Shown piece by piece: positions 1 through 36,170 of a DNA stretch of 36,170 bases. Positions within the stretch are counted from its first letter, which is position 1. Each line of letters opens with the position of its first letter. Under the pieces are notes generated by a model. It saw only the letters and a list, made by a program, of their open reading frames with translations. It ran no database searches and was not told where the DNA came from. Made by a program: the position numbers and the translations under genes. The DNA lies in IMG/VR virus record IMGVR_UViG_3300038696_000646, positions 1 to 36,170 of that record; one strand, 5' to 3'. This stretch comes from a virus.

Positions 1-1098
1 CTAGCCCATTTTCAGGCCCTTGATTGATTCCATCGCGGCGCTCGCCATTCGGGCGCGTTGGGCTGATTTCGTGTAGATCGCGCTTGTTGTAGGCTTGGTG
101 TGTGCCATCACTGACATGATCTGATGCTCAGACGCACCGGCCTCGGCCAGCAGTGCGCCCATTGCCTTGCGCAGACCATGCGACGATCTGGCGGTCAGGC
201 CTGCTTCGGTGGTCCATTTGCGCGCGCGCAGCGCCAGTGTGGGGCCGTTTTTGAACGGTGCGCCATTGGCGTTGAGGATGTAGGCCTTGCCGATGATGCT
301 GCTGGCGCGGGTCGCCTCGATCAGCTGGGATGACATGGGCAGGGCGACTTCGGCTGAGCCTTTCTTTCCCGGCTGGTAGCTGAGCCACCTGATGCCGTGT
401 TGCACTGTCTCATTGTCTCTGCCCAGCCATGTCATGTCGGACAGCCGCGCGCCGGTCCACAGCCCCAGCATGATCCACGTGTAGGCGGCTGTGCCCGGCT
501 TGTGGGTTTTCAGGAAAGCCTTGATATCTTTCGGGGTCCACGCGGTCGCGCCGCCCTTTGAGACGTGGATGAATTTGACGGCGGCGGCGGGGTTGTGATC
601 GAGCCAGCCGCGCCGGATCGCCCAGTTGTAGGCCGCGCGCAGAGCCTTGATCGAGGTGTCGGCCTGTCCTGTGCGGCCGCCCCATTGATCCTGAATGTGC
701 ATCATCGCCTGCGCGGGCAGGTCGCAGTGGTATTCGCCCATAGTACGCTTGCCGTCTGCGTCCTTCATGGCCATGACGTGAGCAAAGATGTTGCGCCTCT
801 GCTTGTAGGTCAGCGGTGATTTCCCCTCGGTCTCCGCCTCTCGCTTGAGGTGATGCAGGTAGCCATCCACCATTGCGGCAAGGGTGCGCCGTCCTGGCTG
901 CAAGCGCTCGGGCGGCGTGGCTTCAATGGGCATCCCGTGCCGCGCCGCGTCATAGTAGCGCCCGAAGGATGGATCATCCGGCCCCACGGGTATCGTGATC
1001 CGTTTTTTCTTATCTCCGATGACGCGCACGCGGTGCAGCGTACGCTTGCCCCGTTTCTCCGGCGCATAGCCCGGAAGGTTCACCCGCATGTCTGTCAT
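1..1098 (-). CDS. int: Tyrosine-recombinase integrase
   Basis: Site-specific recombinase expected to join phage attP to bacterial attB and, with an excision factor, reverse it. The 365-residue protein has the tyrosine-recombinase order: an N-terminal arm-binding region (about 1-70), a core-binding SAM-like domain (about 70-180), and a catalytic domain with Arg218 (TGAR), a lysine candidate at 245/246, His307-x-x-Arg310, His333 and the nucleophile Tyr342. All catalytic positions are present, so it should be active. The gene is complete: its stop codon is the first three bases of the window. Its ATG overlaps the stop of the small upstream gene by 4 bp, so it is translated at the end of the left operon. 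The attachment site is not visible and probably lies just outside the left edge. Confidence 0.95.
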   Translation of the reverse strand: MTDMRVNLPGYAPEKRGKRTLHRVRVIGDKKKRITIPVGPDDPSFGRYYDAARHGMPIEATPPERLQPGRRTLAAMVDGYLHHLKREAETEGKSPLTYKQRRNIFAHVMAMKDADGKRTMGEYHCDLPAQAMMHIQDQWGGRTGQADTSIKALRAAYNWAIRRGWLDHNPAAAVKFIHVSKGGATAWTPKDIKAFLKTHKPGTAAYTWIMLGLWTGARLSDMTWLGRDNETVQHGIRWLSYQPGKKGSAEVALPMSSQLIEATRASSIIGKAYILNANGAPFKNGPTLALRARKWTTEAGLTARSSHGLRKAMGALLAEAGASEHQIMSVMAHTKPTTSAIYTKSAQRARMASAAMESIKGLKMG

Positions 1099-1292
1099 CC
1101 TGTTTGGCCCCAGCGTGGAGCCGACAGTGGGTCGACGGTGGGCGAATCGTCAAGGGGTTCCAGTGGCGCGCCGTTGCCCGGTATCAACCGGATAAGACCC
1201 TTGCGCGGGTGAATTTCAACGGTCGCGCCAATATCCTGCGCCACCTCCATGGCGCGCCGAAGCTCGGCCTTTGTGAAGACTGGCGCGCCCAT
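1095..1292 (-). CDS. Small protein coupled to integrase
   Basis: A 65-residue protein beginning MGAPVFTKAELRRAMEVA, followed by a short strand-turn-strand (ATVEIHPRKGLIRLIP) and a disordered tail. Small proteins of this FTKAE...IR(L/I)xP style are commonly found next to integrases in alphaproteobacterial phages; their function is not established. Position immediately upstream of int with a 4-bp overlap makes an excision or integration accessory role (Xis-like) possible, but there is no recognisable excisionase motif. It could equally be a small unknown phage protein. It begins 3 bp downstream of the end of the DUF5131 gene, so it sits in the same operon. Confidence 0.7.
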   Translation of the reverse strand: MGAPVFTKAELRRAMEVAQDIGATVEIHPRKGLIRLIPGNGAPLEPLDDSPTVDPLSAPRWGQTG

Positions 1293-1294
1293 TG

Positions 1295-2371
1295 TTACCT
1301 CGGCATCCCGTCATGCGTGCGACCATCGAGCGTGCGACCTGCGGCTTTCTTTCCGACTTTGCACATCCATGCAGCGCGCCGTTCCTCCCAATCCAGATCC
1401 ACCAATCCGCCGTGAGCTTTCGATCCGCCTACGATGGTGTGTCCGTCCGGTGTGATCACTAGATCGCTTGCTGCACCGCATCTATTCGACGCGAAGTGGA
1501 GTTCTGTGTGGTCTGCCCACTCCCCCCACTGCTTAAAAAAGAACGCCACACCTGCATTGGCGCATTGGTCGCGCAGGCTGCGTGCCCAGTCTGGGTGCAT
1601 CGGTCGCGCGCCTTTGCCGCTTTCGCCGCCGACGATTACCCAATCGAGCTGACCGTCGAACTTGGGGCATTCCTGATCGCTCTGGGCTTGGCAGTGTTCT
1701 TTGCAGAGTGCATCGCAGAAGGCTTTGCCCATTTGTGGCTGCAACAAATCAATCGGCCCCAGCAGCGGTTCGGCGCTGACGAAGCGCACGGCGGCGGGGG
1801 TGGACAGCAGATCGGGGATGCGTTCATCAGCGCGGGTTTGGTCTTCGGAGCTGACGCCCAGCCAGACGTTGGGGAGGGGCTTGTCAAAGAGTTTTCCTGC
1901 ATCGAGCGCCTGATCAAGCGTTGCGCCGAGACCCACTGCCGCGATCTCAATGCGATCCCATTCATCAACCTCGACAAACATTTTTGTGCAATACTCCCGC
2001 ATCCGCGCACTGCGCTTGGTCAACACCTGAAACGTGTGCTGGGGGCAGAGCGCCATGACAGAGAACACGCGGTCGATCCACTCATCCGGCACGTCTTCGT
2101 GGAACAGATCGCCCATGCTGTTGACGAAGTAGGTTGTGGGTTTCTGGCGCTTGAGCGGTTCCAGCAGGGCTTTTTCCGCCAATGCAACCTTGCCCGTCCA
2201 GACAGCGCCGGCGCGGCTGGGTTTGGTGGTGCCGTCATACTGCGGCGCGCCGCCCATCCGCTCGATCCGCGCGGCCATCTTCATGGCGTAGCAGTTGGTG
2301 CAGCCGGGGGAGACGATGCTGCATCCAACGATTGGATTCCACGTCTTTTCCGTCCATTCGATTTTGGTCAT
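1295..2371 (-). CDS. DUF5131 (phage Gp37/Gp68) family protein
   Basis: A 358-residue member of the phage Gp37/Gp68 family (DUF5131), recognised from the N-terminal signature IEWTEKTWNPIVGCS followed by CTNCYA (cysteines at 17, 24 and 27) and the later WLGVS and VSAEPLLGP segments. The family is widespread in phages and mobile elements. The cysteine cluster and TIM-barrel-like segments suggest distant kinship to radical-SAM proteins, but no reaction is established. A further cysteine-rich stretch (CDALCKEHC...C) lies around residues 215-235. ATG start overlaps the upstream gene's stop by 4 bp. Length is in the usual range of the family, with no sign of truncation. Function in the phage is unknown. 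Confidence 0.88.
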   Translation of the reverse strand: MTKIEWTEKTWNPIVGCSIVSPGCTNCYAMKMAARIERMGGAPQYDGTTKPSRAGAVWTGKVALAEKALLEPLKRQKPTTYFVNSMGDLFHEDVPDEWIDRVFSVMALCPQHTFQVLTKRSARMREYCTKMFVEVDEWDRIEIAAVGLGATLDQALDAGKLFDKPLPNVWLGVSSEDQTRADERIPDLLSTPAAVRFVSAEPLLGPIDLLQPQMGKAFCDALCKEHCQAQSDQECPKFDGQLDWVIVGGESGKGARPMHPDWARSLRDQCANAGVAFFFKQWGEWADHTELHFASNRCGAASDLVITPDGHTIVGGSKAHGGLVDLDWEERRAAWMCKVGKKAAGRTLDGRTHDGMPR

Positions 2372-2637
2372 GCGTATTTCTCCACGATCTTTTCGGCGCG
2401 GGTAATCGCTTCGATCAAGCTATCCGGCAACGTGCGGCGAAACTCGCTTTCGGCTGTGACCGATGTTCCAGGAATACTCTCGAATTCGATGGTGCAATGG
2501 TAGCATGCCGGAGGGCGGTGATTTTTGCTGGAGTGAATGCGTACATTCCCAAACATCTCTGCGCGGGTGAAAAGCTGTTCGAGCGTCAGCTCGTCGAGCT
2601 GTTCGCCAGTCCTGCTTGTAGTGACGATCTTGCTCAT
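2368..2637 (-). CDS. Hypothetical early-left protein
   Basis: An 89-residue protein I do not recognise. It is mixed alpha/beta with one Cys-x-x-Cys (CYHC) near residue 47 and a C-terminal helix (LIEAITRAEKIVEK). The start ATG overlaps the stop of the next upstream gene by 4 bp and its own stop overlaps the DUF5131 start, so it is translationally coupled on both sides. That coupling, rather than homology, is the main support for the gene. Confidence 0.65.
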   Translation of the reverse strand: MSKIVTTSRTGEQLDELTLEQLFTRAEMFGNVRIHSSKNHRPPACYHCTIEFESIPGTSVTAESEFRRTLPDSLIEAITRAEKIVEKYA

Positions 2638-2975
2638 GCTGTTCCCTCTGGTTTGCTCATTTCGAGGTCAATTGCCGCGAATAATTTATCTACGGCTTTT
2701 TTCCGTTTGATCTCGGCCACCTCTTTTTGGCGCGGTGTGGCGGCGGGATCGTAGAGGGTGCCGATGGCCTGAAACATCTTGGCAGCTGCGCGCTGGTCCA
2801 GCTGGCTGAGCTCGCCTCCCCAGATTGCTATGCCCATGACGACAAACGATGCGCCTGTGATGCCAAGGTCTTCGCTTGCCGTCTCAGTGATGTGCAGCAG
2901 ATGATCGAGCGCTCGATCGCGCATTTGGTCCTGTGCTGCTGTCTCTGGGCGAAGTATTTTCTTGCGCGGGTCCAT
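2634..2975 (-). CDS. Hypothetical helical protein
   Basis: A 113-residue, mostly helical and charged protein of unknown function, with a small hydrophobic stretch in the middle (ITGASFVVMGIAIWGG) that is too short and interrupted to be a confident membrane segment. Starts with ATG directly after (0 bp from) the stop of the small membrane protein and overlaps the downstream gene by 4 bp. No family recognised. Confidence 0.68.
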   Translation of the reverse strand: MDPRKKILRPETAAQDQMRDRALDHLLHITETASEDLGITGASFVVMGIAIWGGELSQLDQRAAAKMFQAIGTLYDPAATPRQKEVAEIKRKKAVDKLFAAIDLEMSKPEGTA

Positions 2976-3119
2976 TCAGTGCCCCTCCAATTCAGTCGGC
3001 ATGATGCCAGCCGCATACCATGCAATCGCCACGACGATCAGCAGGCACGCGATCAGGCCGATGATGTTGATGGCGGTTTCTAGGTGCGGGCGGCGGGTGA
3101 CTTCGGGGGAACGGGTCAT
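2976..3119 (-). CDS. Small single-pass membrane protein
   Basis: A 47-residue protein with a charged N-terminus (MTRSPEVTRRPHLET) and one clear transmembrane helix (IIGLIACLLIVVAIAWYAAG), ending in a short polar tail. The ATG overlaps the methyltransferase stop by 4 bp (ATGA), and its stop abuts the next gene, which supports a real coupled gene despite its size. The positive N-terminus would favour an N-in, C-out topology. Function unknown. Confidence 0.65.
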   Translation of the reverse strand: MTRSPEVTRRPHLETAINIIGLIACLLIVVAIAWYAAGIMPTELEGH

Positions 3120-4888
3120 GCGGCGATCTCCTGTTGCATGGATGCGGGGCGGTTTGCGCTGGCGAGGGCGGCAGCGAGGGGTGGGCAGACGGAGTTGCCG
3201 CACATGCGGATCTGCTGGGTCGAGGTCATCCGTTCGCCCTGTGCGCCGTGGTCGATGATGTAGCTGTCGGGAAAGCCTTGGGCGCGGAACTGTTCGCGCG
3301 GGGTAAGCATGCGCATGCCGATGTCTGCGATCGCGTAGGTCGCGCCGTCGATCTCGACTGTGACCAGCCCGAAGGTGTCGCGGGTGGCGACGGTATGGGC
3401 GGGGGCGGTAAGCGACTGGCCTACGCCCTGGCCGTAGTATTTGGTCAGGAAGGCCGCGACCAGCGCGCCATGGTTGCCGCCTGCGCAGATGGACGGGTTT
3501 GGGGCATCGACAGGTCGGGCGCTGCGCTGGGTGCCGTGCATGTTCATCAGGTGGGCTGCCACGGCGAAAGTGTGCGCGCCGCCAGCGGTGATCGTATGCG
3601 TCGGCTCTGCAGCCCCCTGAAATGGCTTGCCACTGTTGCGCATGGTCATCAGGTGCGCTGCGATGACGGTTTGCTGCGCACCGGTGGTGGTTAGGGTCGA
3701 GAGCGGGGCTGCGGCGCGTCTGCCGATCAGGCCCGTATTGTGCTGGGCCAGAAAGGCGCTGACCAAAGCGTGCTTGCCGCCGCCTGCGACCAATGTGCCG
3801 ATCGGCTTGTGCAGATCCAGCGTGCGGGGCTTCTGGCCCTTTGCCTCGCCATATCCGGTCTGGATGAGCGATGGAGCGATAATGGCGTGTCGGTTTGCGG
3901 TAGTAAGTGTTGCCAAGGGTACTTCTGGGCTGTGACTGCGATCGGTGCCGCCTGTGCCGTGGCCATAAAAAGAGGTTAGCGAAGGTACGATGATCGCGTT
4001 CTGGTCCTTGGGGCTGGCCGTCACGGTGTGCAGCGGGGCCGTGCCTGACCGGACTGCGCCGCCGTGCTGGCCGTAGGTAACCACAAACGGCTGTTTGTCC
4101 TCGATCACGTACCGCTGCACGCCGCGCGCGATGCGGCGCAGGGTGTTGTCGGCGAGAGGGCGGACCGCGCGCAGGCCGTGCTTTTCCATGATCTCGGCGC
4201 TGGTGTCGAAGATTGAGGGGCAGGGCAGTGACCAGTCTATGATATCCGCCGCGTTGCGCCATGGTTTCAGCTGTCCGCTGCGCACCATCATGTCATCGGG
4301 GGCACCGTGGGTCGGCTCGGGCCAGACGATGGGCAGGCCGTCACAGCGCGCCACCAGAAAGAGGCGCTTGCGGATCGTGGGTGCGCCGTAGTCGCAGGCG
4401 CGCAGCTGGCGCCAGTCGACGGTGTAGCCAAGGCGGCGCAGCTTCTCGACCCAGAAGTTGAAGGTCTGGCCGCGCCGTTTCGGGCAGGGCTTCATGTCTT
4501 CGGTGAGCGGGCCCCAGTCCTCGAACTCCTCAACGTTCTCCAGCAGGATCACCTGCGGGCGCACCATCTTGGCCCAGTAGACCACAATCCACGCCAGATC
4601 CCGGATGTTGCGTTTGACCGGCTTGCCGCCCTTGGCCTTGCTGTGATGCTTGCAGTCGGGCGAAAACCACGCCAGCGCCACGCGGTGATCACCGCAGGCT
4701 GCGCGGGGGTCCACCTTCCAGATGCTGGTATTCAGATGGCGGGTTGCTGGGTGGTTGACCTGGTGCATGGAGAGCGCGGCCGCATCGTGGTTGATGGCGA
4801 TGTCCGGGCTGCGGCCAAAGGCCATCTCGATGCCCGTGGATGCACCGCCACCGCCTGCGAAGCTGTCGATGATGAGGGGGAGGGTCAT
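3116..4888 (-). CDS. C5-cytosine DNA methyltransferase with internal repeat array
   Basis: Predicted to transfer a methyl group from SAM to C5 of cytosine, probably to mark phage DNA against host restriction. Of 590 residues, 1-180 form the catalytic half: motif I DSFAGGGGAS (8-17), motif IV SPDC with catalytic Cys79, motif VI ENVEEF (117-122), motif VIII around 161-180. Motif IX (RMLTPREQFRAQGFP) and motif X (GNSVCPP, 564-570) close the protein. In place of a classical target-recognition domain, residues about 270-515 hold about seven degenerate repeats of 28-40 residues, each with a P-x-x-T-(I/L/V)-T/A core followed by a hydrophobic strand (A-x-x-A-H/F-L). The canonical Pro-Cys of motif IV is Asp-Cys here, as I recall for some phage enzymes. 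No restriction endonuclease is adjacent, so it is an orphan methyltransferase. It overlaps neighbours by 4 bp on each side. Confidence 0.92.
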   Translation of the reverse strand: MTLPLIIDSFAGGGGASTGIEMAFGRSPDIAINHDAAALSMHQVNHPATRHLNTSIWKVDPRAACGDHRVALAWFSPDCKHHSKAKGGKPVKRNIRDLAWIVVYWAKMVRPQVILLENVEEFEDWGPLTEDMKPCPKRRGQTFNFWVEKLRRLGYTVDWRQLRACDYGAPTIRKRLFLVARCDGLPIVWPEPTHGAPDDMMVRSGQLKPWRNAADIIDWSLPCPSIFDTSAEIMEKHGLRAVRPLADNTLRRIARGVQRYVIEDKQPFVVTYGQHGGAVRSGTAPLHTVTASPKDQNAIIVPSLTSFYGHGTGGTDRSHSPEVPLATLTTANRHAIIAPSLIQTGYGEAKGQKPRTLDLHKPIGTLVAGGGKHALVSAFLAQHNTGLIGRRAAAPLSTLTTTGAQQTVIAAHLMTMRNSGKPFQGAAEPTHTITAGGAHTFAVAAHLMNMHGTQRSARPVDAPNPSICAGGNHGALVAAFLTKYYGQGVGQSLTAPAHTVATRDTFGLVTVEIDGATYAIADIGMRMLTPREQFRAQGFPDSYIIDHGAQGERMTSTQQIRMCGNSVCPPLAAALASANRPASMQQEIAA

Positions 4889-5202
4889 GCGTGTGCCTCT
4901 TGATGAGTTTTCAACGCATGGACTGCTAATTGCACTTGAAGGCGAAGATGGTCTGGATAAACCGGTTTTGAGCGGTGTCTGCGCCGGTAGGTTTTGGCTC
5001 TGTGGTCATATTCTATGCGGTCAGGATGCTCAGACTGGTAAATCTTCAGGTCGTACGATGCCTGCTGGACGGAAACGCTAAACGCCGCCGCAATGTCGCT
5101 GCGATTAATGTTCCCCTGCTCAACCCTAAGGTCGATCCAGACAAGTCGCATGAGTTTAGCGAAGGGGTGCTTAATCGTCTCTGCGTCAATTATCTGTGTC
5201 AT
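4885..5202 (-). CDS. Small helix-turn-helix DNA-binding protein
   Basis: A 105-residue protein. Residues about 15-70 (KLMRLVWIDLRVEQGNINR, then SDIAAAFSVSVQQASYDLK) look like the winged-helix N-terminal segment found in WYL-type regulators: helix, short turn, recognition helix, then a basic wing (TYRRRHRSK). There is no WYL sensor domain. The family likeness is from pattern reading only. It is coupled by 4 bp to the methyltransferase downstream, so it might regulate it, but it could simply be another early DNA-binding protein. Confidence 0.72.
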   Translation of the reverse strand: MTQIIDAETIKHPFAKLMRLVWIDLRVEQGNINRSDIAAAFSVSVQQASYDLKIYQSEHPDRIEYDHRAKTYRRRHRSKPVYPDHLRLQVQLAVHALKTHQEAHA

Positions 5203-5212
5203 GGTGGTGTCC

Positions 5213-5569
5213 TTACTTTTGCAGCGCTTCTAGGCGTCGAATTTCGTCAAACAGATTGCGGTTGCGATTAAACATCTCGTTGAGGCGAGTTGCTCTTTCT
5301 TCGGCTTTATCCAAAAGCCGCTCTATGTATCGTTCGGCTTCGTCGCGCCGCTGGATCGCTTCTTCGAGTTCGGATCCCTGCGTGTAGCAGGTGCATCCGT
5401 CGGGATGCTGGATCGACCCAAAGCAGCCCGGAATATGCACCCATTCGTCAGGACCTACCTTCACGTGGTGGCAGGGGATGTGTGTGGGATTTTCGCGGCG
5501 CACTGTTCGTTCCTTTGCTGCTGGCGTCTGTCGCTGGCCCCTGTTTCCAAGGGCCAGATCAGGCGTCAC
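5213..5569 (-). CDS. Hypothetical protein, Cys/His N-terminus and coiled coil
   Basis: A 118-residue protein starting at GTG, which overlaps the stop of the upstream FtsK-gamma/GapR-like gene as GTGA. The N-terminal half has a possible metal-binding cluster (IPCHH, then GCFG, then GCTCY). The C-terminal half from about residue 67 is a continuous charged coiled coil (ELEEAIQRRDEAERYIERLL onward). An internal start near the PTHIPCHH segment is possible. I do not recognise the family. Confidence 0.6.
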   Translation of the reverse strand: MTPDLALGNRGQRQTPAAKERTVRRENPTHIPCHHVKVGPDEWVHIPGCFGSIQHPDGCTCYTQGSELEEAIQRRDEAERYIERLLDKAEERATRLNEMFNRNRNLFDEIRRLEALQK

Positions 5570-6564
5570 ATTCCGAGGGCTTCTTTGTACATGGCGAGGA
5601 CGGCTTCCTCCTCGGCGATGTCGTCGGGTTCGCGTTTGCGCAGGGCGATGACCTTGCGCAGGATCTTGGTGTCGTAGCCCCGCGATTTGGCTTCAGCCAT
5701 GACATCCTTTTGTTGCTCGGCGAGGTCTTTCTTCTCCGCGTCCAGCTGCTCGATCCGCTCGACAAACTGGCGCAGTTCGTTGGCGGTGACCTTGTAGGTG
5801 TTGTCGGCGGCGGTATCGAAGCTGGGGTCGGGTTTCATGGGTGGTTTTCCTTGGGCTTTTCGGCGTGCGGCTTCGGAGGCTTTCATGCCTGTCACTATGG
5901 CGTCGAGCATGATGCGGCCTTGCTCCTCGCCCGCGATGTCCATGACTTCCTTGCGGATGTTGAGTGCGGCGCGCAGATCGTCGGGGCTGTTGATGGTGCG
6001 CTTTCCGACATGGTTGGCGGGGGAGACGACTTTCATCTCCTCCATTTTCTCGATCAGGTGCGCGGCAAGGTTGTAGCTGATGCCGAGCTTGCGCTGGATG
6101 AATGAGGTTGAGGCTTTGCCTTCCTGCCAGACCAGATGCACGGCTTGCCGAAAAAGCGCCTCTTCGTTGGCTTCTCGGATTGCGCCAAAAATGTTCGCAC
6201 CTGCGCAGATTGAGATTCCATCTCTGATCTGGACGTGTCCGGGGTCTTCGCGCTCGATCGGGCGGGTGATGTCTCTTATCATGCCTGTCCGGTCATCGGC
6301 GGCTTTAATCTTGTTCCATTGCGGCGCAATCGCTGCCCAGTAGGCGTTGACCTCAGCCATGCGGGGCAACTCGGCGCGGAGTGCCGGCGCGGCGTTTAGC
6401 AGCGCCTCACAGCGTCCAAAGTCGCCGTCGTCCAAGGGGTAGCTTCCATCCTGTTCGCCGTAGCCGCGCAGGTGTGCTGCGATGGAACCTGCGGACGCAC
6501 CGCGCGCGCCAGCATCTACCCATGCGCGCAGATCGTCGGGTATGGTCTGAGTGGTGTCTGTCAT
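5566..6564 (-). CDS. Protein joining FtsK-gamma-like and GapR-like (DUF2312) domains
   Basis: A 332-residue, three-part protein. Residues about 7-100 are an unnamed domain (DGDFGRCEALLNAAP, then AYWAAIAPQW). Residues about 134-195 match the winged-helix FtsK gamma domain (ALFRQAVHLVWQEGKASTSF followed by IQRKLGISYNLAAHLIEKME), which in FtsK reads oriented KOPS DNA motifs. Residues about 252-332 match GapR/DUF2312 (NTYKVTANELRQFVERIEQL, EAKSRGYDTKILRKVIALRK), the alphaproteobacterial protein that binds overtwisted DNA and helps topoisomerases. There is no FtsK motor domain. It is probably a DNA-organising or replication/segregation accessory factor that reads both sequence and topology; this role is inference. 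ATG start at 6564 follows 93 bp without a gene upstream. Confidence 0.85.
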   Translation of the reverse strand: MTDTTQTIPDDLRAWVDAGARGASAGSIAAHLRGYGEQDGSYPLDDGDFGRCEALLNAAPALRAELPRMAEVNAYWAAIAPQWNKIKAADDRTGMIRDITRPIEREDPGHVQIRDGISICAGANIFGAIREANEEALFRQAVHLVWQEGKASTSFIQRKLGISYNLAAHLIEKMEEMKVVSPANHVGKRTINSPDDLRAALNIRKEVMDIAGEEQGRIMLDAIVTGMKASEAARRKAQGKPPMKPDPSFDTAADNTYKVTANELRQFVERIEQLDAEKKDLAEQQKDVMAEAKSRGYDTKILRKVIALRKREPDDIAEEEAVLAMYKEALGM

Positions 6565-6657
6565 GGCGTGTTCCGTTGATTGTTGCCCCTGCCGCTGTTG
6601 TTTGGGTAACGGTTGATGCGGCAGGGGATGCGCCCGGAGTGGGCTGCATTCGGTGGG

Positions 6658-6927
6658 TCAGCGGGGCGTGGCGATGCGGCCGCGCCATGCGTCGAATTCG
6701 GTTTGCAGCGCCGCGAAGCGTTCGGCGGCGGCTGGGGCGGTGGCGAGATCGCGGCGCGAGGTCACGCCACAGATCTGGCGCAGGTATTCGGCGGCGGCGG
6801 TCGGGGTCAGCTGCACGCCGGACTGCACCGTGCGCGCGCCCGCGAAGCTCTGGAATTGCGGATCGTTGCACAGGATGCCTGCCTGTGTGGGTAGAGGCAG
6901 ATCTGAGAAAGGGGTGCGCACGTTCAT
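6658..6927 (-). CDS. Hypothetical early-left protein
   Basis: An 89-residue protein of unknown function. The second half (TPTAAAEYLRQICGVTSRRD) looks like a helix pair such as in small DNA- or protein-binding phage proteins. ATG overlaps the ASCH gene's stop by 4 bp. About 90 bp separate it from the downstream FtsK-gamma/GapR-like gene, the widest gap in this operon; I see no terminator or clear promoter there. Confidence 0.65.
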   Translation of the reverse strand: MNVRTPFSDLPLPTQAGILCNDPQFQSFAGARTVQSGVQLTPTAAAEYLRQICGVTSRRDLATAPAAAERFAALQTEFDAWRGRIATPR

Positions 6928-7319
6928 CGCGGCGCATCCCAGTGGATCACGAAGCCCTCGAACGGCAGGCCATGCACAGTCGCAAACCAGTCGGCCATAT
7001 CCATGAAGCTCTCGAAGCCGTCAGCGATGGCGAATTCATTGTCCGTTTGATCGCAGTCGCGCGAGTGAATGATCGAGAACAGTGGCCTGTCGTTGAGGCT
7101 CATGCACGTCGGATCGATCCGGATGCGATCGATTTGCGTCACTGTGGCGGTTGCCAGCAGTCGGCACTGCTTGGTGCGCATGCCCGTGTAGAGTTTCAGC
7201 GTGTCGCCAACCTTGGCGTGTGGCCTGCCATCTTTGCGCGGCGCGCGCACGGTTTGGCGTTTGTTGCCGTGCTCTACCGCCTCGGCGAACTGCTTTTTGA
7301 AGTTGAGGGCGGGCATCAT
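6924..7319 (-). CDS. ASCH-domain protein
   Basis: A 131-residue protein with an ASCH/PUA-like fold signature near the N-terminus: NFKKQFAEAVEHGNKRQTVR followed by PRKDGRPHAKVGDTLKLYTG. ASCH domains are beta-barrels that bind RNA or modified nucleotides; some members hydrolyse N4-acetylcytidine or are translation/nucleotide-modification factors. The rest continues as strand-rich sequence with DRPLFSIIHSRDCDQTDNEF. Starts with two consecutive ATG codons overlapping the upstream stop. A second ASCH-like protein is encoded at 14211-14657 in the right operon. The exact substrate is unknown. Confidence 0.8.
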   Translation of the reverse strand: MMPALNFKKQFAEAVEHGNKRQTVRAPRKDGRPHAKVGDTLKLYTGMRTKQCRLLATATVTQIDRIRIDPTCMSLNDRPLFSIIHSRDCDQTDNEFAIADGFESFMDMADWFATVHGLPFEGFVIHWDAPR

Positions 7320-7510
7320 TGGCCCTCGGTTTGGCGAAAACGGTCCGGCACCTCGGAGGGGCGGGACTGGTCGGTTGCCTTGCGGTCCCAGCAGATCATG
7401 TCTGTCAGCTGGCGCTGCAAATCGGTCCGTTGCGGGCGCGGGGCGGGTTTGCGGCGGCGGAACCGGCTGAGAAAGCCGGACAGGAAGCGCGCGGAAAAGG
7501 GCGGGGTCAT
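7316..7510 (-). CDS. Small basic protein
   Basis: A 64-residue protein starting at the ATG that overlaps the upstream stop by 4 bp; a longer upstream extension in the same frame is not used because it would run into the neighbouring gene. The N-terminus has an amphipathic, arginine-rich segment (FLSGFLSRFRRRKPAPRPQR). Function unknown; it may be a nucleic-acid or membrane-surface binding peptide. Support comes from coupling with both neighbours. Confidence 0.5.
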   Translation of the reverse strand: MTPPFSARFLSGFLSRFRRRKPAPRPQRTDLQRQLTDMICWDRKATDQSRPSEVPDRFRQTEGQ

Positions 7511-7671
7511 GACTGTGGTTTCCCTGCTTTGCGGTTGCGGTCCGCGCGGGCGGTCTCGGCCTCTTGCGCCTGCTCCTCGGTCACGGCCCATGTGTGGCCG
7601 TCCTTGTCGCAGGCGCTCCAGCCGTGTTTGGTGGCGCTGCGGTATGCGCCGATTGGTGTCTTGTCGGTCAT
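7507..7671 (-). CDS. Small hypothetical protein
   Basis: A 54-residue hydrophilic protein (MTDKTPIGAYRSATKHGWSA start) with an aromatic strand (GHTWAVTEEQAQ) and a charged helical tail. ATG and stop each overlap neighbours by 4 bp. It is shorter than the open frame, which continues upstream without a plausible start. Family not recognised. Confidence 0.52.
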   Translation of the reverse strand: MTDKTPIGAYRSATKHGWSACDKDGHTWAVTEEQAQEAETARADRNRKAGKPQS

Positions 7672-7907
7672 GGCTGTTGCTCCTGCGGTTTGAGTTCCAC
7701 CGCTGCGACCTCGCGCGCCCATTTGGCGCGGGACAGCAGTTCGGCGTTGCGGGTCAGGCGCTCGATGGTGTCTGCGGCCTCGACCAGCTGGTCGGGGGTG
7801 GCGTGGGCAATGTCTGTGATCACGCCGGTGGCCTCGCGCAGGGCGCGGTCGTTTTCGAACAGCTTTTGCTGCACGGGGTCGGCCTCTGGTTTGTGTGCGG
7901 TGATCAC
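7668..7907 (-). CDS. Small helical protein
   Basis: A 79-residue, entirely helical, charged protein (LFENDRALREATGVITDIAH; EAADTIERLTRNAELLSRAK), probably a coiled-coil adaptor. It starts at GTG, overlapping the stop of the upstream gene as GTGA. No family recognised. Confidence 0.6.
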   Translation of the reverse strand: MITAHKPEADPVQQKLFENDRALREATGVITDIAHATPDQLVEAADTIERLTRNAELLSRAKWAREVAAVELKPQEQQP

Positions 7908-8131
7908 GCCGCATCCCCGCCGTAGGGGCCGCGTCTTGGGGCTTCGCGCCAGTGCTCAATGGCCTCGAAGGCGTCCGGCCAATGCCCTTCGTCAATGTAC
8001 TCAATAGCAGATGCTATTGCGATTGCGGGCTCAAGATCGCCGCTATGAAGCGACTTATCCAGAAGCGGCATGAGGGCAACGAGCAGTTTTTCTTTTGCGA
8101 TGTCAGCGGCTCTCGGTTCGAACTCAATCAT
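7904..8131 (-). CDS. Small acidic helical protein
   Basis: A 75-residue acidic, helical protein (DIAKEKLLVALMPLLDKSLH; AIASAIEYIDEGHWPDAFEA). ATG overlaps the stop of the promoter-proximal gene by 4 bp. Function unknown; charge and size would also fit small host-takeover or anti-defence proteins, but nothing specific supports this. Confidence 0.62.
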   Translation of the reverse strand: MIEFEPRAADIAKEKLLVALMPLLDKSLHSGDLEPAIAIASAIEYIDEGHWPDAFEAIEHWREAPRRGPYGGDAA

Positions 8132-8490
8132 GCTGCATCCCCGCCGCCGAAAGGATGGCCCCAGCGTTTGCGAGTGAAGCTTCGGGGCGTGTGGCCTCTT
8201 GCAACTACGGCTTCGCGCACAAAATTCTCTTCATGCTCGCGGCGGATATCGCTGTTGATCGGCAGGGCATCGTAGGGCGAGGGCAGCAGCAGGGTGGGGC
8301 GCGCGGGAAGTATGCCGTAGGCGGGGTGCAGGCGCTCCATGCGATCGGGGGTGATCGGCTGGCCGCGCTGTGCTTTCAGCTCTGCCCAGCTGTCTTGCAG
8401 GACGGCGGGGTGAGCGTGGAAGTCTTGCGGGTTGGTGATGACTTCGCGGGGGGAAGTGGTGTATTTTATCGTGGATGTGTAGATGTGCAT
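8128..8490 (-). CDS. First gene of the early-left operon, hypothetical
   Basis: A 120-residue protein of unknown function beginning MHIYTSTIKYTT. I chose the ATG at 8490 because a GGAG ribosome-binding site lies 7 bases upstream and because the longer in-frame start at 8577 would run through both operator palindromes. The C-terminal part is basic (ARGHTPRSFTRKRWGHPFGG). As promoter-proximal gene it should be the first expressed after the left operators are freed. Confidence 0.65.
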   Translation of the reverse strand: MHIYTSTIKYTTSPREVITNPQDFHAHPAVLQDSWAELKAQRGQPITPDRMERLHPAYGILPARPTLLLPSPYDALPINSDIRREHEENFVREAVVARGHTPRSFTRKRWGHPFGGGDAA

Positions 8491-8535
8491 GTCAGTTTCT
8501 CCATGCCGTCCGATGTGGCGGCTATGGATGAATAG

Positions 8536-8550
8536 TTCGCACATAGCGAA
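8536..8550. promoter_or_regulatory. Operator-like palindrome (left pair, proximal)
   Basis: TTCGCACATAGCGAA is an inverted repeat with 5-bp arms TTCGC/GCGAA and a 5-bp spacer. It lies 46 bp upstream of the first left-operon gene and its centre is 34 bp from the second palindrome. The same arms occur in the cI/cro intergenic region, so it is a probable repressor or Cro binding site. Confidence 0.75.
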
Positions 8551-8569
8551 TAAGTTGGCAATAAAAATG

Positions 8570-8584
8570 TTCGCCATTTGCGAA
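8570..8584. promoter_or_regulatory. Operator-like palindrome (left pair, distal)
   Basis: TTCGCCATTTGCGAA has perfect 5-bp arms. The identical 15-mer occurs at 10272-10286, next to the cro-like start. A possible leftward -35 (TTGCCA on the minus strand, 8555-8560) lies between the two left palindromes, so repressor binding would block the left promoter. Confidence 0.78.
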
Positions 8585-8650
8585 TTTTATTGCATTGCTG
8601 GATTAGAAGTGAAAATTTTACGTCGCGCTGACATGGTGCGCGCAAAGAAA

Positions 8651-8676
8651 AACCCGCCGGAGCGGGTTGGGGGTAA
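8651..8676 (-). terminator. Intrinsic terminator, leftward
   Basis: AACCCGC (8651-8657) and GCGGGTT (8662-8668) form a perfect 7-bp stem with a 4-base loop. Read on the minus strand, the hairpin is followed by a T-rich tract (TTTTTCTTTG; plus-strand A-tract at 8645-8652). It ends transcription of the 8698-9665 cargo genes before it can enter the repressed left operon. Confidence 0.8.
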
Positions 8677-8697
8677 AGGTTTGTAAGGGTTTTAGGG

Positions 8698-8988
8698 TTA
8701 TGGAGTTCCGCTGGGAAACAGGCGCGCAACAACAAGAAGAGCGCCGCCTACCAAAGCCATTATCGTTGCAATCCCCGGATATCCGGGCAGCATCGACACC
8801 TTGCCCTTTAGTTCAGCCAGATCGCTGCGGACTGCTTTCATGTCCGATTTGATTTCTGACATATCCGCTTCCAGCCTTTGCACGCGATATTCCATTCCGT
8901 CACCTGGTGGTTCTGTTCCGCCCATTCTAGCACGTCCTTGTATGTGTGTCTGCGTGTTGTCGACTTCAAGGCGGATTTTCTCAGTCAT
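8698..8988 (-). CDS. Coiled-coil protein with C-terminal membrane helix
   Basis: A 96-residue protein: variable N-terminus, a heptad-like coiled coil at about residues 33-65 (MEYRVQRLEADMSEIKSDMK...LAELKGKV), then one transmembrane helix (IATIMALVGGALLVVARLF). This architecture is common for small phage membrane proteins of unknown role, including some superinfection-exclusion candidates and XhlA-like proteins. It starts inside the end of the zinc-ribbon gene (8-bp overlap) and is followed by an intrinsic terminator, so it is the last gene of a short unit inside the immunity region. Expression in the lysogen is therefore plausible. Confidence 0.72.
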   Translation of the reverse strand: MTEKIRLEVDNTQTHIQGRARMGGTEPPGDGMEYRVQRLEADMSEIKSDMKAVRSDLAELKGKVSMLPGYPGIATIMALVGGALLVVARLFPSGTP

Positions 8989-9277
8989 TGCTGGTCTCCG
9001 GTGGCGATACGTTCAGTCCGATCACCTCTGATGAAAAGTAAACCGCATTGCCACAGTTTTTGCAGGTAATGCGTACCTTTGGCGCGCTATCGGCTATGGC
9101 GAAGTATTCGGCTTCGGGGTCGTATGGCTTTTCACCGGATAGCCTAGGCAAGATGATCCAGTCGTTATTCTGGCATACCCAGCAACCGTTGATCATGAAC
9201 TTTTCCAAGTGCTTTTCTACGATTTCTATCTGGTCTGCTCTTAAAGTCCACGTGTCCTTGGCTGGTTTAGAGCCCAT
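8981..9277 (-). CDS. Zinc-ribbon protein
   Basis: A 98-residue protein with two Cys-x-x-Cys knuckles, CWVC (32-35) and CKNC (72-75), separated by a strand-rich segment and ending FSSEVIGL. This is the layout of a small zinc ribbon seen in uncharacterised phage and bacterial proteins. The four cysteines very likely bind one zinc ion. DNA, RNA or protein partner unknown. It lies in the cargo cluster between the two operator pairs, upstream of and overlapping the coiled-coil membrane protein gene. Confidence 0.72.
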   Translation of the reverse strand: MGSKPAKDTWTLRADQIEIVEKHLEKFMINGCWVCQNNDWIILPRLSGEKPYDPEAEYFAIADSAPKVRITCKNCGNAVYFSSEVIGLNVSPPETSND

Positions 9278-9314
9278 ACTGTTCTCCGATCATCTTCACA
9301 CCCACCGCGCCAGA

Positions 9315-9665
9315 TCAGCAGGCATATTCGAACTCAAACTGCGGCCTGATAATCAATTTTGCGCTGGTAACCTTGCAGCCCCGCTCGGAAAGGTAGGCTT
9401 CTACTGCAGGCTCAAACGTGGCCTGTTGTGTGTAGGGGTTTACAGCCAGTCCGAAGGTAAAGCCGTCCGCCGCGCCAGATGCTGCTGAATCCCCGATGCT
9501 GGGTGTGATCATCAAGCGGTTTTTTTCAGGCTGATCGAATATGCGCCATACATCGCCATTGATGTTGTACGAGACAGGCGGGGTGCCACTATACTCCATG
9601 GCCTCGTTCAACCCAGCGCATGACGCAAGGGCGACAAAAGACAGGCAGGCAAAATACTTTTTCAT
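9315..9665 (-). CDS. Predicted lipoprotein, possible lysogenic-conversion factor
   Basis: A 116-residue protein with a lipoprotein signal peptide: basic start MKKYF, hydrophobic core and lipobox Leu13-Ala-Ser-Cys16. The mature protein is small, with two further cysteines near the C-terminus (GCK and the terminal residue) that could form a disulfide. There is no Asp after the lipidated Cys, so outer-membrane sorting is possible. Small lipoproteins expressed from prophages can block superinfection (for example Cor of phi80/N15 and Llp of T5); this one has no sequence likeness that I can see to those. Its place next to the repressor gene makes expression from the prophage plausible. Role is inference. 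Confidence 0.75.
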   Translation of the reverse strand: MKKYFACLSFVALASCAGLNEAMEYSGTPPVSYNINGDVWRIFDQPEKNRLMITPSIGDSAASGAADGFTFGLAVNPYTQQATFEPAVEAYLSERGCKVTSAKLIIRPQFEFEYAC

Positions 9666-9680
9666 CTAAACTTTCCTAAA

Positions 9681-9700
9681 TAAAAAGGGCCAACGGGCCG
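9681..9700 (-). terminator. Weak hairpin with T-tract downstream of cI
   Basis: On the minus strand GGCC-CGTT-GGCC is followed by CTTTTTATTT. The stem is only 4-5 bp, so this is at best a weak terminator for the cI-like transcript, placed just before the lipoprotein gene. Confidence 0.3.
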
Positions 9701-9744
9701 ATGCTGTCACGCTTCGGCTGACCGTTTCAACCTAAAGCTATGCA

Positions 9745-9978
9745 TTGCAACCCCTCGTGCTTGACCTGAAACACCTCTTCGGACAATGTGAACGGATGGG
9801 GAACATGGGGGCGTACGGCATGGATGAAGTCGAGATTGCAGATGAAATAGTAACTCTTCTTCTGCTATCCGAGCCTGACCGACGCTCTGTCATTCTGACT
9901 GCTCGGAGGCTTGCTCGAGAAGCCCGGCAGCGTGACGAGCAACTGCACGGCGATCCTCAGCACTCAGATCCTTCATGA
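9745..9978 (+). CDS. Doubtful small ORF converging on cI
   Basis: An open frame of 77 codons from a TTG; ATG starts at 9796 or 9805 (with GGATGGGG upstream) would give shorter proteins. The core (MDEVEIADEIVTLLLLSEPD followed by RRSVILTARRLAREARQ) looks like a genuine amphipathic protein and resembles the C-terminal helices after the HTH in XRE repressors, including the neighbouring cI-like protein (LSAEDRRAVARHAAGLL). It overlaps the 3' end of the cI-like gene by 89 bp in convergent orientation. It could be a remnant of a second repressor, a small real gene, or chance. Confidence 0.35.
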   Translation: MQPLVLDLKHLFGQCERMGNMGAYGMDEVEIADEIVTLLLLSEPDRRSVILTARRLAREARQRDEQLHGDPQHSDPS

Positions 9979-10201
9979 TCTCAATGTGTGCCCTTATCTC
10001 CTCTGCAAGATCGTCGCTATCGATCAGGTCGTACACTGAGACGCCAAGCTCATCTGCAAAACGCTTCAGCAGTCGCCCGCTTGGAAACTTTTTGCCGTTC
10101 TCAATTTCAGAGATGTAGCTCTTGCTACTACCGGCTTTTGCGGCGAGCACCTCTGCGGTCCAGCCGCGTTCTTTTCTAAGTGTTTTAAGGCGTGTTTGCA
10201 T
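9890..10201 (-). CDS. XRE-family repressor (cI-like), short
   Basis: Predicted lysogeny repressor. The 103-residue protein has an HTH_XRE domain in residues about 3-58 (MQTRLKTLRKERGWTAEVLA, then AAKAGSSKSYISEIENGKKF) and a C-terminal helical tail of about 40 residues. It lacks the S24/LexA-type autoprotease domain of lambda CI. I place the start at the ATG at 10201; the frame extends upstream to 10297 but that extension would be encoded by the operator DNA. No strong ribosome-binding site precedes 10201. A TATAAG -10-like element on the minus strand lies within the operator at 10237-10251, fitting autoregulation. It is divergent from the cro-like gene. Confidence 0.85.
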   Translation of the reverse strand: MQTRLKTLRKERGWTAEVLAAKAGSSKSYISEIENGKKFPSGRLLKRFADELGVSVYDLIDSDDLAEEIRAHIEIMKDLSAEDRRAVARHAAGLLEQASEQSE

Positions 10202-10236
10202 AGGTGTAAGATGCCACGAAGGCAATGAAACCGCTA

Positions 10237-10251
10237 ATCGCTTATAGCGAA
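10237..10251. promoter_or_regulatory. Operator-like palindrome (right pair, cI side)
   Basis: ATCGCTTATAGCGAA matches the operator arms with one mismatch in the first base. On the minus strand it contains a TATAAG element that could be the -10 of the cI-like promoter. Its centre is 35 bp from the next palindrome. Confidence 0.68.
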
Positions 10252-10254
10252 CTT

Positions 10255-10270
10255 TTGTACTTGCTATTTT
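10255..10270 (+). promoter_or_regulatory. Candidate early-right promoter -10
   Basis: An extended -10-like sequence TGCTATTTT (10262-10270) lies between the two right operators, 26 bp before the cro-like start. The -35 (TTATAG or CTTATA at about 10241-10247) is poor and overlaps the operator. Repressor on either palindrome would occlude it. Confidence 0.4.
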
Positions 10271-10271
10271 G

Positions 10272-10286
10272 TTCGCCATTTGCGAA
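10272..10286. promoter_or_regulatory. Operator-like palindrome (right pair, cro side)
   Basis: TTCGCCATTTGCGAA is identical to the left site at 8570-8584 and lies 9 bp before the cro-like ATG. Two exact copies of a 15-bp palindrome 1.7 kb apart on both sides of the cI-like gene are the main evidence for a lambda-style two-operator immunity switch. Confidence 0.8.
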
Positions 10287-10295
10287 CTATTGAGC

Positions 10296-10526
10296 ATGAT
10301 GACACTCGAAAAATTTTTGAAGCAAACAAATCAGACCCAGCGGGACTTTGCGCGATCTGTTGGTGTGTCCGCTTCGTACATGAATGAGATCGTCAAGCGT
10401 GGAAAATCCCCTAGCTTGTCCGTTGCTGCCAAAATTGAAGCCAAGACAAATGGTCAAGTTCCGATGTCGGCGCTTCTCTCCAACCAGGTTAGTGCGGCTG
10501 ATCCTACGGCTGAGGACGCGGCATGA
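10296..10526 (+). CDS. Cro-like helix-turn-helix protein
   Basis: A 76-residue DNA-binding protein with a helix-turn-helix in residues about 14-38 (QTQRDFARSVGVSASYMNEI) and a following helix, the size and layout of phage Cro proteins that resemble YdaS. It is divergent from the cI-like gene and directly behind two operators. Two adjacent ATGs (10296, 10299) are possible starts; the longer in-frame start at 10269 would be inside the operator. It should repress the cI-like promoter and later the early promoters. Its stop overlaps a possible small downstream gene (ATGA). Confidence 0.82.
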   Translation: MMTLEKFLKQTNQTQRDFARSVGVSASYMNEIVKRGKSPSLSVAAKIEAKTNGQVPMSALLSNQVSAADPTAEDAA

Positions 10527-10699
10527 GCGGTTGCGCATTGATCACACTTCTCAATCTGTGTCTTCTGGTTGGGCATATTGCTCTGCTTCTATGGCATCGG
10601 CGACGCTGCGCAGATTTTCAACAAGAGACTGTCGAGCGCGCTGTTCGAGCTGTGCAAAGGTCGTATCAGCAGGCATCGGGGGGATGGTCACCGTGATCT
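10523..10699 (+). CDS. Possible small membrane protein after cro
   Basis: An unbroken 58-codon frame starting at an ATG that overlaps the cro-like stop as ATGA. The translation has a strong N-terminal membrane helix (CALITLLNLCLLVGHIALLL), then WHRRR and a charged helix ending GGWSP. Start coupling and the clean positive-inside topology favour a real gene. Against it, the better-looking ORF on the opposite strand (10551-10841) overlaps it by 149 bp. Confidence 0.42.
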
Positions 10700-10841
10700 T
10701 CCAGTCGATATCTTCAAAACTTGCCCCTCTTTCTTTGGGCTGCGTTGATATGGTCGTAGCTGCGACGATGCACTCTGGCATGTCATTTGACGCGCGGCGG
10801 TTGCTTAGAAAAATTGATGGTGCGCGTTGCAAGATCATCAT
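10551..10841 (-). CDS. Antisense small protein in early-right region
   Basis: A 96-residue frame with protein-like composition: a strand (IDWKITVTIPPMP) followed by a helix (LEQRARQSLVENLRSVADAI) and an acidic tail. GGAAG lies 5 bases before the start; ATG at 10838 or 10781 are alternatives. It would be the only minus-strand gene in the right operon and overlaps the possible membrane protein at 10523-10699. If real it may be expressed separately from the lytic operon, or act through antisense transcription. Function unknown. Confidence 0.5.
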   Translation of the reverse strand: MMILQRAPSIFLSNRRASNDMPECIVAATTISTQPKERGASFEDIDWKITVTIPPMPADTTFAQLEQRARQSLVENLRSVADAIEAEQYAQPEDTD

Positions 10842-10931
10842 GGTCTTCCGGTCCTTTCGGGGCTGGTTGGAAGAGGCGGGCCGTTTGGTTGGTCCTGGGC
10901 GGCCCGTCTCGGTTTTGATCGGGGGTGCGGT

Positions 10932-11258
10932 GTGAGTTGCACGATTCTGTTGTTCCCCCAGACTGCCCCACGCGCGGCCCCTCTGTCACCTGAACCTTTG
11001 TCCGGACAGGTGGTCCAGCTGGAGCCATACCGCGTGTTGCGGGATTTCGGCGGGCAGTGGCAGATCTATCTGCGCGCGCATTTCACCAGCATCACCGATG
11101 CAGCACTGGCCTTCGGCGTGACCGAGCGAGCCGCGCGGCGTTGGTGGGATGGTGCGGGCCCACGCGGGGCGTTTGTGGCGATCGCGCTGCGGATGCATCC
11201 CGACACTGCGCCTGCGTATCTGCTCTCGGATGTGCCGGCACAGGCGGTGGCAGCATGA
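10932..11258 (+). CDS. Small helix-turn-helix protein
   Basis: A 108-residue protein from GTG with GGGGG four bases upstream. Residues about 50-85 form an HTH-like segment (DAALAFGVTERAARRWWDGA), the style of small phage proteins that use a homeodomain-like fold. The N-terminal 30 residues are hydrophobic then proline-rich. A longer frame start at 10827 exists but overlaps the antisense gene and reads as non-coding. Probably an early DNA-binding regulator; target unknown. Confidence 0.68.
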   Translation: MSCTILLFPQTAPRAAPLSPEPLSGQVVQLEPYRVLRDFGGQWQIYLRAHFTSITDAALAFGVTERAARRWWDGAGPRGAFVAIALRMHPDTAPAYLLSDVPAQAVAA

Positions 11259-11602
11259 AATTACCAATGCAACATCGGGAAGGGGCGGCGGGTTATTCTG
11301 CTAGAGTTATCGCCGCGCCGCTGGCCTGCGTAGATGTCCCTCTGCGCGTTGGCCGCCCGGTGTGCATCGCTCCGTTTGCCGGTGGGGGCCGGTGGCGGAG
11401 TGTGCGGGGTGGGGCGTGCACGGCAGTCGTGCGCTCCACCCTGAAGAATTCCCGCCGTCTCAGCTCCTCCCGAGACAATGGCTGCGGGAATGCCCGTGCG
11501 GCACGTTCTGATCCGCGTGCTGCACGGAACCTCCCTGTTGGACTTGCGGCGCGCGCCTTTGATCTGGCGTGCGCCGTCTTTTTGGCGGGGGTAGGGGCAT
11601 GA
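11255..11602 (+). CDS. Doubtful ORF spanning a structured segment
   Basis: An open frame of 115 codons that overlaps both neighbours by exactly 4 bp (ATGA at each end), which is normally good support. However the translation is arginine-, serine- and cysteine-rich with no coherent fold, and the DNA holds four consecutive hairpins including a strong terminator just before its end. I think an RNA is more likely than a protein, but the frame cannot be excluded. Confidence 0.27.
   Translation: MKLPMQHREGAAGYSARVIAAPLACVDVPLRVGRPVCIAPFAGGGRWRSVRGGACTAVVRSTLKNSRRLSSSRDNGCGNARAARSDPRAARNLPVGLAARAFDLACAVFLAGVGA
11400..11583 (+). ncRNA. Candidate structured small RNA with anti-SD loop
   Basis: About 185 bases made of four successive inverted repeats: 11407-11416 with 11432-11441 (10 bp, one G-U); 11448-11455 with 11484-11491 (8 bp perfect) enclosing 11457-11461 with 11472-11476 (5 bp) whose loop is AGCTCCTCCC; 11494-11505 with 11516-11527 (12 bp, one mismatch); and a terminator at 11547-11576. 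The CTCCTCC loop and a second exposed CCTCCC at about 11531-11536 are complementary to Shine-Dalgarno sequences. This is reminiscent of the CCUCCUCCC loops in alphaproteobacterial CcsR/cuckoo small RNAs. I did not find a convincing promoter; the RNA may be processed from the operon transcript. Confidence 0.5.
11547..11583 (+). terminator. Intrinsic terminator ending the structured segment
   Basis: CGGCGCGCGCC (11547-11557) pairs with GGCGTGCGCCG (11566-11576) over 11 bp with a single G-U, 8-base loop, followed by TCTTTTT. It lies 16 bases before the start codon of the next gene, whose GGGGGTAGGGG ribosome-binding site follows the T-tract. Confidence 0.75.
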
Positions 11603-12306
11603 CGCGGGCGCGTTTGATCGCGGATGACGAATTCCGCCGCCTCTGGGCCAGCGAAATGTCCGCCCCCAAGATTGCGGCGCATTACGGGCCTACTGTCACG
11701 CCATGGCACGTACATTCAGCTGCAAAGGCGGCGGGGTTGCCGCCCAAGGGGCGCGGTAAAAAGCGGGACGAAGTGGCCATCCGCCGGATGTGGGATGCAG
11801 GCGTTCCCGTGCCTGAAATTGCGCGCGCCTGCGATACCAGCGGCAGTCGGGTGTGGGAATTGGTGCGCGTGCGGGATTGGCCCAAGCGCGCGCCGCGTAT
11901 GACCATCGCGCAGCTGGATCTGGATGTGGTTGTGGCGCTCTGGTTTTCCGCAAGGAAGCGTGAAGATCTGGCGGATGCTTTGGGCGTATCCTCGCAATCA
12001 GTCACCGAGGTCAAAAGCCATTTTAGGCTGCCGCCTCGGAACGGATTTCACGCCGGTGTGGATTTGGACGAAAAGCGCCGTGCGTGGCTGGCTGCAAAAG
12101 AAAATGCGCTCAAGGCCGAAGAGGCGCAGGCTGCTGCACCATCGGTCCCTGTGGTATCCGGCCCGCCGTTCTGGACGCCCGAGCGCGATGCGCAGGTGTT
12201 CGCCACGGGCGGGCGCTATGCCGCGCTGCGTGCCGCTGCGCGCGGGCTGGGTAAGCCGGTGCAATACGTTCAGGCGCGCTGGCACCTGCTGAAGGTGGCC
12301 GCGTGA
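11599..12306 (+). CDS. Protein with repeated HTH-like segments
   Basis: A 235-residue protein that appears to contain several homeodomain-like helix-turn-helix units: residues about 8-45 (FRRLWASEMSAPKIAAHYGP), about 52-90 (VAIRRMWDAGVPVPEIARAC), about 100-140 (ALWFSARKREDLADALGVSS) and a weaker C-terminal one. Serial HTHs that each read IAxxxG-type turns suggest binding to repeated or long DNA sites. Basic linkers (KGRGKKR) support DNA contact. Strong ribosome-binding site GGGGGTAGGGG before the ATG. It overlaps the MT-A70 gene by 4 bp. Function as a regulator is inference. Confidence 0.72.
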   Translation: MTRARLIADDEFRRLWASEMSAPKIAAHYGPTVTPWHVHSAAKAAGLPPKGRGKKRDEVAIRRMWDAGVPVPEIARACDTSGSRVWELVRVRDWPKRAPRMTIAQLDLDVVVALWFSARKREDLADALGVSSQSVTEVKSHFRLPPRNGFHAGVDLDEKRRAWLAAKENALKAEEAQAAAPSVPVVSGPPFWTPERDAQVFATGGRYAALRAAARGLGKPVQYVQARWHLLKVAA

Positions 12307-12953
12307 GCGCGCGCATCATATCGGAGTTCCGTGCCCTGCGGCCTGCGGGCGGGTTTGACTTCATCATGGCGGATCCGCCGTGGCTTTACGAACTTCGCAG
12401 CGATCGGGGAAAGGCGAAAAGTCCTGAAGCGCATTACGGGTGCATGGATCTGGACTGGATCAAGGCGCTACCCGTGCGCTGGCTGGCAGGGCCCGATTGT
12501 CTGTTGTGGCTGTGGGCAACCAATCCGATGCTGCCGCAAGCGATCGAGGTTCTGGAGGCGTGGGGCTTTACCTTCAAGACGGCGGGCACTTGGGTGAAGC
12601 GCACCAAGCACGGGCGCGATGCCTTTGGCACGGGATACGTGCTGCGCAGCGCCAATGAGCCTTTCCTGATCGGCACCATTGGCGCGCCCAAGACCACGCG
12701 CAGCACGCGGTCAACCATCCCCACCTATGACGAAGGCCTGCAATCTCTGGCGGATGGCGGTGCGTGGCCCATGGGCTCGATCACGATCGAGGGGCCGCTG
12801 CGCGCGCATAGCCAGAAGCCGGAAGAATGTTTTGCCGCTGCCGAAGGCCTGATGCCCGATGCGCAGCGGATCGAGGTGTTTTCGCGCACCAACCGCCCCG
12901 GCTGGTCGGCGTGGGGGAATGAAACTGGCACGATAGGAGGAACGGATGGGTGA
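12303..12953 (+). CDS. MT-A70-family adenine DNA methyltransferase
   Basis: Predicted N6-adenine methyltransferase of the MT-A70/MunI-like group: catalytic motif DPPW at residues 24-27, GCMDLDWIKALPV after it, LLWLWATN strand, GFTFKTAGTWVK, and the C-terminal HSQKPEE (SAM-binding) and EVFSRTNRPGWSAWGNE. It is a common phage enzyme that modifies phage DNA (for example protecting GANTC or GATC-like sites), but the target here cannot be read. 216 residues is a usual length. It overlaps the upstream HTH gene by 4 bp and the downstream gene by 8 bp. With the C5 enzyme at 3116-4888, the phage has two methyltransferases of different chemistry. Confidence 0.92.
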   Translation: MSARIISEFRALRPAGGFDFIMADPPWLYELRSDRGKAKSPEAHYGCMDLDWIKALPVRWLAGPDCLLWLWATNPMLPQAIEVLEAWGFTFKTAGTWVKRTKHGRDAFGTGYVLRSANEPFLIGTIGAPKTTRSTRSTIPTYDEGLQSLADGGAWPMGSITIEGPLRAHSQKPEECFAAAEGLMPDAQRIEVFSRTNRPGWSAWGNETGTIGGTDG

Positions 12954-13917
12954 TCTGACAGAAATGCGCGCGGCGGCGGATGCGCGGTTGGGGCAGGCGA
13001 AGCGCGAGGCGAGTGTGCTGGACCGGATTGCGGTGTTTGGTGCGGATCTGGATAGTCTAGGCGTATCCTTTGAGGTGCTGCGACTGGATACAGCTCAGAT
13101 CGAGATCAGCGTCGTGATCGGCGGTCTGGGTGATCCTGCGGTGCATCAAGCCTGCGCACCTGTGATTGCCGCGCCTGCGCCAGAGGTTGAAGATGAGGAA
13201 CCGTCTTCAGAGCAGGTTCCTGCGGTTGCCGATGTCGCTCCTGTGGCTGAAAAGCCCAAAAAGGCGGCACGGAAATACGTGACCGGCCCGTGGTCGGATG
13301 TTGAGACCGCAACGGCGCTGGACGGGATCAAGGCCGGGCGCACAAACGGGGAGATCGCGGCCAAGCTGGGGCGTCACGCGGGATCGTGCAACATGCCCTT
13401 AGCCAAGCTGCGGGGCGAGATCGAGGGGACAGCAGCCCCGCGCAAGCGCAAGCTCGTGCCCGGTAAGGAGCGCGCGAAGAAGGCTCCTGCGGATAAGGCG
13501 CCCGAGGCAAAGCCGAAGGCGGCAAAGCCTGCCCCCGCTGTTCAAGCCAAGGCCGAAAAGCCCGCGGCTTCGGTGCCGTTTGCGGAGCGGGCAGGGGTTG
13601 CCTCGCTGGCCACGCGCGCAGCACCTGACGCGCCAGCTGCGCCGGTGAGCGGCATCAAGGGTGAGCGGCCCTATGCCGAGCGGGTGATCGTCGCGCATCT
13701 GGATGCTGTGGGATATGCGGACGGCTGGAACGCGGAGCGCGATTTCGAGCTGGTCGAGGAAATCTGTCGTGGCAGCAATCTGGCGGTCGTGGCCACCGAA
13801 TTGCAGATCGGCTTTGCCGAGGCGCAAAAGCGCTGGCGGCTGCTGAATACGGCCATCGGCGATACAGACCATCAGGCCCGTCTGGTGCGCATCCTGAAGG
13901 AGCGTGTGGATGCCTGA
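12946..13917 (+). CDS. Lys/Ala/Pro-rich DNA-binding-like protein
   Basis: A 323-residue modular protein. N-terminal 70 residues are helical then strand (VSFEVLRLDTAQIEISVVIG). Residues about 105-145 look like a Myb/SANT or GcrA-like helix-turn-helix (GPWSDVETATALDGIKAGRT, then NGEIAAKLGRHAGSC). Residues about 150-220 are a disordered Lys/Ala/Pro linker similar to histone-H1-like tails. The last 90 residues (AHLDAVGYADGWNAERDFEL) form another helical domain with a similar tri-helical look. It may package or bridge DNA, or act as regulator; no family assigned. GGAGG ribosome-binding site just upstream. Confidence 0.7.
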   Translation: MGDLTEMRAAADARLGQAKREASVLDRIAVFGADLDSLGVSFEVLRLDTAQIEISVVIGGLGDPAVHQACAPVIAAPAPEVEDEEPSSEQVPAVADVAPVAEKPKKAARKYVTGPWSDVETATALDGIKAGRTNGEIAAKLGRHAGSCNMPLAKLRGEIEGTAAPRKRKLVPGKERAKKAPADKAPEAKPKAAKPAPAVQAKAEKPAASVPFAERAGVASLATRAAPDAPAAPVSGIKGERPYAERVIVAHLDAVGYADGWNAERDFELVEEICRGSNLAVVATELQIGFAEAQKRWRLLNTAIGDTDHQARLVRILKERVDA

Positions 13918-13950
13918 TGTCATCACCCGCGCTCAGCAAAGGACTACGTC

Positions 13951-14211
13951 ATGAGTTTGACAAGCAGAGAAGAGGATTTCGAGGTCTCTAAAAAGCTGGC
14001 CCAGTCAATGCTCAATGTCGTCACCAAGGCTGAGAATGTGGGGCAGGGCGTTGATGCGATCAGTTTGCTGTTGGCCGTCTACTTGGGGCGTCTGCGGGAT
14101 ACTTCGTCCATAACGCCCAACGATGCCGTTGTGCTTGCTTTGGCGTCTCATCAGGATGTCCTGCGTCAACTCTCCGATCAACCATTGCCCAATTCATCGG
14201 CGGTGCACTGA
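13951..14211 (+). CDS. Small helical hypothetical protein
   Basis: An 86-residue, mainly helical protein with a hydrophobic middle (AISLLLAVYLGRLRD), unlikely to be a membrane span because of its length and charges. AAAGGA lies 7-8 bases before the ATG. Its stop overlaps the next gene's ATG by one base (TGATG). Not recognised. Confidence 0.65.
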   Translation: MSLTSREEDFEVSKKLAQSMLNVVTKAENVGQGVDAISLLLAVYLGRLRDTSSITPNDAVVLALASHQDVLRQLSDQPLPNSSAVH

Positions 14212-14657
14212 TGGTTACCTACAACGTCGAGGAAAAGCTGGCGCGTGATGTGATCTTTGGTCTCAAGGCCTCAATCCTGAAACCGCACGGCAAGCGCCGT
14301 CACGCGGCGGTGGGTGATCTGCTGCACATATGCTGTGGAAACCTGCCGCCGCTCTATGGCCGGTCTGAGCGGTATCACCGCCTGATGGTCGCGCCCTGCA
14401 CCCTGTCGATCCCCGTCACCATCACGGAAACGGGGTTCTTGCGCGACGGCGAGAGTGATCCGCAAGGGTGCCGGTTGGAGCTGATGGCGCAGGCCGAGGG
14501 TTTTGCCACCTACGCTGCGCTGCGTGAGCACTATGACCGAATGGACGGGCTGCCCTGGTACGGCCAGCTGCTGCGCTGGAAGCCCGCACAAGCCGAGTTT
14601 CGCGCGCAATGTCCGCTGATCGAGCGCGTGACAGATGATGGGGAGGGTGGGCAATGA
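14211..14657 (+). CDS. ASCH-like domain protein
   Basis: A 148-residue protein whose N-terminal part (FGLKASILKPHGKRRHAAVG, then DLLHICCG) follows the ASCH pattern of a conserved loop, basic residue and strand seen also in the protein at 6924-7319 (KRQTVR, KVGDTLKLYTG). The C-terminal half has EGFATYAALREHYDRMDGLP, like the F-x-D/Y-x-x-M/L-x-x-(F/H) segment that closes many ASCH proteins. Predicted RNA- or nucleotide-binding beta barrel; substrate unknown. Coupled to both neighbours. Confidence 0.7.
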   Translation: MVTYNVEEKLARDVIFGLKASILKPHGKRRHAAVGDLLHICCGNLPPLYGRSERYHRLMVAPCTLSIPVTITETGFLRDGESDPQGCRLELMAQAEGFATYAALREHYDRMDGLPWYGQLLRWKPAQAEFRAQCPLIERVTDDGEGGQ

Positions 14658-14833
14658 GCCGTGAAATCTTTGACTCGTGGTCTGAGAGTGGAAGCACTTT
14701 CGCCACAGATGTTCTGGTTCAGGAGGGCCGTACAACCTGCGTATTGGGGCCAGATGGCAATCCGGTGCGCTATCAGCGCCGTCACCCAATTGGCTTCGAT
14801 CTCCGGCCCAAGGCCGAAAGGGAGAGCGAATGA
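14654..14833 (+). CDS. Small hypothetical protein
   Basis: A 59-residue protein read from the ATG that overlaps the upstream stop by 4 bp. It ends LGPDGNPVRYQRRHPIGFDL followed by a charged tail; the DGxPxRYxxxxPIGFDL pattern recurs in small uncharacterised phage proteins. Its stop overlaps the next small ORF's ATG (ATGA). Too short for most automatic gene callers. Confidence 0.65.
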   Translation: MSREIFDSWSESGSTFATDVLVQEGRTTCVLGPDGNPVRYQRRHPIGFDLRPKAERESE

Positions 14834-14949
14834 CGCATTGGAATTACTTTTGGGCAAACCCGGCGCCGGTCTGGGACCGTGTCCGCGCCGTTCTGTTTGA
14901 GCCGTGCCGCACTGCGCAACGCGGCAGGCCATGGGAGGATTGCCAGTGA
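14830..14949 (+). CDS. Very small Trp-rich ORF
   Basis: A 39-codon frame (MTHWNYFWANPAPVWDRVRA start) coupled by ATGA to the previous gene and by GTGA to the following broken frame. Tryptophan-rich composition and coupling favour translation. Function unknown. Confidence 0.45.
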   Translation: MTHWNYFWANPAPVWDRVRAVLFEPCRTAQRGRPWEDCQ

Positions 14950-15105
14950 CCGGCCCCCGCGCACCGCCCTGATTGGCAGGCTTTCACAGAAGCGCCAGCC
15001 CGCTCCGAAGAGGGTGGCGGTGCAAAACAGGCCATTTGGGGCCGTCTGACAGACGAATTCGGCGTCGGCATTTGGCCGCGCCAAAATGCATGGGCAGGAT
15101 TATGA
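14946..15105 (+). pseudogene. Probable frameshifted 52-codon gene
   Basis: A GTG at 14946, coupled to the previous stop, opens VTGPRAPP and stops. In the +1 frame the DNA is open and strongly protein-like from about 14950 (RPDWQAFTEAPARSEEGG... GRLTDEFGVGIWPRQNAWAG) until TGA at 15103-15105, which overlaps the ATG of the next gene. That frame has no start codon of its own. Removing one C from the CCCCC run at 14954-14958 would join the two into one coupled 52-residue protein. This is either a frameshift mutation, a homopolymer sequencing error, or programmed frameshifting. Confidence 0.5.
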
Positions 15106-15719
15106 GCCATAAAGCAACGAATTGGGCGATTTCGAAGCGCGGGTTGAAGCCTGCGACCAAGCTGGTGCTGTGGCATCTGTGCGACCGGCATCACCCGGAT
15201 CACGGCTGTTTTCCGTCGCAGGAGACTCTGGCGCATGACTGCGAGATGTCGCGTGCCTCGGTGAACGTGCATCTGGACAAGCTGGAAAAGGCGGGCCTGA
15301 TCCGCCGCATCCAGCGCACCAACAAAAAGCAACAGCGCAAGATTTCGACGCTGTATTTGTTCGCGTTCGACGAGGGGTTTTCAGTCGGTGAAACAGATCA
15401 GGAACCGCAAAAGCCGTGTCCAGATTCTGGACATGGAGCCGTGTCCAGAAAAACGCAAAAGCCGTGTCCAGAAAATGGCAAAAGCCGTGTCCAGAATCTG
15501 GACATAAACCCTGTAAGGGAACCTTTAAAGAACCTTGCGCGCGAGACCGATGATGATGGTTTGTCTCCGATTGCCCTGTTCTGGATCGACCGGATCGAGA
15601 TCAGCATGTCGGGACGGCCCGCAGGGGTCGAGGCGATCTCGCCAGATGTGCGCAGGCAGATCGCTGGCAGCGGCTTGCTGACCGCCGAGCAGCTGACCGC
15701 AGCCGGATTGGCAGGCTGA
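15102..15719 (+). CDS. Winged-helix replication-initiator-like protein (lambda O analogue)
   Basis: A 205-residue protein. Residues about 8-75 form a helix-turn-helix/winged-helix domain (KPATKLVLWHLCDRHHPDHG; CFPSQETLAHDCEMSRASVN; HLDKLEKAGLIRR), typical of phage replication initiators. The middle (about 95-135) is low-complexity and is encoded by DNA direct repeats; the C-terminal 60 residues may bind a helicase loader. Start ATG at 15102 with CAGGA upstream; the longer frame from 14973 reads as non-coding. Position in the early-right operon and iterons within the gene copy the lambda O/ori arrangement. The origin role is inference; a simple regulator is the alternative. Confidence 0.78.
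   Translation: MSHKATNWAISKRGLKPATKLVLWHLCDRHHPDHGCFPSQETLAHDCEMSRASVNVHLDKLEKAGLIRRIQRTNKKQQRKISTLYLFAFDEGFSVGETDQEPQKPCPDSGHGAVSRKTQKPCPENGKSRVQNLDINPVREPLKNLARETDDDGLSPIALFWIDRIEISMSGRPAGVEAISPDVRRQIAGSGLLTAEQLTAAGLAG
15407..15504 (+). repeat. Four iterons and two palindromes inside the O-like gene (candidate origin)
   Basis: Direct repeats of GCAAAAGCCGTGTCCAGA occur at 15407-15424, 15455-15472 and 15478-15495; a fourth copy keeps the core GCCGTGTCCAGA at 15438-15449. Core starts are 25, 23 and 23 bp apart. The first and last copies extend into perfect palindromes TGTCCAGA-N-TCTGGACA (15417-15433 and 15488-15504). The repeats fall in three reading frames of the host gene, so selection is on DNA, not on the protein. 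Confidence 0.8.
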
Positions 15720-15723
15720 AACC

Positions 15724-16347
15724 ATGGATGCTTTGGAAAAGGGGAACGGGATGGACGGATCGACTGAGATTGAAACCACGGCAGCGGAGAGCAAACGGGC
15801 GCGGGTGCGCCGGTTGCTGATCGAGCCGCTGACGTCGCAGGGGATGCGGTTCAAGCATGGCACGGCGGTCGAGGTCCAGCGCAAGAGGCTCGACCGGATG
15901 GCGGATGATCTGGGCTACATGCACGACGATGCGTTGGTGGTGTTGCGGCGCTGTCTGCTGCGCAACGGCGAGGGGGTCAAGAAGTGCTTCTGGCCCGAGC
16001 GGGTCAGCTATCTGGGCTATGCCCATGCCTTCCAGCCGCGCAGCATCGATGACGAACCGGCGATGCTGGCGTGGTTCGCTTCGGTGGCGGGGCGTGAGGC
16101 TCAGGCCGTTCCGGGTCTCGCCGTGGCGCAATACGAGTTCTGGTGCAAATACTGGCACCCGCCTTTCGCCGAAAAGCACAAGCGCGCTGTGATGGGCAAG
16201 GTCGCGGAGAATGCGCAGCGGCTGGCTTACTGCGAGGCGCGCGATGCGGAGGGCAGTCTGCGCGATCCCGATCACATCGCGTGGCTCAAGGCGTACCGCG
16301 AGAAGGCGGCAAAGGTCGCGGGCTGGATCAAAGGGGCATCCGCGTGA
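15724..16347 (+). CDS. Hypothetical protein in the replication module
   Basis: A 207-residue, mostly helical protein of unknown function at the position where lambda has P (helicase loader). I see no Walker A motif, so it is not a DnaC-type ATPase. Conserved-looking features are MADDLGYMHDDALVVLRRCL (about 60-80), Trp-rich EFWCKYWHPPF and a helical C-terminus. An alternative ATG at 15751 has a better ribosome-binding site (GGGGAACGGG). By neighbourhood it may help replication; this is not shown by sequence. Confidence 0.7.
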   Translation: MDALEKGNGMDGSTEIETTAAESKRARVRRLLIEPLTSQGMRFKHGTAVEVQRKRLDRMADDLGYMHDDALVVLRRCLLRNGEGVKKCFWPERVSYLGYAHAFQPRSIDDEPAMLAWFASVAGREAQAVPGLAVAQYEFWCKYWHPPFAEKHKRAVMGKVAENAQRLAYCEARDAEGSLRDPDHIAWLKAYREKAAKVAGWIKGASA

Positions 16348-17048
16348 ACGCGCGGGCGCAGTTCGACGCGGCGGGGCGGGCCGTGGTGCAGGGTGGTAAC
16401 AACAGGGCAGGGCGGTCAATGCGGGATACGATGGGGCGGGTGCGGCAGGAAATTAGCATTCAACGGCTGCTGGAATGGGCATTCGCCGATGAATGCGCGC
16501 AGGTGGATTTCGAGGACGACAATTTTGATAGCTGTCATGGTGGTGGCGGTGCTGAATGGCGGATCGCACAGATTGCTCGGCTGGGATGTCGCGTAGACGG
16601 GGGCGGGCGGTCTTACCCGGATGCGGATGCAGACATCGTGGCCGGTGCGGTCGCTGCGTTGCCCGAGGGCTGCGGCGGGCGCGGCATGGCTGTGCAGATT
16701 GCTGAGCTGGCGCGCGCGCGGCGGGTGCCGGATGCGATGATGGGAGCGGTGGCACGGTGCATTCCGCGTGCGACGCGCCAGAACATGCACGGTACGTGGT
16801 CGCAGACTGAGGTTATCGGGCGCGGCGTCGATTGCAGCGGTCGCAAGGTCAAGCGCTATGATATTCTGGTCTGTCCTGTCACATATACCCACACTTCAGC
16901 TGATATCGCGCGGGCTCGTCGCAATTATTTGCAGTGGCGTCTGGCGCTTATGGAATTGCGTCAAACCTTTGTAATTCATAACGATCTGTCGCGATGGATG
17001 CTGTCTGATGTTCTACCCTCGCGCGCGCCATGGCAAAATAGTATTTGA
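16344..17048 (+). CDS. Candidate late-gene regulator
   Basis: A 234-residue protein starting at GTG (GTGA overlap with the previous stop; AAGGGG upstream). Features: SIQRLLEWAFADECAQVDFE, GAEWRIAQIARLGCRVDGGG, AVQIAELARA, and a C-terminal CPVTYTHTSADIARARRNYL-QW motif. I recall proteins of this pattern at the end of the early-right operon in roseobacter prophages. Its place directly before the promoter-terminator element at 17045-17123 and the late operon matches lambda Q, so antitermination or late activation is a reasonable hypothesis. No biochemical role is known to me. Confidence 0.7.
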   Translation: MNARAQFDAAGRAVVQGGNNRAGRSMRDTMGRVRQEISIQRLLEWAFADECAQVDFEDDNFDSCHGGGGAEWRIAQIARLGCRVDGGGRSYPDADADIVAGAVAALPEGCGGRGMAVQIAELARARRVPDAMMGAVARCIPRATRQNMHGTWSQTEVIGRGVDCSGRKVKRYDILVCPVTYTHTSADIARARRNYLQWRLALMELRQTFVIHNDLSRWMLSDVLPSRAPWQNSI

Positions 17049-17073
17049 CGAATAAATGATGACCCCCTAGACA
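17045..17073 (+). promoter_or_regulatory. Candidate late promoter (pR'-like)
   Basis: TTGACG (17045-17050) is 5/6 to the sigma-70 -35 box, followed after exactly 17 bp by TAGACA (17068-17073), a weak -10. It overlaps the stop of the regulator gene and would start a leader of roughly 45 bases that runs straight into the terminator at 17093-17123. Confidence 0.45.
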
Positions 17074-17092
17074 AGCTACCAATACGACATTC

Positions 17093-17128
17093 GCGCCCGC
17101 CAAGGATCACCCTCGGCGGGCGCTTTGC
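17093..17128 (+). terminator. Intrinsic terminator before late genes (tR'-like)
   Basis: GCGCCCGCC (17093-17101) and GGCGGGCGC (17115-17123) form a perfect 9-bp GC stem with a 13-base loop, followed by a short TTTGCGTT. It separates the early-right operon from the late genes, so late expression would need read-through or a promoter further on. Confidence 0.65.
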
Positions 17129-17139
17129 GTTCTGGGGCT

Positions 17140-17880
17140 ATGATTTCAGATAATGGAGGCGTGACCTTGTTAAGCTGTCACGTGGACATGGATAGGCTTC
17201 GGCGCGGATTGAGCGATGTCGAACGCAAGCAGCTCCCGATCTCGACAGTCTGGGCGCTGAACGATACGGCAAGCGATGTTCTCGCTCACATGCAGTCACG
17301 AATGGATGTGGTGTTCGATAATCCGACGCGCTTCGCCAAAAACGCTTTCATGGTCTGGCGCGCGACCAAAGCCACACTTTCCTCGGAAGTCAAAGAGCGC
17401 CCATCGGTTGGTTCGCGTCACTTCCTGAAGGTGCAGGAGCGCGGCGGTGTCCGGCCCCAGACCGGACTTGAGCGGCTTATGAATACGCGGCTGTCCTATG
17501 ATGGGGATATCAAGGCAGTTATCCCAGCTGCTGGTGCCAAGCTGAACGCGGCTGGCAACTGGTCGCCCGGTGAACGCAATAAGGTTTTGTCGGCTGTGCA
17601 GGCTCAGCGCGATACAAGATCCAATACGACAGCAGCGTCGAGGTCTCGGCGGAAATCTCGGATCAGCTACTTCGTGCCGAGGTCGGGATCAAAGCTTTCT
17701 GCAGGTGTGTGGAAGCGGGACGGTAAGGGAAAGATCAGCAAGATCCTGAACTTCACCACTGCGATGCCGGCGTACCGCGAGAGGCTCGGCTTCTATGACG
17801 GAGCGCAGGACGTTTTTGATGCGCAGTTTCCGGTTCGGTTCTCCGAAGCATTCCGAAAGGCCATGGCGACGGCCAGATAA
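17140..17880 (+). CDS. gpZ-like minor tail protein
   Basis: A protein of about 246 residues resembling the prophage minor tail protein Z-like group: WALNDTASDVLAHMQSRMDV, VFDNPTRFAKNAF, then ATKATLSSEV and a HFLKVQERGG segment, ending with ISYFVPRSGSKL and a predicted beta-strand tail. In other phages this family usually sits among tail genes; here it lies before the terminase. Start is uncertain: ATG 17140 (GGGG upstream), or TTG 17167, which has an ideal GGAGG spaced 7 bases and gives 237 residues. It is separated from the small terminase by 111 bp that contain a short GGGGT/ACCCC hairpin and a T6 run. Confidence 0.62.
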   Translation: MISDNGGVTLLSCHVDMDRLRRGLSDVERKQLPISTVWALNDTASDVLAHMQSRMDVVFDNPTRFAKNAFMVWRATKATLSSEVKERPSVGSRHFLKVQERGGVRPQTGLERLMNTRLSYDGDIKAVIPAAGAKLNAAGNWSPGERNKVLSAVQAQRDTRSNTTAASRSRRKSRISYFVPRSGSKLSAGVWKRDGKGKISKILNFTTAMPAYRERLGFYDGAQDVFDAQFPVRFSEAFRKAMATAR

Positions 17881-17991
17881 AACGCGCGGGTCCTTCCATA
17901 CAAAGGATCCTACAGGGGTAATTCGCACCCCGGTTTGTGGGCGTTTTTTGGAATTTGTGTGGTTCGAGAAGGGGTTGTTGTTGGAGTTATC

Positions 17992-18675
17992 TTGACAGTG
18001 GAACATGAAGGGCAAGCGCCGGACCTGATGCCGGTCGATATTTCTGTCGAACTGGCCGATCTCATTGCGCGCTATCCGCTGCCTGCCGGTGTCCTGGATG
18101 CTGACATGAACCAGACGGAAATGGCGCAGGCGCTGAAGACATCGATGCCGACCATCAACAAATGGATCAGCAGTGAGAACATGCCCGTCGTCCAGGAGGG
18201 CGGGCTGGGCAAAGCCTATATCCTCCGGCTGTCGCATTGCTGGGCTTGGAAGCAGGCGCGCGACGATTCCGAACGCGTGCGGCAGCGCCATAGTGCCAGC
18301 CAGATCAACGCGCTGCAGGCGAGCTTTCTGGGTATCGATATCGAGGATCCGCAGGCCTCGCTATCCGCAAAACAGCGGTCTGAGCTGGCGCAGGCAGATA
18401 TCCTGCACAGCAAGGCGATGCAGCAGCGGCGCCAGCTGGTCCCGCTGGATGATATCGTGGAGTTGCTGGAAAGCATCTTCACCATCACGCGGGACAAGAT
18501 CGAGGCGATGCCGGACATCCTCGAGCGCGAGTTGGGATTGAGGCCGGAACAGGTGGTCATGGTGCAGCGAATCGGTGCGGATCTTTTGAACAGCCTGTCC
18601 GAGAAGATCGAGGAAAAAGAACTGAGCGAACGCGACGTGGTCGATGTCGAGGTTCAGAAACAATGGCTAATCTAG
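17992..18675 (+). CDS. Terminase small subunit (Nu1/DUF1441-like)
   Basis: DNA-recognition subunit of the packaging motor. Of 227 residues, the N-terminal third has a winged-helix/HTH (DADMNQTEMAQALKTSMPTI, NKWISSENMPVVQEG), followed by WAWKQARDDSERVRQRHSAS and long helices with an acidic C-terminus, as in Nu1/DUF1441 small terminases that partner GpA-type large subunits. I chose the TTG at 17992 because GGAG lies 5 bases before it; the frame opens at 17935. It overlaps the large-subunit gene by 13 bp. The cos site is probably just upstream, but I cannot identify it. Confidence 0.85.
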   Translation: MTVEHEGQAPDLMPVDISVELADLIARYPLPAGVLDADMNQTEMAQALKTSMPTINKWISSENMPVVQEGGLGKAYILRLSHCWAWKQARDDSERVRQRHSASQINALQASFLGIDIEDPQASLSAKQRSELAQADILHSKAMQQRRQLVPLDDIVELLESIFTITRDKIEAMPDILERELGLRPEQVVMVQRIGADLLNSLSEKIEEKELSERDVVDVEVQKQWLI

Positions 18676-20831
18676 AGGGGCTGATCGCGATGCAAATGCT
18701 GCACGATTACGAACCTCTGCCACCTTATACGGATCCTCGATCGGCTTTGAAGTTGGCGTTGCCTGCGCTGCGTCCCGCCGAGCAGATCAGTGTGACAGAA
18801 TCCGCCGAGCGGAACATGCGGGTCAACGTATCGGGGCAGTGGCAGCCGTTCCGGCGTGATGTGACCCCCTATATGGTCGAGCCGACTGACATGATTGCAT
18901 CGCGCACCTTTCGAGGCCTCGTGTTCTGCGGACCATCACAGTCCGGCAAGACGCAGATGCTGCAGGCAGCACTTGCCTATACGATAGCAAGTGATCCTGG
19001 ACGGGTGGCACTGTTTCAGATGACGCGGGACGCGGCGGCAGAATTCGAGCGCAACAAGCTGTCACCGACGGTGCGCAACAGCCCCGAGTTGCGCAACAGG
19101 CTGTCGAAGGGGCGTGGTGCCGATAACATGTACCAGAAGATCTTCAGCGGCGGCACGATGATGACACTGGACTGGCCGACGATCACAAAGCTGAGCTCGA
19201 CCTCCATCCGCCTGGTGCTAGGGACCGACTATGATCACTTCCCCGAAAGCATCGATGGGGAGGGCGATGCCTACACGCTGATGCGGGCCCGCGCCCGATC
19301 ATTCCTGTCGCGGGGCATGGTGGTGGTTGAGAGCAGCCCCGGCGCGCCGCTGACCAACGAGAGCTGGCGACCTCAGACGCCACATGACTGCCCGCCAGTG
19401 AAATACGGCGTGCTGTCGCTTTACCCGCAAGGGACGCGGGCACGGTGGTATTGGTCGTGTCCGTGCTGTGGCAGCGAGTTCGAGCCAACTTATTCACGGC
19501 TGGTGTACCCAGACAGCCTTGACCCGGTCGAGCAAGGCGAGGCGGCGCAGATGCGGTGCCCGCACTGCAAGGAAACGTTCGATCATCTCATTAAGCGCGA
19601 GCTGAATGCAGAAGGTCGCTGGCTGCATGAGACGGACGACGGGAAGACAGCAACGCTTGGTAGCGGCAAGGTGCGTCGGTCCGACATGCTGTCATATTGG
19701 CTGGATGGAACGGCAGCTGCGTTTTCGTCATGGGCGGAACTGGTCACCCAGTACGAGAGCGCGGTGCGCAAGTTCGAGCTGACAGGGGATGAAGAAAGCC
19801 TCAAAACGGCGATGAACACAGGGCAGGCGCAACCTTATCAGCCCCGCGGGTCAACCTCGGAGATGGAAGTCACGCTTCAGGGCCTGAAGGACAAGGCGAA
19901 CGGCAACCGGACGCCCAAGGGTACGGCGCCGGGCTGGGCGCGCTACGTCACCGTCGAGGTGGATGTGCAGCGGACTTACTTCTCGGTCGGGGTCACGGCA
20001 TGGGGCGAGCACGGGCAGCACCAGCCCATCGACCGGTTCGAGATGAACACGCCGCCAGCGGGCGCGCCGGGTGCTGTAGGTCCTGGCGAACGGGGTCGGA
20101 CCATCACGCCCTTCGATGTCGCGGAAGACTGGCAGGTTCTGGTTGAACTGGAAGAAATGGAGTGGCCCGTTGAGGGCACGAAATATGCGCTGCGACCGCT
20201 TGCGTTGAGCGTCGACCAGCAGGGTGGCGGTGCGACAACCGACAACGCCTATGCATTTTACCGCGGGAGAAAGCGGGCAGGGCAGGCAGGCCAGAAAGTC
20301 CGCTGGTTCATCACTCGGGGGCGGTCTGGCAAAGATCTGCCGGATCGGGTTTGGCTCAAGGCACCGGAGAGTGCTAGCGGCAAGCGCCGCGTCGCCAAAG
20401 ACGTGCTGACGCTGAACATGGCGACCGATCGACTGAAGGACGCGGTGGCGACGTCACTGCGGCTTACCGAGCAGGGGCAGAACTTTTGCGGGATCCCGCT
20501 GTGGATGGAAGAAGCTACATTGCTGGAAATGACCTCCGAGCGGCGCACCGCGAAGGGTTGGGAAAAGCGCCCTGGCATGGTCAGAAACGAAAGCTTTGAC
20601 CATCTCGTCATGGCACGTGCCAAACATATCTGGCTCAAGGCCGAGCGGATCGACTGGGCCTCGCCGCCCGCCTGGGCAAAGCTTGATGACGCCAATCCAA
20701 TGGCGCGGTTTTTGGGCCCGGAAAAACACGAAGAGCCGGAAACGGTACAAACACCGACACCGATGCAATCGAGCAGCGTGCGTAAAGAGGCGCCGTCAGA
20801 CTGGATCGTGCGAAGGGAGAATTGGCTTTGA
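18663..20831 (+). CDS. Terminase large subunit, GpA family
   Basis: ATP-driven motor and cos-cleaving nuclease. The 722-residue protein has the GpA layout: Walker A GPSQSGKTQ (90-98), a probable Walker B region at VLGTDYDHFPE (about 185-195), a coupling-type ESSPGAP segment (about 223-229), and a zinc knuckle in the middle (Cys266, Cys269, Cys299, Cys302). The C-terminal half contains nuclease-domain segments such as VTVEVDVQRTYFSVGVTAWG and LALSVDQQGGG. The last 40 residues are variable. It is complete and close to the 640-720 residues typical for the family. GpA terminases make cohesive ends, so the virion DNA is expected to be cos-ended. Confidence 0.96.
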   Translation: MANLEGLIAMQMLHDYEPLPPYTDPRSALKLALPALRPAEQISVTESAERNMRVNVSGQWQPFRRDVTPYMVEPTDMIASRTFRGLVFCGPSQSGKTQMLQAALAYTIASDPGRVALFQMTRDAAAEFERNKLSPTVRNSPELRNRLSKGRGADNMYQKIFSGGTMMTLDWPTITKLSSTSIRLVLGTDYDHFPESIDGEGDAYTLMRARARSFLSRGMVVVESSPGAPLTNESWRPQTPHDCPPVKYGVLSLYPQGTRARWYWSCPCCGSEFEPTYSRLVYPDSLDPVEQGEAAQMRCPHCKETFDHLIKRELNAEGRWLHETDDGKTATLGSGKVRRSDMLSYWLDGTAAAFSSWAELVTQYESAVRKFELTGDEESLKTAMNTGQAQPYQPRGSTSEMEVTLQGLKDKANGNRTPKGTAPGWARYVTVEVDVQRTYFSVGVTAWGEHGQHQPIDRFEMNTPPAGAPGAVGPGERGRTITPFDVAEDWQVLVELEEMEWPVEGTKYALRPLALSVDQQGGGATTDNAYAFYRGRKRAGQAGQKVRWFITRGRSGKDLPDRVWLKAPESASGKRRVAKDVLTLNMATDRLKDAVATSLRLTEQGQNFCGIPLWMEEATLLEMTSERRTAKGWEKRPGMVRNESFDHLVMARAKHIWLKAERIDWASPPAWAKLDDANPMARFLGPEKHEEPETVQTPTPMQSSSVRKEAPSDWIVRRENWL

Positions 20832-21052
20832 CATTTTACACAGCAGAAGAGCTTGCAGAGATGCGGCTTGAGCTGACGGCCCTGCGGTCAGCAGCTGCGA
20901 AAGGCATCACGAAGCTGCGCAATTCGGTCGGTGAAGAAATCACTTATCGGTCGCTGGAAGAGATGTATCGGCAGATCTCGAGAATGGAGCGGATCCTCGC
21001 CCCGCAGGCAACGGTGCGGCAGCACTATCCGACCTTTAGAAAAGGCACCTGA
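20828..21052 (+). CDS. gpW-like head-tail joining protein
   Basis: A 74-residue helical protein of the gpW family (FYTAEELAEMRLELTALRSA, then EITYRSLEEMYRQISRMERI), which plugs the portal and lets the tail attach. Its place between large terminase and portal is the lambda order (A-W-B). I chose TTG at 20828 because GGGAG is 8-9 bases upstream; the TTG at 20822 would be too close. It overlaps the terminase stop. Confidence 0.85.
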   Translation: MTFYTAEELAEMRLELTALRSAAAKGITKLRNSVGEEITYRSLEEMYRQISRMERILAPQATVRQHYPTFRKGT

Positions 21053-21056
21053 ATTC

Positions 21057-22574
21057 ATGAACCTGATTGACCGTGCCGTCGCGTTCGTTTCTCCCGAACG
21101 CGCCCTCAAACGTGTACGCGCACGTCAAGCGATTATGCATTATGACGCGGCTACCGTGGGTCAGCGGGCATCATCTTGGAAGGCATCCAGCACGGATGCG
21201 GATGCAGCTGCCGGGCGCCGTGACCGCATGGCGTATATCGCCCGTGACATGGTGCGCAACACTCCCTTTGCGCTTCGCGCGCAGCAGGTGATTGCAAACA
21301 ATGCAGTGGGCGACGGGATCATTCCGAAAGGGATTATCCCCAAGGGTGAGAATGATCCGGACGGCCTGCGCGAGATCCTGTTGGAGATGATCGAGAACAC
21401 ATGCGACAAGACGATCATCTCAGCTGACGGACGGCAGAACCTCTACGGGCTTCAGCGGTTGGCCATGAACACGATCACCGATGCCGGTGAAGTACTGATA
21501 CTACGCGAATACGTGGCTGATCCGCGCCCTGGCCAGTTCAGGTTGCGGCTGCGCGTGCTGGAGCCAGACTTTCTGGACAGCCTGCGGGATGGTGTCCTGA
21601 CCGACGGCGGTAGCATCCACGACGGGATCGAATACAACGCCGATGGCCAGCGCGTGGCCTATCACTTGTTCGACCAGCACCCAGGCACAGACTGGTTCAA
21701 AGGGATCGGGTGGCGCAGCCGGTCGCGCCGTGTGCCAGCGCACCGTGTGCTGCATATTTACCGGCAGGATCGCCCGGGCCAGAACCGTGGCGTCAGCTGG
21801 TTCGCCCCAATCGCCTTGGCGCTACAGGATCTGGGTGATTATCAGGATGCGCAGATCATGCGCCAGAAGATCGCTGCCTGCTTTGCGGCGTTCCACAAGC
21901 GCAGCGAAACGCTGGCCGATGGCGGTAACAGCGAGGCAACATCCCTTGGTGGGTCGCTGAGCCCTGGGCTGATCCAAGACATCGCATCCGACGAAGAAAT
22001 CACGTTTTCTAACCCGCCTGATGTCACCGGATACGAAACGTTCACGCGCACGGTGCTGCTGTCGATCGCGTCGGGCATGGGGATTACATACGAGGCGCTG
22101 GTCGGCGATCTGAGCAACGTCAACTTCTCCTCTGCCCGCATGGGGCGGATGGAAATGGATCGCAATGTGTCCAGCTGGCAATGGCTGATGCTGATCCCTC
22201 AGATGATGCACCCGATCGGCGACTGGCTGCTCGAAGAATGGGCGCTGATGGATCCCGAGAATGCTCGCCAGATCAAGCAATGCAGCCTGAACTGGGTCCC
22301 GCCTTACCGCATTCTTGTCGATCCTGCGCGCGAGATCGGCGCACTGCGCGAAGCGGTCCGGGCAGGCTTTGCCAGCCGTCAGGGTGTTGTCCGGCAGTTG
22401 GGCAGCGATCCGGAGCGCCTGATCGAAGAACAGCAAGCCGATGCCAAGGATGCGGAGCTTCGAGGCCTTGTCTTCGACAGTGACGCTGCAGCGGTATCAC
22501 AATCCGGTGTCACCCAGACGCCACCGCCTGCGGATGAGAAAACACCACAAAGGAACAACAGCGATGGAAAATGA
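21057..22574 (+). CDS. Portal protein, lambda gpB family
   Basis: Dodecameric DNA gate of the capsid. The 505-residue protein shows the lambda-portal pattern: N-terminal helix, YDAATVGQRASSWKASSTDA, RDRMAYIARDMVRNTPFALR (the typical R-x-R-aromatic segment), NAVGDGIIPK, LRLRVLEPDFLDS, HRVLHIYRQDRPGQNRGVSW, and GMGITYEALVGDLSNVNFSS followed by ARMGRMEMDR. Start ATG at 21057, just after the gpW stop. The longer frame from 20931 is not used. The C-terminal tail (QSGVTQTPPPADEKTPQ) is disordered. Confidence 0.95.
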   Translation: MNLIDRAVAFVSPERALKRVRARQAIMHYDAATVGQRASSWKASSTDADAAAGRRDRMAYIARDMVRNTPFALRAQQVIANNAVGDGIIPKGIIPKGENDPDGLREILLEMIENTCDKTIISADGRQNLYGLQRLAMNTITDAGEVLILREYVADPRPGQFRLRLRVLEPDFLDSLRDGVLTDGGSIHDGIEYNADGQRVAYHLFDQHPGTDWFKGIGWRSRSRRVPAHRVLHIYRQDRPGQNRGVSWFAPIALALQDLGDYQDAQIMRQKIAACFAAFHKRSETLADGGNSEATSLGGSLSPGLIQDIASDEEITFSNPPDVTGYETFTRTVLLSIASGMGITYEALVGDLSNVNFSSARMGRMEMDRNVSSWQWLMLIPQMMHPIGDWLLEEWALMDPENARQIKQCSLNWVPPYRILVDPAREIGALREAVRAGFASRQGVVRQLGSDPERLIEEQQADAKDAELRGLVFDSDAAAVSQSGVTQTPPPADEKTPQRNNSDGK

Positions 22575-24678
22575 ACTGTACCTCTACGGCACCGTCGGCG
22601 GCGCGTTCTGGGATGAGGACTTCTTTACGCCGAACACGGTGCGCGATGAGATTGAAGGCCTCAGCGGCCCGTTGACCGTCCGTATCAACTCCGGTGGCGG
22701 CATCGCCTCGGACGGGCAGGCGATCTACACGATGCTGCGTGACTATCCCGATGTTGTTTCCGTCATCATCGATGGTGTTGCCGCAAGTGCAGCAAGCCTG
22801 ATCGCAATGGCTGGCGACACGATCACCATGCGTCTGGGATCCACCATGATGATCCATGACCCGGCGAACCCTTGGGTGGACGGGCGCGGCACCGAACAGG
22901 ACCACCTGAACGCAGCGAAGGGTCTGAGCGTGGTCAGCAACGCCTATGCGGCTGTCTACGCCAAGAAGGCGGGCATTTCCGTGGATGATGCTCGGGCGAT
23001 CATGCGCGTCGAGACCTATTATGACGGCGATGGGGCAGTCGATGCTGGATTTGCCACTGCCGTCGATGACGACACTGAGGCCGAAGCCGTGGCGCGGTTC
23101 GATTACCGCGTCTATGCGCACGCCCCCGAAGAGCTGCGCAACGCTGGAGGGGAATTCACCACCCAGAAGAGCAGAAAGGCCGTCATGGCCCTGATGGCCG
23201 GTTCTGCCGTGCCCAAACCCAAGGAGAAGAAGATGGCAAAGCGCCCCGCGAAGAAGTCCCAGCGTTCGACCATGAAGGATCAGACCGATCCGGACATGAT
23301 CGGCGACGAAGAGGAAATGTCCAAAGAAGAGCAGATGCTTGAGGAGGACGGCACCGAAGAGGATTCCACGGAAGAGGAAACCGATGGTGAAGAAGAGGAT
23401 GACGGCGAAGAAGGTGACGGCGACGAAGCATCCGCCAACCCTGTAGCAGCCCAAATCCGAGATATTTGCGCTGCATCGAACCGTACAGAGGCTGAAGCGC
23501 TGGACATGATCGTGCGGGGCCTGACGCTAAACCAGGCTGTCGCCGAAATCACCACCAACCGGGCGAAGGAGAACCCCGTGAGCGGAAAACGCAACGGTGC
23601 ACCGCGCACCACAATCATGCGCGATGAGCGCACCACTCGCCGTACTGGTATGGCTCAGGCGATTACTGCGCAGATCATGGGGACCAACCCGGCCAGTTCC
23701 ATGGCGCGGCCCTTCATGGACCTGACACTGGTCGAGATGGCGGCGCAATGCATCGGCCACAAAGGTCCGCTGCGCAATGCTGGTCAGCGGACGCAGGTGT
23801 TCATGGACGCGGCACATTCGACCTCCGACTTCCCTGGGATCTTCGAAAATGCGCTCAACAAGGTTTTGCTGGAACGCTACCAGCTGGCCGAGCCGACATA
23901 TCGCCAGATCGCGCGCAAGCGTAACTTTACCGATTTCCGCGTGCACCCGATGGTGCGGGCGGGTGACTTCCCCAAGCTTAAGCGTATTGGCGAGAATGGT
24001 GAAATCAAGTTTGGCACCTTCGGCGAAGCCCGCGAAACAGCGATCCTTGCACCTTACGGTGTTGGTCTGCGCATCAGCCGCCAGATGATGATCAACGATG
24101 AACTGGGCGCGATCGACGAGGTGCTGTCAGATTACGGTCAGTCAGTTGCGGATTTCGAAGAAGAGACGTTCTATGCCTTCGCCCTGAGCAGCGCCAAGCT
24201 TTCGGATGGCAAAGCTGTCTTCCACGCGGATCACAACAACCTGGCCGCTGCGGGTGCGGCGATTGACGTCGATAGTGTTTCTGCGGGCCGTGCGGCCATC
24301 CGAAAGCAGAAAAGCATTGATGGCAAAATGTTGAATATGACCGCATCAATCATCTTGGTCGGTCCAAACAAAGAAACGGAAGCTGAGCAGCTCGTCGCAG
24401 CTATCCAGCCGCAGGAATCCGGCAAGGTGAACCCGTTCTCAGGCAAGCTTGCACCAGTGGTGACTGCTCAAATCACGAATAACAACTGGTTCTTGTTGGC
24501 TGGGTCTGATCGTCCAGGTGGCGCGCTTTGGACTTATGGCTATCTGGACGGTGCAGAGGCCCCCCGTGTGCGCACCGAAGAGGCCTTTGGTCAGCAAGGC
24601 ATGTCTATGACTGTCGAGCATGACTTCGGTATGGGCGCCATCGATTATCGCGGCGGCTGGAAGAACCCTGGCGCATAA
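22564..24678 (+). CDS. ClpP-like prohead protease / major capsid protein fusion
   Basis: A 704-residue protein with three parts. Residues 1-200: ClpP/S49-type serine protease with INSGGGIASDGQAIY, putative nucleophile Ser75 in GVAASAAS and His98 in MMIHDP. Residues about 224-338: acidic, Glu-rich segment, probably scaffold (DEEEMSKEEQMLEEDGTEED). Residues about 339-704: major capsid protein of the Mu gpT/HK97-like fold (ARKRNFTDFRVHPMVRAGDF, GLRISRQMMINDELGAIDEV, FHADHNNLAAAG). Fusion of protease and capsid in one frame is known in some phages. Internal Shine-Dalgarno-start pairs at 23221-23235 and 23566-23580 may also give separate scaffold-capsid and capsid products. The main ATG has AAGGA upstream. 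Confidence 0.93.
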   Translation: MENELYLYGTVGGAFWDEDFFTPNTVRDEIEGLSGPLTVRINSGGGIASDGQAIYTMLRDYPDVVSVIIDGVAASAASLIAMAGDTITMRLGSTMMIHDPANPWVDGRGTEQDHLNAAKGLSVVSNAYAAVYAKKAGISVDDARAIMRVETYYDGDGAVDAGFATAVDDDTEAEAVARFDYRVYAHAPEELRNAGGEFTTQKSRKAVMALMAGSAVPKPKEKKMAKRPAKKSQRSTMKDQTDPDMIGDEEEMSKEEQMLEEDGTEEDSTEEETDGEEEDDGEEGDGDEASANPVAAQIRDICAASNRTEAEALDMIVRGLTLNQAVAEITTNRAKENPVSGKRNGAPRTTIMRDERTTRRTGMAQAITAQIMGTNPASSMARPFMDLTLVEMAAQCIGHKGPLRNAGQRTQVFMDAAHSTSDFPGIFENALNKVLLERYQLAEPTYRQIARKRNFTDFRVHPMVRAGDFPKLKRIGENGEIKFGTFGEARETAILAPYGVGLRISRQMMINDELGAIDEVLSDYGQSVADFEEETFYAFALSSAKLSDGKAVFHADHNNLAAAGAAIDVDSVSAGRAAIRKQKSIDGKMLNMTASIILVGPNKETEAEQLVAAIQPQESGKVNPFSGKLAPVVTAQITNNNWFLLAGSDRPGGALWTYGYLDGAEAPRVRTEEAFGQQGMSMTVEHDFGMGAIDYRGGWKNPGA
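23221..23235 (+). promoter_or_regulatory. Internal translation start for scaffold-capsid part
   Basis: AAGGAG at 23221-23226 is followed after 6 bases by an in-frame ATG (23233, residue 224), exactly where the protease ends and the acidic scaffold-like segment begins. Lambda uses such a nested start for Nu3 inside gene C. Confidence 0.5.
23566..23580 (+). promoter_or_regulatory. Internal translation start for capsid part
   Basis: AAGGAG at 23566-23571 is followed after 6 bases by an in-frame GTG (23578, residue 339) at the start of the capsid domain. Initiation here would give a 366-residue protein, a normal capsid-protein length. Confidence 0.45.
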
Positions 24679-24703
24679 GGGGTCAATCCCGACTGAACTA
24701 ATG

Positions 24704-24742
24704 CACGAAAGGCGATCCTGACGGGTCGCCTTTCGTGGTTTT
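24704..24742 (+). terminator. Intrinsic terminator after the capsid gene
   Basis: CACGAAAGGCGA (24704-24715) pairs perfectly over 12 bp with TCGCCTTTCGTG (24726-24737), 10-base loop, followed by GTTTTG. It would lower expression of downstream tail genes relative to the capsid gene, or stabilise the capsid mRNA. Confidence 0.75.
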
Positions 24743-24770
24743 GCAATCCTGAAACATGAATGGAAATGAG

Positions 24771-25115
24771 ATGAAGAATTTTATTCAACCCGGCGCAACG
24801 CTGAGCATCATTGCACAGGCTGACACCCTGAGTGGTGCAGGCGTCAGGGCGGGCGTGCTGTTCGGTATCGCCGCGCATGATGCCCTAGAAACTGAACCCT
24901 TGGAAATCACCGTTGAAGGCGTGTTTGAGCTTCCGAAGGCGACAGGCACCGCATGGACGGTTGGCGCTGCTCTTTATTGGAATGGGACTGCCTGCACCGT
25001 AAACACAACCGCGGGTAACCTGCTTATCGGCTGCGCGGTGATTGCTGCCGCCAGCGGTGATGCTGTGGGTACCGTCCGCCTGAACGGTGCATCTCCTGCT
25101 ACCCTTACCAGCTGA
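24771..25115 (+). CDS. DUF2190-family capsid decoration protein
   Basis: A 114-residue protein with the DUF2190 start MKNFIQPGATLSI, then ADTLSGAGVRAGVLFGIAAH and VFELPKATGTAWTVGAALYW, a compact beta-barrel. DUF2190 proteins sit beside the capsid gene in many phages and are thought to be head-decoration/stabilising proteins. Start at the second ATG (24771), preceded by GGAAATGAG. Its stop overlaps the next ATG by one base. Confidence 0.82.
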   Translation: MKNFIQPGATLSIIAQADTLSGAGVRAGVLFGIAAHDALETEPLEITVEGVFELPKATGTAWTVGAALYWNGTACTVNTTAGNLLIGCAVIAAASGDAVGTVRLNGASPATLTS

Positions 25116-25447
25116 TGACACGGGTCTTTGACGGGATGGCGACGGTTCTCAACGGCACGTTCGGCGGTGCGGTGATCTTTACACCGCGGGACGGCGCCCC
25201 ACGCACGGTACAGGCGACTTTGCGTGAGGGGCCGCTGGAAGTCTCGGGGGGCGATGGCCCTCCGATTGTCATTCTTGCGCCTACTGTTCAGGTTCCTAAA
25301 ACCATCCTGCCTGAGGTCAGAAAGGGGGACCGCTTCGCAGCGGTCTCCACCCCCGACAAAATCTATGTCGTGGTCAATAATATCCCCAGCGGATCACCTG
25401 CGACTGACGCGATGATTATCTGCGAGCTCGAAGAGGTTTTGGCCTGA
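25115..25447 (+). CDS. Head-tail joining protein (gpFII-like)
   Basis: A 110-residue beta-rich protein, with KGDRFAAVSTPDKIYVVVNN near the C-terminus, at the FII-like connector position between decoration protein and tail terminator. Assignment depends mainly on gene order and size; the sequence fits a small beta-barrel connector. Coupled by one-base overlaps on both sides. Confidence 0.65.
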   Translation: MTRVFDGMATVLNGTFGGAVIFTPRDGAPRTVQATLREGPLEVSGGDGPPIVILAPTVQVPKTILPEVRKGDRFAAVSTPDKIYVVVNNIPSGSPATDAMIICELEEVLA

Positions 25448-25869
25448 TGCCGCATTATCGGAGTTCTTATCGGACGGTTGTGCGCACCGCTCTGGCAGCG
25501 CAGCCAGACTTTGCGGAATATCAATCCCTCAGTGCGTGGTCACAGACGATTGACAGCAGCGAGCTGCCTTTCTTTGCGGTGGCCACGCCGACGGAACGTA
25601 AAGAGCGGGACACCCATACCAGTTCCGCACGCGAAACGATGCTTTTCGTCGTGTTCAAAAAGCGTGGCGGCGATGATCTGGAAGATGAGCTTGATGATCT
25701 GAGCATCGTCGCAGAGCAGGCCGTCCTGCTGGCTCTGGAAGACCCGGAGCGCGAGTGCATCCTCACGGAAACGAACATCGAGCTGGACGGAAGCGCGGGC
25801 ACCCGCGTCGGGACCCTGAGCATGAAGTTCACGGTCACGATCTGGCCTTTGGAGCCGATCACTCTCTAA
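25447..25869 (+). CDS. Tail terminator (gpU-like)
   Basis: A 140-residue protein (SSYRTVVRTALAAQPDFAEY, PFFAVATPTERKERDTHTSS, ARETMLFVVFKKRGGDDLED, DDLSIVAEQAVLLALED, STMKFTV-like last strand LSMKFTVTIWPLEP). This is the alpha/beta layout of lambda gpU-type proteins that stop tail-tube polymerisation and bind the head connector. Assignment from pattern and position directly before the tail tube gene. Confidence 0.72.
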   Translation: MPHYRSSYRTVVRTALAAQPDFAEYQSLSAWSQTIDSSELPFFAVATPTERKERDTHTSSARETMLFVVFKKRGGDDLEDELDDLSIVAEQAVLLALEDPERECILTETNIELDGSAGTRVGTLSMKFTVTIWPLEPITL

Positions 25870-25920
25870 CCCTTTGGCGCGCTCAGGCGTGCTCTTTTCA
25901 ACGCTACAGGAGTACAGAAT

Positions 25921-26340
25921 ATGTCCAGCAGTGGAGCCGTGCGCGGCTATGGCGCGACCGTCACGATCAAAGTCGGAGATCCTGAGGTGCCTACCAAGAT
26001 TTTAGGTATCGAAACCTTCGATTTTCCGGACCAGACGCCAGACAACATCGATGTGACGCATCTTGAGTCCCCAAATGACACCGAGGAATTTATTCCGGAT
26101 ATGAAGAAGTCACCGGTGTGGCCGCTCAGCCATCATTACGTTCCGGGCAGCGCGATGGATGTAGCGTTGGAAGGGGTTGCTGGTACCGGTGAGATATTTG
26201 TTCTGGAGATCGAAGCTCCTAACGCTGATCCGGTAGAGTATACGGTCTTCCTCAACAGCTACCGCCCCACCAACATATCGGCAAAAGGTGGTGTGATGCT
26301 GGCAATCAGTACCTTCACAGTCATGGGGGTGATAGTTTAA
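25921..26340 (+). CDS. Major tail tube protein
   Basis: A 139-residue gpV-like tube protein: RGYGATVTIKVG, KILGIETFDFPDQTPDNIDV-THLESP (the typical (I/V)DVTHLES-type strand), PGSAMDVALEGVAGTGEIFV, and AKGGVMLAISTFTVMGVI at the end. It polymerises into the hollow tube through which DNA passes. AGGAG 9 bases upstream gives strong translation, as expected for an abundant protein. No C-terminal Ig-like domain is present. Confidence 0.87.
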   Translation: MSSSGAVRGYGATVTIKVGDPEVPTKILGIETFDFPDQTPDNIDVTHLESPNDTEEFIPDMKKSPVWPLSHHYVPGSAMDVALEGVAGTGEIFVLEIEAPNADPVEYTVFLNSYRPTNISAKGGVMLAISTFTVMGVIV

Positions 26341-26699
26341 TGGCTGCGGCGACAGATTCCAGGACCGGTAAGGTCACCGTGAAGGTCGACGGCAAGGACT
26401 GGTCTTTGCTGTGCGATTTCAACGCGCTGTGCGCCTATACTGATGCATCAGGTGAAGATGGCCTCGACGCGGTCGACCAGTTGCAGACCGGGAAGATGAA
26501 AGACCCCCGAAAGATCCGTCTGTTCATCCACTGTGCGCTGATCCAGTGCCACCCTGACGCGACATTGCAGGACGCGGGGCGCATCGTGACTGTGGCGCCG
26601 GATGCGTTGGGTCAATCGGTCGATTCGGCGTTCCCCGTTCCCGAGAATGAGGCCGAGGAGCCACCCGCGCCGGGGGAAGTGACGGCAGCACAGGACTAG
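26340..26699 (+). CDS. Tail assembly chaperone, gpG-like
   Basis: A 119-residue protein (GKVTVKVDGKDWSLLCDFNA, DPRKIRLFIHCALIQCHPDA) with an acidic/proline C-terminus. This is the first of two overlapping chaperone frames between tail tube and tape measure, as lambda G and T. Its ATG overlaps the tube gene's stop (TAATG). Chaperones of this type hold the tape measure during tail assembly. Confidence 0.8.
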   Translation: MAAATDSRTGKVTVKVDGKDWSLLCDFNALCAYTDASGEDGLDAVDQLQTGKMKDPRKIRLFIHCALIQCHPDATLQDAGRIVTVAPDALGQSVDSAFPVPENEAEEPPAPGEVTAAQD

Positions 26700-27022
26700 A
26701 TTTTCCTGCGCTGCTGTCTGCTTACATCGTGGCGGGGTTCGACCCCGCCACGTTCTGGGGCCTGACCCCGCGTCTCTATTCAATCCACATGAAGGCTGCG
26801 CAGAAACGTAATGCCTTTGCCCGAGCCGCCGCCGCCGAGGCCGCATGGATGGGCGCGCGCGCCGATCACAAGGGGCTGATGGAATACGTCGATGCGCTGA
26901 CGGGGATTGACCGTCGGTTGCCGCAGTCTGCGCTGTCGAGCGTGCTGCACGCCGCCTCCAGCGGGGTGCCTGCCATGTCGCGCGCGGAATATCTGAAACT
27001 GAGAGGATCCCGAAATGGCTAG
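26651..27022 (+). CDS. Tail assembly chaperone extension, gpT-like (-1 frame)
   Basis: This frame is open from 26651, overlaps the end of the gpG-like gene in the -1 frame, and encodes LDFPALLSAYIVAGFDPATF-WGLTPRLYSIHMKAAQKR and a C-terminal EYLKLRGSRNG. The conserved-looking part starts before the first candidate start codon (GTG 26729), which suggests it is made as a G-T fusion by -1 frameshifting, most easily at the G5 run 26672-26676 where a Gly-tRNA on GGG can re-pair. It ends 8 bp inside the tape measure gene. Confidence 0.7.
   Translation, partial: GRGATRAGGSDGSTGLDFPALLSAYIVAGFDPATFWGLTPRLYSIHMKAAQKRNAFARAAAAEAAWMGARADHKGLMEYVDALTGIDRRLPQSALSSVLHAASSGVPAMSRAEYLKLRGSRNG
26671..26680 (+). 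other. Candidate -1 ribosomal frameshift site
   Basis: In the gpG frame the codons are CCG GGG GAA. A -1 slip of the tRNA on GGG keeps perfect pairing because the preceding base is G, and moves the ribosome into the open gpT frame (GGA AGT GAC). It is not a canonical X-XXY-YYZ heptamer, because the A-site codon would mispair. Confidence 0.45.
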
Positions 27023-29054
27023 TTCCGTCGGCACACTGCGCGCGCGTCTTACCCTTGATGCCAAGCCCTTCGAGCGTGGCCTGACCGGCGCGCGCAGCCG
27101 GATGGCGACATTTGCCAAGGGCATGGCGCGCAATGTGGCAATCGCGGGTGCCGCGATGGCGGCTGCCTCGGTTGCGGCGACTGCAGCTCTGACAAAGCAA
27201 TCGCTGGCCTTTGTGGACCAGCAGGCAAAAGTTGCGCGCAGCATCGACGGCAGCATCACCGGGCTGCGCGCGCTGCAGCTTGCGGGCAATGATGCGGGTG
27301 TGTCGACCGGTGACCTGAATTCGTCGATGCAGAAACTGGGCGCGCGCCTTGTGAAGGCGAAGGTCAAAGGCGGTGCGGCAGGCGATGCGCTCAAGCGTCT
27401 TGGGCTTGATGCGGATGTCCTTCTGGCCATGGATGCCGATGCGCGTCTGGCCGCGATTGCAGACCGGATGAACCAGCTGGGTCTAAGCTCGTCTCAGGCC
27501 GCGCAATTCCTTAAAGAGTTGGGGGTTGAAAGCAAGGAGATGGCCTTGCTGCTGATCGGCGGGGGTGACGCAATCCGCGCCGCGCGTCAGGAAGTAGAGG
27601 ATCTTGGGCTTGGGCTGTCCGAGATCGATGCGTCCAAGGTGGAAGCCGCCAACGACGCAATGAGCCGGATCAGACTGGTGACAGAGGCTCTGGGCAACCG
27701 CCTTGCCGTGGCGCTGGCGCCTGCTTTGAAGGCAATGTCAGAAGGCTTCACCGCTTCGATGCGGTCGGGGGGGCTTCTCCGGACTGTTGTTGATGTTGTC
27801 GCGTGGCGCATCGAGGCGCTGGTTTCGCTGACGGGTGATCTGGTGACTATCCTGGCGTCTGCGGGTCGGGCAGTGCTTGATTTCGTCTCGGGCATTTACA
27901 GCTCGATCGGGGCGCTTCTAAATCTTGGTGAGACCGTCAGCGCGACAACAGGTTTTATTGGCGGTTTCATTGGGGGTATTCGCTCCAGCATCGCGTTTCT
28001 TGCCGATCTGATCCGGACCACGGGCAGCTTTGGCGAGGCGATGGCGGCGCTGGCGCCTCTCGCCGGTGAAGTCTGGGGCCGGATTGGCGATGGAATTTCG
28101 TACATCTCGAATTCCATGGAGGCCGGAGCTGCGAAGATGTCCAGCTTCTTCCTTTTCAATTTGGGAAGAATGGCGTCGAAGTTTGTATCCTTCACGCAAA
28201 CGGTTGCCGAGGGTCTGAATGGTCTGTTTCGAACAAACACGTTTTCAGGTGCATCGGCGCTGATCACTCAAGAACTTACGATGGGTTACCGCGAGGCCGA
28301 GGCTGCAGCATCCGCTGCGGGGGCGCGCGCAAATGCAGCCGCTGAGAATTTCAAGGCCCCGCTGAAAAGCCTTGCAGCGCTTCAGGCCATTATCGCCAAA
28401 AGCGGTAAAGACGCTGCGAAAAGCCTTGATGAAGGCACCGACGCTGCGGACGAATTCGGCGATGCCCTTGATAGTGGTGCGGGCGGAAAGGGTTCTGCGG
28501 CAGTCCAGAAGGTCAAGTCTGACATTGACGATCTGAACAGCAGCGGGTCCGAGATGAAGTCCACGTTCGGCGCGGCGTTTTCCAGCCTTGTCTCGGGTGC
28601 GAAATCTCTTCGGGATGTGATCAAGGATCTTCTGAGCAAGCTGGCGGAAATGCTTGCAAACAGGGCTTTCGATTCACTCTGGGATGGATTTGCAGGTGCA
28701 AAAAGCAGCAAGAGCGCCTCTGGTGGCGGCTTCGTCTCCAGATTGTTTGCAGGCTTCTTTGACGGTGGCGGGAAAATTCCTTCAGGTAAATTCGGGATCG
28801 CGGGTGAGTATGGTCCGGAATTTGTGCGCGGGCCCGCCGTTGTCACGTCTCGGATGGACACAGCAAGGGCTTTGCAGGGCGGGGGAGGCGGCGTGGCGGA
28901 GATCATCGTCCGCAACGAGCCAGGAACCATTGTCGAGATTGCCCGCAACGAAGCGGGCGCGATGATCCGGCGGGCATCGTCTGGGATTGTAAATCAGTCA
29001 GTTGGGGCTGCGCAGGCATCTTTCCGCAAAACTAAATCGGGGTGGTCACCATGA
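27015..29054 (+). CDS. Tail tape measure protein
   Basis: Determines tail length and is ejected with DNA. The 679-residue protein begins LRARLTLDAKPFERGLTGAR, a typical tape-measure N-terminus, followed by long helices, a hydrophobic central part (residues about 255-330) that can insert into the host membrane, and a Gly/Ser-rich C-terminus with FFDGGGKIPSGKFGIAGEYG-PEFVRGPAVV, a signature found in many tape-measure proteins. Assuming about 1.5 Angstrom per residue for a helix, the tail would be roughly 100 nm, consistent with a siphovirus. No lytic domain is seen. Confidence 0.92.
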   Translation: MASSVGTLRARLTLDAKPFERGLTGARSRMATFAKGMARNVAIAGAAMAAASVAATAALTKQSLAFVDQQAKVARSIDGSITGLRALQLAGNDAGVSTGDLNSSMQKLGARLVKAKVKGGAAGDALKRLGLDADVLLAMDADARLAAIADRMNQLGLSSSQAAQFLKELGVESKEMALLLIGGGDAIRAARQEVEDLGLGLSEIDASKVEAANDAMSRIRLVTEALGNRLAVALAPALKAMSEGFTASMRSGGLLRTVVDVVAWRIEALVSLTGDLVTILASAGRAVLDFVSGIYSSIGALLNLGETVSATTGFIGGFIGGIRSSIAFLADLIRTTGSFGEAMAALAPLAGEVWGRIGDGISYISNSMEAGAAKMSSFFLFNLGRMASKFVSFTQTVAEGLNGLFRTNTFSGASALITQELTMGYREAEAAASAAGARANAAAENFKAPLKSLAALQAIIAKSGKDAAKSLDEGTDAADEFGDALDSGAGGKGSAAVQKVKSDIDDLNSSGSEMKSTFGAAFSSLVSGAKSLRDVIKDLLSKLAEMLANRAFDSLWDGFAGAKSSKSASGGGFVSRLFAGFFDGGGKIPSGKFGIAGEYGPEFVRGPAVVTSRMDTARALQGGGGGVAEIIVRNEPGTIVEIARNEAGAMIRRASSGIVNQSVGAAQASFRKTKSGWSP

Positions 29055-29818
29055 CGGACGTGATTGCGTGGCCTCCTTTCCAGCTTACCGGCTGGGAACT
29101 GGCCGAGGTTTACCCGCAGTCGCGTTCGGTCGGTCTGATCGAGGGCAGGCCGCGCACATCGGCGGCACAGCGCGGGCGGCGGGTGGCAACTGCCAACGTT
29201 ACCGGCATTGGCACCGCAAAGGACGGCGCGGGATATGTGCGGATGCTCAACCGGCAGTGGGCGGGTGCGCCTAACCTTGTGCGCGCTGAGTGCCTTTCCT
29301 CGCTCTGGTATCGTGCAAGGCTTGGGCTGGATCTGCGCAACAACATTCTGGAGTGGACCGACGGCGGCGTTGATCTGCTTTGGACGGACGGTGCGGTGGA
29401 TCTGCTATGGGGTGATGGCGAATACGCGACATACGGCGTGCCGTTGGTTGATGGACCGTGGCACAGCCTGACTGTCACCGGCCTGCCACCCAACCGCATC
29501 GTGGTGCGGCCTTCGGAGCTTATCAGCGTCACGGACGGGGCGACGACACAAACCGCATACGTCATGACGACCGCACGCTCGGACGCCAGCGGAACTGCGG
29601 TGATCCGCACTGACAAGGCAACGGCTTTCACAGTCGAGGGGCTTGTGAGCATCGGGCAGCGCGAGGTGATCGTGTTCGAGGCGCTAGGCGTACCGCGCGC
29701 GGTGCAGGGTGTTACCGGCACATTCGGCTTTCAGTGGGACTTCCGCGAGGTGTTCGAGGATGAATACGCGGACGGCTGGACGGACGTGAACCCATGGTCG
29801 GAGATTGTAGCGCCATGA
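29051..29818 (+). CDS. Minor tail protein (tail tip)
   Basis: A 255-residue protein directly after the tape measure. The middle holds tandem 9-residue units WTDGGVDLL / WTDGAVDLL / WGDGEYATY (29354 onward). The C-terminus reads TGTFGFQWDFREVFEDEYAD, beta-rich. By position it corresponds to the distal-tail region (lambda M/L or the roseobacter-type DUF2460/2163 proteins), but I cannot assign a family with certainty. Start ATG 29051 overlaps the tape measure stop by 4 bp; a GTG at 29042 is an alternative. Confidence 0.7.
   Translation: MTDVIAWPPFQLTGWELAEVYPQSRSVGLIEGRPRTSAAQRGRRVATANVTGIGTAKDGAGYVRMLNRQWAGAPNLVRAECLSSLWYRARLGLDLRNNILEWTDGGVDLLWTDGAVDLLWGDGEYATYGVPLVDGPWHSLTVTGLPPNRIVVRPSELISVTDGATTQTAYVMTTARSDASGTAVIRTDKATAFTVEGLVSIGQREVIVFEALGVPRAVQGVTGTFGFQWDFREVFEDEYADGWTDVNPWSEIVAP
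29354..29407 (+). repeat. Two tandem 27-bp units (plus a third degenerate one)
   Basis: Units at 29354-29380 and 29381-29407 encode WTDGGVDLL and WTDGAVDLL, then a diverged WGDGEYATY. Matching reading frame and third-base differences indicate old, protein-level duplication. Confidence 0.65.
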
Positions 29819-30399
29819 CCCTGACACGCGGTGCGCCTCCTGACCTTATTGATGACATGAAGGGGTATTTCTGCCCTGTTCTGCTGACTTATGCCGACTG
29901 GCCGGGGGAGATAATCCGCATTCATACCGGGTTCGGAAATCTATCATGGGGCGGCGAGACGTGGACGGGCGCGGGAACCCTTGTGCAATTCCAAATGCCC
30001 TACGAAAGTGGCGGGCTTGCAACGTCACAGGCTACAATACACGTCGCGGCGACGATTGAGGACATGCTGGCCTCCCGTGGCGCGAACATCCGAAACCGTG
30101 ATATTGTTGCGCACTTTGCCACCACTACAACGCCAGCGGGCAACGTGCTGAAAACAACGCCTCTTGAGGACTTCTTCACTGGCTATTTCGACAGCCGCAC
30201 GGGATCGCTGACCCGCTCCGGCGGTGATCTGGCGCACGACATGGTTCTGGGCATCGGCGTGGGGCCATCGGCGCGGGCTTCGGCGTCCATCACGCACAAC
30301 TACGAAGATCAGATTGCGGCTTATCCCGGCGATACGGCGGGGCGGTACGTCCAGACGGCAAACCGGCTTCGGTTCAATCCGCAGACGTGGCCGGAGTAA
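29815..30399 (+). CDS. Minor tail protein
   Basis: A 194-residue protein with ILRIHTGFGNLSWGGETWTG-like text (IIRIHTGFGNLSWGGETWTG), then AGTLVQFQMPYESGGL and a C-terminal SASITHNYEDQIAAYPGDTA. The (W-x-G-x-x-W-x-G-x-G) pattern is common in phage tail-tip proteins that follow the tape measure. It overlaps the previous gene by 4 bp and the next by 13 bp. It lies in the position of the GTA gp13/DUF2163-like protein, just before an NlpC/P60-like gene. Confidence 0.75.
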   Translation: MTLTRGAPPDLIDDMKGYFCPVLLTYADWPGEIIRIHTGFGNLSWGGETWTGAGTLVQFQMPYESGGLATSQATIHVAATIEDMLASRGANIRNRDIVAHFATTTTPAGNVLKTTPLEDFFTGYFDSRTGSLTRSGGDLAHDMVLGIGVGPSARASASITHNYEDQIAAYPGDTAGRYVQTANRLRFNPQTWPE

Positions 30400-30791
30400 C
30401 ATCTCGGGCGGCGTTCGGCGCGGCCATGGGCCACATGCGGCACCCGTTCAAATGGGGGCTGCGGAGCGACTGCACTGCGGCCTGTGAGGCGTTCAAGGCG
30501 CTGCACGGCATAGACCCCTTGGGTGGATGCCATGACGCCTACAGCACGGCATTAGGCGCGGCGCGGATACTCAAGCGGGCAGGCGGATATCTCGCATGGT
30601 GCGAGGCGACGTTCGGCCTACCAAAAACAACGACACTAGAGGCGGGCGACATAGCCCTGATCAACAGCGCAGACACGTTCGGCGCGGCTTTGGCGATCTG
30701 CATTCAACCAGGCGAATACGCCGCAAAGACGGAGCGCGGCATGGTTATTACCACGGCTGACATTCAGGGGGCGTGGACATGCCGTTTCTAG
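30387..30791 (+). CDS. NlpC/P60-like (DUF6950-type) cell-wall peptidase-like protein
   Basis: A 134-residue protein starting at GTG. It has the papain-like N-terminal helix with a candidate catalytic cysteine at Cys29 (WGLRSDCTAACEAFKALHGI), then AARILKRAGGYLAWCEATFG, and EAGDIALINSADTFGAALAI with strand features, and a final GMVITTADIQGAWTCRF. This matches small phage proteins of the DUF6950 group, tail-tip relatives of NlpC/P60 peptidases. It may cut peptidoglycan during DNA entry; a catalytic His in the expected place is not obvious, so activity is uncertain. Confidence 0.72.
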   Translation: MAGVTSRAAFGAAMGHMRHPFKWGLRSDCTAACEAFKALHGIDPLGGCHDAYSTALGAARILKRAGGYLAWCEATFGLPKTTTLEAGDIALINSADTFGAALAICIQPGEYAAKTERGMVITTADIQGAWTCRF

Positions 30792-32959
30792 CGCCCCTGA
30801 TTGGGGCCATAACGACGGCTGCCGGTAGCATCGCCGCGACCATTGGGTCTGTGACTGGCTTAGGCGCGGCGTTCGGTAATGCCGTCGTACAATTCGGCGC
30901 GTCATTCCTGATCAACAGCGCCATTTCGGCGGTATTCGGCAAAAAGCCTGCCGCGCAGGACGTGGCGGCGGATCTGGCTCAACCCACCACGGCCCCCGCG
31001 CAGCGATTTGTGTATGGCGAGTGCCGAGCTACTGGGACGCCAGCGGGCATCCCCGTTAAGGGAGAATACATCTACGGCGCGTGGATACTCAATTCACGGC
31101 CTTCGGACTTGTCCAGCTTCACACTTTATCTCGACAAGCGAGAGGTCGAATTGACCGGAGATGCGTTTGATCTTTCGGGGGCAGGGGCCACGGCCACGGA
31201 AGCGCCGTTTGAGGATCATTGCACGGTCTGGGTGAGCCGCGGCGATCACACGGCACCGCCCGCAGCGTTCACGACCGAAGCGCCATTTGTTGACGGCGTG
31301 CGGGATGATCTTTGGAAAACCACAGACGCTTGGAAAGGTCGCACGATGATCTGGCTCAAGCTGAAGGCGGGCGGGTCTGGCGAGCGGCAAGAGCGGTGGC
31401 CCTCTACGCCGCCGTTGGTCGAGGTTGAGGGCAAGTGGTCCAAGGTCTATGACCCGCGCAACGTGGCGCATGATCAATACAACCCAAGCACTTGGGAATG
31501 GTCGGATAATCATGCGCTTTGTGTGCGTGATGCGCTTACGATGAACCCTATCCGCCAATATCGCGCGAGCCAGATCCATCCGTCCTTTGACGAAGACGGC
31601 CCCGACGCCTGCGACGAAACGGTTGCGCTCAACTCTGGTGGCAGCGAAGCGCGGTACACCTGCGCCGGGACGGTTGTCTGGACGGACGGCGAGGTTGAGG
31701 ACCAGCTCAACCCCATGATGATCAGCGGCGCGGCTGATTTTATCAGGATCGGCGGCAAGCTGGGCTATGCGGCGGGCGTCTACCGCACGCCCACCGAGAC
31801 AATGACCTACCTGCTGGGCGACGGCTTCGAGTTCCCCGACATGATCGCGGGGAATGAATTGGTTAACCGCCTGCGCGTGACGTACCTATCGCCAGCGCGG
31901 GGCTATGAGACCGCAGAATTGACGCCATGGGACATTCCAGGCGCGCTGGCAGAGGACGGCGGCGTTCCCGCTATCAAGACGCTGGATCTGCCGTTTTGCC
32001 CATCCGCAACACAGGCTATGCGGGTTCGCAAGGTCACGGGGCTGAGGCTGCGCAGGCAAGAAAGCATCCAAGGCGGCACGCTGCCCCCCGAGGCGTTTAA
32101 CCTTGTCGGAGGGGCAACGGTCAACATCGCGCTGCCCGCACCATACGACGCGCTGGACGGCGTGTACGAGGTTTCCGGCATCCATCCCGGCCTAGATCCC
32201 ATCGGGGAGAGTGGCGAAGTCGCTATGCGTATGCCCGCATCTTTGGTGAAGCACAGCGCCTCGGTCTACGCATGGACTCCCGCGACCGATGAAGAGGAAG
32301 TCTACGACGAGCCATATGACGCCACGCGCAGCGGCACGGATGAACCTGGCGCAATAAGCGTCACGACAGGCGATGCGGTGAACCTCAACACAGGCGGGGC
32401 GTTGGTGCCGCGCATTCGGTTTGCGTTTGATCCATCGGCTTCGAGCGTAACCGGATACGAATGGCAGTACCGTGAGGATGGCGGAGACTGGGAATCCGGC
32501 GGCGTTATTGGTGACGGCATTTTGGACGGCGACGGAAAGGTATTTGCACACCTGATCGGCACGGCGGGCCAGCTTTATGATATCCGCGTCCGTGCTATCG
32601 GCTCCAACGGAAACTCCGACTTTGTAGAAATCACAGGCGTCACGCCAGTGGTCAACATCACCATCGACATCCCGATAGACGGCGCGGCGGTCGGCGGGGG
32701 TGGCGAAATCACAGCCAGCTTCCGCACGCCAAACGACGCAGACTTCCGAGCCATTGAAATCTACGGCAGCGATACAGACGACAGCGGGGCTGCGTCTCTG
32801 ATCGGCACGGCCATTTTCACCAGCCAGAACACAATCGTGAGCATCACAGAGGACAGCTTGGGCTCCTCAGTCACCCGCTATTACTTCGCCCGCTCACGCG
32901 GCGACTACGCCAGCGCATCGGCGTTCACTGCCAGCGTCACAGCAACAACAGACACATAA
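30779..32959 (+). CDS. Tail tip / host-specificity protein (gpJ-like)
   Basis: A 726-residue protein with an N-terminal hydrophobic Gly/Ala region (IGAITTAAGSIAATIGSVTG, NAVVQFGASFLINSAISAVF), found in the tail-tip proteins of many siphoviruses, followed by QRFVYGECRATGTPAGIPVK, LCVRDALTMNPIRQYRASQI and GGTLPPEAFNLVGGATVNIA, then a fibronectin-type-III-like C-terminal part (about 525-725; SSVTGYEWQYREDGGDW, QLYDIRVRAIGSNGNSD). It forms the central baseplate hub and receptor-contact base. I chose ATG 30779 (GGGGG upstream), overlapping the peptidase gene by 13 bp. Confidence 0.85.
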   Translation: MPFLAPLIGAITTAAGSIAATIGSVTGLGAAFGNAVVQFGASFLINSAISAVFGKKPAAQDVAADLAQPTTAPAQRFVYGECRATGTPAGIPVKGEYIYGAWILNSRPSDLSSFTLYLDKREVELTGDAFDLSGAGATATEAPFEDHCTVWVSRGDHTAPPAAFTTEAPFVDGVRDDLWKTTDAWKGRTMIWLKLKAGGSGERQERWPSTPPLVEVEGKWSKVYDPRNVAHDQYNPSTWEWSDNHALCVRDALTMNPIRQYRASQIHPSFDEDGPDACDETVALNSGGSEARYTCAGTVVWTDGEVEDQLNPMMISGAADFIRIGGKLGYAAGVYRTPTETMTYLLGDGFEFPDMIAGNELVNRLRVTYLSPARGYETAELTPWDIPGALAEDGGVPAIKTLDLPFCPSATQAMRVRKVTGLRLRRQESIQGGTLPPEAFNLVGGATVNIALPAPYDALDGVYEVSGIHPGLDPIGESGEVAMRMPASLVKHSASVYAWTPATDEEEVYDEPYDATRSGTDEPGAISVTTGDAVNLNTGGALVPRIRFAFDPSASSVTGYEWQYREDGGDWESGGVIGDGILDGDGKVFAHLIGTAGQLYDIRVRAIGSNGNSDFVEITGVTPVVNITIDIPIDGAAVGGGGEITASFRTPNDADFRAIEIYGSDTDDSGAASLIGTAIFTSQNTIVSITEDSLGSSVTRYYFARSRGDYASASAFTASVTATTDT

Positions 32960-32974
32960 ACGGAGGCGGCCAAG

Positions 32975-34711
32975 ATGGCATCACCAGTAGTAACGATCCC
33001 CACTACGGGGACCGACCCCAAAGTCGCGACTAAAGGTGGGGCTGAGACTTCAATCAATGACGCTCTGCAAATTCTTTATGACGATATCCAAGCCAAAGTG
33101 GGATCAGATGTTCTTGGCACAGCGGCGACGGCGGCTATTGAAGACTTTGCCACACCAGAACAGGGCGCGAAGGCCGACGCGGCGGTTCAGCCTGCGGATC
33201 TTGGCACAGCGGCGACGGCGGCTATTGAAGACTTTGCCACACCAGAACAGGGCGCGAAGGCCGACGCTCTTGAAGAACAAGCGTCAATCGTTCTGTATTC
33301 CACCGAATATTTGGGCAGAATTGCCACTGACGCGACTGGTCGAATTATAGAAGTTGAAATTTTTGTATTCTCCAACATCTACTCCGGTGTGATTTACCTT
33401 GACGGTCTGGGTCGTGACGTTTCAGGCGGTAACGGCGATGATGGTGCGGTTTCCGAGAGCTTGGAATGGTATGAAGGGTCTGATTATGAGGACGATGGTT
33501 CCCTGTGGATACCCAAGCGCGACCAAGTTATCGATCTAATCGCCAGCTATGGTCAAAGCTACACTCTGGGCGATGTGGCTACACCAGTTAGCACAACGGC
33601 AGAGCATCCCGGAACGGCGCTAATGATGTCGGCAGCGTTGCCTATGGGTGCGCCACCTGCCACGGCATTTACAGACATTGTTGCGCCGAGCGATGCCGAG
33701 CCGCCTATCGTTTCTGCGGTTAACAAGATTGTCTCATTGCTTGAGGCTGATTTTACCGAGGTCCATAAAATTGTCGGTGCGGCAGTCGGTGAAGGCGGCC
33801 AACTCTACAAAAACATAAAAAAGGGTGACGCCGTTTGGACTGGATTCCAGAATGTGTTGCGCGACTTCAAACGTCTAGCAGAGGCCGAAGGTTTACGCCC
33901 TGTTATGCGCGGTGTTGTGGTTTGTTGGGGGGAAAGCGACGCCAGAGTAATCCCGCCTTGGAGAGCGGAAACCCAAATCCGGCAGCTTCGTCAAGATTTA
34001 GAGGACGAAGCCAAGGCGATACTTGGCCAAGAAGAAACCGTGCGGATGGTTGTCTATTCACCGACGCGGGCCGAACATGGTGAAAACAAGCCAACATCTT
34101 GGGGAGCTGCGATCAGGACAGTTGAACTTTCAGAGCCTCATTTGTTTACCATTTCTGGCGCGGCTTACGGTGTAGAGCATGATGTTGACAGCCACCCTAC
34201 TGCGGATGGCTACCGTCAACTTGGCTCCAAAATGGGTGCAGCACTTACACGGGTTATGTACGGGACGGGTTGGCGTAGTTGCGATGTTCTCGAAGCGTAT
34301 TGGCTGACAACAACAAGCGTGTCGATCAATGTTCACTGCCCCGACAGCGGCACTCTAGTTCGTGACGAAAGCAATACACAAGTCCACTATCCAACTGACC
34401 CCCTAGACCCATATTACATTGGCCCTGCAAGCGGGTCAGACGCCCACGATGGCGGGTGGTGGTGTGAGGATAAAGACGGTGCGATAGGCGTTGAAAGTGC
34501 AGTCGTGTCGGGAAGCAATATCACCCTGTCATTGTCGCGGGCGGGCCACATTGGAACCACGAAGCTGCTCTACGCAATGCGCCGCCTTAGCACAGGTGAC
34601 GCTGGCACATTTGAGACAATGGCACGCGGCATTTTCCGTTCATCGTCCTCAATCACAGTAAATGGTGAGGCCGTCTATGATTGGCTGATCCCGCAATACA
34701 TCACTCTTTAA
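32975..34711 (+). CDS. Tail fibre with SGNH/CE6-like esterase domain
   Basis: A 578-residue receptor-binding protein. Residues 1-100 are fibre-like with a repeated LGTAATAAIEDFATPEQGAK. From about 185 to 430 there is an SGNH-hydrolase pattern as in CE6/sialate-acetylesterase-type enzymes: block I IASYGQSYTLG (nucleophile Ser195), VVCWGESDAR (318-323, like the WQGESD block), and VDSHPTADGYRQLGSK (Asp405 and His407). It probably removes O-acetyl groups from a surface polysaccharide during adsorption. The C-terminal 150 residues are beta-rich. GGAGG lies 10 bases before the ATG. The substrate is unknown. Confidence 0.78.
   Translation: MASPVVTIPTTGTDPKVATKGGAETSINDALQILYDDIQAKVGSDVLGTAATAAIEDFATPEQGAKADAAVQPADLGTAATAAIEDFATPEQGAKADALEEQASIVLYSTEYLGRIATDATGRIIEVEIFVFSNIYSGVIYLDGLGRDVSGGNGDDGAVSESLEWYEGSDYEDDGSLWIPKRDQVIDLIASYGQSYTLGDVATPVSTTAEHPGTALMMSAALPMGAPPATAFTDIVAPSDAEPPIVSAVNKIVSLLEADFTEVHKIVGAAVGEGGQLYKNIKKGDAVWTGFQNVLRDFKRLAEAEGLRPVMRGVVVCWGESDARVIPPWRAETQIRQLRQDLEDEAKAILGQEETVRMVVYSPTRAEHGENKPTSWGAAIRTVELSEPHLFTISGAAYGVEHDVDSHPTADGYRQLGSKMGAALTRVMYGTGWRSCDVLEAYWLTTTSVSINVHCPDSGTLVRDESNTQVHYPTDPLDPYYIGPASGSDAHDGGWWCEDKDGAIGVESAVVSGSNITLSLSRAGHIGTTKLLYAMRRLSTGDAGTFETMARGIFRSSSSITVNGEAVYDWLIPQYITL
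33112..33267 (+). repeat. Exact 69-bp repeat, 87-bp unit, in the fibre gene
   Basis: 33112-33180 and 33199-33267 are identical over 69 bp, offset by 87 bp (29 codons, in frame). They encode LGTAATAAIEDFATPEQGAK plus flanking residues, separated by AVQPAD. Sequence identity at silent positions shows recent duplication. Confidence 0.9.
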
Positions 34712-34724
34712 AAAGGTCTAAAAT

Positions 34725-35519
34725 ATGACTTCACCGATTATCATCAAGCAAGAAACGCAGGCTGATCTTGGCCTTTCCGGTTCTATCATCTTGACCAATG
34801 AAGAGCGCACATTGCTGCGGTCTGGCAAGGTCCATCGCTGGCACGCACCGCACTTGTGCAAGCCCGCTGGAACAGGGTTCTCGGACAGTATGGATGGCGC
34901 GGTTTCGGAGGCTGTTTTCCCAGCCAATCCCTTCCCAATCTGGGGGGCAGAATCAGGTCCAGACTCGCAACCCGCCCTAAGCGTTACTACAGTAAATAAC
35001 GCGCTTTGGCGCTCTCCTGATTACGGTATGCCGGTCGAAAATGATCTGTCTGGTAGTTGGACCGTAGCCCTTGTCTGCAAAAATGGTACGCCCACAAACG
35101 GGTGTATTTTTGGCATCCCCGGGTCAACAGGAGACGCTATCGGATTTGTTTCCAGGTCTGGTAGCTTCATTGTATCGACATTCAGCGACACGGGCAGTCG
35201 CAGCACCAAGCTGTCAGTCGCTACAACCGACGAATTACACTTTTTTGTTGTCTCATATGACGATGATACCGGTATTATTACGGTGCATGTGGACGGCGTG
35301 GAAGAAGATGATGCGACATACCCATTCTCTCTCCAATCAAGCAAATACACACTGTTTGGTACGTACGATTCGGGTGTCGCCGGAAACCTGACTAACACCC
35401 ATTGCAACAACTCAATTCTGGCGTCTGTGATGATATTGGAAGGCGCAGCGGCAAACGACAACGACCTAATGGCCGCGCTCAACGCCGCCGCCGAATCTCG
35501 CTGGCCTTCGCTTTTTTAG
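34725..35519 (+). CDS. Tail fibre / lectin-fold protein
   Basis: A 264-residue beta-rich protein. Residues about 90-255 look like a concanavalin/LamG-type lectin fold: SGSWTVALVCKNGTPTNGCI, GFVSRSGSFIVSTFSD, ELHFFVVSYDDDTGIITVHV-DG (typical strand-turn-strand with a DDxTG turn), and ILASVMILEGAAANDNDLMA at the end. The N-terminus (MTSPIIIKQETQADLG) may bind the preceding fibre. It may recognise a surface sugar. AAAAGG lies 9 bases before the ATG. The lectin assignment is from pattern only. Confidence 0.7.
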   Translation: MTSPIIIKQETQADLGLSGSIILTNEERTLLRSGKVHRWHAPHLCKPAGTGFSDSMDGAVSEAVFPANPFPIWGAESGPDSQPALSVTTVNNALWRSPDYGMPVENDLSGSWTVALVCKNGTPTNGCIFGIPGSTGDAIGFVSRSGSFIVSTFSDTGSRSTKLSVATTDELHFFVVSYDDDTGIITVHVDGVEEDDATYPFSLQSSKYTLFGTYDSGVAGNLTNTHCNNSILASVMILEGAAANDNDLMAALNAAAESRWPSLF

Positions 35520-35530
35520 GTGGTCAAATA

Positions 35531-35590
35531 ATGAGCCTAGATCAAGCTTTGATATCTGGAAATGTACGGGGCGGGGTGATCCTGCCCTAA
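35531..35590 (+). CDS. Short ORF, possibly first part of a broken gene
   Basis: ATG at 35531 opens a 19-codon frame (MSLDQALISGNVRGGVILP). In the -1 frame an open stretch from the same place leads into GDPALTPDQMAEVVQKGKQA to the TAG at 35707-35709, so a slip or missing base at the GGGGCGGGG run (35568-35576) would yield one protein of about 58 residues. Confidence 0.35.
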   Translation: MSLDQALISGNVRGGVILP

Positions 35591-35601
35591 CGCCAGATCA
35601 G

Positions 35602-35709
35602 ATGGCCGAGGTCGTCCAGAAGGGCAAGCAGGCAGCATCCGCAATATACGCGGCAGCGTGGGCGCTGAAGGACGCAGTAACGGTGCCTGCCGACTTCGCA
35701 GATGATTAG
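35602..35709 (+). CDS. Short ORF, possibly second part of a broken gene
   Basis: A 35-codon frame from ATG 35602 (MAEVVQKGKQAASAIYAAAW, then ALKDAVTVPADFADD) with no good ribosome-binding site. The protein-like sequence extends upstream of this ATG (TGRGDPALTPDQ), which favours a join with the 35531 ORF rather than an independent start. Helical; function unknown. Confidence 0.4.
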   Translation: MAEVVQKGKQAASAIYAAAWALKDAVTVPADFADD

Positions 35710-35742
35710 CACTGGCGTTGATCAAATAGAAAGGCCGATGGA

Positions 35743-36003
35743 TTGGCACATTATGACGACAACACCTTGCAACGCTATGAACAAAGGCTCGCAGAACTGG
35801 AAGCGCAATGCGTAACGCCGGAGGATCGAGAGGTAGACCAGCTTATCCGCAAAATCGTGCGGTCGGTGCGCATGACGCTATGGCTGACCAACGGCGCGAT
35901 GAAGTGGCTCGCGGCTCCCCTTGGCATATTCTGGGGGCTGTATGCCTATGGGTCCAACTTCGCCGAGTGGTTGAGCGGGTTTTTCTACGGGCCGATGAAG
36001 TGA
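35743..36003 (+). CDS. Small membrane-associated protein, possible lysis-region gene
   Basis: An 86-residue protein from TTG (AAAGG 9-10 bases upstream). The N-terminal half is a charged coil (LQRYEQRLAELEAQCVTPED) and the C-terminal half contains one or two hydrophobic segments (MTLWLTNGAMKWLAAPLGIF, WGLYAYGSNFAEWLSGFFYG). It could be a holin-like or other late membrane protein; there is no diagnostic family motif. It overlaps the next gene as GTGA. Confidence 0.65.
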   Translation: MAHYDDNTLQRYEQRLAELEAQCVTPEDREVDQLIRKIVRSVRMTLWLTNGAMKWLAAPLGIFWGLYAYGSNFAEWLSGFFYGPMK

Positions 36004-36170
36004 GCGGGCGCGCTTTGCTATGGATCGGCTGGGCTACTGCGGTTGTGCTGGTTTTCCAGACCGCGCCGCTGTCCCGCATTGCGTACAATCCGCAGGCGGT
36101 CGAGATCAGCGATTCACAGGTGACGATGTACCGATCCTTCCCGCTGGACGCGCTTGGGCTTCAGCGCCCG
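36000..36170 (+). CDS. Exported or membrane protein, truncated at the window edge
   Basis: A frame from GTG 36000 open to the end of the window (57 codons). It begins with a hydrophobic signal/anchor segment (ALLWIGWATAVVLVFQTAPL) followed by a beta-strand region (AVEISDSQVTMYRSFPLDAL). The remainder is outside. It may belong to the lysis cassette (for example spanin-type), but this cannot be judged from the visible part. Confidence 0.55.
   Translation, partial: MSGRALLWIGWATAVVLVFQTAPLSRIAYNPQAVEISDSQVTMYRSFPLDALGLQRP

Follow-up and report, generated by a model that had tools for sequence, protein, structure and literature searches.

A candidate phage replication origin inside its own O-like initiator gene, with iterons that covary with the initiator's recognition helix

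The initiator gene and its iterons

The window analyzed here is the whole 36,170-nucleotide IMG/VR record IMGVR_UViG_3300038696_000646. On its + strand lies a gene whose 205-residue product matches Pfam HTH_36 (PF13730; E = 3.8e-18) and PHROG 345, "replication initiation O-like" (E = 5e-25). This bears out a sequence-only reading of the same DNA, which had called the gene winged-helix and replication-initiator-like. The Pfam search returned no match of this protein to PF04492 (Phage_rep_O), and none to PF06970 (RepA_N) at E ≤ 0.1. A fold search yielded nothing at E ≤ 0.001 and only generic winged helices (MarR, DnaD-N, Rep-DNA 5kbj). The start codon, ATG at 15102, is supported by aligned homologues, which open with MSH at the same place. 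The features of the locus are as follows.

15102 to 15719, + strand: O-like replication initiator gene, 205 amino acids (Pfam HTH_36, PHROG 345, AlphaFold2 model)
15252 to 15290, + strand: recognition helix, codons 51 to 63, with putative specificity positions Arg51 and Val56 (AlphaFold2 helix 51 to 63; covariation with iteron bases)
15413 to 15437, + strand: iteron 1, full dyad GCCGTGTCCAGATTCTGGACATGGA, palindrome 15417 to 15433 (exact copies; first-site dyad kept in homologues)
15438 to 15449, + strand: iteron 2, single half-site (exact copy; homologue triple)
15461 to 15472, + strand: iteron 3, single half-site (exact copy; homologue triple)
15484 to 15504, + strand: iteron 4, full dyad, palindrome 15488 to 15504 (exact copy; homologue pattern)
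15505 to 15534, + strand: candidate DNA-unwinding element TAAACCCTGTAAGGGAACCTTTAAAGAACC, tandem units of about 12 bp (repeat conservation; AT content)
15567 to 15716, + strand: predicted C-terminal helical domain, residues 156 to 205, exchanged between homologues (AlphaFold2 model; alignment)
15724 to 16347, + strand: next gene, 207 amino acids, predicted all helical, a conserved partner (homologous open reading frame in about two dozen loci)

AlphaFold2 predicts that the initiator consists of a winged-helix N-terminal domain (pLDDT mostly 93 to 97), a disordered linker (about 50) that is encoded by the iterons, and a small helical C-terminal domain (81 to 93). We propose that the iteron-encoded peptide is a disposable linker.

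The iteron GCCGTGTCCAGA occurs in four exact + strand copies, starting at 15413, 15438, 15461, and 15484 (spacing 25/23/23 bp), and nowhere else in the window. GCAAAA precedes three of the four copies, giving the extended form GCAAAAGCCGTGTCCAGA at 15407, 15455, and 15478. Only the outer iterons, first and last, are dyads, with 17-bp palindromes of the form TGTCCAGA-N-TCTGGACA, while the inner two resemble single half-sites. Offsets of the copies within the gene are 311, 336, 359, and 382 (frames 2, 0, 2, and 1), so that all three frames are used. Every detail of this array given in the sequence-only reading proved exact. Its claim that the constraint acts on DNA is likewise upheld by the use of three frames and by synonymous-codon shuffles that preserve the protein (n = 5000): no 12-mer ever exceeded two copies, against four observed, with a two-copy 12-mer in 293 shuffles and one copy in the remainder. 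An Rfam scan produced zero matches and thus pointed to no known structured RNA. Cumulative GC skew climbs across the window without a turn at the candidate origin, and is therefore uninformative.

The product of the next gene (AlphaFold2 pLDDT 89) has no significant match in Pfam, PHROGs, or NCBIfam and no PDB fold match at E ≤ 0.001. We considered it as a helicase loader; its structure is well predicted, yet no PDB fold match supports the label, and no helicase loader was recognized in the window. Elsewhere in the window, two DNA-binding modules of chromosome replication and segregation, an FtsK gamma domain (9e-21) and a GapR-like DNA-binding domain (1.7e-31), are united in a 332-residue protein (5566 to 6564, − strand), an unusual pairing for a phage. 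One open reading frame at 22441 to 24678 fuses Clp-type protease and major capsid domains. The window also encodes a C-5 cytosine methylase and an MT-A70 methyltransferase (genes at 3116 to 4888, − strand, and 12303 to 12953, + strand). The DNA at 16626 to 16732 is about 74% similar to Phaeobacter plasmids of about 40 kb, and the initiator gene matches a 104-kb Roseicitreum plasmid at 72%; these plasmids are possibly phage-plasmids that share the replication module.

Conservation of the array and of a downstream repeat

We collected homologues from whole genomes in the family and order of the host as well as from annotated phages and viral contigs. The resulting set comprises 172 distinct sequences including the window (171 homologues), and 102 alphaproteobacterial genes were aligned in detail. 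In the alignment, the conserved N-terminal domain and linker stay, and the C-terminal regions are often unrelated among homologues. Nearly all alphaproteobacterial members with an MSHxATxW start carry intragenic repeats, typically a dyad followed by copies at +25, +48, and +71, the last often a dyad too. The final triple, at a spacing of about 23 bp (22 to 24 allowed), is kept in 102 homologues with its copies in different frames; its members are usually identical over nine bases, and codon-shuffled controls score far lower. The repeats are thus neither absent from homologues nor locked to one frame. Position, spacing, and three-frame phasing are retained while the sequence differs.

A group of AT-rich marine relatives (L042 to L052) is without iterons. 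A scan of 385 alphaproteobacterial genomes for the triple pattern gave no match, but most alphaproteobacterial phages carry a looser arrangement than this pattern demands. In the group with an SNGT helix, the dyad unit is multiplied in steps of 36 bp (12 codons). Six of the loci (L028 to L031, L035, and L041) have the outer dyad unit up to four times in such in-frame steps, which suggests that iteron number evolves through codon-neutral duplication.

Directly 3' of the last iteron lies an element that the sequence-only reading had overlooked (15505 to 15534). The homologue consensus after the last iteron is TAACCyTGTAAGrGAACC-nnTAAG..., in units of about 12 bp. In 96 of 102 genes, a match to AACC(N1-2)GTAA is found at most 75 nt from the third iteron, with 185 matches in the 6.6 kb so defined versus one in 86 kb elsewhere in the same genes. 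AT content after the last iteron averages 0.63, whereas the coding region upstream is at about 0.38. We propose, from this conservation and composition, that the AACCnGTAA tract is a putative unwinding element.

As part of the coding sequence, with some of its units in one frame, the segment might matter for its peptides (of the CPESGH/EPV type), the DNA repeats being secondary. We regard this as extremely improbable. Both in homologues and in the window, the iterons are spread over three frames, and the linker that they encode is predicted to be disordered. The first unit of the downstream element falls in frames 0, 1, and 2 in 65, 19, and 12 genes, respectively. In 76 genes the Val of this element is encoded by GTA, a codon that accounts for 34 of the 1025 Val codons elsewhere. 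Three-frame use and codon bias together identify a DNA element and not a peptide motif.

A related tract is found in a second bacterial class. At least two units of GAACCnGTnA are present in 70 of 75 distinct gammaproteobacterial phage genes, in two frames, where they follow GGTRGTGCA iterons that are unrelated to those of the window. When the downstream element alone was used as a finder on 80 viral loci, 54 matches lay in winged-helix initiator open reading frames; a few others were truncated copies, and most of the rest were repetitive AT-rich coding sequences. The motif is therefore diagnostic only next to iterons.

Some homologues (e.g., L067, L016, and L165) also have a GC-rich inverted repeat, such as GCGCGCAAGCGCGC, 45 to 110 nt after the third iteron. 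It occurs in 38 of 100 homologues versus 8.4 when codon-shuffled, and in 80 of 902 other stretches. We left it out of the proposed origin, and the window has none of at least 6 bp.

Covariation between the recognition helix and iteron bases

The iteron core is uniform within each gene and differs by lineage (CCGTGTCCA, CCGTGTCCG, CCGTGTCTC, CCATCTCCG, CCGTCTCCA, CCAACTCCA, and others). We compared these cores with the N-terminal domain in the 102 genes, an effective number of about 44 at 80% identity. Residue 51 predicts iteron base 7: with Arg, the base is G (xGTCC) in 56 of 56 genes, and with any other residue it is C (xCTCC) in 46 of 46. Among the individual iteron copies, 168 have G where the protein has Arg and 135 have C where it does not; 3 copies deviate. 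Residue 51 accounts for all of the entropy of base 7 and ranks first among 93 columns, under an anchor pattern that admitted only G or C at that base.

Residue 56 ranks first among the same columns for base 11 (0.88) and for bases 9 and 10 (0.79). Arg goes with TC; Asp, Glu, Ala, or Leu mostly with CG; and Asn, Lys, Thr, or Ser mostly with CA, in classes that were chosen after the data had been seen. Exceptions number 6 of 102 genes, the window (Val56, CCA) among them.

Genes outside this table were scanned for both base-7 alternatives, and those with a recognizable core agree with the rule, except for a group with Glu51 (L039, L117, and L198); the fit of L148 and L177 is ambiguous. In the Glu51 group (helix IDERSVRR), AACCGGACA repeats at 23 bp, which is TGTCC on the opposite strand. 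Iteron orientation appears to be reversed in these three loci, and the simple code fails there. In L150 and L148, Arg is found at residue 52, and L150 has a different core, CCGTGTGCA, hinting that residue 52 is a third specificity position.

Shared ancestry alone could produce such a correlation if the iterons were sites for another host or phage factor. In a tree built without the helix columns, residue 51 changes only twice, and the phylogeny is based on the 93-residue domain only, which leaves this explanation some room. Both changes nevertheless coincide with a base change. One of them is a close natural swap, in which L115 (SRSALN) has CCGTGTCCG with GTGTCC and its sisters L018, L021, and L022 (SLSALN) have CCGACTCCG with GACTCC. 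For residue 56, 12 edge-disjoint pairs differ in base class, and 10 to 11 of them differ in residue class as predicted. Across 200 random pairings this result recurred almost every time; with shuffled data the mean was 1.4 and the maximum 7. In addition, the best predictors among the 93 columns are two positions of the recognition helix itself, and genes excluded from the table agree. We therefore consider binding by another factor very unlikely. The simplest reading of the covariation is that the initiator's own winged helix would read the iterons.

A candidate origin and its relation to known systems

The sequence-only reading had named the array a candidate phage origin. Our analysis strengthens that proposal: changes in the repeats track the recognition helix of the initiator, and downstream of the iterons lies a candidate unwinding element. 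Two characteristics of replicons with an origin in the initiator gene are present, namely direct repeats under DNA-level constraint inside that gene and an AT-rich element adjoining them. Largely because of the comparison with 171 distinct homologues, we conclude that the segment at 15413 to 15534 is very probably a phage replication origin within its own initiator gene, on the lambda plan.

We infer the following course of events. The winged-helix domain would bind the iterons, with Arg51 reading the G of TGTCC and residue 56 setting the next bases. An array would then form over the two outer dyads and the two inner half-sites and would melt the adjacent AACCnGTAA tract. Recruitment of the replisome or host replication proteins may fall to the exchangeable C-terminal domain, either by itself or together with the product of the next gene. 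The further suggestion of the sequence-only reading, bound dimers on one face of the helix, stays tentative, since the outer sites are dyads but the inner ones look like single half-sites, and a spacing of 23 bp amounts to some 2.2 turns.

In iteron replicons, the sites that serve initiation commonly serve control as well. An array bound by its own gene product could thus serve mainly in autoregulation or copy control (repression or handcuffing) and not in initiation, and the covariation indicates only that the initiator probably reads the sites. We find this unlikely, because the array is within the coding region and not at a promoter, the window has no extra copies of the 12-mer, and a conserved AT-rich repeat tract directly follows the array. 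Furthermore, segments of this kind support replication in the PF13730 and RepA_N precedents (PMC5703833).

In lambda, too, iterons inside the initiator gene O are accompanied by an AT-rich tract (PMC7466680). The parallel that the sequence-only reading drew with lambda holds in part. Both have four iterons mid-gene (spaced 20/24/23 in lambda, by the NC_001416 annotation, versus 25/23/23 here) followed by an AT-rich tract, and lambda O also matches PHROG 345 (5e-17). The likeness ends at the protein family, since lambda O matches PF04492 only and the window's initiator is HTH_36, and at the iterons, every one of which is an inverted repeat in lambda (PMC7466680). The tract is an A-rich run in lambda versus AACCnGTAA repeats here, and lambda has P next to O, whereas no P-like partner was recognized in the window.

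For HTH_36 initiators, the best experimental precedent is pPR9 Rep, which, in the available text of PMC5703833, has a PF13730 N-terminal domain with its own origin, and whose mini-replicon replicates. As in the window, this domain and the origin region form a joint module before an exchangeable C-terminal domain. Unlike the window, pPR9 is a staphylococcal plasmid with an unrelated pSK41 C-terminal domain, and that text describes no iteron code. RepA_N initiators of the pSK41 type (PF06970), in the same text, similarly have repeats in the center of rep, bound by a winged-helix N-terminal domain, and the repeat-encoded linker of pSK41 is dispensable; their fold family, hosts, and repeats are different. 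In the Vibrio cholerae PLE, the DNA-binding domain of RepA and the origin covary, as here, and are functionally cognate, but in that system the origin lies between genes, and whole modules covary, not single residues with single bases (PMC8263062). Replication proteins of the SfV, ST64B, and PseuP_222 type share with the window HTH_36 and an array, in their case GGTRGTGCA iterons at 22 to 23 bp, followed by tandem GAACCnGTnA; their iteron sequence is unrelated and their hosts are gammaproteobacterial.

In the open literature, we found neither this architecture described for alphaproteobacterial phages nor an unwinding element of the GAACC type, and a Rhodobacter phage paper mentions neither an origin of replication nor iterons. 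Nor did we find the residue-base code or the shared downstream repeat described in the open literature.

Taken alone, the feature in the window adds one more example of a known plan; the novelty lies at the level of the family, in the recognition code and in the downstream repeat that is shared. A wider generalization, to which we give somewhat less than an even chance, is that HTH_36 phage initiators form a broad origin-in-gene class. Two recognition-helix residues would spell the iterons by a readable code. The tandem GAACCnGTnA 12-mer, common to alpha- and gammaproteobacterial phages, would be an unwinding or loading element bound sequence-specifically (e.g., as a single strand) by a shared factor. 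It would follow that the EPV/EPS peptide repeats are the GAACCnGTnA element read through.

Phage proteins of this family, which carry no annotation beyond "helix-turn-helix domain protein" or "replication initiation O-like," can now be given a candidate origin at a definite place, together with a recognition code whose predictions are open to point mutants and swapped iterons. Phages of two bacterial classes share an apparently undescribed repeat next to iterons that are unrelated, and the recurring low-complexity linkers of these initiators may be explained as origin DNA that has to be read as codons. If this is true, sequence could reveal the origins of many prophages and predict which of them are compatible.
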